From Candidatus Cetobacterium colombiensis (GTDB taxonomy: Bacteria > Fusobacteriota > Fusobacteriia > Fusobacteriales > Fusobacteriaceae): a stretch of DNA of 45,862 nt. Numbering within the stretch: position 1 is the first letter of the stretch; each line of letters begins with the position of its first letter. The translations under genes were made by a program, and so were the position numbers. Of this stretch, positions 1-45,862 are shown in pieces. The notes under the pieces are model-generated. The model did no database searches and was not told where the DNA came from. It was given only the letters and a program-made list of their open reading frames with translations. The DNA lies in assembly GCF_033962415.1 (NCBI RefSeq), contig NZ_JAVIKH010000017.1, forward strand, positions 1 through 45,862, in the 5' to 3' direction.

Positions 1-130
1 CTTACGTTTACACCATTTATTGGTTTGCCATTTCTGGCATTTTGTTATTTTCATAACTTCTGACTATTTTCTCTATTCGGTTGTTAATGTCCTTCTCTAC
101 AATTCTTGCCGGCGGTGTTTCCCGCTGACA
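1..130 (-). other. Structured leader of a stable RNA operon (left edge)
   Basis: This stretch has no convincing ORF and is richer in GC than its surroundings. Read on the minus strand it follows a very strong promoter at 137-165. It contains small hairpins at 112-125 (GCGG/CCGC) and 26-39 (TGCCA/TGGCA with a GAAA loop). Such a leader just after a TTGACA-N17-TATTAT promoter is typical of an rRNA operon, whose 16S gene would lie beyond the left edge. The rRNA assignment is inference; a tRNA or other structured RNA is also possible. Confidence 0.45.
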
Positions 131-136
131 AAAATA

Positions 137-165
137 ATAATACCATTTTTTTTATTTTATGTCAA
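137..165 (-). promoter_or_regulatory. Strong sigma70 promoter reading off the left edge
   Basis: On the minus strand there is TTGACA (165-160), a 17-nt spacer and TATTAT (142-137), with TGG before the -10 giving an extended -10. It has the same design as the tRNA promoter at 7092-7120, which supports a stable RNA target. Start of transcription is expected near 129-130. Confidence 0.75.
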
Positions 166-221
166 CAAGTTTTTTTATTTTTTTAAAAAATTAATATAAT
201 TATTTTATTTTTTAATAAAAA

Positions 222-243
222 AGAAGGAGAAATTTCTCCTTCT
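222..243 (-). terminator. Terminator of the porin gene
   Basis: A perfect 22-nt palindrome (11-bp arms, AGAAGGAGAAA and complement) is followed on the minus strand by a run of T. It lies 16 nt after the porin stop codon. Confidence 0.85.
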
Positions 244-259
244 AAAATTTATATTTCAA

Positions 260-1210
260 TTAGAACTTATAAGTCCACTCAAATCCAAACTCTCCATAGT
301 TTTCGTTTGGCTTTCTTTCTCCATCAACTTTTTTGAATCTTGTTACATCATATAAATAATAAGTATTTAATGAAACATTTTCAGAGTAAGCATACCCTAC
401 GTTTAAGATTCCTCTATTTCTATTTCCGAAATCATATTCAGCTGTTTTATCATGCTTTGAATCTCTAGCTAATCCTAATCTATACTCTGCTGAAAGCGAT
501 AATTTCTCATAAGAGAATATTGGGAAATAAAATCTCATTTGGTGCTCATATGATTCTGGCATAATTTCATTCGATACAGTAGTTCCAAATCCTTGATTAT
601 ATGCTAAGAAGTATCCTAATGTAACTGGTCCAAATGTCATATTTAAAGGCATAATCTCTAAAGTATGAGAGTCTCTACTATTTGAAACTTCATTATTTGA
701 AGTGTAGAACCAATCAGCCCATCCACTGAATATTCCTGATGAATATTTACCTCTTAAATAATATCTATCATAATTTTTATTAAATCTAAATCTTGTTCCT
801 AAAGAGTACTTAAACTCTCCATCTCTATTAAAATGTCTCCATGCATCAACTTGGAATCTATCATCTGATTCACCATCAACAATATCAAATTTATCATCTA
901 AAGTCCAAGCTTTATATGCCTGAACTCCATATGTCCAGTTTCCTGATCCAGATTTTAATCCTAAATTCATTCCAAAATAATTTAATCCTAAATCGCTATT
1001 AGAAGATCCTGATGTATTGTCATTTTCATACCATAATCCAAAACTTGTTGGTACTAATAAAGGTGTCTCTTCAACTACAACTACCTCAGCTACAGGCTCA
1101 ACTACTGCTACAACCTCTTTTGATACTTCTACTGGTGCTACTACTTCTTTTGCAGATGCAGTTGCTCCAACTACTAATAAAGAACCTAATAAAAGTGCTA
1201 ACTTTTTCAT
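260..1210 (-). CDS. Outer-membrane beta-barrel (porin-like) protein
   Basis: A 316-aa exported protein. Residues 1-20 form a classic signal peptide (MKKLALLLGSLLVVGATASA). A valine/glutamate-rich linker covers about 21-53, and the rest is alternating aromatic beta-strand sequence (many Tyr, Trp, Asn, Gly) ending in Phe (EWTYKF), the usual C-terminal signal for outer-membrane assembly. This predicts a monomeric or oligomeric barrel in the outer membrane carrying small solutes. It resembles the OmpG/KdgM-type barrels common in fusobacteria rather than the larger FomA; the substrate cannot be told. The gene stands alone, with its own promoter (1274-1302), a GGAGGG ribosome binding site and its own terminator. 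Confidence 0.75.
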   Translation of the reverse strand: MKKLALLLGSLLVVGATASAKEVVAPVEVSKEVVAVVEPVAEVVVVEETPLLVPTSFGLWYENDNTSGSSNSDLGLNYFGMNLGLKSGSGNWTYGVQAYKAWTLDDKFDIVDGESDDRFQVDAWRHFNRDGEFKYSLGTRFRFNKNYDRYYLRGKYSSGIFSGWADWFYTSNNEVSNSRDSHTLEIMPLNMTFGPVTLGYFLAYNQGFGTTVSNEIMPESYEHQMRFYFPIFSYEKLSLSAEYRLGLARDSKHDKTAEYDFGNRNRGILNVGYAYSENVSLNTYYLYDVTRFKKVDGERKPNENYGEFGFEWTYKF

Positions 1211-1273
1211 GTAAATTCCCTCCAGTTAATTTTTTTTAGAAATCCCCGTTTTTGAATTTCTCCCGTTACCTTA

Positions 1274-1302
1274 TTTATACAATATTTTAATCTATTTGTA
1301 AA
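1274..1302 (-). promoter_or_regulatory. Promoter of the porin gene
   Basis: Minus strand TTTACA (1302-1297), 17-nt spacer, TATAAA (1279-1274). It gives a leader of about 60 nt with a GGAGGG site before the ATG. The rest of the 1211-1440 gap is AT-rich and holds nothing else I can recognise. Confidence 0.6.
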
Positions 1303-1440
1303 TATTTTTTTATTTTTTTTCAAACTTTTTACTCTATTTTTACGTCTATATGTTTCAATTTAATTCTACTTTTTCCTTTTTTTATTTATACTTATTATTT
1401 AATTCTCACTCTTATAAAAATTTAATAATAAAATAAAAAA

Positions 1441-1465
1441 AAACAGATACAAATTGTATCTGTTT
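1441..1465 (-). terminator. Terminator of the rplM-rpsI operon
   Basis: A 12-bp inverted repeat (AAACAGATACAA and complement around one base) is followed on the minus strand by nine T. It lies 17 nt past the rpsI stop. Confidence 0.85.
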
Positions 1466-1482
1466 TGGTTTTTTGATAATAA

Positions 1483-1881
1483 TTATCTTTTTGAGAATTG
1501 TGGAGATCTTCTTGCTTTTCTTTTTCCGTATTTCTTTCTCTCTACCATTCTTGAGTCTCTTGTTAAGAATCCAGCTGCTTTTAAAGCACCTTTTAAAGTC
1601 TCGTCAGCTTCAACTAAAGCTCTTGATAATCCATGTCTGATAGCTCCAGCTTGACCAGCATTTCCTCCACCAAGTACGTTTACTTTAACTTCAAACTTGT
1701 CTAAAGTTTCAGTTAATACTAATGGTTGCTCAACGATTTTAGAAAGTAACTCTCTTCCACCGAAGTAATCTGCCATAGTTTTTCCGTTTATTTCAATTCC
1801 TTTTCCACCAGGGATAAGTCTTACTCTTGCTACTGAAGTTTTTCTTCTTCCAGTTCCTCTATATTGAATCATTTCTGCCAC
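1483..1881 (-). CDS. rpsI: 30S ribosomal protein S9
   Basis: Small-subunit ribosomal protein whose basic C-terminal tail reaches the P-site tRNA in the 30S head. The product is 132 aa, normal for the family. It shows the S9 N-terminal signature [16 protein letters not shown], the [19 protein letters not shown] block and the conserved C-terminal [11 protein letters not shown]. The start is taken as GTG at 1881, 8 nt after AGGAGGGA; an in-frame TTG at 1887 almost touches that ribosome binding site and is unlikely. It follows rplM after 16 nt in the universal L13-S9 operon. Confidence 0.97.
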
Positions 1882-1897
1882 TGTCAATCCCTCCTAA

Positions 1898-2332
1898 TTA
1901 AAATTCTACCTTTACTGGTTTTTGTGCAGTATGAGCGTGCTCAGCTCCAACAAATATTCTTAATCTTGTTAATTGCTCTCTTCCTAATCTGTTCTTTGGA
2001 AGCATTCTTTTAACAGCAAGCATTAAAGCTTCTTTAGGATTCTTAGCAAGAATCTCTTCTAATCTTCTCTCTTTTAATCCACCAGGGAATCCTGAGTGAC
2101 TGTAGTAAACTTTATCTGTTAATTTCTTTCCAGTTACAGCAATCTTCTCGATGTTTGTAACGATTACGAAGTCTCCTCCATCAATATGTGGAGTGTAAGA
2201 AACTTTATCTTTACCCATTAATTTTTTAGCTATTTCTGCAGCTAATCTTCCTAAAATTTTTCCTTCTGCGTCATATTGAACGAATTCTCTAACAACGTCT
2301 TCTTTTCTTTGCATAGCAGTGTATTTCTTCAC
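1898..2332 (-). CDS. rplM: 50S ribosomal protein L13
   Basis: Early-assembly 23S rRNA-binding protein of the large subunit. The 144-aa product has the L13 core (DAEGKILGRLAAEIAKKLMGK, shown here in part) and the block MLPKNRLGR near residue 110. The start is GTG at 2332 with GAGGAGG 8-9 nt upstream. It is the first gene of the rplM-rpsI operon and is preceded by a consensus promoter (2418-2446) and a structured leader (2355-2400), suggesting control at the mRNA leader. L13 leaders are known in Firmicutes; whether this one belongs to that class is inference. Confidence 0.97.
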   Translation of the reverse strand: MKKYTAMQRKEDVVREFVQYDAEGKILGRLAAEIAKKLMGKDKVSYTPHIDGGDFVIVTNIEKIAVTGKKLTDKVYYSHSGFPGGLKERRLEEILAKNPKEALMLAVKRMLPKNRLGREQLTRLRIFVGAEHAHTAQKPVKVEF

Positions 2333-2354
2333 GTTTTTTTCCTCCTCGAAAATA

Positions 2355-2400
2355 GTTATATTTTTTTAATATAACGAACGGCGTTCCTTTGTGGGAAAGG
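2355..2400 (-). promoter_or_regulatory. Structured 5' leader of rplM-rpsI
   Basis: Three consecutive stems lie between promoter and start codon: CCTTT/AAAGG (2386-2400), GAAC/GTTC (2376-2386) and an 8-bp GTTATATT/AATATAAC hairpin (2355-2375). The last ends 13 nt before GAGGAGG. The position and stems suit a ribosomal protein leader bound by L13 or S9. None of the stems is followed by a T-run, so control of translation is more likely than attenuation. This is a candidate only. Confidence 0.4.
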
Positions 2401-2417
2401 ATTTATTATACCTATCT

Positions 2418-2446
2418 ATTATATCTACTTTTTCCTTTTTTGTCAA
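2418..2446 (-). promoter_or_regulatory. Consensus promoter of rplM-rpsI
   Basis: Minus strand TTGACA (2446-2441), 17-nt spacer, TATAAT (2423-2418): a perfect sigma70 consensus. The -35 box starts at the base immediately after the satP stop codon. Confidence 0.85.
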
Positions 2447-3058
2447 TTACTTTTTGAAGATTCCTAATGGTTTTCCTAACGGTAAAAACTCTCTTCCAAA
2501 AGTTTTATTTAAAACATTAGCAGCTGATCCGTAGAATGACATTAATGCAATTAAAAACTCTGATGTTGCTGCTAAAGTATGCATTGCGTGAGGTGCAATT
2601 CCAAACGATGTTCCAGCTAATCCGATAAATAAGAAATCAATTAATATAAATATTATTAATAATGTTTTGTTAGTTTCAACTGCTCCTATTGTCATGTAAA
2701 GTGTGAATATTAAGTAACCTAAAAATACAAATCCAAAAGCCTTAGGATCTGCCGCAGCTTTCATAGCTTCACCAAATACTCCAAGTTGTATCATCCAGCT
2801 CATAGCCATTCCAAACCAGAAGAATGCATATCCACCAAACGCTGTTGTTCCAAATACATTTCCGTGTTTAATATCATTTAAACAAGCTATTAATTGTACA
2901 AAAGCTCCTAAAAATATTGCCCAAGGAATTACTAATGATACTCCACTTACAATTCCAAACTTATTTGCTGATGCTACTAATGTAACAATTGCAAGACCTA
3001 ATAGTCCTAATGCTGAAGGGTCTGCTACTTCAATTTTAACATGATTGTTTTGATTCAT
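2447..3058 (-). CDS. satP: SatP/GPR1-FUN34-YaaH family acetate/succinate transporter
   Basis: Inner-membrane channel-like carrier for acetate and succinate (AceTr family). The 203-aa protein has the signature DPSALGLLGLA near the N-terminus (the family's NPxPLGL motif) and six hydrophobic helices spaced along the chain, the usual length and topology. It is monocistronic, with a good promoter (3102-3130) and an AAGGAG site before the ATG. No hairpin terminator follows; the rplM promoter begins at once. It would suit uptake or release of acetate in a fermenting anaerobe. The exact substrate is inferred. Confidence 0.88.
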   Translation of the reverse strand: MNQNNHVKIEVADPSALGLLGLAIVTLVASANKFGIVSGVSLVIPWAIFLGAFVQLIACLNDIKHGNVFGTTAFGGYAFFWFGMAMSWMIQLGVFGEAMKAAADPKAFGFVFLGYLIFTLYMTIGAVETNKTLLIIFILIDFLFIGLAGTSFGIAPHAMHTLAATSEFLIALMSFYGSAANVLNKTFGREFLPLGKPLGIFKK

Positions 3059-3101
3059 TTTCTTTTCTTTACTCCTTAATTAATTTTTTTACGCAAGGAG
3101 T

Positions 3102-3130
3102 ATTTTAACCTTTTAATAAAACTTTGTCAA
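3102..3130 (-). promoter_or_regulatory. Promoter of satP
   Basis: Minus strand TTGACA (3130-3125), 17-nt spacer, TAAAAT (3107-3102). It lies 24 nt after the stop of the ROK kinase gene, with no terminator hairpin between. Confidence 0.75.
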
Positions 3131-3154
3131 CAAATACTTAACTTTAATTAAACA

Positions 3155-4105
3155 TTAATTTATTGTTAACGCTGATGCTCCTTTTATTCCAGCATCATTT
3201 CCTAATTCTCCTAATTTTATCTCTAATCCTTCTATCGTTATTGCTAGTGCATAATTTGGTAATTTTTCTTTAACTTTATCTAATAAAATATCTCCAGCTA
3301 AAGCTACTCCACCACATAAAATTATCACTTCAGGGTTTATAATATTTAATACATTTCCTATTCCCATTGCCAAATATTCTGATATATAATCAACTATATC
3401 TAAAGAAAATTTGTCTCCTTTTTTAGCTTCATCAAAAACATGTTTTGCTTCTAATTTATTTAAATCTCCATTTATGGCTTGATATAATCCATTATTTTTA
3501 TTAATTTGTAATCTCGATAAAGCTTCTCTTATTACTCCAGTTGCTGAAGCGTATGTCTCAAAACATCCTTTTTGACCACATCCACAAAGTTTACCATCTT
3601 TTTCTAACTTCATATGTCCTATTTCCCCACCAGCTCCATTGGCTCCAGATATCAATTTTCCATCTATGAAAATTCCCCCACCTACTCCTGTTCCTAAAGC
3701 TATTGTAACGCTTTTAGAAAATCCTTTTCCTGCTCCATACAAAGTTTCTCCTAAAGCAATAACATTTACATCATTATCTAACCTTGTTTTTACTCCAGAT
3801 ATTTTTTCCATTTTTTCACTTATATTTATGTTTTTTTCCCATGGGAAATTAGCAAAAAAACCAACTTTTTTTTGATCTATAACTGGACCTGGAATTCCCA
3901 TTCCAATACCACATATCAAATCAGAAGATATATCTAATTCATCTGTTATTTCTAGAACTGTTTGCCATATTTTATTAAGAGTATAGTCTACCCCTTCTAT
4001 AGATTCTGTTTTTATACTAACACTTTTTAGTATATCTCCTTCACTATTCAAAACCCCTATTTTACTATTTGTTCCTCCAATATCTACCCCTACAAAATAC
4101 TTCAT
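3155..4105 (-). CDS. ROK family sugar kinase (glucokinase-like)
   Basis: Cytosolic ATP-dependent sugar kinase, probably making glucose 6-phosphate. The 316-aa protein opens with the phosphate-1 motif VDIGGTNSKIGVL (about 6-18), has GIGMGIPGPV near 85, the ATP-binding GTGVGGGIFIDGKL near 140, and the ROK zinc motif CGCGQKGCFE around 175. There is no N-terminal helix-turn-helix, so it is an enzyme and not a NagC-type repressor. It follows the M32 peptidase by 11 nt and is probably co-transcribed. Glucose is the commonest substrate of enzymes of this shape, but fructose, mannose or N-acetyl sugars cannot be excluded. Confidence 0.85.
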   Translation of the reverse strand: MKYFVGVDIGGTNSKIGVLNSEGDILKSVSIKTESIEGVDYTLNKIWQTVLEITDELDISSDLICGIGMGIPGPVIDQKKVGFFANFPWEKNINISEKMEKISGVKTRLDNDVNVIALGETLYGAGKGFSKSVTIALGTGVGGGIFIDGKLISGANGAGGEIGHMKLEKDGKLCGCGQKGCFETYASATGVIREALSRLQINKNNGLYQAINGDLNKLEAKHVFDEAKKGDKFSLDIVDYISEYLAMGIGNVLNIINPEVIILCGGVALAGDILLDKVKEKLPNYALAITIEGLEIKLGELGNDAGIKGASALTIN

Positions 4106-4116
4106 ATAACTCCCTC

Positions 4117-5604
4117 CTATTTATAAATACTTCTATATTTTTCTTGTAAATATTTTATATAATAATCTGGATTCATTTCTTCACCAGTTATTTCTACCAT
4201 TATTTCTTTCGGTGTTTTCAACTTACCATATTTATGAATTTTTTCATTAAGCCATTCTTTTATCTTATTTAATTCGCCTCTTTCTAAAACTCCCTGAATA
4301 TTCATTTCTTTTTTCATCGCATTTAAAATTTGAACAGAATAAACATTTCCTAAAGCGTACGATGGAAAATATCCAATTAATCCACAAGACCAATGAACAT
4401 CTTGAAGAACTCCTTCTGAATCATTATCTGGTCTTATTCCTAAATATTTTTCCATTTTCTCATTCCAAATTTTTGGCAAATCCATTACAGAGTATTCTCC
4501 TGAAAATATCCCTTTTTCTATTTCATACCTTACCATTATATGTAAAGAATACGTCAACTCATCTGCTTCAACTCTAATCAATGAAGGTGAAACTTCATTT
4601 ATATCTCTATATAATTTCTCTAAAGAAATTTCTTCTAACTCTTTATATTTAAATTTGCTTTTTTCTAAAAATCCGAACCAAAACTCCTTACTTCTCCCTA
4701 TTATATTCTCATAAAATCTAGACTGAGATTCATGAATTCCCATGGAAGTTCCATCTGCAAGCATTGTTTCTTTTAATTCATCTCCTATACCTTGTTCATA
4801 TATTCCGTGCCCACCTTCATGAATGGTACTAAAAACACTAGAAAACGGTATATTTTCAAAATATCTAGTTGTTAACCTTACATCATCCTTATTTACTGTT
4901 AATGTAAACGGATGAGCACTTTCTGATAAAATACCCCTATTTAAATCAAATCCTATGTATTTCAGAAGTTCTTCTGATAGCATCTTTTGATTATATTCAT
5001 CAACTTTAAAATTCAAATTTTCTTTTGATTTTTTTTCTTTTTCAGTTACTTCCTTTAACAAAGGTACAATTTCACTTTTAAGTTTTTCAAAAAATTTATC
5101 TAATTTTTCTATATTCATACCCTTCTCATAATCATTTAGTATTATCGAATAAACATCACTATTACTTCCTCTATATTCAATAAACTTTTTATTATAGTTA
5201 AAAATTTCTTCCAATATCGGAGCAAAGCTATTAAAATCATTTTTTTCTCTAGCAACCTCCCATATTCCTTGAGCTTTTGCTGTTAATTCTGAATAAGCTC
5301 TATATTCATCACTAGGAATAACTTTTATTTTTTCCATTTCTTCTTCTAAAATTTCTATTTCTTTTCTAAGTATACCATCTATTTTTTCCTCTTTTTCTTT
5401 CAATTCGCACAAAAGTTCTGAGAACTCTTCTGATGTAGTCAAATTATAACTTTTTAAACTCAATTCTCCTATCATTTCAGAGATTAATTTATAACCACCT
5501 TTTGGTGCTTGAGTTTCCAAGTCCCATTGAAGTAAAGCTAACATAGAATCAATCATCTTTTTTTCTTTTATCATTTTTTTAAATTTTTCTATTTTCTCTT
5601 CCAT
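4117..5604 (-). CDS. Carboxypeptidase Taq, M32 family metallopeptidase
   Basis: Zinc carboxypeptidase removing C-terminal residues from peptides in the cytosol. The product is 495 aa, as usual for M32. It has the zinc motif HEGGH (HExxH) in TIHEGGHGIYEQG near residue 262, the third ligand region GIHESQSRFYEN about 30 residues on, and the family blocks GIRPDNDSEG and DVHWSCGLIGYFPSYALG near 390-415. No signal peptide is present. It is the first gene of a two-gene unit with the ROK kinase, and has a good promoter at 5632-5660. It likely serves peptide and amino-acid catabolism, which is central in fusobacteria. Confidence 0.93.
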   Translation of the reverse strand: MEEKIEKFKKMIKEKKMIDSMLALLQWDLETQAPKGGYKLISEMIGELSLKSYNLTTSEEFSELLCELKEKEEKIDGILRKEIEILEEEMEKIKVIPSDEYRAYSELTAKAQGIWEVAREKNDFNSFAPILEEIFNYNKKFIEYRGSNSDVYSIILNDYEKGMNIEKLDKFFEKLKSEIVPLLKEVTEKEKKSKENLNFKVDEYNQKMLSEELLKYIGFDLNRGILSESAHPFTLTVNKDDVRLTTRYFENIPFSSVFSTIHEGGHGIYEQGIGDELKETMLADGTSMGIHESQSRFYENIIGRSKEFWFGFLEKSKFKYKELEEISLEKLYRDINEVSPSLIRVEADELTYSLHIMVRYEIEKGIFSGEYSVMDLPKIWNEKMEKYLGIRPDNDSEGVLQDVHWSCGLIGYFPSYALGNVYSVQILNAMKKEMNIQGVLERGELNKIKEWLNEKIHKYGKLKTPKEIMVEITGEEMNPDYYIKYLQEKYRSIYK

Positions 5605-5631
5605 AATTCACTCCCTTCCATTTGTTATCTA

Positions 5632-5660
5632 ATTATATTTAATTTTATCCTCTTTAACAA
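5632..5660 (-). promoter_or_regulatory. Promoter of the M32 peptidase-ROK kinase unit
   Basis: Minus strand TTGTTA (5660-5655), 17-nt spacer, TATAAT (5637-5632). The start codon lies 27 nt below the -10 box. Confidence 0.7.
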
Positions 5661-5676
5661 GATTTTTTGTGTTCTA

Positions 5677-5705
5677 TTGATAATTTTCGGAAAATAATGT
5701 AAACT
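5677..5705 (+). promoter_or_regulatory. Probable promoter of trpS
   Basis: Plus strand TTGATA (5677-5682), 17-nt spacer, TAAACT (5700-5705). The leader is only about 40 nt, too short for a T-box. Confidence 0.45.
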
Positions 5706-5747
5706 TATATATAAAAATATATCAAATTTAATATCAAAGGAGCAGTT

Positions 5748-6731
5748 ATGAAAAGAAGTATATCAGGTATTCAACCTAGTGGAATACTACATTTAGGTAA
5801 CTATTTTGGAGCTATGAAGCAATTCATTGAAAATCAAGAAAAATATGAAGGTTTTTATTTTATTGCTGATTATCACTCTCTTACATCTCTTACAGATCCA
5901 AAAGCCTTAAGAGAAAATTCATATAATATCGTTTTAGATTATTTAGCTTTAGGACTTGATCCTGAAAAGTCAACAATTTTTCTACAGTCAGATGTACCAG
6001 AACATGTTGAACTTATGTGGTTATTATCTAATATAACTCCTGTTGGACTTTTAGAAAGAGGACATTCATATAAAGATAAGGTTGCTAAAGGATTCACTCC
6101 AAATACAGGCCTTTTAACTTATCCTGTTCTTATGGCTTCTGATATACTTATGTATGATGCAGATATCGTTCCTGTTGGAAAAGATCAAAAGCAACATTTA
6201 GAAATGACGAGAGATATTGCACTAAAATTTAATCAACAATATGAAGTTGAACTTTTTAAACTTCCTGAACCTCAAATTTTAGAAAGTTTAGCTGTTATTC
6301 CTGGAACTGACGGACAAAAAATGAGTAAATCTTATGGAAATACAATAAATATGTTCGCCTCAAAAAAAGAATTAAAAAAGCAAGTTATGAGTATTGTAAC
6401 TGATTCTACACCTTTAGAAGAGCCTAAAAATCCAGATAACAATATTGTTAAACTTTATGAACTTTTTGCAACAAAAGAACAAGTTGAAGAAATGAAAAAC
6501 AAATTTACAGCTGGAAATTATGGTTATGGTCATGCTAAAACTGAACTTTTAAATGCAATACTTGATTATTTCAAAGATGCTAGAGAAAAAAGAGAAGAGT
6601 TAGCTAACAATATGGAATATGTTGAAGAAGTTTTAGCTAGAGGAGCAGCTAAAGCTAGAGAAATTGCTAAAAATAAGGTTACCGCTGCTAAAATTGCAGT
6701 TGGACTAGCTGGAAATGCTTATAGAAAATAA
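5748..6731 (+). CDS. trpS: Tryptophan-tRNA ligase
   Basis: Class I aminoacyl-tRNA synthetase that charges tRNA-Trp. The product is 327 aa, the usual size. It has the HIGH-type motif in SGILHLGNYFGA (about 11-22), the KMSKS motif in GQKMSKSYGN near 195, and the conserved DILMYDADIVPVGKDQKQH block near 135-153. AAAGGAG precedes the ATG at good spacing. It is monocistronic, transcribed against its neighbours, and ends at a bidirectional terminator shared with the tRNA genes. No T-box or trp leader is visible. Confidence 0.97.
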   Translation: MKRSISGIQPSGILHLGNYFGAMKQFIENQEKYEGFYFIADYHSLTSLTDPKALRENSYNIVLDYLALGLDPEKSTIFLQSDVPEHVELMWLLSNITPVGLLERGHSYKDKVAKGFTPNTGLLTYPVLMASDILMYDADIVPVGKDQKQHLEMTRDIALKFNQQYEVELFKLPEPQILESLAVIPGTDGQKMSKSYGNTINMFASKKELKKQVMSIVTDSTPLEEPKNPDNNIVKLYELFATKEQVEEMKNKFTAGNYGYGHAKTELLNAILDYFKDAREKREELANNMEYVEEVLARGAAKAREIAKNKVTAAKIAVGLAGNAYRK

Positions 6732-6732
6732 A

Positions 6733-6756
6733 AAAAGACAGTTTTCACTGTCTTTT
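6733..6756. terminator. Bidirectional terminator between trpS and the tRNA genes
   Basis: AAAAGACAGT and its complement around a TTTC loop, with T-runs on both strands. It serves trpS on the plus strand and tRNA-Arg on the minus strand. Confidence 0.85.
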
Positions 6757-6768
6757 AATTTTATCTTA

Positions 6769-6845
6769 TGGCGCACCCGAGAGGAATCGAACCCCTAACC
6801 CCCTGATCCGTAGTCAGGTGCTCTATCCAATTGAGCCACGGATGC
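6769..6845 (-). tRNA. tRNA-Arg (anticodon ACG)
   Basis: A 77-nt cloverleaf: acceptor GCATCCG/CGGGTGC, anticodon stem CCTGA/TCAGG with loop CTACGGA giving anticodon ACG, T-loop TTCGATT, discriminator G and encoded CCA. A34 is normally edited to inosine by TadA to read CGN codons. It lies 52 nt below tRNA-Ser(GCT), with a terminator-like hairpin in the gap. Confidence 0.96.
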
Positions 6846-6863
6846 ATATTTTTTTATAAAAAA

Positions 6864-6882
6864 AAGGTAGTTACTCTACCTT
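6864..6882 (-). terminator. Internal terminator between tRNA-Ser(GCT) and tRNA-Arg
   Basis: AAGGTAG/CTACCTT around a 5-nt loop, followed on the minus strand by eight T. It ends about 18 nt before the 5' end of tRNA-Arg, leaving no room for a full promoter, so tRNA-Arg may depend on read-through. Confidence 0.7.
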
Positions 6883-6897
6883 AAACTTTCATATAAA

Positions 6898-6989
6898 TGG
6901 CGGTGAAGGTGAGATTTGAACTCACGGTACGGGGTTAACCGTACTCTCCCTTAGCAGGGGAGTGCATTAGGCCACTCTGCCACTTCACC
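6898..6989 (-). tRNA. tRNA-Ser (anticodon GCT)
   Basis: A 92-nt class II tRNA: acceptor GGTGAAG/CTTCACC, anticodon stem CTCCC/GGGAG with loop CTGCTAA giving anticodon GCT, a long variable arm (GTACGG... CCGTAC), T-loop TTCAAAT, discriminator G and encoded CCA. It reads AGC and AGT. It lies 8 nt below tRNA-Ser(TGA). Confidence 0.96.
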
Positions 6990-6997
6990 GTATTTTA

Positions 6998-7081
6998 TGG
7001 CGGAAGGTCAGAGACTCGAACTCTGAAGTCTTGCGACGCCGGTTTTCAAGACCGGTTCCTTACCAGTTAGGGTAACCTTCC
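6998..7081 (-). tRNA. tRNA-Ser (anticodon TGA)
   Basis: An 84-nt class II tRNA: acceptor GGAAGGT/ACCTTCC, anticodon stem CCGGT/ACCGG with loop CTTGAAA giving anticodon TGA, a variable arm, T-loop TTCGAGT, discriminator G and encoded CCA. It reads UCN codons, mainly UCA and UCU. It is the first tRNA after the promoter at 7092-7120. Confidence 0.95.
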
Positions 7082-7091
7082 GTACACAAAG

Positions 7092-7120
7092 ATAGTATCA
7101 TTTTTTTTATAGATTGTCAA
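7092..7120 (-). promoter_or_regulatory. Promoter of the tRNA cluster
   Basis: Minus strand TTGACA (7120-7115), 17-nt spacer, TACTAT (7097-7092) with TGA just upstream (extended -10). The tRNA-Ser(TGA) 5' end is about 10 nt downstream. Confidence 0.8.
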
Positions 7121-7143
7121 ACACTTTTTTTATTTTTTTAAAA

Positions 7144-7166
7144 AAAGCTGCTTTAAAAGCAGCTTT
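7144..7166 (-). terminator. Terminator of the 233-aa protein gene
   Basis: AAAGCTGCTTT and AAAGCAGCTTT pair around one base, then seven T on the minus strand. It lies 6 nt past the stop codon. Confidence 0.85.
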
Positions 7167-7172
7167 AATCAA

Positions 7173-7874
7173 CTATTTATCTTCAGTTGTTATTGAATCA
7201 GTTGTTTGTTCTTCAGTTGACTCCTCTTTTGGAATTGGGTTTCCAAACATCCATTCGATTTGTCTTCTAACTCCAGTTAATTCAATTATTTGTCCATCTA
7301 TTTCTAATCTATCATCTTCTGGTATCCCTACAAATCCATCTTCTACAGGTGAATCTTTTAATAAGCTATGTTGAAGTTTTATTGGATTTTCAAAACCAAA
7401 AGGTTTAAATTCTGTTTTTACACTTCTAATTAATTCATCATTTTTTGAAATTTCTTCAACTTGCTCTGGTGTAAATCTTCTTTGTGGTGGATACTCCGCT
7501 ATAAATAAAGTTTCTGTTTTTAAAAACTTTAACTCTTCTCCTTCTTTTTCAAATATATCTATAGTGTATTTCCCTCTTGTTTTTACTAAAAATCTATCTA
7601 TATCTATAATTTTTTTACCAACACCTAAAGGATCTACCATTGGAGTTAATTCTCCCCTTGAAATTAAATCATCGTCTGGACCATTTAATCTAACCTCAAA
7701 TACTGTTGGTTTTGTAACTTCTTCAAAAGTTAAAACTATCGATAGTCTCATCATCGGATGTGGAAATAGTGGTTGAATTATATTATCAAAAGACCCAAAT
7801 ATGTCTACAGCTCCTCCTACTTGTTGACTCATTTGAGCTGCGTGTGCAACTATTATGTTTTTTACCTTAGCCAT
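7173..7874 (-). CDS. Conserved protein of unknown function (resembles DUF6941)
   Basis: A 233-aa soluble protein with no signal peptide, membrane segment or catalytic motif that I recognise. The opening pattern VKNIIVAHAAQM...GGAVDIFGSFDNI recalls the DUF6941 type, small beta-rich proteins; this is a weak pattern match. Residues 1-150 look like a beta-sandwich, followed by an acidic region and a Thr/Glu-rich tail. It lies below the PhoR-like kinase gene on the same strand, with its own promoter (7909-7937) whose -35 starts 3 nt after the kinase stop, so a link with phosphate control is possible but unproven. It has a GGGGGAT site before the ATG and a clear terminator after the stop. Confidence 0.6.
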   Translation of the reverse strand: MAKVKNIIVAHAAQMSQQVGGAVDIFGSFDNIIQPLFPHPMMRLSIVLTFEEVTKPTVFEVRLNGPDDDLISRGELTPMVDPLGVGKKIIDIDRFLVKTRGKYTIDIFEKEGEELKFLKTETLFIAEYPPQRRFTPEQVEEISKNDELIRSVKTEFKPFGFENPIKLQHSLLKDSPVEDGFVGIPEDDRLEIDGQIIELTGVRRQIEWMFGNPIPKEESTEEQTTDSITTEDK

Positions 7875-7908
7875 TTTATCCCCCTTTTTGGTTATTATGT
7901 TCTAAATT

Positions 7909-7937
7909 ACTATAACATACCTAATTTAATTTGTAAA
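7909..7937 (-). promoter_or_regulatory. Promoter of the 233-aa protein gene
   Basis: Minus strand TTTACA (7937-7932), 17-nt spacer, TATAGT (7914-7909) with TGT upstream (extended -10). It begins 3 nt after the stop codon of the sensor kinase gene. Confidence 0.6.
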
Positions 7938-7940
7938 TTT

Positions 7941-9665
7941 TTATTTCAAGATTGTAAATATAAAAATAGTACCTTTCCCTTCCTTAGAAATTACATCAAT
8001 TTTTCCACCACAACGCTCTACAAGTTCCTTAACAATAGAAAGTCCTAAACCTGTTCCAGCTTTATTACTTGTTCTAGCTTTATCAACTCTATAGAATCTT
8101 TCAAATATTTTTTCAATATCTTCAGATGATATTCCAACACCGTTATCTTTTACTCCAATTTTATATCTATTTTTTGTCTCAATTATAGATATTTCAATTT
8201 CTGGAGTTGAATTATTTTTATAAATTATTGCATTTTCAACTAAATTCTTTAATATTGTTAAAACTTTTTCAAAATCTATTTTTAATTCATTTTCTTTATT
8301 TAATAAATTTAAATTATATGATATCTTAGCATTTGTTGTTTTTATTCTTTCATTTAATACTGCATGCAACTCAGTTTTTAATCTACTAACTGGAATTTTT
8401 TCTATATTTACTATATTAGAACTTTCAATTTTACTTATATTCAAAAAATCTATTATAATATTTTCTAACTTATCTATATTATTTTTTATAGTTTTTATAA
8501 ATTGTGCTCTTAAAGGCTCAGGTGCATCTTCTAATGCAATTACATATCCCTTTATATTCGTCAGTGGTGTTTTTAATTCATGACTTACGTTACTTATAAA
8601 TGTTTTTTGAACTTCAATCATTCCTCTAGTTTGAGTTATATCTTTCACTGATAAAAGATATCTTTGATCTTGCTCTAAAAACTTTATATTTACACTAAAA
8701 TACCTTTTAAGTCTCAATACATACACTTCTGTTTTTTGATTTTGCTTTTCTAATATAGCTTTTTTCATAATATCAATAATTTCAATATCTTTTATTAAAT
8801 TCAAATAGTATGATTTATCTTTTTCATAAAGATAATTAAATTTACTATTTTTTATTATTAATTGTAACTTTTCATCAAAAAGACATATCGATGAATCAAT
8901 TGATGTTATTATTTGATGTAGTATTCTTTTTTCTCTATTTAAATTCACTATATTTTCAAGATTTTGTTTTTGCCACTTTTGAACAACATCCCATAAATTT
9001 AAAATCCACGGATCTTCCTCAAAATAAAGATTCTCTCCGTTACCTTTGTCTTCTAAAAAATTTTCAATAATTTCAATTTTTTGATACAAATCTCTTTTTA
9101 AGTAATTTTTATAAAAAGAATGAATTATAAAGTTTAAAATTGTAAAAAATAATAATTCAGCTAATAAAATTATTTTTAACATTTTCAATGTTTCACCATA
9201 ATTTTTAGAAACTCTAACAATTATTTTTTCTCCTTCTTTATTTATTCTTTCAACTGCATAGTAAGCCATTATTTCATCTGAAATAGTAGTTTTTCTTATA
9301 TCGAATCCTATACCTATATTTCTTACATCTCTTACTTCTCTTCTATTTCTATGATTTTCTAATTTTTCTTCTTCATTATATTTTCGAGAATCATATATAA
9401 CTTTTCCATCTAACTCTATTATATTAAATCTCATATCTGAATCTTTAAAAATTTGTTGATATTCATCTCTTCCATACTCTTTTATTAAATTTGATATAAT
9501 AAAAACATTTTCTCTTAAACTATTTTTAACTCCATCTTTATATAAATTTGATAAAAATGAAATATTCATTATTACAAAAATGATTTCTATTATGATTATA
9601 AAAAAAAGAGCAATTATTTCTTTTCTTCTAATCTGTACCCAACTCCTTTCACAGTCTTTATACAT
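7941..9665 (-). CDS. phoR: PhoR-like membrane sensor histidine kinase
   Basis: Inner-membrane kinase that phosphorylates the PhoB-like regulator encoded just upstream. The order is TM1 (about 17-37), an extracytoplasmic loop, TM2 (about 147-170), a PAS-like linker, HisKA with the phospho-acceptor His in FISNVSHELKTPLTN, the N box NLVENAIIYK, DNGVGI, the F-box FERFYRVD and the G2 box GTGLGLSIVKEL. The ORF opens with ATG at 9665, inside the regulator gene and without a ribosome binding site. AAAGGAG at 9649-9643 points to an ATT start at 9632 instead, giving 563 aa and a 19-nt overlap. The Pho role is inferred from the pst neighbours. Confidence 0.88.
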   Translation of the reverse strand: MYKDCERSWVQIRRKEIIALFFIIIIEIIFVIMNISFLSNLYKDGVKNSLRENVFIISNLIKEYGRDEYQQIFKDSDMRFNIIELDGKVIYDSRKYNEEEKLENHRNRREVRDVRNIGIGFDIRKTTISDEIMAYYAVERINKEGEKIIVRVSKNYGETLKMLKIILLAELLFFTILNFIIHSFYKNYLKRDLYQKIEIIENFLEDKGNGENLYFEEDPWILNLWDVVQKWQKQNLENIVNLNREKRILHQIITSIDSSICLFDEKLQLIIKNSKFNYLYEKDKSYYLNLIKDIEIIDIMKKAILEKQNQKTEVYVLRLKRYFSVNIKFLEQDQRYLLSVKDITQTRGMIEVQKTFISNVSHELKTPLTNIKGYVIALEDAPEPLRAQFIKTIKNNIDKLENIIIDFLNISKIESSNIVNIEKIPVSRLKTELHAVLNERIKTTNAKISYNLNLLNKENELKIDFEKVLTILKNLVENAIIYKNNSTPEIEISIIETKNRYKIGVKDNGVGISSEDIEKIFERFYRVDKARTSNKAGTGLGLSIVKELVERCGGKIDVISKEGKGTIFIFTILK

Positions 9666-10291
9666 TCAGTTAAAAAAGGAATTTTCTCTCTAAGTTTAGA
9701 TATGTAAACATCTACTGTTCTGTCTCCAGAATAATAATTACTTCCCCAAACTTTATCTAATATTTTTTCTCTACTTACAACAATTCCTTTATTTTTTACT
9801 AAAAGTAAAAGTAAATCGTATTCTTTTTTTGATAGTTCTACTTCTTCTCCATTATTTGTAACTAAATGTTTATCTTCATCAATTTCTAAATCTACAAAAC
9901 GATTTCTTATCTTTTTATTTTTTTCTTGTTGATTTAAAAGTTTCCTTCCCCTTAAAAGTAACTCTCTTGGATCAAATGGTTTTTTCATATAATCATCTGC
10001 TCCTATTTCTAATCCTTTTAATACATCTTCAACTTCTGTTTTAGCCGTTAACATTATTATATATGGTGATCCATACTCATCTTCCATTTCCTTTACTATT
10101 TTGGTGAAATTTATTCCATCTAGATTAGGTAACATTAAATCTAAAATTATAAGTTCATGTTTATCTTTTTTTAAATATTTTAATCCTTCTAATCCATCTG
10201 AAGCAACTGTTACTTTATATCCCTCTTTTGTAAAGTAATAATTTATTAATGCTTGTATTTCTAAATCATCTTCAACGACTAATACTTTCAT
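9614..10291 (-). CDS. phoB: PhoB/PhoP-like response regulator
   Basis: OmpR/PhoB-class DNA-binding regulator. The receiver domain (1-120) shows the acidic pair VVEDDLEIQ, the phospho-acceptor Asp in ELIILDLMLPNLDG, the conserved Thr in MLTAKTE and the Lys in YMKKPFD. The C-terminal winged helix (about 130-225) ends in VDVYISKLREKI and VKGVGYRL. It lies directly below pstS and overlaps the kinase gene, so it is the natural activator of the pst arrays at 11298-11381. A weak extended -10 promoter lies at 10323-10328; read-through from pstS would give positive feedback. The phoB name rests on context. Confidence 0.9.
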   Translation of the reverse strand: MKVLVVEDDLEIQALINYYFTKEGYKVTVASDGLEGLKYLKKDKHELIILDLMLPNLDGINFTKIVKEMEDEYGSPYIIMLTAKTEVEDVLKGLEIGADDYMKKPFDPRELLLRGRKLLNQQEKNKKIRNRFVDLEIDEDKHLVTNNGEEVELSKKEYDLLLLLVKNKGIVVSREKILDKVWGSNYYSGDRTVDVYISKLREKIPFLTECIKTVKGVGYRLEEKK

Positions 10292-10322
10292 TACATCTCT
10301 CCCTGTTTTTATATTTTTTTCT

Positions 10323-10328
10323 ATTATA
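10323..10328 (-). promoter_or_regulatory. Possible extended -10 promoter of phoB
   Basis: Minus strand TATAAT preceded by TGA. The matching -35 position falls in the arm of the pstS terminator and is not consensus, so this would rely on the extended -10 element. Confidence 0.4.
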
Positions 10329-10344
10329 TCATAAATATAAAAAG

Positions 10345-10371
10345 GGGTGTCCTTTTTTACTTAGGACACCC
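10345..10371 (-). terminator. Terminator between pstS and phoB
   Basis: GGGTGTCC/GGACACCC arms with an 11-nt loop. On the minus strand it is followed by CTTTTTATATTT, an interrupted T-run that may allow some read-through into phoB. Confidence 0.75.
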
Positions 10372-10377
10372 TTAAAA

Positions 10378-11214
10378 TTATTTTGCTGGAACGAATCCTT
10401 CTTCTGCCACTATCTTCTGTCCATCTTTAGAAAGTGCAAACTCTACTAATCCATTTACATCTTTATTATCTGTATCTAATACATACCAGTAAACTTCTCT
10501 TGCTATTGGATATTTTTTAGCTGAAACATTTTCAACACTTGGTGCTACTGAATCTACATTTAAACTTTTAACAGAATTATCCATGTATCCCATTCCTATA
10601 TATCCTATTGCATACTTATTATTTTTAACCTCTTGCTTTATTGCTTCGTTAGATGGCATATATAGTGTTTTAGTTCCATATTCTGCATCTTTTTTAGTAT
10701 TCTCTTCTCTTATTATATGTTCTTTAAAGAATTCATGAGTTCCTGATGATGAATCTCTCGATAAAACAACTATTTCTGCGTCATCTCCACCAAACTCTTT
10801 CCAATTTGTTACTTCTCCTCTAAATATTTTAGCCAAATCTTGATGAGTTAAGTTATTTACTTTATTATTTTCGTTTACTATTAACGTTATACCATCAAAC
10901 CCTAATACAACTTCATTTACTTTTAATCCTTTATCTGCAGCTGCTTTAGTTTCTTTTTCTTTTATACTTCTTGATGCCATTCCTATATCTGCAGTTCCAT
11001 TTATTAAAGATGAAATTCCAACTCCTGAACCTCCACCAGTTACAGCTATCCTAGCATCTTTATTTTTCCCCATGTACTCTTCCGCTATATACTGAGAAAC
11101 ATTTACTATTGTATCAGAACCTTTTACTTGTACAACTTTTGAAGCCATTGCTGTTGTTGAATAAGCTCCCATCATAGCCATTAACCCCATTAAAAAAAAC
11201 TTTCTCATTTTCAT
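10378..11214 (-). CDS. pstS: Phosphate ABC transporter, periplasmic phosphate-binding protein
   Basis: Periplasmic receptor that hands phosphate to PstCA. The 278-aa product has a signal peptide (about 1-24, ending TAMAS), the N-terminal KGSDTIVN strand-loop, the phosphate-binding segment AVTGGGSGVGISSLING and a second one, SRDSSSGTHEFF, near 150. The size suits the short PstS type. No lipobox cysteine is present, so it is soluble and not a lipoprotein. It is divergent from pstCAB-phoU and has its own hexamer array and -10 box (11283-11325). Confidence 0.95.
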   Translation of the reverse strand: MKMRKFFLMGLMAMMGAYSTTAMASKVVQVKGSDTIVNVSQYIAEEYMGKNKDARIAVTGGGSGVGISSLINGTADIGMASRSIKEKETKAAADKGLKVNEVVLGFDGITLIVNENNKVNNLTHQDLAKIFRGEVTNWKEFGGDDAEIVVLSRDSSSGTHEFFKEHIIREENTKKDAEYGTKTLYMPSNEAIKQEVKNNKYAIGYIGMGYMDNSVKSLNVDSVAPSVENVSAKKYPIAREVYWYVLDTDNKDVNGLVEFALSKDGQKIVAEEGFVPAK

Positions 11215-11282
11215 AATTTTCTACTCCTCCGATTAGATTTTATTTTTTAAATTATTTTTCTTTTTCTTCGCTTTCTAAAAAT

Positions 11283-11325
11283 AGTATAGACCATTGTTGT
11301 TAATCTAGTTTTAAAATAATGTAAA
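11283..11325 (-). promoter_or_regulatory. Pho-box-like array and -10 box driving pstS
   Basis: On the minus strand TTTACA (11325-11320), TTAAAA (11314-11309) and TTAACA (11303-11298) repeat at exactly 11-bp steps. After 9 nt comes TATACT (11288-11283). This matches the tandem TT(A/T)ACA repeats with 5-nt gaps bound by Bacillus PhoP. No consensus -35 is present, as expected for an activated promoter. Binding by the adjacent PhoB-like regulator is inference. Confidence 0.65.
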
Positions 11326-11342
11326 AAAATGGTAATTTTTTT

Positions 11343-11396
11343 TTTACACTATTTTTACATATAATTAATCATGTTTTAACAAGTAAGATATATGAT
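11343..11396 (+). promoter_or_regulatory. Pho-box-like array and -10 box driving pstC
   Basis: TTTACA (11343-11348), TTTACA (11354-11359), TTAATC (11365-11370) and TTAACA (11376-11381) repeat at exactly 11-bp steps. After 9 nt comes TATGAT (11391-11396). Design and spacing match the opposite array for pstS. The remaining bases of the 11215-11474 gap are AT-rich, with the GGAGGT site of pstC at the end. Confidence 0.68.
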
Positions 11397-11474
11397 ACTC
11401 TTATAGAATTTAATTTTGGTTTAATTTAATGTTTAAATTATTTTAATTTTTTAACATAGATTTAGGAGGTCGTC

Positions 11475-12356
11475 ATGCATAGTATAAGAAAGATTAAAGA
11501 TTCTTTTATGAGTAAATTGCACTCGGTAGTTGGAATTTTTAATATTCTAATTGTTATACTTATATTTATTTTCATTTTATTTAATAGTTTGTCTTTTTTT
11601 AAAGATTATCCACTTTCAAAATTTTTCTTTGGAACAGAATGGATTTCTCTTTCTGGAAAATATGGACTTTTACCACTTTTAGTAGGTTCGTTTTGGGTTA
11701 CAGTAGTAGCTTTAGCTATTTCTATTCCTGTTGGTATTATAACAACTATATATATTGCTGAATTTGCCAACAAAAAAACTAAAAAAATATTAAAAATAAT
11801 AATTGAAACTATGTCTGCACTACCCTCAGTTGTTTTAGGGTATTTAGGACTTTATGTTTTATCAGGATTTATAAAAGATACATTCCAATTAACTAGTGGT
11901 TTAAACGCTTTAACTGGAGGAATTATGCTTTCTTTTATGGCTATTCCTACTATTGTTAGTTTATCTGATGATGCTTTAAATGCTTTAGACAAATCTTATA
12001 GAGAAGCCTCTCTAGCACTTGGAGCAAATAAATTAGAAACAGTTTTTAAAGTTTTATTACCTGCTGCTTTTCCTGGAATATTTGCTGGTATTATGCTAGG
12101 TTTTGGTAGAATTATTGGTGAGACTATGGCAGTGCTTATGATCACTGGAAATGCACCTATAATGGCTACATCTCCACTTTCTCCTGTAAGAACTCTGACT
12201 GCAACTATTGCAGCTGAAATGGGAGAGGTTGTTCAAGGAAGTCAACATTATTACGCTTTATTTGCAATTGGTTTAGTATTATTTGCTATTAGTTTTTTAA
12301 CAAATAGTATCGCTGACAAATATATTCGTAAATCAAGAAAGTTAATGGGTAAATAG
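11475..12356 (+). CDS. pstC: Phosphate ABC transporter permease PstC
   Basis: One of two inner-membrane permeases forming the phosphate channel with PstA. The 293-aa product has about six TM helices. The cytoplasmic EAA loop (YREASLALGANKLETVFKV, about 175-193) contacts PstB, and the PstC signature GRIIGETMAVLMITGN follows near 212-227. It starts at ATG after AGGAGG and is the first gene of the pstCAB-phoU operon, 13 nt before pstA. Confidence 0.96.
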   Translation: MHSIRKIKDSFMSKLHSVVGIFNILIVILIFIFILFNSLSFFKDYPLSKFFFGTEWISLSGKYGLLPLLVGSFWVTVVALAISIPVGIITTIYIAEFANKKTKKILKIIIETMSALPSVVLGYLGLYVLSGFIKDTFQLTSGLNALTGGIMLSFMAIPTIVSLSDDALNALDKSYREASLALGANKLETVFKVLLPAAFPGIFAGIMLGFGRIIGETMAVLMITGNAPIMATSPLSPVRTLTATIAAEMGEVVQGSQHYYALFAIGLVLFAISFLTNSIADKYIRKSRKLMGK

Positions 12357-12369
12357 GAGGAAGATTAAA

Positions 12370-13209
12370 ATGAAATTTTTAAAAGGAAATAGTGGTGCTG
12401 CTATCGAATTATTTATAAAAGTAGTCGCTTTGATGACTGTGATACCTATCTTTCTAATTTTAGGTTACATCATTTATAAAGGTGTCCCTGCAATATCTTG
12501 GGATTTTTTAACAGAAGTCCCTAAAAGAGGAATGAGAGCTGGAGGTATATTTCCTGCGATTGTAGGAACAATTTGCCTAACACTTGGAACTATTGCTGTA
12601 TCTGTGCCTTTTGGAGTTTTTACTGGAGTTTATCTTGTAGAATATGCAAAAGATAACTTATTAACAAGAATTATAAATTTAACAATAATAAATCTAGCTG
12701 GTATCCCTAGTATCATTTACGGTCTTTTTGGAATGGCTCTATTCGTTATATATTTTAAATTAGGAGTTTCTATTTTATCAGGTTCTTTAACTCTTGGTAT
12801 TATGTGTCTTCCTGTTATAATAACTGCAACAAGAGAAGCTCTTTTAGCAGTTCCAAATAGTTTAAGAGAAGCTTCTCTGGCACTTGGAGCAACAAAATGG
12901 GAAACTATTTCAAAAGTTGTAATTCCTGCAGCACTTCCTGGAATATCAACTGGAGTTATTCTAAGTATTTCAAGAGCTGCTGGTGAAACTGCACCAATAT
13001 TATTTACTGCTGCTGCATTTTATCTGCCATTTTTACCAACATCAATCTTTGATCAGGTTATGGCATTACCTTACCACTTATATGTTATCTCAACACAAGT
13101 TCCAAATATGCCTCAAAGCAATATGCACGGAACATTATTCGTTTTAGTCTTTATAACTGTTGGATTTAACCTTATAGGTGCATACATTAGAAATAAATTT
13201 GAAAAATAA
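12370..13209 (+). CDS. pstA: Phosphate ABC transporter permease PstA
   Basis: Partner permease of PstC in the inner membrane. The 279-aa product has about six TM helices, the EAA loop LREASLALGATKWETISKV (about 165-183) and SRAAGETAPILFTAAAF typical of PstA. AGGAGGA precedes the ATG. It lies 13 nt after pstC and 25 nt before pstB in the same operon. Confidence 0.96.
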   Translation: MKFLKGNSGAAIELFIKVVALMTVIPIFLILGYIIYKGVPAISWDFLTEVPKRGMRAGGIFPAIVGTICLTLGTIAVSVPFGVFTGVYLVEYAKDNLLTRIINLTIINLAGIPSIIYGLFGMALFVIYFKLGVSILSGSLTLGIMCLPVIITATREALLAVPNSLREASLALGATKWETISKVVIPAALPGISTGVILSISRAAGETAPILFTAAAFYLPFLPTSIFDQVMALPYHLYVISTQVPNMPQSNMHGTLFVLVFITVGFNLIGAYIRNKFEK

Positions 13210-13234
13210 TCTCAATTTCGGAGGAATATAAATT

Positions 13235-13996
13235 ATGAAACAAGACGTTAGAATATCTGTTAAAGATTTCAATTTTTATTACGGTGATTATAAAGCTTTA
13301 AAAGGTATCAACATGGATATATTAAAAAATAAAGTTACTGCTCTTATTGGACCATCTGGATGTGGAAAATCAACTTTCTTAAGATCATTAAATAGAATGA
13401 ATGATCTTATATCTGGAGTGAAATATGAAGGTGAAATATTATTAGATGATCAAAATATATTTGATAAACAATTTGATATTGTTGAACTTAGAAAAAAAGT
13501 AGGAATGGTTTTCCAAAAGCCAAACCCTTTCCCAAAGTCTATTTATGAAAATTTAGTTTATGCACCTAAACTTCACGGAGAAACTGATAAGAAAAAATTA
13601 GATGAAATTGTTGAATCATCTTTAAAAGCGGTTGCTCTTTGGGATGAAGTTAAAGATAAATTACATCAATCAGCTTTAGGATTATCTGGTGGACAACAAC
13701 AAAGACTTTGTATTGCTAGAGCAATTTCAATCAATCCAGAAATACTATTAATGGATGAGCCTACATCGGCCCTTGATCCAATTTCTACTTCTAAAATTGA
13801 AGAATTAATTGTTGAACTTGCTAAAAATTATAGTATTGTTATTGTTACACACAACATGCAACAAGCATCTAGAATATCAGATTATACTGGTTTTTTCTAT
13901 CAAGGAGTTTTAGAAGAATTTGATGAAACATCAAAAATCTTTACTACTCCAAGAGTTAAGAAAACTGAAGATTATATAACAGGAAAATTTGGATAA
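13235..13996 (+). CDS. pstB: Phosphate ABC transporter ATPase PstB
   Basis: Cytosolic ATPase that powers PstCA. The 253-aa product shows Walker [10 protein letters not shown] (about 38-46), the PstB-type Q-loop [16 protein letters not shown], the signature [14 protein letters not shown], Walker [14 protein letters not shown] and the H-loop [10 protein letters not shown]. It has a CGGAGGA site before the ATG and sits between pstA and phoU. Confidence 0.97.
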
Positions 13997-14008
13997 AAAG
14001 GAGATTTT

Positions 14009-14701
14009 ATGAGAACTTTAAACGAATCTTTAAAAGCTTTAGATGAACACTACTTAGAAACATTAAAATATGTTGGAAGAAATTTTGATGTTAATTTAGA
14101 AATGCTTCAAAATAATGGTTTTAATCCAACTCTTTATGGAGAAGCAAAAATGATTGAAGACTTTATCAACGCTTTTGAAGTAAAATTAAAAGAGGATTCT
14201 ATAGTTACGATGGCTAGATTTCAGCCAGCAGCTAAAAATCTTAGAAAATTAGTTATGATTATCAATAGTGTTAGAGTACTTGAAAGAATGGGAGATCTTT
14301 TAAAAGCTAATCTTACTTTAATTAAAGATATAGAAAAAAAATCTCCAAACCTTGCATATGCTTTAAGTGAAAAAGTTTTACCTATAGCAAAAAAAATTAG
14401 AGGTCTTTTTCAAATGTATGTTGATGCTTTCTTAAATGAAGATGTTAGTTTACTTTATAACGTTTTATATCTTGATGAAGAAGTTGATGATTTAATCGAT
14501 TCTAATACAGAATATTTTTTAACTAAAATGAAAGAAACTCCAGATAACGTTGTTGGAGGTTCTGAACTTATGCTATTAGATAAAAAGTTTGAGAGACTGT
14601 CAGATCATATAATACATTTAGTAAGTGATTTAATTTATATTCTAAACGGAGAAAATACTAGAAAGTCACAACTTGAAAGTAAAAGCAAAGGGAACCTATA
14701 A
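14009..14701 (+). CDS. phoU: Phosphate signalling regulator PhoU
   Basis: Cytosolic all-helical protein that couples the Pst transporter to the PhoR kinase and holds the Pho response off when phosphate is ample. The 230-aa product has two related three-helix repeats; the metal-binding style motif ERMGDLLK appears near residue 93 and ERLSDHIIHLV near 195, one in each half. It starts 12 nt after pstB and ends inside a terminator hairpin shared with the convergent ispA. Confidence 0.93.
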   Translation: MRTLNESLKALDEHYLETLKYVGRNFDVNLEMLQNNGFNPTLYGEAKMIEDFINAFEVKLKEDSIVTMARFQPAAKNLRKLVMIINSVRVLERMGDLLKANLTLIKDIEKKSPNLAYALSEKVLPIAKKIRGLFQMYVDAFLNEDVSLLYNVLYLDEEVDDLIDSNTEYFLTKMKETPDNVVGGSELMLLDKKFERLSDHIIHLVSDLIYILNGENTRKSQLESKSKGNL

Positions 14702-14713
14702 AAGGTTCCCTTT
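14687..14713. terminator. Terminator embedded in the 3' end of phoU
   Basis: AAAGGGAACC/GGTTCCCTTT around a 7-nt loop, with five T on the plus strand. The left arm and loop lie in the last phoU codons and stop, and the T-run touches the ispA stop at 14714. The minus-strand T-run is broken, so it serves phoU better than ispA. Confidence 0.8.
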
Positions 14714-15595
14714 TTAATTTTCCCTTATTCCTATATAATCAGCTAATTCATTAAAAATTTCCACTTTTTCTTTTGGAAAAATTTCTAAACTTTTTTTAGC
14801 TTCTTCTAAAACTTCTTTTAATATCTCTTTACTTTTGTTGAGCCCAAACAAACTTGGATAAGTAGTTTTTTCAAGTTCTAAATCACTTCCTACAGGCTTT
14901 CCTATCTTTTCAAATTCACCTTCAATATCTAAAATATCATCTTTTATTTGAAAAGCTAGTCCAATTCCCTCTGCATATTTTACTAAAGCATCATATTCAT
15001 CTTTTGTAGAATTACAAATTATAGCTCCTATTTCAATAGGAAGTTTTATTAATTTACCTGTTTTATTTTCATGAATATATTTCAAAATATCTAAAGAGAC
15101 CTTTTTTTTCTCACTTTCTATATCTATAGTTTGGCCACCTATCATTCCGTTTATTCCTGCATATCTTGATGTCATTCCTATAATTTTTAAAAGCTTTTCA
15201 GGTGATACCTCTTTAGTTTCTTCAGCAATTAAAGAAAATGAATGTGTTAATAATGCATCTCCTATTAAAATTGCTTCTGCTTCACCAAATTTTTTATGTG
15301 TTGTTAATTTTCCACGTCTGTAGTCATCGTTGTCTAAAGCTGGTAAATCATCATGAACTAGAGAATATGAGTGAATTAATTCAATTGCAACTGCAACTGG
15401 AAGTCCCATTTCTTTTTTCATTCCATACAATTCGAGTACCATCAGCAAAAGAATCGGTCTTAATCTTTTACCACCATTTAAAACTGAGTATCTCATTCCA
15501 TCTGCTATTACATTAGGGTATTCTAATTTATTTAAATAATATTCTATATTTGAATCTACTAACTCTCTTTGATTTTTTAAATAGTCTTTAAGCAT
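14714..15595 (-). CDS. ispA: Short-chain polyprenyl (farnesyl/geranyl) diphosphate synthase
   Basis: Condenses isopentenyl with allylic diphosphates to farnesyl diphosphate, feeding undecaprenyl and quinone synthesis. The 293-aa product has the first aspartate-rich motif DDLPALDNDD (DDxxxxD, bacterial type II) near residue 80, GGQTIDIE, and the second motif QIKDDILDIEG near 220; GGKRLRP lies near 41. The long first motif fits bacterial FPP synthases. Its start overlaps the xseB end by 8 nt; this xseB-ispA pair is widespread. Geranylgeranyl specificity cannot be excluded. Confidence 0.93.
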   Translation of the reverse strand: MLKDYLKNQRELVDSNIEYYLNKLEYPNVIADGMRYSVLNGGKRLRPILLLMVLELYGMKKEMGLPVAVAIELIHSYSLVHDDLPALDNDDYRRGKLTTHKKFGEAEAILIGDALLTHSFSLIAEETKEVSPEKLLKIIGMTSRYAGINGMIGGQTIDIESEKKKVSLDILKYIHENKTGKLIKLPIEIGAIICNSTKDEYDALVKYAEGIGLAFQIKDDILDIEGEFEKIGKPVGSDLELEKTTYPSLFGLNKSKEILKEVLEEAKKSLEIFPKEKVEIFNELADYIGIREN

Positions 15596-15809
15596 CTATA
15601 TCAACCTCTAGATGAATTTTTTCATCTTCTGAAGTTACTTTTATTATTTTTCCTTCTGCTTTATTTAAAATATCTGAAGATTTTTTTAATAGTTTCATAG
15701 CTTTCTCATACTCTTTTATTGATTCATCTAAAGATAACTCTCCTTTATCTAATTTATCAATTATTATATCAATTTCATTAATATTATATTCAAAACTATC
15801 TTTTTTCAT
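15588..15809 (-). CDS. xseB: Exodeoxyribonuclease VII small subunit
   Basis: Small helical subunit that binds XseA to form exonuclease VII, which degrades single-stranded DNA. The 73-aa product has the family core IDKLDKGELSLDESIKEYEKAM, quoted in part (DKGELSLDESI), in a helical hairpin. AAAGGAGG lies at ideal spacing before the ATG. xseA is not in this window. It lies 13 nt after rsmD and overlaps ispA. Confidence 0.92.
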   Translation of the reverse strand: MKKDSFEYNINEIDIIIDKLDKGELSLDESIKEYEKAMKLLKKSSDILNKAEGKIIKVTSEDEKIHLEVDIDA

Positions 15810-15822
15810 GAACCCTCCTTTA

Positions 15823-16371
15823 CTATCTTGTATAGAATGTTACTACTTTTTTACCATACTTTCTTTCATCTGTTTTTCTAAATTCTCCAACTTCTTCCTT
15901 CATATCTTCATACATATGGTGTTCACAAATTATTAATCCATTTTCTGCTAATAAATTTGCTTTTGAAATTGCTCTCATTACTCTTTCACAAACTTCATCT
16001 TTATAAGGGGGATCCATAAAAATTATATCAAATTTTTCTCCCTTTCTTCCTAAAATCTCAACAGCTCTTAAAACTTCATTTTTATAAGCTCTAGATTTAT
16101 TATCATAACCTAAATTATTTATATTTTTTATTATATACTTTAAAGCTTCTTGATCTTTTTCAATCATAACAGCTCTTTTCGCTCCTCTACTTAAAGCCTC
16201 TAAAGCTATATTTCCTGTCCCACTAAAAAGGTCTAAAAATCTAGCATCAGGAATGTACGGAGCAATTATTGAAAATAAAGATTCTTTTATACTATCTTGT
16301 GTAGGTCTTGTATCTGTTCCTTTTCTACACTCTAACCTTTTTCCTTTTGCTTCTCCTGCTATTATTCTCAT
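15823..16371 (-). CDS. rsmD: 16S rRNA (guanine(966)-N2)-methyltransferase
   Basis: SAM-dependent enzyme that methylates G966 in helix 31 of 16S rRNA. Starting at the ATG at 16371 the product is 182 aa and opens with the family sequence MRIIAGEAKGKRL. It then has RPTQDSIKESLFSI, the SAM-binding LDLFSGTGNIALEALSRGA (about 46-64) and the catalytic DPPY near 122. This start has GAGG 8 nt upstream; the frame stays open to 16416, but that would overlap queA and add non-conserved residues. It lies 19 nt after queA. Confidence 0.94.
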   Translation of the reverse strand: MRIIAGEAKGKRLECRKGTDTRPTQDSIKESLFSIIAPYIPDARFLDLFSGTGNIALEALSRGAKRAVMIEKDQEALKYIIKNINNLGYDNKSRAYKNEVLRAVEILGRKGEKFDIIFMDPPYKDEVCERVMRAISKANLLAENGLIICEHHMYEDMKEEVGEFRKTDERKYGKKVVTFYTR

Positions 16372-16390
16372 GTTTCTTACCTCACTTTTT

Positions 16391-17434
16391 TTAACAAATA
16401 AACATCGCATCTCCAAAACTAAAGAAATGATATTTTTCCTTTACTGCTTCATTATACACATTTAACATAAACTCTCTATTAGAAAAAGCTGAAACTAACA
16501 TTAGTAATGTTGATTTAGGTAAATGAAAGTTTGTTATTAATGCATCAATTACTTTAAATTCATACCCTGGATATATAAAAATATCTGTTGAATCTTTTTT
16601 GGAAATCAGATTCCCATCTTTATCTACAGAAGATTCTAAAGCTCTTACTGTTGTTGTTCCTACAGCAATAATTCTTCTATTTTCTTCCTTTGCTTTTTTT
16701 ATTCTTTCAACTGTATACTCTGGTATCTCAAATATTTCTTCATGCATTTTATGATCTAATACATCTTCAGTTTGAACAGGTCTAAAAGTTCCTAATCCAA
16801 CTTCTAAAAATACATCTAAAATTTCTATACCTTTTTCTTTTATTTTTTCTAAAAGTTCATTTGTAAAATGTAATCCCGCAGTAGGTGCAGCTACTGACTC
16901 TCCCTTTATAGCATAAACTGTTTGATATCTATCTTTTGTTTCTAAAGCTTCAACTATATATGGAGGCAATGGCATTTTTCCTAACTTATCTAGAACTTCT
17001 TCAAAAGCGCCTTCATAACTAAATTTTAATATTCTATTTCCGTCGTCTTTTATTTCTAACAGCTCAGCTACAAGTTCTTTATTATCACCAATTTCAAGTT
17101 TTTGTCCAACTTTTAATTTTTTAGCTGGTTTTAGTAAACACTCCCAAGTATCTAAACTTAGTCTCTTAATTAAAAGTATTTCTAAAATCCCACCTGTTTC
17201 TTTTTTTCCAAAAAGTCTTGCAGGTATTACTTTAGTTGAGTTTCTTACTAAAACATCACCTTTATTTAAATAATCTATTATATTAAAAAAATTTTTATGT
17301 TCTATTTTTTTATGTTCTCTATTTACTATCATTAATTTCGAGTGATCTCTAGGCTCTCTAGGTTTTTGTCCTATTAACTCCTCTGGTAAATGATAATCGT
17401 AATCAACTAACTTTGTCGACACCTTTTTCACCAC
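16391..17434 (-). CDS. queA: S-adenosylmethionine:tRNA ribosyltransferase-isomerase
   Basis: Transfers the ribosyl part of SAM to preQ1 in tRNA, making epoxyqueuosine at position 34. The 347-aa product has the opening DYDYHLPEELIGQ, ARLFGKK, APTAGLHFT (about 185), EVGLGTFRPV and the C-terminal NFHLPKSTLLMLVSAF. The start is a GTG at 17434, inside the end of prmC (32-nt overlap), with AGGAAG 6 nt upstream. It is translationally coupled to prmC. Confidence 0.95.
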   Translation of the reverse strand: MVKKVSTKLVDYDYHLPEELIGQKPREPRDHSKLMIVNREHKKIEHKNFFNIIDYLNKGDVLVRNSTKVIPARLFGKKETGGILEILLIKRLSLDTWECLLKPAKKLKVGQKLEIGDNKELVAELLEIKDDGNRILKFSYEGAFEEVLDKLGKMPLPPYIVEALETKDRYQTVYAIKGESVAAPTAGLHFTNELLEKIKEKGIEILDVFLEVGLGTFRPVQTEDVLDHKMHEEIFEIPEYTVERIKKAKEENRRIIAVGTTTVRALESSVDKDGNLISKKDSTDIFIYPGYEFKVIDALITNFHLPKSTLLMLVSAFSNREFMLNVYNEAVKEKYHFFSFGDAMFIC

Positions 17435-18542
17435 TCTTTCTTCCTATAACAACTCTCTCTATTCCACCATAATCTTTAACTATAGCAATTACATCAAAAC
17501 CATTTTTTTTCATAAACCCACTTACTTCTTCAGCTTGATTATAACCAACTTCAAAAGCTAAATAACCACCATCTTTTAAATATTTAGGTGATTCTTCAGA
17601 TATTTTTTTATAAAAATAATATCCATCACCATTATCTGTAAGAGCTCTTTGTGGTTCATGTAATTTAACTTCTGGCATTAATCCCTCGTATTCTTCTTGA
17701 GGAATATAAGGTGGATTTGAAATTATCATATCATAATCTGTATCTTTTATATTTGAAAATATATCTGACTTTATAAATTTCAAATTATTTTCTACATTAT
17801 TAATTTTTCTATTTTCTACAGCTACATCTAAAGCATCCGTACTTATATCTGCACCTAAAACCATCGCATTCGGAACTTCTTTGGCTATAGTTACAGAGAT
17901 TGCTCCACTTCCAGTTCCTATATCTAAAACTTTTGGATTCTCTATTTCTTTCAAAATAAATTTACATTGCTCTACTAAAATTTCTGTATCCGCTCTAGGA
18001 ATAAGTACTCTTTCATCTACTTTAAAAGGTAAACCATAAAACTCCCACTCTCCTAAAAGGTATTGAAGAGGTTTCTTTTCCTTTGCTCTTTTATGCAATA
18101 GTTCTTTTATTTTTTGCGTTTCTTCTGCTGTTATTTCTTTTCTTAAATTCATAGATAAAATTGTTCTTTTTACATTTAATACATGAGCAAAAATATACTC
18201 AGCATCTAACTTACTATCTAAAACTTCATTTTTAGCTAAATATTCTATACTCTTTTGTAACAATTCTCTATTTTCAAAAGTACAATCTTTTTCTGGTACT
18301 ATATTTTCATTTTCTCTAGGTAATTCATCAAAATTTAATCTATTCCTTGCCATTGCTTTCAAATAGTTTTTTATTTTTTCTTTTTGCTCTAAAGTTAACT
18401 CCATATCAAAATATGCATATAAAGTTATTCTTTCTAAATTTAATACATGTGATATAATTTTTTCACTCTCTAATCTGGGTTTTGAAAAGGAGTATTTTTT
18501 CAAATACTCCTCAGAAAATTTTAATATATCAAGTAATTTCAT
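17403..18542 (-). CDS. prmC: Peptide chain release factor N5-glutamine methyltransferase with a duplicated N-terminal domain
   Basis: Methylates the Gln of the GGQ loop in release factors. The C-terminal Rossmann domain (about 165-379) has RADTEILVE, the SAM loop VLDIGTGSGAISVTIA and the catalytic SNPPYIPQEEY. At 379 aa it is about 100 residues longer than usual (near 280). The extra length is a second copy of the substrate-binding helical domain: SHVLNLERITLY (31-42) recurs as AHVLNVKRTILS (119-130), with PRLESE/SKLDAE ahead of each. Only the second copy continues into PLQYLLGEWEFYG. It starts 2 nt after prfA, its substrate's gene. Confidence 0.95.
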   Translation of the reverse strand: MKLLDILKFSEEYLKKYSFSKPRLESEKIISHVLNLERITLYAYFDMELTLEQKEKIKNYLKAMARNRLNFDELPRENENIVPEKDCTFENRELLQKSIEYLAKNEVLDSKLDAEYIFAHVLNVKRTILSMNLRKEITAEETQKIKELLHKRAKEKKPLQYLLGEWEFYGLPFKVDERVLIPRADTEILVEQCKFILKEIENPKVLDIGTGSGAISVTIAKEVPNAMVLGADISTDALDVAVENRKINNVENNLKFIKSDIFSNIKDTDYDMIISNPPYIPQEEYEGLMPEVKLHEPQRALTDNGDGYYFYKKISEESPKYLKDGGYLAFEVGYNQAEEVSGFMKKNGFDVIAIVKDYGGIERVVIGRKSGEKGVDKVS

Positions 18543-18544
18543 AA

Positions 18545-19618
18545 TTACTCCATTGAACTTGAAAGCATTTCTGCTTGAGCAAATGTAGTTAGAGCATCTA
18601 TCATATCATCTATATCTCCATCTAAGAAGGCCTCTAATTGGTGAGCAGTGTATTTGATTCTATGATCTGTTATTCTTCCTTGTGGGAAGTTATAAGTTCT
18701 TATTTTCTCTGATCTATCTCCTGAACCAACTTGAAGTCTTCTCTCACTTTCAACAGCTGATCTTTGCTTCTCTAATTCCATTTCATATAATTTTGAAGCT
18801 AAGTGTTTCATAGCTTTCTCTCTATTTTTTAACTGAGATCTTTCATCTTGACACTGAACAATTACTCCTGAAGGTAAGTGAGTTATTCTAACTGCTGAGT
18901 CTGTCATGTTAACGTGCTGACCTCCAGCTCCAGAAGCTCTATATGTATCTATTTTCAAGTCAGATGAATTGATTTTTACGTCTTGAACTTCATCTACCTC
19001 TGGTAAAACTGCAACTGTTGCAGTAGAAGTATGAATTCTTCCTGAAGATTCAGTTTCTGGAACTCTTTGTACTCTGTGAACTCCTGATTCAAACTTTAAT
19101 CTTGAATAAGCTCCCTGCCCATTTATAGAGAATACTGCCTCTTTTATTCCACCAACACCAATCTCTTGTTTCTCAATTATTTCTATTTTCCACTTATGTC
19201 TTTCTGCATATCTTGTATACATTCTAAATAGATTTCCAGCGAATAATGCAGCCTCATCTCCACCAGCTCCTCCTCTAATCTCTATAATAACGTTTCTATC
19301 GTCATTAGGATCCTTTGGAAGTAATAAAACTTTCATTTCTTGCTCTATACCTGGAATAATTTCTTCTATTTCTTTTAATTCTTCCTGCATCATTTCTTTC
19401 ATATCAGGGTCTTTTTCCCCTCTGATATTTTCTTTTATAAAATCTAAGTCCTCTTGATATCTTTTGTACTCTTTGTATTTTTCTACTATAGGTGTTATAT
19501 CGTTTAAAGCTTTATTAAACTCCATCATTTTCTTTGGATTACTTAAAACTTCTGGAGAACCTAAAGCTTCTGTTAACTCATTAAATTTCACTACAACTTC
19601 TTCTAATTTAGCAAACAC
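18545..19618 (-). CDS. prfA: Peptide chain release factor 1
   Basis: Reads UAA and UAG in the ribosomal A site and releases the finished protein. With the GTG start at 19618 it is 357 aa and opens MFAKLEEVV, like its homologues; GGAG lies 8 nt upstream, whereas an in-frame GTG at 19627 overlaps that site. It has the stop-codon tripeptide PET in RVPETESSGR (187-189) and the catalytic GGQ in GAGGQHVNMTDSAVR (232-234). It is the first gene of prfA-prmC-queA-rsmD-xseB-ispA. Confidence 0.97.
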   Translation of the reverse strand: MFAKLEEVVVKFNELTEALGSPEVLSNPKKMMEFNKALNDITPIVEKYKEYKRYQEDLDFIKENIRGEKDPDMKEMMQEELKEIEEIIPGIEQEMKVLLLPKDPNDDRNVIIEIRGGAGGDEAALFAGNLFRMYTRYAERHKWKIEIIEKQEIGVGGIKEAVFSINGQGAYSRLKFESGVHRVQRVPETESSGRIHTSTATVAVLPEVDEVQDVKINSSDLKIDTYRASGAGGQHVNMTDSAVRITHLPSGVIVQCQDERSQLKNREKAMKHLASKLYEMELEKQRSAVESERRLQVGSGDRSEKIRTYNFPQGRITDHRIKYTAHQLEAFLDGDIDDMIDALTTFAQAEMLSSSME

Positions 19619-19658
19619 TATCTTCACTCCTTTTTAATATCTATACTTTAACTTATAA

Positions 19659-19664
19659 ATTATA
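19659..19664 (-). promoter_or_regulatory. Probable extended -10 promoter of the prfA operon
   Basis: Minus strand TATAAT preceded by TGG; the -35 region is a weak TTTTAT at 17 nt. It lies about 40 nt before the prfA start. Confidence 0.5.
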
Positions 19665-19692
19665 CCATACTTACTTTAAAAATAAAATAAAA

Positions 19693-19726
19693 AATCTTCT
19701 TCCTTTCTCATTCTAGGAAGAAGATT
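19693..19726 (-). terminator. Terminator of the ECF sigma operon
   Basis: AATCTTCTTCCT/AGGAAGAAGATT with a 10-nt loop, then six T on the minus strand. It lies 5 nt past the stop of the Spy-like gene. Confidence 0.85.
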
Positions 19727-19731
19727 ATGCT

Positions 19732-20142
19732 TTATTTTTTCTCTTGTGATTGCGATATTCTCTTTAATGATAACTCTCTAGCTTTTAAATACTGATCTGT
19801 TGTTATATACTTCTGCACTTCTATTTGGTATTTCAATCTATCTTTTATTATTTCTGCATCTAAGAGTCCAACTTTTTCTACTAATTCATTTAATTTTTCA
19901 AGATTTTTTTCAGTTCCCTCTAAAATATACTTATTTATTTCAATTTCTAAAGCTTTTTTATCTAGTGTTTTTAGCTTATATTGAATACTTGCTTGCTCTA
20001 TTATAACTTTAACTTTTTCTATGTTATTTTGACTAACCCCTACAGCTTGAAAATCCTCATCTTTTACTATCCCAATTCCCGATGTTGCATAGGCTGATAC
20101 ACTTGCTACAAGTATCAATAGTCCCATCACTATTTTCTTCAT
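19732..20142 (-). CDS. Periplasmic Spy/CpxP-like helical protein
   Basis: A 136-aa exported protein starting at ATG 20142 with GGAGG at good spacing; the frame stays open to a GTG at 20154 that overlaps this site. It has a signal peptide (about 1-19, ending VSAYA), then an all-helical, charged region of about 115 residues. The pattern VSQNNIEKVK near the start and KYITTDQYLKAREL near the end matches the LTxxQ spacing of Spy/CpxP/CnrX helical hairpins. The mature part has no His, Cys or Met, so metal sensing is unlikely. It follows the putative anti-sigma gene by 11 nt, so it probably senses envelope state. The family call is a pattern match. Confidence 0.6.
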   Translation of the reverse strand: MKKIVMGLLILVASVSAYATSGIGIVKDEDFQAVGVSQNNIEKVKVIIEQASIQYKLKTLDKKALEIEINKYILEGTEKNLEKLNELVEKVGLLDAEIIKDRLKYQIEVQKYITTDQYLKARELSLKRISQSQEKK

Positions 20143-20153
20143 AAAATCCTCCA

Positions 20154-20480
20154 CTAAATTTGTAGATCTGTAACAAAGAGATTTTCACTGTTAAAATCTC
20201 TCTTGTTCATTTTTATTTCATCAGCTTGAAATAGATCATCTATTGTGAATCCTATTTCTTTCTTGTCTGAAATTTTTTTGTGTAGCTCACCACTTTCTAA
20301 AGCCACTAATTTTTCAGTAGGAGAAATATTTCTCTTTACTAAATCATAAGATGTTCCTGTAAAAACACCTACTACAAAAAGAGATAAAGATAAAACAGAA
20401 ATCTTTTTGTTTTTTTTCTTTTCCTCTTCTAATAATGATTTATAAATATTTGCTCTTACTCTCTCTTTTGGAGATACCAT
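20154..20480 (-). CDS. Putative single-pass anti-sigma factor
   Basis: A 108-aa protein with a basic, helical cytoplasmic part (1-27, PKERVRANIYKSLLEEEKKK), one TM segment (about 28-46) and an extracytoplasmic tail. There is no zinc HxxxCxxC motif, so it is not a ZAS-type anti-sigma; the shape recalls CnrY. I do not recognise a named family. Its ATG directly follows the TAA of the sigma factor gene (TAAATG), typical of a coupled sigma/anti-sigma pair. Function is inferred from context. Confidence 0.6.
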   Translation of the reverse strand: MVSPKERVRANIYKSLLEEEKKKNKKISVLSLSLFVVGVFTGTSYDLVKRNISPTEKLVALESGELHKKISDKKEIGFTIDDLFQADEIKMNKRDFNSENLFVTDLQI

Positions 20481-20933
20481 TTATATCACACCTCCCATAT
20501 CTTTAATAGCTTTATAATATATTGTTTTTACTGTTGATATATTCATATCTTTCATATCTGCAATCTCCCTAAGTTTATAGCCATATATATCTTTTAAGAC
20601 AACTATCTCTCTTTCTTGGAATGGTAGCTGTTTTAACTTCTCTTCTAAGAGAATTGGAATATTAAAATCTTCATTACTTTCAACACTAAGAATCTCATCA
20701 TTTAATTCTAGATTTAGTTTCTTTTTTCTAAAAAAATCATAAGTTTTATTTATAGCTATTCTATAAATCCAAGTATAAATATTACTTTCTTCCCTAAATC
20801 CCTTTAGATTCTTGTATACACTAATGAAAACTTCTTGAGCTATGTCTTCGGCATCTTCGGCATTTTTTACTGTTGATAATATTTTGTAGTATATTCTATC
20901 AAAATACTCATTATATATTTGATCAAAATCCAT
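20481..20933 (-). CDS. ECF-type (group 4) RNA polymerase sigma factor
   Basis: A 150-aa sigma factor with region 2 (about 1-70: DAEDIAQEVFISVYKNL for -10 recognition, then FREESNIYTWIYRIAINKTYD) and region 4 (about 95-145: LPFQEREIVVLKDIYGYKL and a helix-turn-helix ending STVKTIYYKAI). Region 3 is absent, as in ECF factors. GAGG precedes the ATG. The gene heads a three-gene unit with the TM protein and the Spy-like protein. It starts 58 nt after ispG; a weak TTTAAG-N17-TATAAA lies in the gap. No GAAC-type ECF box is visible. Confidence 0.93.
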   Translation of the reverse strand: MDFDQIYNEYFDRIYYKILSTVKNAEDAEDIAQEVFISVYKNLKGFREESNIYTWIYRIAINKTYDFFRKKKLNLELNDEILSVESNEDFNIPILLEEKLKQLPFQEREIVVLKDIYGYKLREIADMKDMNISTVKTIYYKAIKDMGGVI

Positions 20934-20991
20934 TTAAATACCTCATTATTTTAGCTTTATAATTTTAGACTCAAATTTCTTAAAAAAAGTT

Positions 20992-22041
20992 TTAATTAAA
21001 ATCGTTTTCAATTAATTTTTTCAACTCTTTCAATATATCTTTCTCGTCTACTTTTTTTACAATCTCACCTTTTTTAAATAAAACTCCAACACCTTTTCCA
21101 CCAGCTACACCATAATCAGCTTCTTTAGCTTCTCCAGGTCCATTCACAACACAACCCATTACAGCTATTTTTAGCTTTTTATCCATCTTTGCGAACTCTT
21201 CTTCTACCTGATAAGCTAGCCCTATTAAATCTATTTCTGTTCTACCACAAGTAGGACATGATACAATTTCCACTCCTACCTCTTTTAATCCTAATACTTT
21301 TAAAATTTCTTTAGCAACTTTTATCTCTTCAACAGGATCTTCTGTTAAAGAAACTCTTATAGTATCTCCTATTCCATCAACTAATAATGCTCCAATTCCT
21401 ATAGCTGATTTAACTGTTCCTTGAAATGCTGTTCCTGCTTCTGTTACTCCAAGATGTAATGGATAATCACATAATTTTGATAATTTTCTATATGCATCTA
21501 TCATCATTTTTACATTGCTTGATTTTAAAGAAATTATTATATCAGTAAATTTAAACTTTTCTAACAATTTCATATGATACAATGCACTCTCTACCATTGC
21601 ATCTGCTGTTGGTTTTCCATATTTTTCTAAAATACTTTTTTCTAAAGAACCAGAGTTAACTCCAATTCTAATTGGAATTTCTTTTTCCATAGCTTTTTTT
21701 ACTACAATTTCTACCTTCTCATCGCTACCTATATTCCCTGGATTAATTCTTAATTTATCAATTCCATTTTCTATTGCTAATAATGCCAGCTTGTAATCAA
21801 AATGAATATCTGCAACTAAAGGTATACTTATTTGTTCTTTTATAAATCTTATACTTTTTGCAGCTTCTTCATTATTTACTGTAACTCTTACTAATTGGCA
21901 TCCTTCCTCTTGTAATTTTTTTATTTGTTCTACTGTTTTTTTTACATCTACTGTTGGTGTATTTGTCATAGATTGAATAATTATTTCGTTTCCACCACCA
22001 ATCAATAAATTTCCAACTTTTACTACTTTAGAAGTTCTCAT
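20992..22041 (-). CDS. ispG: 4-hydroxy-3-methylbut-2-enyl diphosphate synthase (flavodoxin/ferredoxin)
   Basis: Iron-sulfur enzyme that turns MEcPP into HMBPP in the MEP isoprenoid pathway. The 349-aa product has the TIM-barrel opening [27 protein letters not shown] near 98, and the [4Fe-4S] ligands in [12 protein letters not shown] (two Cys) and [17 protein letters not shown] (third Cys), followed by a ligand Glu. The ATG has AGAGGTG upstream, only about 20 nt below the terminator of the preceding gene. Together with ispA it shows that isoprenoids come from the MEP route. Confidence 0.95.
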
Positions 22042-22069
22042 TTTTTCACCTCTTAATAAATTCTAAAAA

Positions 22070-22092
22070 AGCCCTAGTTTAATTCTAGGGCT
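22070..22092 (-). terminator. Terminator after the LysM/M23 gene, directly before ispG
   Basis: AGCCCTAG/CTAGGGCT with a 7-nt loop, followed on the minus strand by six T. It starts within the stop codon of the M23 gene. Only 28 nt lie between the hairpin and the ispG ATG, so ispG must be reached by read-through or from an upstream internal promoter. Confidence 0.8.
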
Positions 22093-23110
22093 ATCTAACT
22101 AAATAATTCATTGGATTATTAGCTCTTCCGTTTTTTCTAATTTCAAAGTGTAAATGTGGTCCAGTTACTCTTCCAGACATTCCAGTCTTTCCAATAACTT
22201 GACCTGCTTTTACTTTATCACCTGTTTTTACATATATTTTATCCAGGTGAGCAGATCTTGTTTCATAACCTTCACTATGCTTAATTTTTATTATTTTTCC
22301 ATATCCTGTCATATAACCAGTATAGATTATCACACCATCCTTTGAAGCCATTAAAGGAACATATCTCGCTCTTAAATCAACTCCTGCGTGTTGAATATAT
22401 CTTTTTAAAACTGGATGAAACCTCTTTCCAAATGGACTTGTTACTCCTGAATATTTCACAGGCATAGAAAAATATTTTTGTACTGTTACCCTTTTTACTT
22501 TTACTCCACCTTTTTGAGTTAATCTTTTTAAACTATTTTCACTGGGATTATAAATAAAAAGTTCCTCTCCAACTCTTATATTATCATTTTTTAAATTATT
22601 ATATTTTCTTAAATCCTCTACATCTACTTTATAATTTAAAGCTATTTTAAAAAGAGAGTCTCCTCTTTTCACTTTATAAAAAACACCATTAGATTTTACT
22701 ATATTTATTTTTTGCCCAACTTTTAAATTATTTGCAATTCCTGGATTATTCGCTTTTAAAATTTCTAAAGATATTCCATTTTTATCTGCTATTGTTCCTA
22801 AAGTATCTCCGTTGGCAACTATATAGCTTTCTAATTTAGGGATTTCATAAGCTTGTTTCAGATCAACTTCTTCTAAAGGAACCCCTTCTAGGGATTCCTC
22901 CTCTCCAATTTTATACTCTTTTTCCATTGTATAAAAATTTTCATCCACAAGCTCAAATCCACCACCATCTTCAACAGTAGATGTTTCTGAATAGTACTCT
23001 GTAAATTTTTTTAAATCTACTACCTCTGATTTATAAGGCTTAAAAACTAGTATTAACATAACTATAAACGCCACTATTATGATAGCAAATATTTTAAATA
23101 TCTCTTTCAC
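22091..23110 (-). CDS. LysM-domain M23 family murein endopeptidase
   Basis: Membrane-anchored periplasmic enzyme that cuts peptidoglycan cross-links. The 339-aa product has an N-terminal TM anchor (about 6-24), two LysM peptidoglycan-binding domains (about 95-140, YIVANGDTLGTIADKNG, and about 145-190, YKVKRGDSLFKIALNY) and a C-terminal M23 domain (about 220-339). The zinc ligands are intact: HAGVDL (H, D), SAHL and GPHLHFEIR. The start is GTG at 23110, overlapping the rho stop by one base (TAGTG). It is an active enzyme, unlike the EnvC-like protein at 43809-44897. Confidence 0.93.
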   Translation of the reverse strand: MKEIFKIFAIIIVAFIVMLILVFKPYKSEVVDLKKFTEYYSETSTVEDGGGFELVDENFYTMEKEYKIGEEESLEGVPLEEVDLKQAYEIPKLESYIVANGDTLGTIADKNGISLEILKANNPGIANNLKVGQKINIVKSNGVFYKVKRGDSLFKIALNYKVDVEDLRKYNNLKNDNIRVGEELFIYNPSENSLKRLTQKGGVKVKRVTVQKYFSMPVKYSGVTSPFGKRFHPVLKRYIQHAGVDLRARYVPLMASKDGVIIYTGYMTGYGKIIKIKHSEGYETRSAHLDKIYVKTGDKVKAGQVIGKTGMSGRVTGPHLHFEIRKNGRANNPMNYLVR

Positions 23111-24357
23111 TATTTCCCCCTTGCAAAAGATTTTTCATACATCTCAATAAGCTTGTCATTGCTCTCGGTAGATGAAATAGTGTCTATCAATTTTTTAGTT
23201 GCTGTAGCTTTATCTAGAGATGATAAATATCTTCTTATTTTCCATATAGAATCTAATTTTTTCTTTCCAATTAATAATTCTTCTTTTCTAGTTCCAGATC
23301 TTTGAATATCAATAGATGGATATATTCTAAGTTCAGCTAAATTCCTATCTAGATGTATATCTAAATTTCCAGTACCTTTGAATTCCTCGTATATGACATC
23401 GTCCATCTTACTTCCTGTGTCTACTAACGCTGTTGCTAAAATTGTTAAGCTTCCACCGTTTCTAATATTTCTAGCTGATCCGAAAAATTTCTTAGGATAG
23501 TATAAAGCTGTTGGATCTATTCCACCCGAGATTAATTTTCCACTTGATGGTATAACTATGTTATATGCTCTAGCTAGTCTAGTTAAAGAATCCATTAGTA
23601 TTACAATGTTTTCTCCATTTTCAATTTTTCGTTTTGCTCTTTCTAAAAGCATTTCAGTTACTTTTATATGATTTTTAGGATCATCATCAAAAGTTGATGC
23701 GTATACTTGAGCTCCTTTTACTGTTTCTTTTATATCAGTTACTTCTTCTGGTCTTTCATCAATTAGAAGTATCCAAACTTCAATATCTTTATTATTTTCA
23801 ATTATCGAATTTGCAATATTACTAATTAAAACTGTTTTTCCAGCCTTTGGAGGGGCTACAATTAGCCCTCTCTGACCTTTTCCTATAGGTGCTATTAAAT
23901 CTATTATTCTTCCAGATATATTTTTAGCATCTGTTTCTAATTTCAATTGTTCTGTTGGATATGCTGGTATTAATTCATCAAATGGGATTCTTGATTCTGC
24001 TTCTTGAATACTACCATTATTTATTAATAAAACTTTCCTAAGGCCGTAGTTATTTTCTCCTTGAACAGCTTCTCTTACTTCACCTAAAACAAAATCCTCT
24101 GTTCTCAATTTAAATTTTCTAATTTGAGATGCTGATACATAAACATCTTTTTCAACATTTGTATTTCTTAAAAATCCATAACCATCAGCCATTACTTCAA
24201 GATTTCCCCAAGCTAAATGCATTCCTTCTTTTGTTTCCATAGCTTCATTTATTAATTCTACAATTTCAGCTTTTTTTGTTCTACTAGAATAATCAATGCC
24301 CATTTGCTTTGCAATCTCTTGTAACTCTTTTAGTAAAAAATTTTCTAATTTCTCCAT
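23110..24357 (-). CDS. rho: Transcription termination factor Rho
   Basis: Hexameric RNA-dependent ATPase that ends transcription on C-rich, poorly translated RNA. The 415-aa product has the N-terminal Rho domain, the RNA-binding cold-shock fold (about 48-115, with GYGFLRNT), Walker A APPKAGKT (168-175), Walker B region [16 protein letters not shown], and the Q/R-loop [20 protein letters not shown]. It follows miaB by 16 nt. Its presence may explain why many genes in this window lack hairpin terminators. Confidence 0.97.
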
Positions 24358-24373
24358 TGTACCTCCAAGGTTA

Positions 24374-25684
24374 CTAGTCTACTATCTCTCCATACAGTGA
24401 CCATGTTTTGCATTCGTTTATCTTTACATTTACAAATGTTCCTTCTAACTCTTTATCTCCTGCAAATAAAACAATCTTATTTGTAGATGTTCTTCCAGTT
24501 AAAACTTCCTCATTTTTTCTACTAGGTCCTTCTACTAAAACTCTTTCAATTTTACCCTTGTAAGTATCACTAGCTTCTTTTGATTTTCTGTTTTGTAAAT
24601 CTATAAGTCTTTGAAGTCTCTCTTTTTTAACTTCTTGATCTAATTGTCCATCCATCTTTGCCGCTGCTGTTCCTTTTCTAGGAGAATACATAAACATAAA
24701 TGATGTTTCAAATCCAATTCTATCAACTACGTCTAGTGTATCTAAGAAATCTTCTTCTGTTTCATGAGGGAATCCAACAATTATATCTGCTGTTAAAGCT
24801 ACACCTGGAATTCTATTTTTTATTTTTTCAGCTAATTCTATATACTGCTCTTTTGTATATTTTCTATTCATTAATTTTAAAATTCTTGTAGATCCTGATT
24901 GTAATGGTAGGTGTAAACATCTAGCTATCTTTTCATTTTTAGCAATTACATCAATTACATCATCTGCAAAATCTTTTGGATGCGGAGAAATAAATCTTAC
25001 TAAAAATTCTCCTTCAATTTTACAAATTTCTTCTAACAGCGTTGCAAAATTTTCCCCTGTTTCTAAATCATTTCCATATGAATTTACATTTTGTCCCAAT
25101 AACATTATTTCTTTATAATCTTTTTCAACAAAATTTCTTACTTCATCTAATATTTGTGTCATTGGTACAGATCTTTCTCTTCCTCTTACATATGGAACTA
25201 TACAATAAGTACAGAAATTATTGCATCCATAAGTTATTGGTATTGATGCTGTCTTTTTAGAGTCAAACTCTGCATCTAATCTTGGTGGTAAATCATCTTC
25301 ATCACCTGTAAAGATAACATGTTTAAAATCTCCTGACTCTATTTTTTCAATAGCTGTAGGGATTTTACCTATATTTTGATTTCCCATAACTATATCAATT
25401 ACAGGGAATTTTTTAGCTAACTCTTCTCCTTGCTCTTGAGCAAAACAACCTGTTATACCTATTATTGTTCCTCTCTCCTCTTTTACAGCCATTAATTCTC
25501 CAAGCTTTCCATAGATTTGAGTAGCTGCTCCTTCTCTAACTGTACAAGTATTTAAAAATACTGCATCAGCTTCTGTAATATCTTCAGTTACATTGTATCC
25601 CATATTTTGTAATATCTTTTTTATTTTTGCACTTTCGTTGACATTCATTTGACAACCATAAGTTATGATTACTGCGTTTTTCAA
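24374..25684 (-). CDS. miaB: tRNA-2-methylthio-N6-dimethylallyladenosine synthase
   Basis: Radical SAM methylthiotransferase acting on i6A37 of tRNAs that read UNN codons. The 436-aa product has the UPF0004 domain (three Cys for the auxiliary cluster: [31 protein letters not shown]), the radical SAM motif CNNFCTYC (about 152-159) and a C-terminal TRAM domain. The start is TTG at 25684 with GGAGG 8 nt upstream. It heads miaB-rho-M23, with its own promoter at 25734-25763. Confidence 0.95.
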
Positions 25685-25733
25685 TTTTTTTCCTCCAAAT
25701 TTTTTAACAAATTACTACTTAAACATGTTAAAA

Positions 25734-25763
25734 ATTATACCATAGTAGTACAAGTTTTATCAA
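25734..25763 (-). promoter_or_regulatory. Promoter of miaB-rho
   Basis: Minus strand TTGATA (25763-25758), 18-nt spacer, TATAAT (25739-25734) preceded by TGG (extended -10). It starts 18 nt after the ogg stop. Confidence 0.7.
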
Positions 25764-25781
25764 TAATTCTTTAAGTAAACA

Positions 25782-26435
25782 TTATTTAAATATATCTTTT
25801 GCTTCTAAATACCACAATAGTAAATCAATATTTTCCATGGGTATTTGGACCTCACTACAATATATTCTTAATTTGTTTTCTATTTCCTTATATAATTTAG
25901 GAGTAACTGTTTTAGGAACCTCTTTTATTACTTCTAAAGCTGCTAAATTTTTTAAAATATGTCTATCTAGAATAGCTAAATCTTGTCCAAAACCGATATT
26001 TCTTAAAAAATGACTTGCTTCTTTATAAGACATTCCTCTTATATTTTTCACAATCCACTCTCTCATTTCAAAAGGTGAATCAAATTTAGAAAAGAAATCT
26101 TTTGTCATAAAATTTCCTTTTTCATCTACCATTTGCTGTCTTAATAAATATAGATTTTTAGCTTTAGTTTTATTAAAACGAACTATATTTAAATACGGAA
26201 GCATTTCTTCTTCACTTCCTTTAAACAATAAATTTGTATCTCTTAATTCACTAATTGCTTTCCAAGCATTTCTTGCCTTTGATTGAGGTGTTAAAATACA
26301 AAAAGCTAATTCACAGAATATATCCTTATTGTTTCCCTCTAACCATATTTTTTTAAAATCTAACAGTCTTTTCTCTATATCTTTTTTTATTCCTTCATAT
26401 ATTTTTTGTACTTCATAAAAATAGGTATTCTTCAT
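25782..26435 (-). CDS. ogg: 8-oxoguanine DNA glycosylase/AP lyase (Ogg2 type)
   Basis: Base-excision repair enzyme removing 8-oxoguanine and nicking the abasic site. The 217-aa product has the helix-hairpin-helix with the catalytic Lys in IRGMSYKEASHFLRNIG (about 134-150) and the catalytic Asp in ILDRHILKNL about 18 residues later. FCILTPQSKARNAW near 50 is typical of the archaeal-type Ogg2 group. It lacks the iron-sulfur cysteines of endonuclease III. AGGAGG precedes the ATG. It is a single gene on its own; no hairpin follows its stop. Confidence 0.9.
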   Translation of the reverse strand: MKNTYFYEVQKIYEGIKKDIEKRLLDFKKIWLEGNNKDIFCELAFCILTPQSKARNAWKAISELRDTNLLFKGSEEEMLPYLNIVRFNKTKAKNLYLLRQQMVDEKGNFMTKDFFSKFDSPFEMREWIVKNIRGMSYKEASHFLRNIGFGQDLAILDRHILKNLAALEVIKEVPKTVTPKLYKEIENKLRIYCSEVQIPMENIDLLLWYLEAKDIFK

Positions 26436-26511
26436 AATATATACCTCCTAAATTTATTTCTATTTTAATTCTATCATACTTTTTTAACTCTTAACATCTG
26501 TTTTTAAAAAA

Positions 26512-26544
26512 ATAGGATAAAGCTTACTTTAAGCTTTATCCTAT
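26512..26544 (-). terminator. Terminator of the SNF2 helicase operon
   Basis: Fourteen-base-pair arms (ATAGGATAAAGCTT and complement) with a 5-nt loop and seven T on the minus strand, 5 nt past the stop of the 586-aa gene. Confidence 0.88.
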
Positions 26545-26549
26545 AATTT

Positions 26550-28310
26550 TTATAAATTTATAAAATATCCGTATTCTTTAAATAAACCAGAAACTTTATC
26601 TAAATTTTCATTTTTTACCATTATATGGAAATCTTCACCTTTTAATATTAAAGGTTTAAATCTCTTATCCTTACTTATTGCAGATAATAAATTTTTATCA
26701 TTTTTTAACTTTAAAACTCTATATTCTGGAACATGAGTTATTACTTCAGTTTTTTCAATAACTTCTCCAAAGAATCTATTCCAATTTATTGGTAAGTCAT
26801 TTGTTATTTTTTCTTTAAATTCCTGTATTTTAGTATGAACTTCATTTAAATTCTCAAGTCCCTTTGTTAAAGTTTCCTCTGAAATTTTAAATTTATTAGG
26901 CGCTATTTTATTTCCTAACTTTTCTAAAGTCATCAACCTTATTGGACTTTCTCCTAATACAGTAACTATTAATCTATCCTCATCTAAAATAATTTTACCC
27001 TCATCTTCTAAAACTTTAAAATCATAAGTTAAAACTCTATCAAATATATATCTTCCTAATTCTGTAAATTTAACATATTTTATTCCATCATATTTACTTA
27101 AATATCCATTTTTTAAATATAATGAATTTGCTGATGATGGTTTTTCATAACAAATTTCTAATACTCCTAGAGAAGCCAATATAAAGAATACTGACTTTAT
27201 AAATGGTTCAACTACGTATGCTAGATATTTATCATATCCTACAATTTTTGTTCTTTCGTAGTTTGCTTCATTTATGTATAATGTTGTAAATGCTGACTCT
27301 ACATCAATAATCTCTATAAATTCATCTCTATATAATATACTTTTTATAATATTATCAATTGATACATATCCATCATCTGGAAATTCAGATAAAATCATTT
27401 TTATAGTTGCTAATCCTCTTTTGATTTCATCATTTGATTTCCCTACATTTTTAATTCCTTTTAAATAATTCAAATACAAACTTATGTATGTATTATCCTC
27501 ACTTTTAATAATCGTACCATCTAAAAATCCATTTACAATAGCTTTTAAATTACTCGATCTTATATAGTCATCATTTAAATATTCATCTTTAAAAAGAAAT
27601 AGGAATAATCCCATTGTTTCTGTTTTTAAAAACTCTAAATCTTTTATTCCTTCGTAGTATTCATGAATATTACAATACTTTTTCATATTATTCTTAGATT
27701 CTTTTAACAATTTTCCACTACTAGATAATTGCATTTTTCCCTCTTTAAAAAATGAATAATATTTTCTTAAGTTCTCTTGGATTTTTTCTTCGTTATTTTC
27801 TTTAAATTCAGTCTCACAATTTGTTAATTTATATATAAAATACTCTTTAGGTTTATCCATAAATCTTCTCATAACTCTAACAATATCATTATTTAAAGTT
27901 AGGTATTCTCCTCTTTTAGGTTCACCAGTTTTTACGAAGAATAAAAATTCATCTTTTAATTCTGATTTTATATTATATCCTTCTTCATCTTTTAAATATA
28001 AATCTCTATCTTTTATTTTAAATTTTCCCTTCCAAGCTATACTTTCAAATACTTCTTGTACTTCTTTTGGAAGTGAAGAAAAAATTCCTTTGAAAATCTC
28101 TTCTTTTGAATACATCTGTTCCATTAATTCTAAAAAAGTTTGTTTATTTGTAGATTCTGATATTAAAGATATTTCAAATAACCCTAAGTTACTTCCAATA
28201 TACCCTTCTGCTATCCAATCTAAAAAATATTTTTTAAAAATTTTAAAAAGAACCTCTTTCGAATAGCTTTCATTTAAAGCTTTTCTAAATCTATCTCTAC
28301 TTATTCCCAT
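26550..28310 (-). CDS. Unrecognised 586-aa protein paired with an SNF2 helicase
   Basis: I do not recognise this gene. It encodes a soluble, mostly helical 586-aa protein rich in Lys and Glu, with no signal peptide, TM segment or nuclease motif I can see. Residues 330-400 and 420-470 could form winged-helix units (LGRYIFDRVLTYDF). The end, LLSAISKDKRFKPLI...FKEYGYFINL, recalls the last part of helicase-associated domains found with XPB-like helicases (Helicase_C_3); this is a weak impression. It starts 8 nt after the SNF2 gene and shares its promoter and terminator, so it probably works with the helicase. Confidence 0.55.
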   Translation of the reverse strand: MGISRDRFRKALNESYSKEVLFKIFKKYFLDWIAEGYIGSNLGLFEISLISESTNKQTFLELMEQMYSKEEIFKGIFSSLPKEVQEVFESIAWKGKFKIKDRDLYLKDEEGYNIKSELKDEFLFFVKTGEPKRGEYLTLNNDIVRVMRRFMDKPKEYFIYKLTNCETEFKENNEEKIQENLRKYYSFFKEGKMQLSSSGKLLKESKNNMKKYCNIHEYYEGIKDLEFLKTETMGLFLFLFKDEYLNDDYIRSSNLKAIVNGFLDGTIIKSEDNTYISLYLNYLKGIKNVGKSNDEIKRGLATIKMILSEFPDDGYVSIDNIIKSILYRDEFIEIIDVESAFTTLYINEANYERTKIVGYDKYLAYVVEPFIKSVFFILASLGVLEICYEKPSSANSLYLKNGYLSKYDGIKYVKFTELGRYIFDRVLTYDFKVLEDEGKIILDEDRLIVTVLGESPIRLMTLEKLGNKIAPNKFKISEETLTKGLENLNEVHTKIQEFKEKITNDLPINWNRFFGEVIEKTEVITHVPEYRVLKLKNDKNLLSAISKDKRFKPLILKGEDFHIMVKNENLDKVSGLFKEYGYFINL

Positions 28311-28318
28311 ACCATCTC

Positions 28319-31051
28319 CTATTCTCCAAGAATAAACTCTATATCTTTTTCAGTTAAAGTTTTTAAAGTTGCTCCTTCATCAGAAATTAAATTGTCTAAT
28401 AACTGACTTTTACTCTCTTGTAATTTTAATATTTTTTCTTCTATTGTATCTTTTAGTATTAACTTATAAGAGAATACTGTTCTATCTTGGCCTAGTCTAT
28501 AAGCTCTATCTACAGCTTGATTTTCTACTGTTTTATTCCACCAAGGATCATATATAAATATTGTATCTGCTGCAGTTAAGTTAAGTCCTACTCCACCAGT
28601 TTTTAATGTCATTACAAATACCTTGTATTTTTTATCTTTTTGGAATAAATTCACTAAACCTTGTCTATCTTTTGTAGCTCCAGTCATCTCTAGATACTTT
28701 ATTCCTCTTTTCTTTAAATCTGCTGTGATACTTTCTATACTCTTTATGTAATTTGTAAATATAAGAACTTTATGTCCATTCTCTACTGCATCTTGAACAT
28801 TATTTATTAAAACTTCTCTTTTACTTGATAGAATATTTGGGTTCTTCATTTCTGGACAACTAGTTAATTGTCTCAATTCATTTAAAGCTTGTAATATATA
28901 AAATTGTGTTTTTCCTAACCCTTGACTTTTTATTTGATTATTTATCATTCCATAATAATAAGCTCTTCTCTCTTCATAAAGTCTTTTTTGTTCTGGATTC
29001 ATTCCTATGAATAATGTTTTCTCTATTTTATCTGGAAGATCTTTTAAAACTTCTTTTTTTACTCTTCTCAAGATAAATGGATATATTTTTTTCTTTAATT
29101 CTTCAATTGCCTCTTTATCATTTTCCTTTTGAATTGGATTTGCGTAATGATAGTTAAACTCATCTAGAGTTCCAAACATTGAAGGATTTAAGAATCTAAA
29201 TAATGAATAAAGCTCTCCTAAATTATTTTCAATTGGTGTTCCACTCAATGCCAATCTATATTTAGCTTCTAATAGCATTACTGCTTTTGTTGTTTGAGCA
29301 TTTACATTTTTTATATTTTGAGATTCATCTAAAACAATTAAATCAAATTTCATTTTTCTCAAAAATTCTATATCATTTCTTACTGTTCCATAAGTTGTTA
29401 TAATTGCATCAACATTATTGAAAATATTTTTATCTCTAAAGTTTCCATAATAAATTCCACACTTTAAAGTCGGACTAAATTTTTTAATTTCACTTTCCCA
29501 GTTATAAATTAAACTCTTAGGCATAATTATCAATGTCTTTCTTCCAGGTATTGAATGCAAACTTGTGATTAAAGTTATTGCTTGTAAAGTTTTTCCTAAT
29601 CCCATATCATCTGCTAAACATCCACCTAAGCTATTATCCATTAAATATCTTAACCATTTATATCCATACTCTTGATACTCTCTTAATGTTGCATTAATCA
29701 GTGGTACAGGTGCTTTATAATTTTCTATTTCATTAATTCCTCTATAGAAAGTCTTAGTCTTTTTTATTTCATTTGCCAATACTTTATCTTCAATTAAATC
29801 ATCAATTATTGGTAAATCAAAGAAAGAAATTTTCACATTTGATTTTCCATTATCTTTAAATACTCTTTCTAACTTTTCCATATATTTTCTATTTATAAGT
29901 GCATTTGTTCCATCACTTAAAACAATATATGAATCTTTTTTGAAACTATTTAAAACGTCCACTATTGAGAATTTTTCACCTTCAATCTCTAGATGAACAT
30001 CCCCTTCTAAGAAATCAATCCCATGCTTAAAATTACCTACTACTTTTGGTTTTACAGCTTTAACACTATATTTTTTTAAATTATCTGTTCCTACAACTTT
30101 GTACTTACCAGCTAGCTGAAGTAATTCTTGAGTTACGAATTCTCTTGCTAATTTTTCTTGTAAAATTATAAAATTTTCATCTACATAAAAACTTGATTTT
30201 ATCTTTAAATTTTTCTGATGTTTTACTATTGTTTTTACAATTTCTTCTACTGTTTCATCTAAATATGCTGGTTCTACATCAATTATTTCAACTCTTTTTA
30301 AATCATCTTTTATAACTAATGCTTTTTCTAAATTATGAGCTTTTAAAAATTCATAATCTATTGTTGAAATAGATGCTCCTATTTTTAAATATAAACTGTT
30401 GTCTTGAGATATTTTTTCAATTATTAATTCTTGAACTGGCTTTAAATTCCCTTCATCCGTAATTTCATAATCTAAACATTCTATCTCTATGCCACTTCCA
30501 AAGGATGAGGCTAATGTTAAATACTTTTCTAATTCTGGCTTAGAAAATTTTGACTCCATCTCTTTCAATATATGGATTGTATCTTTTGGAATATCTATCC
30601 AATATATTGCATTTTCATTTAATACATAATTATCTGATATTATTGTAAAATCTTTTTCTCCATTTAAAAGAAGTTTTCCTTCACACAAATCACTATCATC
30701 TTCTACTAAATTAATCTTTAATACTATTTTATTCCCACCTAGAAACCATTGAATTGGCTTCATATCCCCTGCAACTACTTTTTTACTATTTTTTAGATAA
30801 TCTAAAATCTCTATATTTTCATCAATATAAAGTTCATTTTTTTCATTATCCCACCCAGAGAAAAAGCTATCTTCTTTTATCTCTTTAATCAGATCAATAA
30901 TCTTTAAATCGTTTTCGTCACTAACTCCATATTCTGATGCATCTTCTACAACATTTCCTTGACTGTCTACTAAAGAAACATAAGTTCCTACTTCGTCACA
31001 AGTCAATATAAAAAAAAGTGACTCATTTATTTTTTCTAAATTAGATTCCAT
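28319..31051 (-). CDS. SNF2 family DEAD/DEAH-box helicase-like ATPase
   Basis: A double-stranded DNA or nucleoprotein translocase. From the ATG at 31051 the protein is 910 aa. About 1-440 is a bacterial SNF2-associated region. The ATPase follows with motif I LADDMGLGKTLQA, motif II as DESQ (LIVLDESQNIKN), motif III LSGTPIENNLGELYSLF, motif V GGVGLNLTAADTIFIYDPWWN (in part) and motif VI QAVDRAYRLGQDR. The frame is open to 31117, but a promoter fills 31089-31117, so the shorter start, after GAGGGAAAAGGG, is right. No SWIM zinc motif is visible. The 586-aa partner follows after 8 nt. Confidence 0.92.
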   Translation of the reverse strand: MESNLEKINESLFFILTCDEVGTYVSLVDSQGNVVEDASEYGVSDENDLKIIDLIKEIKEDSFFSGWDNEKNELYIDENIEILDYLKNSKKVVAGDMKPIQWFLGGNKIVLKINLVEDDSDLCEGKLLLNGEKDFTIISDNYVLNENAIYWIDIPKDTIHILKEMESKFSKPELEKYLTLASSFGSGIEIECLDYEITDEGNLKPVQELIIEKISQDNSLYLKIGASISTIDYEFLKAHNLEKALVIKDDLKRVEIIDVEPAYLDETVEEIVKTIVKHQKNLKIKSSFYVDENFIILQEKLAREFVTQELLQLAGKYKVVGTDNLKKYSVKAVKPKVVGNFKHGIDFLEGDVHLEIEGEKFSIVDVLNSFKKDSYIVLSDGTNALINRKYMEKLERVFKDNGKSNVKISFFDLPIIDDLIEDKVLANEIKKTKTFYRGINEIENYKAPVPLINATLREYQEYGYKWLRYLMDNSLGGCLADDMGLGKTLQAITLITSLHSIPGRKTLIIMPKSLIYNWESEIKKFSPTLKCGIYYGNFRDKNIFNNVDAIITTYGTVRNDIEFLRKMKFDLIVLDESQNIKNVNAQTTKAVMLLEAKYRLALSGTPIENNLGELYSLFRFLNPSMFGTLDEFNYHYANPIQKENDKEAIEELKKKIYPFILRRVKKEVLKDLPDKIEKTLFIGMNPEQKRLYEERRAYYYGMINNQIKSQGLGKTQFYILQALNELRQLTSCPEMKNPNILSSKREVLINNVQDAVENGHKVLIFTNYIKSIESITADLKKRGIKYLEMTGATKDRQGLVNLFQKDKKYKVFVMTLKTGGVGLNLTAADTIFIYDPWWNKTVENQAVDRAYRLGQDRTVFSYKLILKDTIEEKILKLQESKSQLLDNLISDEGATLKTLTEKDIEFILGE

Positions 31052-31088
31052 ACCCTTTTCCCTCATATATAAATTTTTTCTGAAATAT

Positions 31089-31117
31089 ATTATATCAAAT
31101 TTTCTAAGGGTTATCAA
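31089..31117 (-). promoter_or_regulatory. Promoter of the SNF2 helicase operon
   Basis: Minus strand TTGATA (31117-31112), 17-nt spacer, TATAAT (31094-31089). It fixes the SNF2 start at the downstream ATG at 31051. Confidence 0.75.
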
Positions 31118-31123
31118 GAAATT

Positions 31124-31156
31124 AAAAAAGGACTCTTTTAATTAGAGTCCTTTTTT
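31124..31156. terminator. Terminator of the DUF1858 gene
   Basis: AAAAAAGGACTCT/AGAGTCCTTTTTT with a 7-nt loop; T-runs follow on both strands. It lies 5 nt after the stop. Confidence 0.85.
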
Positions 31157-31161
31157 ATTTA

Positions 31162-31368
31162 CTATTTAGCTTCTGATTCTTTTATTAACATGTTCATTTC
31201 TTCGATTAAAGCATCTGCATCTAATCCGTGAGCTGATATTCCCTCTCCTAAAGTCTCTCCAGCCGCTACCATACATCCAACACATCCTAATCCGTGTCTT
31301 TTAAATACCATTGAAATTACAGGATGTTTTTGAACTGCTTCTAAAATATTCATATCTTTAGTTACCAT
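31162..31368 (-). CDS. DUF1858 small redox-disulfide domain protein
   Basis: A 68-aa stand-alone domain of the type often found with hybrid cluster protein. It shows the fold's opening MNILEAVQKHPVISMVFKRHG and the CxxC motif GLGCVGCMVAAGETLGEG, then HGLDADALIEEMN. The two cysteines likely form a redox disulfide or bind metal or a cluster; the function is not established. It has a perfect consensus promoter and an AGGAGG site, suggesting high expression, and its own terminator. No hybrid cluster protein gene is in the window. Confidence 0.85.
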   Translation of the reverse strand: MVTKDMNILEAVQKHPVISMVFKRHGLGCVGCMVAAGETLGEGISAHGLDADALIEEMNMLIKESEAK

Positions 31369-31405
31369 TTTTCTTCCTCCTAGGTTTTCTTTATATTACT
31401 TTCTC

Positions 31406-31434
31406 ATTATATAAAACTTTACTTTTTCTGTCAA
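31406..31434 (-). promoter_or_regulatory. Consensus promoter of the DUF1858 gene
   Basis: Minus strand TTGACA (31434-31429), 17-nt spacer, TATAAT (31411-31406). The -35 box starts immediately after the kdsD stop codon. Confidence 0.85.
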
Positions 31435-32391
31435 CTATTTTCCTATTACATTTAAAAGATCGTGAATTCTAACAACTCCAACAACTTCTTTATTTAATAG
31501 TACTGGTAAAACTGATATTTGACTCTCTCTATTTTCCATTAATTCTAGAGCATCTAAAGCCATTATGTCCTCTGTTGCAAAAGTATAATTTTTAGTCATT
31601 ATATCCTCTGCCTTTAAAGAGAAAAATTTATCTTTCATTTTTAAGGCTCTTCTAATATCTCCTTCAGTTATAATTCCTAATAATTCGTTATCTTCAACTA
31701 CACAAACTACTCCAAGTCTTTTCTTAGTCATAGTCATTATTACTGTATCCATATCGCTTGTTAATTGAGCTATTGGTAAATCTTTATGCATTACATCTTT
31801 AACTCTCATTAGGAGTCTTCTTCCTAAACTTCCACCTGGATGATAAACAGCAAAATTTTCAGGTTTAAAATTTCTAGCTTTTATTAATACTGTTGCTAAA
31901 GCATCTCCCATAACTAAAGTACTTGTTGTTGAAGACATTGGAGCCAAGTTAAGTGGACAACCTTCTTTTTCTACACCTATATCTAAAATTGCATTGGCTT
32001 CCTTTCCTAGTTTTGAATTAGGATTTCCTGTCATCGCTATTAAAGTAGCTCCAATTTTTTTTATCGAAGGTATTATAGATACAACTTCATCACTATTTCC
32101 ACTATTAGATATAGCTATTACAATATCATTTTGGTTTATCATTCCTAAATCTCCATGAAGTCCTTCTGCAGAATTCATAAATACAGCTAGAGTTCCCGTT
32201 GATGCTAATGTTGCAGCTATCTTTTTCCCTATAATTCCAGATTTTCCAATACCTGTAATTACAACTTTACCCTTAGAATTTAGTATTAAATTTACTACAA
32301 TTTCTAAAGAATCTGAAATTTTATTTTTTACTTTTTCTAATTCGCAGATTTCTTTATCAAATAAATCTTGTGCTATCTTTTTTATATCCAT
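31435..32391 (-). CDS. kdsD: Arabinose-5-phosphate isomerase
   Basis: Converts ribulose 5-phosphate to arabinose 5-phosphate, the first step to KDO of lipopolysaccharide. The 318-aa product has an SIS sugar-isomerase domain (about 30-170: TGIGKSGIIGKKIAATLAST, then AISNSGNSDEV) and two CBS domains (about 200-318). It lies 1 nt after kdsA, which uses its product, so the KpsF/KdsD call is firm. No hairpin follows; the next promoter starts at once. Confidence 0.94.
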   Translation of the reverse strand: MDIKKIAQDLFDKEICELEKVKNKISDSLEIVVNLILNSKGKVVITGIGKSGIIGKKIAATLASTGTLAVFMNSAEGLHGDLGMINQNDIVIAISNSGNSDEVVSIIPSIKKIGATLIAMTGNPNSKLGKEANAILDIGVEKEGCPLNLAPMSSTTSTLVMGDALATVLIKARNFKPENFAVYHPGGSLGRRLLMRVKDVMHKDLPIAQLTSDMDTVIMTMTKKRLGVVCVVEDNELLGIITEGDIRRALKMKDKFFSLKAEDIMTKNYTFATEDIMALDALELMENRESQISVLPVLLNKEVVGVVRIHDLLNVIGK

Positions 32392-32392
32392 T

Positions 32393-33235
32393 TTATCTTC
32401 CTTTTACTAGATCATCAATTTTTACAGCTACCTTTAAAATCTCTTCTAAATCTGATAAAAATAGCATATTTGGTCCATCTGATTTTGCATTTGTTGGATC
32501 TGGATGAACTTCTGCAAATATAGCATCTATTCCTATTGCCAATCCCGCTCTCATCAGAGGGAATACGAACTCTCTATCTCCAGATGTAGCTGTTCCTAAT
32601 CCTCCAGGTTTTTGTACAGCATGAGTAACGTCAAATACAACTGGATATCCAAATTTTCTCATTTCTCCAAACCCTCTCATATCTACAACCATATTGTTAT
32701 ATCCAAAAGTTGATCCTCTTTCACATAGCATTATATTTGGATTATTCATCTCTTCCATTTTTACAACTACATTTTTCATATCCCAAGGTGCTAAAAATTG
32801 CCCCTTTTTTATGTTTACTGGTAATCCAGTTTCTGCTGCGGCTATTAATAAATCTGTTTGTCTACATAAAAAGGCTGGTATTTGTATAATATCAACAACT
32901 TTAGCTACTTCTTTACATTGCCAAGCTTCATGAACATCTGTTACTACAGGTACATTAAATTTTTCCTTTACTTTTTTTAATATCTCTAATCCTTTTTCTA
33001 TTCCAGGTCCTCTATATGAATGAATTGAAGATCTATTTGCCTTGTCAAAAGATGCTTTAAATACAAAGTTTATTTCTAATCTATCACAAATATCTTTTAC
33101 TTTTTCTGCAACTTCCATAACTAACTCTTCTGACTCTATTACACATGGTCCTGCAATCAGTGTGAATCTATTATTTCCACCTATTTCAAATTTATTTGCT
33201 ATTTTTACTTTTTTTACTTCTTGAACTATATTCAA
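32393..33235 (-). CDS. kdsA: 3-deoxy-8-phosphooctulonate synthase
   Basis: Condenses arabinose 5-phosphate with phosphoenolpyruvate to KDO 8-phosphate. The 280-aa TIM-barrel enzyme has LIAGPCVIESEEL (about 27-39), FKASFDKANRSS near 59, QIPAFLCRQTDLLIAA and the C-terminal GLAIGIDAIFAEVHPDP. The start is TTG at 33235, directly after the murE TAG, with GAGG 8-9 nt upstream. It lies in the order murE-kdsA-kdsD, with spacings of 0 and 1 nt. The following lipopolysaccharide genes are not here. Confidence 0.95.
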   Translation of the reverse strand: MNIVQEVKKVKIANKFEIGGNNRFTLIAGPCVIESEELVMEVAEKVKDICDRLEINFVFKASFDKANRSSIHSYRGPGIEKGLEILKKVKEKFNVPVVTDVHEAWQCKEVAKVVDIIQIPAFLCRQTDLLIAAAETGLPVNIKKGQFLAPWDMKNVVVKMEEMNNPNIMLCERGSTFGYNNMVVDMRGFGEMRKFGYPVVFDVTHAVQKPGGLGTATSGDREFVFPLMRAGLAIGIDAIFAEVHPDPTNAKSDGPNMLFLSDLEEILKVAVKIDDLVKGR

Positions 33236-34633
33236 CTATTCCACCTCTTTTAATTCTTTTATGGCCTCTATGGCAATCTCTCTATCGTCAAAGTGTATCT
33301 TTGTCGTTCCTAAAATTTGATAAGTCTCATGCCCTTTACCTGCTATGAGTATTATATCATCTTTTTCCGCTTTTAAAACCGCTTTTTTTATAGCTTCTTT
33401 TCTATCTATTTCTACTATATAATTTTCGCTTTCAAAACCTTTTACTATATCTTTTATTATATCATTTGGATTTTCTGTTCTAGGATTATCTGAAGTTACT
33501 ATTACTAAGTCACTATATTTTTCAGCTATCTTTGCCATAACTGGTCTTTTTATTTTATCTCTATCTCCACCACATCCAAAAACTGTAATTATTTTTCCTT
33601 TTTCTTCTAAATCTATGACCCCTTGCAATATATTTTCTAGAGCATCTCCAGTATGAGCATAGTCCACAACAACTTTAAAATCTTGTCCCGCATTAACTCC
33701 TTCAAATCTTCCTGGAGCTCCTTTTATTTTTTTTGCTCTTTCTTTTATTTTTTCAGAATCTATTTCTAATACTTTTCCAACACCGATAGCTCCCAATAAA
33801 TTATACATATTAAATTTTCCTAATAGTGTCGGTTTTATCTCTTTTATTAAATCTATATCTAAATCCGCTTTTTCTTTTAATGAATATGTTATTCCTCCAA
33901 ATTCATCGTATATTCTTTTTCCATAGGAATCATCTATATTAATTATTCCATTTTCTTTGCTTTTTAATTTTTCAAAAAGAATCTTCTTTGCATTAAAATA
34001 ATCTTCCATATCTTTATGATAATCTAAATGCTCTGGTGTTAAATTTGTGAAGACTGCTACATCAAAATCTAACATATCAACTCTTCCGCTTGTTAATCCA
34101 TGAGAACTAACTTCCATCACTAAATATTTTAAATTTTTATCTACAGCTTTTTTACTCATTTTTATTATATCTAAAGATTCAGGAGTTGTATTTGGAGCTT
34201 CTATTATTTCATCTCCTATTTTATATTCTACAGTTCCTATTCTAGCTACCTTTTCCGCACCTAATATTTGCTCTATTAAATACGTTGTTGTTGTTTTTCC
34301 ATTTGTTCCTGTAACTCCAATTACTTTTAATTCTTTTTCAGGACTTCCGTAAAAATTAGACGCTATAAATCCTAATTTTTCTCTTAAATCTTTTACTAAA
34401 AAATATCCAACTTCAGGCTTTATTTCAACTTCTTCTGAAACTATAATTGCTACAGCTCCATTTTCAATAGCTCTATCTATATATTTGTGACCATCTACTA
34501 AACTACCTTTTAATGCTACAAATATATCTCCATTTTTTATTTTTCTTGAATCATATTCTAAATTACCTGTGCATATATCTTTATCTGTCGAGTTTAAAAC
34601 TTTAAATTCTATTCCTTCAAATAATTTTTTCAT
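33236..34633 (-). CDS. murE: UDP-N-acetylmuramoyl-tripeptide synthetase
   Basis: Adds the third amino acid of the peptidoglycan stem peptide. The 465-aa Mur ligase has the ATP loop GVTGTNGKTTTTYLIEQIL, in part (about 106-118), NTTPESLDI, EVSSHGL with the carbamylated-Lys region, and the specificity motif DNPRTENP near 405. DNPR is the mark of diamino-acid enzymes using meso-DAP; fusobacteria such as F. nucleatum are known to put lanthionine there, so the true substrate may be lanthionine. The ATG at 34633 has GAGG 7 nt upstream; the ATG at 34639 is too close to it. Confidence 0.93.
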   Translation of the reverse strand: MKKLFEGIEFKVLNSTDKDICTGNLEYDSRKIKNGDIFVALKGSLVDGHKYIDRAIENGAVAIIVSEEVEIKPEVGYFLVKDLREKLGFIASNFYGSPEKELKVIGVTGTNGKTTTTYLIEQILGAEKVARIGTVEYKIGDEIIEAPNTTPESLDIIKMSKKAVDKNLKYLVMEVSSHGLTSGRVDMLDFDVAVFTNLTPEHLDYHKDMEDYFNAKKILFEKLKSKENGIINIDDSYGKRIYDEFGGITYSLKEKADLDIDLIKEIKPTLLGKFNMYNLLGAIGVGKVLEIDSEKIKERAKKIKGAPGRFEGVNAGQDFKVVVDYAHTGDALENILQGVIDLEEKGKIITVFGCGGDRDKIKRPVMAKIAEKYSDLVIVTSDNPRTENPNDIIKDIVKGFESENYIVEIDRKEAIKKAVLKAEKDDIILIAGKGHETYQILGTTKIHFDDREIAIEAIKELKEVE

Positions 34634-34664
34634 TTTCATACCTCACTATATATTATTCAAATCT

Positions 34665-34691
34665 ATTATAACATTTTTCAAAAAAAAACAA
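34665..34691 (-). promoter_or_regulatory. Probable promoter of murE-kdsA-kdsD
   Basis: Minus strand TATAAT (34670-34665) preceded by TGT (extended -10), with TTGTTT (34691-34686) at a short 15-nt spacer. Confidence 0.5.
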
Positions 34692-34707
34692 TATATCCAT
34701 TAAACAA

Positions 34708-34731
34708 AAACAGAGGATTTCTCCTCTGTTT
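34708..34731 (-). terminator. Terminator of the FMN-binding-like gene
   Basis: AAACAGAGGA/TCCTCTGTTT with a 4-nt loop, followed on the minus strand by five T then GTTT. It lies 6 nt past the stop. Confidence 0.85.
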
Positions 34732-34737
34732 CAATTA

Positions 34738-35130
34738 TTATTTAGCTGGTGTATAAACTCCAGAATTTAAAGCATTTTTTATTGCTGCTCTAACTTTTGT
34801 TGCTCTTACTGTAGCTCCTGCACTCTCAATATCACCTGGAGCATATAAAGCTTCCATTCCATCATTAACATTTTTATTTGTTATTGCGTTTAATAAAGCT
34901 TCATATTGATCTTTAGTTTTCGTTAAATCTTTATTTTTTAAATAGTTTTGATCTTTATAAAATAATGTTCTGAATTTTGGTTTTTCAATCTTATCATCTT
35001 TTAAATCAAATTGAATTTCTACTTGAGTTTCTTGTCCTGAAACAAAAACACCTCTGTAAGTTCCGTTTCTATATTCTGCTCCATAAGCTACTGCTCCTAC
35101 TAATGATAATAGCACTAAAAGTTTTTTCAT
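34738..35130 (-). CDS. Secreted FMN-binding-domain-like protein
   Basis: A 130-aa exported protein with a signal peptide (about 1-18, MKKLLVLLSLVGAVAYGA). The mature part opens YRNGTYRGVFVSGQETQVEIQ and ends SAGATVRATKVRAAIKNAL, which matches the layout of small FMN-binding domains (DGTYxG at the start, SGATxxS plus a helix with AL at the end). The usual SGAT is AGAT here, so covalent flavin attachment is uncertain. It has its own promoter (35158-35187) and terminator, an AGGGAGGG site, and no obvious operon partner. It may take part in periplasmic electron transfer. Confidence 0.6.
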   Translation of the reverse strand: MKKLLVLLSLVGAVAYGAEYRNGTYRGVFVSGQETQVEIQFDLKDDKIEKPKFRTLFYKDQNYLKNKDLTKTKDQYEALLNAITNKNVNDGMEALYAPGDIESAGATVRATKVRAAIKNALNSGVYTPAK

Positions 35131-35157
35131 AATACCCTCCCTGTTACTTTTTAAATT

Positions 35158-35187
35158 ATTTTAAACTATACAGGTATATTTTGTCAA
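35158..35187 (-). promoter_or_regulatory. Promoter of the FMN-binding-like gene
   Basis: Minus strand TTGACA (35187-35182), 18-nt spacer, TAAAAT (35163-35158). It begins 13 nt after the ung stop, with no terminator hairpin between. Confidence 0.65.
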
Positions 35188-35200
35188 TTAATTTTGATTA

Positions 35201-35869
35201 TCAAACAATATCCCAGTGGATAGGCTCTTCATTTTTTTTCATAAGAATTTCATTTATCATTTTAAAGTGATTACATCCAAAAAAACCTCTACTTGCTGAT
35301 AATGGACTTGGATGGACACCTTCTATCACTATATGATTTGGATTAGTTATAAACTTTTTTTTTGCCTTTGCATTATTTCCCCAAAGAACAAATATTACTT
35401 GTTCTTTTTTTTCGTTAATTTTTTTTATTACTTCATCTGTAAATGTTGTCCAACCTATTTTACTATGTGAATTTGCTTCTCCAGCTCTAACAGTCAAGGT
35501 TGCATTTAAAAGAAATATTCCTTGCTCAGACCAACTTTCTAAACATCCATGATTAAATACTTTTCCCTCTTCCTCATTAATTATCTCTTTATAGATATTT
35601 CTTAATGATGGTGGTAACGCTATCCCTTTTTTTACTGAAAACGCTAACCCATGAGCTTGGCCTGGTCCATGATATGGATCTTGACCTAAGATAACAATTT
35701 TTATATCTTTATATGAAGTTAAACGAAAAGCTGTGAAAATTTCATTATTCGGTGGATAAATAGTTCTTTCTAAATACTCTTTTTTCAAAAACTCTTTCAT
35801 ATTTAAAAAGTAATCTTTTTCAAATTCCTCTTTTAATATTTTATCCCAATCATTTCCTATTCTTAACAT
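35201..35869 (-). CDS. ung: Uracil-DNA glycosylase
   Basis: Removes uracil from DNA in base-excision repair. The 222-aa family 1 enzyme has the water-activating loop ILGQDPYHGPGQAHGLAFSV (in part; catalytic Asp near 63), FLLNATLTVRAGEANSH, and the DNA-intercalation loop GVHPSPLSASRGFFGCNHF (about 185-203) with the catalytic His. It follows the radical SAM gene by 9 nt and is last in the tdk operon. Confidence 0.97.
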   Translation of the reverse strand: MLRIGNDWDKILKEEFEKDYFLNMKEFLKKEYLERTIYPPNNEIFTAFRLTSYKDIKIVILGQDPYHGPGQAHGLAFSVKKGIALPPSLRNIYKEIINEEEGKVFNHGCLESWSEQGIFLLNATLTVRAGEANSHSKIGWTTFTDEVIKKINEKKEQVIFVLWGNNAKAKKKFITNPNHIVIEGVHPSPLSASRGFFGCNHFKMINEILMKKNEEPIHWDIV

Positions 35870-35878
35870 TTAACTCTC

Positions 35879-37651
35879 CTATTTTTTATCTAAAGTTAAT
35901 GAACCACATTCTTTTATATATTTTTTCATTCCACAAGCAGAACACTGATTTCTACAATCTACAGTTAATGCTTGTTGCTCACTTTTTTGTAGCTCTCTTA
36001 TATAAAATTCCTTACTAACTCCAGTATCTACTATATCCCAAGGAAGATTCGCTTCTAAATCTCTAGCGCCTAAATAATCTCTTTCAGATATATTTAATTC
36101 CTCCATAGCCTCTTTCCAAATGCTAAAGTTATCTTTATAATCATCTAATTTAGCTCCAATTTTAAAAGCTGTTTCTATTAAGTCTCCCGTTCTTTCGTCT
36201 CCTCTTGATAAGAATCCTTCTAAATAAGATTTTTTAGGAGGATGCATTCTTAATGTTGCACCTTTCATTCCTCTAAATGCATCTCTTAACATACTTTGTT
36301 TTCTTTCAGTTTCTTCTACACTCATTTGCTCATGCCATTGATAAGGAGTATGTGGCTTTGGAACAAAGTTTGATACACTTGCTGTTATATTAACTCTTCT
36401 TCTTATTGTTCTACATCTATATGTTACTCTTTTTACTAGTTCATATATTGCCATAACATCTTCATCTGTTTCAAATGGTAATCCTATCATAAAGTAGAAC
36501 TTTAAATTATCCCATCCTGCTTTTACAGCTGCCTCAGCAGTTTCAATAATCTGTTCCTCTGTTACACCTTTATTAATAACATCTCTCATTTTTTGACTTC
36601 CAGCTTCTGGAGCAAATGTAAATCCAGTTCTTTTTCCACCACTTATATTTACAGCTACATCTACAGAGTGTGTATTCATTCTAAGAGATGGTAAAGATAT
36701 TGCTAAATTTTTATTTTCATATTTTTTTTGTAATCCATTTATAAGAGAAGAAATACCTGTATAGTCACTACTACTTAAAGAAGATAATGATATTTCAGAG
36801 TATCCAGTATTAAATAACATATCCTCTATTAATTCCATATTTTTCTCTAAACTTCTCTCTCTAACAGGTCTATAAACATACCCAGCCTGGCAGAATCTAC
36901 ATCCTCTTGTACATCCTCTTTGAATCTCTACTGAAGCTCTATCATGAACAATTTGAATATAAGGCACTAGTTGCTCTGAATAAGATGGTGTATTATCAAT
37001 ATCTTGAACTATAGCTCTTCTAATTCTTTTTATACCCTTATGTAATTTTGGAATATAAACTCCTTCAAAATCTTTTATCGCATCTAATTTCTCTGCTTTT
37101 GTTTTTCCTGCTAAAGCAACTAAAGTCTCTGCTAATTTTGTCATAGTTTCCTCTCCATCACCAATAACAAAGAAATCTAGGAATTTCTCCATTGGTGTAG
37201 GATTCATCATACAAGTTCCTCCTGCCATAATTAAAGGATACTCTTCTCCTCTTTCATCTGCATGTAAAGGAATTTTTGCTAAATCTAATGCATTTAAAAC
37301 ATTTGGATAGCACATTTCATAAGAAAGAGAAAATCCAACCACATCAAAATCTTTTAATTCAGTCTTTGTCTCTAGAGAAAACATTGGAATATTATTTTCC
37401 CTCATTAAAATTTCCATATCTTCCATTGGAGCAAAACCTCTCTCTAAATAGAAGTTATCAACTTTATTCATAATAGCATAAAGCAATTTAATTCCTAAAT
37501 TTGACATACCAACTTCATAAATATCTGGAAAAAATAAACACATTCTTCCCTTTATTGTATCTAAATCTTTATGAAAACTATTTATCTCATTTCCTAAGTA
37601 TTGAGCTGGCTTTTCTACCGACATTAAATATTTACCTATATCTACTCTCAT
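35879..37651 (-). CDS. B12-binding-like radical SAM protein (TIGR03960 family)
   Basis: A radical SAM enzyme of unknown reaction. From the ATG at 37651 it is 590 aa. The N-terminal part (about 20-180) is a cobalamin-binding-like Rossmann fold (FPDIYEVGMSNLGIKLLY), and the radical SAM cluster motif is CTRGCRFCQAG (about 245-255). The C-terminus has a CRNQCSACGMKKYIKECG cysteine cluster that may bind a further cluster. Upstream codons to 37675 lack a ribosome binding site, while AAAGGAG lies 4 nt before 37651. In other bacteria this family often precedes a TIGR03936/DUF2344 gene; none is here. Confidence 0.87.
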   Translation of the reverse strand: MRVDIGKYLMSVEKPAQYLGNEINSFHKDLDTIKGRMCLFFPDIYEVGMSNLGIKLLYAIMNKVDNFYLERGFAPMEDMEILMRENNIPMFSLETKTELKDFDVVGFSLSYEMCYPNVLNALDLAKIPLHADERGEEYPLIMAGGTCMMNPTPMEKFLDFFVIGDGEETMTKLAETLVALAGKTKAEKLDAIKDFEGVYIPKLHKGIKRIRRAIVQDIDNTPSYSEQLVPYIQIVHDRASVEIQRGCTRGCRFCQAGYVYRPVRERSLEKNMELIEDMLFNTGYSEISLSSLSSSDYTGISSLINGLQKKYENKNLAISLPSLRMNTHSVDVAVNISGGKRTGFTFAPEAGSQKMRDVINKGVTEEQIIETAEAAVKAGWDNLKFYFMIGLPFETDEDVMAIYELVKRVTYRCRTIRRRVNITASVSNFVPKPHTPYQWHEQMSVEETERKQSMLRDAFRGMKGATLRMHPPKKSYLEGFLSRGDERTGDLIETAFKIGAKLDDYKDNFSIWKEAMEELNISERDYLGARDLEANLPWDIVDTGVSKEFYIRELQKSEQQALTVDCRNQCSACGMKKYIKECGSLTLDKK

Positions 37652-37661
37652 ATCTCTCCTT

Positions 37662-38081
37662 TTATTCATCATCAAATTCTTGAAAAAGCTTCATTTTATC
37701 TTCTACACTTTTTTTATGATGATCTCTACATAATATTGCTAAATCTATATTTATCTCCTTTAATCTCTCAAAAGCATTTTCAGGATGTTTTTCTAATTTT
37801 TTATCTCCTATTAAAACTTTTTTAACTCTTCTGAAAAGAGTTACATTTCCTTTACCACAATCATGAAGTAAAGCTAATTTTAAATAGTTTTTATTATCCT
37901 TTAAAATTCCATTTTCTTTACATTTTTTATAAATCAAAAAGGAATGTAATTTATCATAATCTCCCATTTCAGAAAAAATTTCAAATTCTTTTTGTGATAA
38001 TATATTTTTTATTTCATTCTCATTATTCTTATCGAATTTTAAAAATAAACATCTATATCCTTGCTTTAATCTAGAAAACAT
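37662..38081 (-). CDS. Small HD-domain hydrolase
   Basis: A 139-aa HD-superfamily metal-dependent phosphohydrolase-like protein. The metal site is visible as DKLHSFLIYKKC, LALLHDCGKGNV (the HD pair, about 72-73) and DLAILCRDHHKKS. It has no signal or membrane segment. Similar small HD proteins act on nucleotides or nucleic acids, but the substrate is unknown. It lies between the TruA-like and radical SAM genes with gaps of 1 and 10 nt; co-transcription with tdk and ung hints at nucleotide or RNA metabolism. Confidence 0.75.
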   Translation of the reverse strand: MFSRLKQGYRCLFLKFDKNNENEIKNILSQKEFEIFSEMGDYDKLHSFLIYKKCKENGILKDNKNYLKLALLHDCGKGNVTLFRRVKKVLIGDKKLEKHPENAFERLKEINIDLAILCRDHHKKSVEDKMKLFQEFDDE

Positions 38082-38082
38082 T

Positions 38083-38934
38083 TTAAATCTCCCTTATTAC
38101 AATATTTCCAAATTCTTTTCTTAAGGATTTTATATTTGAAGCATTTTTTCCTATAACTTTTCCTTTATTTTCTTTTTTTACATAAAAAATAGATATTTCT
38201 CCATCTAAAGTTTTCTCAATTTTTTCAACTCCAGAAACATTTATATCTGTATTTAAAATAATTATTTTATTTTTTAATTCATCTTTCAAATAAACATTTT
38301 CTAATGTTAAATATTTTCCTGGAAAAGTTTCTATTTCTCCTGTTAAGATATATCCTGCCATATTTCTTACTTGTTTTGGCATAAATGAGTTTCCTATAAA
38401 TTTTAATATATTTTTTTCAAAAGTTACTTTTACAGTTCTCTCATGCTCTTTTAAATCTAAACCTTTTTTATCTGTAAATCTACTTACATCATATGTTCCA
38501 CTAATTTCTAATAAAGTTTTTTCTATATCTTCAATAGATCTTTTTATTCTTTTCTTAGGATATCTATATAAGTATTCTCTTTTTTCAATATATTCTGGAA
38601 AAGAAAGATTTGGAAAAGTTTTCTCCACTTTTCTTATAAAAATAGACTCTTTCATTTTTTCGTTAAATTTAAATATAATCTCTTTTAAATTTCCTTGGAA
38701 ATTGCTACTCACATAAAGAAGATTTCTTTCTGCTGAAACTTTAGAATCTGTTCTTCCACCTTGTTGAATCCCTTTGGCCCAAGTAAATCCTAGTTCATTC
38801 ATTACTCTTCTAAACTCACCTTTTACAGTTGTTTTTCCAGCCATTTCATCAAAAGAATGAAATTTTTCACCGTTATAAAATACGGTAAATATATAACCCC
38901 ATTTATCGGTTTTTTCTACACCTCTAAAATTCAT
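38083..38934 (-). CDS. Divergent TruA-like pseudouridine synthase with KH-like C-terminus
   Basis: A 283-aa protein with the TruA fold: GGRTDSKVSAERN (about 60-72) carries the catalytic Asp (TruA has GRTDAGVHA), REYLYRYPKK the conserved Tyr segment, and FIGNSFMPKQVRNMAGYILTG the C-terminal RNA-binding strand. It should make pseudouridine in tRNA or another RNA, but similarity to housekeeping TruA looks low. The last 30 residues, KGKVIGKNASNIKSLRKEFG, resemble a KH motif with GKNA in place of GxxG. It overlaps the tdk stop by one base. It may have a target other than positions 38-40. Confidence 0.72.
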   Translation of the reverse strand: MNFRGVEKTDKWGYIFTVFYNGEKFHSFDEMAGKTTVKGEFRRVMNELGFTWAKGIQQGGRTDSKVSAERNLLYVSSNFQGNLKEIIFKFNEKMKESIFIRKVEKTFPNLSFPEYIEKREYLYRYPKKRIKRSIEDIEKTLLEISGTYDVSRFTDKKGLDLKEHERTVKVTFEKNILKFIGNSFMPKQVRNMAGYILTGEIETFPGKYLTLENVYLKDELKNKIIILNTDINVSGVEKIEKTLDGEISIFYVKKENKGKVIGKNASNIKSLRKEFGNIVIREI

Positions 38935-39533
38935 TACTCTCCTCTTTTTCTAACTATATGACATCTTCTACATCTTGCTTCATAACTTTCACTAGCTCCA
39001 ACTAAAACTATTGGATCATCCTCATATGCAGGTTCTCCATCTACAAGTCTTTGAGTTCTTGAAGCTGGATTACCACAACAAGCACAAATTGCATTAAATT
39101 TATCTACATATTCAGCTTTTGCCATTAATCTATCCATTGGTTTAAATGGTTCTCCTCTAAAATCTTGATCTAAACCAGCCACAACTACTCTCTTCCCTTC
39201 ATCTGCTAATTCTTCACAAAACTCAGCTACTCCCTCTCCAAAAAACTGAACCTCATCTATCCCTATAACTTTTACATCTTTATATCTTGTTTCAATTATT
39301 TCTCTCATTTCTTCAACTGTTGAAGCTGGAATTGCTTCTATAAAAGCCTGACTATGAGAAGCTACTTTTGTATCATCATATCTATCATCGCTAGCATGCT
39401 TAAAAACTAATATTTTTTGATTTGCATACTTCGCTCTTCTCATTCTTCTTATAAGTTCTTCACTTTTTCCAGAGAACATACTCCCTGTAACAACTTCTAT
39501 CCAACCCATTCCTTCTGTTAACAATAAATGCAT
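38934..39533 (-). CDS. tdk: Thymidine kinase
   Basis: Phosphorylates thymidine with ATP for nucleotide salvage. The 199-aa type II enzyme has the P-loop [13 protein letters not shown] (about 15-27), the DEVQFF motif near 95, and the zinc site [13 protein letters not shown] plus CRRCHIV at the end. The ATG at 39533 has GGAGG 9-10 nt upstream; an inner ATG at 39509 begins the conserved [10 protein letters not shown] but its AAGGA directly abuts the codon. It is first in tdk-truA-like-HD-radical SAM-ung. Confidence 0.95.
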
Positions 39534-39575
39534 TGCACTATTCCTCCATCACTTACTATTTTTTACCTATTTTCT

Positions 39576-39604
39576 ATTATAACATAATTATCACATCAAA
39601 ACAA
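39576..39604 (-). promoter_or_regulatory. Promoter of the tdk operon
   Basis: Minus strand TTGTTT (39604-39599), 17-nt spacer, TATAAT (39581-39576) preceded by TGT (extended -10). Confidence 0.65.
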
Positions 39605-39627
39605 AGTTATAAATTCTTCCAAATAAA

Positions 39628-39650
39628 AAAGTAGCTACAGTAGCTACTTT
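39628..39650 (-). terminator. Terminator of the ftsX-era operon
   Basis: AAAGTAGCTA/TAGCTACTTT with a 3-nt loop, followed on the minus strand by six T. It lies 8 nt past the era stop. Confidence 0.85.
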
Positions 39651-39658
39651 TAATTTTT

Positions 39659-40552
39659 TTATTTTTCTTCTACGTATCCTAACTCTTTTAAGAATGGTTT
39701 TTTCTTTCTCCAATCATCCTTTACTTTTACCCATAACTCTAAGTAAATTTGTACTCCAAGTAAGTTTTCAATCTCTTTTCTTGATTCAGTACCAATCTCT
39801 TTTAGCATTTTTCCTTGTTTTCCAATTATAATTCCTTTTTGAGAATCTCTTTCAACATAAATATTAATATCAAATTTATCTTTTCCATTATCTCTTCTAG
39901 TTACATTTATAATTTCAATTGCTACAGAGTGTGGTATCTCATCCCTTGTTCTTTCTAATATTTTTTCTCTAACAACTTCTGTTATTATTCTATACATAGG
40001 CATATCTGTATACATATCATCTGGATAATATTTCATTCCATCTTCTAAAAATGGATCTAATGCTTCTAGTAATTTTGGAACTCCAATAGCATACTGACCT
40101 GCAATTTCAACTATTGCATCAAAATCTCCTAGTTTTTCTGCTATTTCTTTTCTTTTCTCAATTAACTCTTCATCGTTTATTTTATCTATTTTATTTACAA
40201 TTAAAACTCTTGGAGTTTTCTTTGCTTCTTTTACTTTTTCCCAAACAAACAAGTCTCCAGTGCTTATTTCCTGAGAAGCATCTATTACCATTGCAATAAC
40301 GTCTACATCTCTTAACACTCTTAAAGCACTATTTGTCATATGTTCTCCTAATAAGTGCTTTGGTTTATGAATACCTGGAGTATCCACAAAAATATATTGA
40401 TTATCATTAAAGTTTAAAATTCCTTTTATTGTATCTCTAGTTGTTCCTGCTTTATCAGAAACAATCGCTACCTTTTCATTTACAAGTTTATTTATTAGTG
40501 TAGATTTTCCTACATTAGGTCTTCCTACAACAGCTATAAATCCAGCTTTCAC
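39659..40552 (-). CDS. era: GTPase Era
   Basis: Ribosome-assembly GTPase that binds the 3' end of 16S rRNA. The 297-aa product has G1 GRPNVGKSTL (about 10-19), the G2 Thr in GTTRDTIKG, G3 DTPGIHKPKH, G4 NKID (about 121-124) and a C-terminal KH domain with GKQGKMLKEIG near 245. The start is GTG at 40552, with GGAG 10 nt upstream. It is the last gene of the ftsX-to-era operon, 2 nt after the recombinase-like gene. Confidence 0.97.
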   Translation of the reverse strand: MKAGFIAVVGRPNVGKSTLINKLVNEKVAIVSDKAGTTRDTIKGILNFNDNQYIFVDTPGIHKPKHLLGEHMTNSALRVLRDVDVIAMVIDASQEISTGDLFVWEKVKEAKKTPRVLIVNKIDKINDEELIEKRKEIAEKLGDFDAIVEIAGQYAIGVPKLLEALDPFLEDGMKYYPDDMYTDMPMYRIITEVVREKILERTRDEIPHSVAIEIINVTRRDNGKDKFDINIYVERDSQKGIIIGKQGKMLKEIGTESRKEIENLLGVQIYLELWVKVKDDWRKKKPFLKELGYVEEK

Positions 40553-40554
40553 TT

Positions 40555-41346
40555 TTAATCATCTCCTATTCCAATTTTAAAATACTTTTCTTTCAAGTCT
40601 AAAAAAAATTGTTCGTCATTTATTTCATCGTTATATTTTACCATAGTTTTTAAAGTATTTCTCAACATATTTGGAGTTATCTCTCTTTCAATACCACACT
40701 TTTTCCCTAAAGCTATAAATCTAGCTCTAAATGATTGTCTACTAAATCCAAAAAATACTAAATTACTATTTCCACCAAACAGTTTATCTCTAACATTCTT
40801 TACATAATATTCTAAATCTTTTGATACTTCTTCAGATATTTGAATCTTTTCTCCTTTATCATCATTAAATATATACTCATATGAAGACATTTCCAAATCA
40901 GATATTTGAATTTTTAGTATATCATTTATCGAAAGATTTGTTTCTACTAAAAGCTTTATAACTAATCTATCTCTAGTTCCTTTATAGTCTTTTGTACATG
41001 TATCTAAGATGTTATTAATCTCCCAAAGTTCTAATGTTTCTAATTCTCTTTCAGGAGCTTTTTCTATAGTTATTCCTTCAGTTGGATTATCATCTATCAT
41101 TCTTTTTTCTAATAAATATTTATAAAAAGTTTTTATTGTACTTATTTTTCTAATTATTGAATTCGGTTGATAATTTTTCTTTAAAAATTCTATATATTTT
41201 AATATATCTTCTTTTTTAATTTCTAACAAATCTTTTTCTATAAACTCTTCAAAATCTTTTATATCTCCACGATATAATTCTAAAGTTTCTTTTTTTAATC
41301 CCTTTGAATCTGATTTATATTTTATAAAATTTTTTAACAATTCCAT
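40555..41346 (-). CDS. Xer-like tyrosine recombinase fold, catalytically degenerate
   Basis: A 263-aa protein with the two-domain layout of XerC/XerD: a SAM-like core-binding domain (about 1-85, IKTFYKYLLEKRMIDDNP) and a C-terminal domain. The active site is largely lost. Arg I in the usual GLR is Ser139 (ETNLSINDIL); the HxLRH motif reads NMLRN (226-230), keeping only Arg II; no LGH motif exists; Tyr255 is the only possible nucleophile. It may be a DNA-binding or partner protein and not a recombinase. It overlaps recN by one base (TAATG) and lies 2 nt before era. Confidence 0.75.
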   Translation of the reverse strand: MELLKNFIKYKSDSKGLKKETLELYRGDIKDFEEFIEKDLLEIKKEDILKYIEFLKKNYQPNSIIRKISTIKTFYKYLLEKRMIDDNPTEGITIEKAPERELETLELWEINNILDTCTKDYKGTRDRLVIKLLVETNLSINDILKIQISDLEMSSYEYIFNDDKGEKIQISEEVSKDLEYYVKNVRDKLFGGNSNLVFFGFSRQSFRARFIALGKKCGIEREITPNMLRNTLKTMVKYNDEINDEQFFLDLKEKYFKIGIGDD

Positions 41347-43007
41347 TATATATCACCCAACAATTCTTTTGCATGTTCTATTACTGCTTCTGAAATATTT
41401 TTTCCTGCTAGCATTCTTGCTATCTCTTGAACTCTCTCATTTTCATCTAATTCTTTTACTTGTGTTATAGTTTTATTATCTATTAATTTTTTTTCTATAT
41501 AAAATTGTTGAGATGCCTTTGCTGCTATGGCCGGAGAATGAGTTATACTCATAACTTGAGCGCTCTGTCCAATCTCTTTTAATTTGTTTGCAATTTTTCT
41601 AACTGTTTCTCCTCCAACTCCCGTATCTATTTCATCAAATATTAAAATTGGAATGTTATCCACTTTAGAAAAAATAACTTTAATAGCTAGCATTATTCTA
41701 CTAACCTCTCCACCAGAAGCAACTTTCCATAAAGGTTTTAATCCCTGACCAACATTGGTAGAAATCATGAATTCAACTTGATCAACACCATTAAACGTCA
41801 TTGAATTTGATTTTTCAAATTCAATTTTAAAATGTGCATCACTCATATTAAGTTCTTTTAATTCAGCTTGTAAATTATCTTCTATCAATTTTGCTTTTAT
41901 TTTTCTAATGGCACTTAATTCATTAGCTAAAATATAGTACTTCTCTTTAGCTTCATTTTTTTCTTTTTCTAGTTTTTTCACTTGGAAACTATTTTCATCT
42001 AAAAGTTGCAGTTTTTCATTTATTTTGTCTCTATATTCTAATATTTCAGAAATTTCGTCTCCATATTTAGATTTCAAACGATTAATTGCATCTAATCTTG
42101 AAATTACTTTTTCTAGTCTCATATCGTCAGCTTCTATATCATCATTTAAATCTCTTATTGAATCTACACAATCTTGAAGATCATAATAAACTCTTTCTAA
42201 CCTCTCTAAATTTTCTTGAAACTCTTTTCCATACTTTGATATTATTTCTAAATTTTTTCTACTGTTATATATTATACTTAAAGCATTCTTTTCATCATCT
42301 TTTAATAAGTTTTCAGTTAAAGATAATTTTTCTTTTATTTTTCCTGCGTGAAATAGCTTTTTATATTCCTCTTCTAACTTTTCATCTTCACCATCTTTTA
42401 AAGAAACTTTGTCTATTTCTTGAAGTTGAAATTCATAAAACTCTTTTTTTTCCAAGGTCTCTCTTTTATTTTTTTCAACATCTTGAATTCTACGCTCTAA
42501 ACTAGAATACTCATTATAAATAACTTCTAATTGTTTCTTTAGATCAATTCCATCTTGTCCTAAAAATCTATCTAATAATTTTAAATGATTATTTTTATTT
42601 AATAACATCTGATGAGAATGTTGACCTACAATATCTACTAGAGTTCCCATTATCTCTTTTAAGCTAGACATTGGAACTCTTATATTATTCACAAAGGCTT
42701 TCCCTTTTCCATTTTTATCAATGTGTCTTCTTACAATCACTTCATTATCTTCAGCTTCAATTCCCATTTCTTTTAGTTCTGCTTCCTGTTCGTCATTAAC
42801 AGCAAAAACTCCTTGAGCTAAAAGATAATCCTCTCCATCACGAACCATATCAGCATTAGCTTTTTCTCCAATTAAAAGGTTTATTCCACTTAAAATAATA
42901 GATTTACCCGCTCCTGTTTCTCCTGTTAGAACAATTAAACCATTTTTAAACTCTAAGTCTACCTTTTCTATTATGGCTAAGTTTTCTATTTTTAACTCTT
43001 TTAACAT
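41346..43007 (-). CDS. recN: DNA repair protein RecN
   Basis: SMC-like ATPase that holds DNA ends in double-strand break repair. The 553-aa product has Walker A LTGETGAGKSIIL (about 28-40), VDIVGQHSHQMLLN near 126, a long coiled coil (about 150-390), the ABC signature VASGGEVSRIMLA, and Walker B ILIFDEIDTGVGG near 450. It overlaps the nadK end by 7 nt; the nadK-recN order is widespread. Confidence 0.96.
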   Translation of the reverse strand: MLKELKIENLAIIEKVDLEFKNGLIVLTGETGAGKSIILSGINLLIGEKANADMVRDGEDYLLAQGVFAVNDEQEAELKEMGIEAEDNEVIVRRHIDKNGKGKAFVNNIRVPMSSLKEIMGTLVDIVGQHSHQMLLNKNNHLKLLDRFLGQDGIDLKKQLEVIYNEYSSLERRIQDVEKNKRETLEKKEFYEFQLQEIDKVSLKDGEDEKLEEEYKKLFHAGKIKEKLSLTENLLKDDEKNALSIIYNSRKNLEIISKYGKEFQENLERLERVYYDLQDCVDSIRDLNDDIEADDMRLEKVISRLDAINRLKSKYGDEISEILEYRDKINEKLQLLDENSFQVKKLEKEKNEAKEKYYILANELSAIRKIKAKLIEDNLQAELKELNMSDAHFKIEFEKSNSMTFNGVDQVEFMISTNVGQGLKPLWKVASGGEVSRIMLAIKVIFSKVDNIPILIFDEIDTGVGGETVRKIANKLKEIGQSAQVMSITHSPAIAAKASQQFYIEKKLIDNKTITQVKELDENERVQEIARMLAGKNISEAVIEHAKELLGDI

Positions 43008-43798
43008 AGATTATCTCCCCATTTTAACTTATCTCTCAAAATTCCATAGTAATCTCTATCTTCTGGCAAAATCAGATTTATTTTCTTTTCAGAATAATAT
43101 ATTAAAACATTTTCTGTATCTTGTAAATCTCTTTCTATTTCGCCATCCACTATTATACAACCTTTTTGCTCTGGATTTAAAGTTAAAATCAACTTTTCTT
43201 CTCCACTTATTATTATTGGTCTTGTTGCCAGGTTATGTGGAGCTAAAGGTGTTACTACCATAGCCTTTATTTGAGGCATTACTATTGGTCCTCCAGCTGA
43301 TAAAGAATATGCCGTTGATCCTGTTGGAGTAGCTACAATTATGCCATCTGCTTTATAGTTACATATTTTTGTTTTTTCTGTACTCATGAAGATATTTAAA
43401 ATTTTTGAACTAGCCATTTTTTTAGAAATAACAACCTCATTTAAAACATCTATTTCCTCATCTCTTATAATCACTTTTAGCAGTTGTCGACTCTCTCTTT
43501 TTATTTTTCCCAATAAATAATTTTCGAAAGTTGGTTCAAATTCTTCTGCTTTTATTTCTGTTAAAAAACCTAATGATCCTGCATTAACAGCAAAAACATC
43601 TATATTTTTATTTTTGATTAAAGTTTTAGATGCTCTTAAAAGTGTTCCATCTCCTCCTATAACAACTGCAAAATCTGCTTTTAATATATAAGTTTCAGGA
43701 ACTATTTCAATTTTTTTTTTGAAAAAAAAACTTTTAAACTCATTGTATAATTTTATTGCTTCTTTTTTATCTTCGTTATAAATTATAGTTCCTTTCAT
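43001..43798 (-). CDS. nadK: NAD kinase
   Basis: Phosphorylates NAD to NADP. The 265-aa product has VVIGGDGTLLRASK (about 46-59, the GGDG motif with the catalytic Asp), FAVNAGSLGFLTE near 70, the NE/D region VLNEVVI and the glycine-rich ADGIIVATPTGSTAYSLSAGGP, quoted here only in part: TPTGSTAYSLSAGG. GGAGG lies before the ATG. It is 10 nt after the EnvC-like gene and overlaps recN. Confidence 0.96.
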   Translation of the reverse strand: MKGTIIYNEDKKEAIKLYNEFKSFFFKKKIEIVPETYILKADFAVVIGGDGTLLRASKTLIKNKNIDVFAVNAGSLGFLTEIKAEEFEPTFENYLLGKIKRESRQLLKVIIRDEEIDVLNEVVISKKMASSKILNIFMSTEKTKICNYKADGIIVATPTGSTAYSLSAGGPIVMPQIKAMVVTPLAPHNLATRPIIISGEEKLILTLNPEQKGCIIVDGEIERDLQDTENVLIYYSEKKINLILPEDRDYYGILRDKLKWGDNLC

Positions 43799-43808
43799 TT
43801 TTCCTCCA

Positions 43809-44897
43809 TTAAAATAAATTTTCTGGATTTATTGGTTTTAAATTAAATCTAACTTCGTAATAAAGATTAGCTTTACTGTCTGTATTTAATCCAAGCACTC
43901 CTATATCTTGACCTTTCTTTACTTGTTGATTTAATTTTACTCCTACAGCTATTAAATTTCCATATACTCCTATTGTATTGTATCCATAATCAATCATTAC
44001 AACATTATTTAATCCCTGGAATTTATCAGCATAAATAACCTTACCACCCATTGCTGATTTAACTTTTTCTCCCATTTTTCCAGCAATCTCTATCCCATTA
44101 CTTATTACTTCTCCATTTTTTTTCTCTTTAAACTTTACAACAGTTCTTCCTGAAATTGGTTTTAAAAATTTTCCTAAATTTGCAACTGCTGTATGCAGTT
44201 TAACATTTTTGGATGAAACACTTCTTGCTTTAATTATTTTTTCTATTTCTTTTTCTATATTTTTCTTTTGAACTTGTAGTTTACTAATCGTTTGAACATG
44301 AGTTGTTTTTTCTTGATTTAATTTAGCTATAAGTCTATTTTTTTCTTGTTTTTTTGTTTCAATAGATCTTCTATTAGAATCCAATTTTCTTTTTAATACT
44401 GTCAACTTTTGTCTATCATTTTCTATATTCTTTTTTACTTGTTCTATTGAACTTTGAACTTTTTTAATATGCTCCATACTTTCTAAATCTCCGTATAACA
44501 ACCTAGAAAAACTTCTTTTAGCTATACTTCGTTCTCTTGTATCACTTTCTAAACTTGATTTTCTTGTTACTTCTATCATTTTAGCCTTATATTCCGACTT
44601 TTTTTTATCTAAAACTTTGCTACTAACATTTAAGTTTAGTCCACCGTACTCTATATTTCTATTTACAACTTTTATTTCTTCTTGGAGTTTTTCAGCATCT
44701 TTTTCTATCTCTTTAATCTCTGAATTTATATTATCTATTTGTTTAGCAATACTAACCTTTTCTGAATTTATATATTCTATACGATTATTTTTTTGTTTTA
44801 TTTCACTATCTATTTTTTTCATTTTACTCTTCAAATTGTCTACACTATCTCCAAACAAAAAAGTCGAACAAATAAAAAAAATCATTAATATTTTCAT
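43809..44897 (-). CDS. EnvC-like murein hydrolase activator (degenerate LytM domain)
   Basis: Periplasmic protein of 362 aa: signal peptide (about 1-16), a long coiled coil (about 18-230) and a LytM/M23 fold (about 245-362). All zinc ligands are lost: HxxxD reads NGIEI, the HL after Y reads YGNL, and LHFE reads LYYEVR. This is the state of E. coli EnvC, which has no enzyme activity and instead activates septal amidases under FtsEX control. It follows ftsX by 2 nt, supporting that role. A target amidase is not in the window. Confidence 0.87.
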   Translation of the reverse strand: MKILMIFFICSTFLFGDSVDNLKSKMKKIDSEIKQKNNRIEYINSEKVSIAKQIDNINSEIKEIEKDAEKLQEEIKVVNRNIEYGGLNLNVSSKVLDKKKSEYKAKMIEVTRKSSLESDTRERSIAKRSFSRLLYGDLESMEHIKKVQSSIEQVKKNIENDRQKLTVLKRKLDSNRRSIETKKQEKNRLIAKLNQEKTTHVQTISKLQVQKKNIEKEIEKIIKARSVSSKNVKLHTAVANLGKFLKPISGRTVVKFKEKKNGEVISNGIEIAGKMGEKVKSAMGGKVIYADKFQGLNNVVMIDYGYNTIGVYGNLIAVGVKLNQQVKKGQDIGVLGLNTDSKANLYYEVRFNLKPINPENLF

Positions 44898-44899
44898 AA

Positions 44900-45697
44900 T
44901 TAAACCTCGTCTCTTTTTAACTTACCCGTTGATTTCCAAGCTAAAAATAAAAGAAGTGCAGTTGCAAGTACTTCGACTAATATAATTTGTTTAAAACTTT
45001 GAAGTATTAAGTTTGATAGGACCTTTTGATAACTTTCACTCAAAATAATATAAATATTAAAAAACACCATTGCACCTACAAGTGAACTCACAAAAAAAGG
45101 TATTAAATTTTTATTTCTTGCAATCATAAAATTTCTTTTATTTTGAGGAGCTTTTATCGAAAATATCATGTAATCTCTAATTATTGTTCCTCTAAGAATT
45201 GTTGTTATTGGATAATACATCCCTAAAGATAAAATTAAACAAATAAATAATGACATATTTGCTGCACTTATTTTTCTTTGTGTACTTTGTAAAAACTGAC
45301 TATCTATATATATCTCTCTTACCATTGGATTTACGTCTAACAACTCCTGAATGGCATGGAGGTTTTTTTCTTCTTTAAAATATACAATTATTGAATTGGG
45401 TAATGGATTTTCACTTTTAGGTATTACTATCTCTAATTCTTTTTGTAAATTTCTAAAAGCTTCTTCTTTAGATAAAAATCTTGTTCCTCTAACATTCTGA
45501 TTCTCTAAAAGAAATCTTTCAAACTCCTGTATCTTATCTTTTGACCCCTCGTTTTGTAACTCTATTGTTAAAAAGTAATTATTTTTTAAGACTTTCCCGA
45601 TAAAATAGCTATTAGAAGATAATGAAATAAATATATTAAATATAATAAAACTAAGTGTTAATGCTATAAATGTTCTCATCCCTTTTCTACTTTCCAT
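44900..45697 (-). CDS. ftsX: Cell division protein FtsX
   Basis: Inner-membrane subunit of the FtsEX complex, which links division to peptidoglycan cutting. The 265-aa product has TM1 (about 9-28), an extracytoplasmic domain (about 29-145, with VRGTRFLSKEEAFRNLQKEL) and three further TM helices, the normal FtsX topology. GGGAG precedes the ATG. The gene before it is a transketolase and not ftsE, the usual neighbour. The ribosome binding site is about 10 nt below the transketolase terminator, so no promoter fits between them. It is followed by the EnvC-like gene. Confidence 0.9.
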   Translation of the reverse strand: MESRKGMRTFIALTLSFIIFNIFISLSSNSYFIGKVLKNNYFLTIELQNEGSKDKIQEFERFLLENQNVRGTRFLSKEEAFRNLQKELEIVIPKSENPLPNSIIVYFKEEKNLHAIQELLDVNPMVREIYIDSQFLQSTQRKISAANMSLFICLILSLGMYYPITTILRGTIIRDYMIFSIKAPQNKRNFMIARNKNLIPFFVSSLVGAMVFFNIYIILSESYQKVLSNLILQSFKQIILVEVLATALLLFLAWKSTGKLKRDEV

Positions 45698-45716
45698 CTC
45701 TTCTCCCTAATTAAAA

Positions 45717-45745
45717 TATAGAGGCCAGTCTAACTCGCCTCTATA
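45717..45745 (-). terminator. Terminator between transketolase and ftsX
   Basis: TATAGAGGC/GCCTCTATA with an 11-nt loop, followed on the minus strand by TTTTAATT, a short T-run. It may be leaky, since ftsX begins only 20 nt below. Confidence 0.7.
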
Positions 45746-45756
45746 CTCTTTATTTT

Positions 45757-45862
45757 CTATAAGTTTTCTTTAATTACTGATATTAATTTTGTAGCCGTTA
45801 ATTCATATTTTTCTAATAGCTCTTCAGCTTTTCCACTTTGACCAAACACATCATAAATTCCT
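45757..45862 (-). CDS. Transketolase, C-terminal end (partial)
   Basis: The last 34 codons before a TAG stop, running off the right edge. The residues YDVFGQSGKAEELLEKYELT match the C-terminal end of transketolases, including the split C-terminal-subunit form common in anaerobes; which form cannot be told here. The enzyme belongs to the pentose phosphate pathway, which also supplies ribulose 5-phosphate for KdsD. Confidence 0.75.
   Translation of the reverse strand, partial: GIYDVFGQSGKAEELLEKYELTATKLISVIKENL

Follow-up and report, generated by a model that had tools for sequence, protein, structure and literature searches.

Oppositely oriented Pho-box arrays between pstS and pstC of Candidatus Cetobacterium colombiensis, probably two operators of the Bacillota type

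The phosphate-uptake genes of Candidatus Cetobacterium colombiensis diverge from an intergenic region in which hexamers resembling TTTACA recur on both strands. The question raised by this locus is whether these repeats are genuine regulatory sites and, if so, of which kind they are, what reads them, and whether the two strands carry one operator or two. The window, meaning the whole stretch of DNA that was analysed, is 45,862 nucleotides long and corresponds to contig C17 of a source genome of 2.80 Mb in 92 contigs. The genes of the locus, with a hairpin that lies among them, are as follows.

7941..9665, minus strand: sensor histidine kinase, PhoR/PnpS-like (best NCBIfam match PnpS, NF046044, 254.5 bits, below the cut-off of 400)
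9614..10291, minus strand: response regulator of the OmpR/PhoB family, presumed to read the arrays (best NCBIfam match PhoB, TIGR02154, 191 bits, below the cut-off of 296)
10345..10371, minus strand: terminator-like hairpin and U-run between pstS and phoB (-17.7 kcal/mol, z -3.67)
10378..11214, minus strand: pstS, phosphate-binding protein (TIGR02136, 245.5 bits, above cut-off)
11475..12356, plus strand: pstC (TIGR02138, above cut-off)
12370..13209, plus strand: pstA (TIGR00974, above cut-off)
13235..13996, plus strand: pstB (TIGR00972, above cut-off)
14009..14701, plus strand: phoU (TIGR02135, 104.3 bits, below the cut-off of 130)

An earlier note, made from the letters of the window, placed four hexamers on the plus strand and three on the minus strand, each at exact 11-bp steps. 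Direct reading gives the same coordinates and the same step: TTTACA at 11343, TTTACA at 11354, TTAATC at 11365 and TTAACA at 11376 on the plus strand, and TTTACA at 11325-11320, TTAAAA at 11314-11309 and TTAACA at 11303-11298 on the minus strand. As had also been described, the final repeat in both directions is TTAACA, followed by 9 nt and a -10 box. The elements of the intergenic region are listed here.

11283..11288, minus strand: -10 box TATACT of the pstS promoter, 9 nt past the last repeat
11298..11336, minus strand: Pho-box array of the pstS(-phoBR) promoter, ATTACC (decayed)-N5-TTTACA-N5-TTAAAA-N5-TTAACA
11337..11342, no strand: A/T centre between both arrays, 6 nt
11343..11381, plus strand: Pho-box array of the pstC promoter, TTTACA-N5-TTTACA-N5-TTAATC-N5-TTAACA, 11-bp steps
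11391..11396, plus strand: -10 box TATGAT of the pstC promoter, 9 nt past the last repeat

All seven hexamers originally counted are present, but the minus array has a fourth. In an alignment with relatives, most of them have TTTACA at the position where the window has ATTACC (11336-11331), and the latter is read from this alignment as a decayed copy of the outermost minus repeat. Because the alignment reveals this additional repeat, the layout in the window is 4+4 with a 6-nt centre. The identical geometry that had been pointed out on the two sides is indeed seen, but it is expected from two copies of one standard operator and needs no special paired device. A -35 hexamer is absent from both window promoters, and a scan of positions 9500-15700 against Rfam found no known RNA.

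The simplest objection is that the arrays are chance repeats of a very AT-rich spacer, which contains many T-runs. The best four-repeat score at period 11 is 22/24 on the plus strand and 21/24 on the minus strand, and every other period from 7 to 16 gives 19 or less. In 3000 dinucleotide shuffles, a score of 22 on either strand never appears, nor does 21 on both at once. The genome scan for TTWACA-N5-TTWACA that had been proposed returns 12 occurrences of this strict dyad in the genome, versus 1 for the reversed control. A looser pattern (TTWAMA three times, one mismatch allowed) gives 43/45 genome-wide against 51/41 for the control; this lack of enrichment, which could be held in favour of chance, is uninformative.

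Some of the strict dyads in this genome were rejected as Pho sites: four are inside a long open reading frame and three precede similar short ORFs. By eye, the three short ORFs resemble plasmid replication initiators, and a further TTACAC-like repeat can be seen ahead of the dyad. Dyads on contigs C14, C31, C48 and C52 (L393, L395, L396 and L397) lie, again as judged by eye, before a DEAD-box-helicase-like ORF and those three short ORFs.

Conservation was followed through a phylum sample of 98 genomes, with a PstC-like protein in 96 and a close one in 48. At 33 of the 48 close-PstC loci, from six Fusobacteriaceae genera, pstS and pstC are divergent. Arrays are found on both strands at 33/33 of these divergent loci (hexamer score at least 19/24), with a mean array score of 22.4 at period 11 versus about 16 at other periods, and at most of them a fourth repeat is seen on the minus strand. 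A spacing of 6 nt separates the arrays at 31 of the loci; the remaining two have 3 and 5 nt. Where the pst genes are in tandem, the loci of groups g8, g9, g10 and g15 have one plus-oriented array upstream of pstC, and in group g14 pstC has no array, with one found upstream of pstS in the genome examined (G055). Thus the arrays follow promoters, since tandem loci carry a single array before pstC or, in G055, before pstS. Two genomes with a distant PstC (G091 and G092) gave no array. The earlier note had made conservation of the 11-bp hexamer period in relatives its refuting test, and the period is kept in all 33 divergent loci as well as in the tandem loci.

The distance to the promoter is equally regular. 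In a set of 75 fusobacterial arrays, selected on hexamers only and not phylogenetically independent, TAnnnT occurs exactly 9 nt past the last repeat in all 75, and other offsets from 3 to 19 reach at most 21%. Because the arrays are conserved in relatives, chance is refuted as their origin; with the shuffles, the specificity for period 11, the spread across genera and this -10 register also against it, its probability is practically nil. The same 75 arrays show that the third repeat is systematically deviant: it has the C in 4 of them, versus 74, 75 and 75 for the first, second and fourth repeats. With the -10 hexamer taken to span -12 to -7, the third repeat would occupy about -38 to -33, in the region of the -35 element.

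Which known operator do the arrays resemble? A likeness to the tandem repeats of Bacillus PhoP had been suggested, and Bacillota pstS promoters turn out to have an identical module, including the 9 nt to the -10. Upstream of pstS, 39 of 40 Bacillota loci have an array that scores at least 19 at period 11, and 37 of the 40 show the full module: four repeats with a period of 11 bp, the third of them without C, and a -10 box 9 nt past the last. Like the PhoP core binding region of the B. subtilis type, with its four TTWACA-like hexamers at 11 bp, the window has direct TT(A/T/C)ACA-like repeats at 11-bp steps and the 9-nt distance to the -10. The two groups also agree in the rarity of the third-repeat C (1/39 Bacillota and 4/75 fusobacterial arrays) and in TAnnnT at 9 nt past the fourth repeat (37/39 and 75/75). 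They differ in detail: the third repeat is TTAAAA in Bacillota and mostly TTAATA in fusobacterial arrays, and the fourth repeat is often TTAATA in Bacillota (C in 18/39), whereas the fusobacterial fourth repeat keeps its C in 75/75. In addition, fusobacterial pst genes diverge and have an array on each side, and the host is a diderm.

The pho box of E. coli PhoB (phoA, pstS) is similar in having 11-bp direct repeats beside the -10 that replace the -35, and E. coli pstS likewise has four half-sites of which the third is atypical (CTGTCAT, CTGTCAT, CTTACAT, CTGTCAC). However, the E. coli half-site is CTGTCAT rather than TTTACA, and with half-sites aligned on CA, the -10 of phoA and pstS is 2 bp further away. 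The window arrays were searched for half-sites of the CTGTCAT type and have TTTACA/TTAACA instead. Because the module matches that of Bacillota pstS, while the E. coli half-sites and -10 distance differ, the fusobacterial operator is assigned to the Bacillota form; a diderm phylum, Fusobacteriota, would thus use this form down to the 9-nt promoter register. In Streptomyces, the two divergent phosphate promoters of phoU/phoRP are served by PhoP boxes of one intergenic region; here, unlike that case, there are two complete arrays in opposite orientation, one for each promoter. The PHO box is defined as an 11-nt direct repeat in PMC4415409. No description of Pho boxes in Fusobacteriota was found in the literature searched. 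As far as comparison of sequences can tell, the switch is real, well conserved and mostly ordinary, the same as in Bacillus-type bacteria.

Our reading of the locus, to which we give a probability of about 90%, is that the window contains two separate and complete Bacillota-type Pho operators, one per divergent promoter, that would activate pst under low phosphate. What can be read from the DNA is that the arrays exist and are conserved, that the -10 keeps its register and that target genes are shared; the identity of the regulator, activation and the phosphate signal are what we infer. Under low phosphate, the kinase at 7941-9665 would phosphorylate the response regulator at 9614-10291, whose phosphorylated monomers would line up head-to-tail along each array, bound to its four hexamers at 11-bp spacing. 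The row of monomers would stop 9 nt before the -10, covering the usual -35 region. So placed, it could substitute for the missing -35 and recruit RNA polymerase in both directions, for pstCAB-phoU and for pstS. The phoBR genes follow pstS on the same strand, and the strong terminator-like hairpin at 10345-10371 separates them from it. Because of this hairpin, read-through from the pstS promoter into phoBR would be limited, and it may give modest positive autoregulation.

The opposite polarity, in which the bound regulator occludes RNA polymerase and the arrays repress, has a precedent, as PhoP also represses some Bacillus promoters (Liu et al. 1998, as cited in PMC4415409 and PMC6232261). We think repression most improbable here: both promoters are without a -35 hexamer, every array has 9 nt between its last repeat and the -10, like the Bacillota pstS promoters, and the layout from array to -10 is similar to that of E. 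coli phoA. The claim of the earlier note that these are two divergent, activator-dependent promoters with Bacillus-PhoP-like arrays is thus strengthened by the conservation, by the Bacillota module and by the sites at phosphate genes described below.

Naming the reader of the arrays is less direct. The regulator at 9614-10291 scores below the PhoB cut-off and the genome contains eight other matches to that model, so it was assigned by synteny; the name PhoB is presumed, given by position and neighbours only. The kinase scores 216 bits against the PhoR model, below the cut-off of 334. Another OmpR-family regulator of the genome might read the arrays instead, as two of the nine PhoB-model matches score slightly above the one in the window. 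Yet only 9614-10291 is encoded beside the arrays, and a phoB gene adjoins pstS in 32/33 divergent loci; the targets are phosphate genes, and Bacillota pstS promoters have the same module. We therefore consider a different reader very unlikely.

Alternatively, the two arrays could form one cooperative operator of eight sites, with regulators touching across the 6-bp centre and coupling the two promoters. The constancy of the gap across six genera speaks for this, as does a scan of GTDB genomes for exact head-to-head dyads with gaps of 0-30, which gave at least 119 stretches: among the 80 stretches listed, all gap-6 full 4+4 matches (L194, L203, L207 and L227) are Fusobacterium or Cetobacterium pst loci. 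When indels were counted on a PstS+PstC tree, however, the gap was found to change length 2 times in 6 nt, and the flanks 24 times in about 53 nt and 27 times in about 48 nt, which leaves the argument from a fixed 6-nt gap unsupported. Moreover, single arrays appear to work as units at tandem pst loci and at other regulon genes. Since so short a gap would be expected to stay this constant, two independent operators are the simpler reading, and coupling across the centre seems unlikely. The loss of C from the third repeat might be a functional promoter feature, e.g. a site shared by the regulator and sigma region 4, and not tolerated decay. Combined with an eight-site operator tying pstS-phoBR to pstCAB-phoU expression, this makes a joint proposal that we regard as doubtful. 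The deviant third repeat, common to Fusobacteriota and Bacillota, can be probed by mutation.

Further sites were sought with a profile, R1, built from 47 arrays; because R1 includes the -10, the 9-nt spacing in targets found with it is not independent evidence. In the genome of the window, it gives 41.1 bits (E 4.6e-10) for the plus array and 26.8 bits (E 1.3e-5) for the minus array, both of which are in its training set. Beyond these, R1 finds the promoters of a UgpA-like permease on contig C7 (E 8.4e-8) and of a CehA/McbA metallohydrolase on C3 (E 2.3e-4), and a composite site, by reading 9 nt from TATTAT, precedes a second ABC permease on C3. Matches in relatives precede genes for Na/Pi cotransporters, alkaline phosphatases, PhnG of C-P lyase and Ppx/GppA, as well as PHP and HAD hydrolases, PstB and PstS; outside pst, they are about 30-170 bp upstream of their target genes. 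As for a Bacillota-type PhoP box, the sites thus stand upstream of phosphate-starvation genes across the genome. In the 13 Leptotrichiaceae-like genomes of group g21, which have no close PstC, R1 gave no match better than E 0.0015. From the profile and its matches come a motif whose binding can be tested and a first list of computed targets for the response of Fusobacteriota to phosphate starvation.

Two other sets of matches were observed. A strong array (L161, on contig C8 of genome G018, R1 E 1.1e-8) is 157 bp upstream of a gene for a LacI-family regulator, which has no evident link to phosphate. Genomes G109, G110 and G111 (Clostridia bacterium or bacterium, 1.3-2.0 Mb; L205, L215 and L253) have 15, 6 and 8 matches to the Pho-array model, with E up to 0.05, and no PstS match. 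Several of these matches form head-to-head pairs with about 20 nt between them and a -10 box at a distance of 9 nt. They adjoin genes for secreted or outer-membrane-like proteins and, in two of the genomes, a response-regulator gene; judging from the sequences, they may belong to a different regulon of the OmpR family that shares this geometry.
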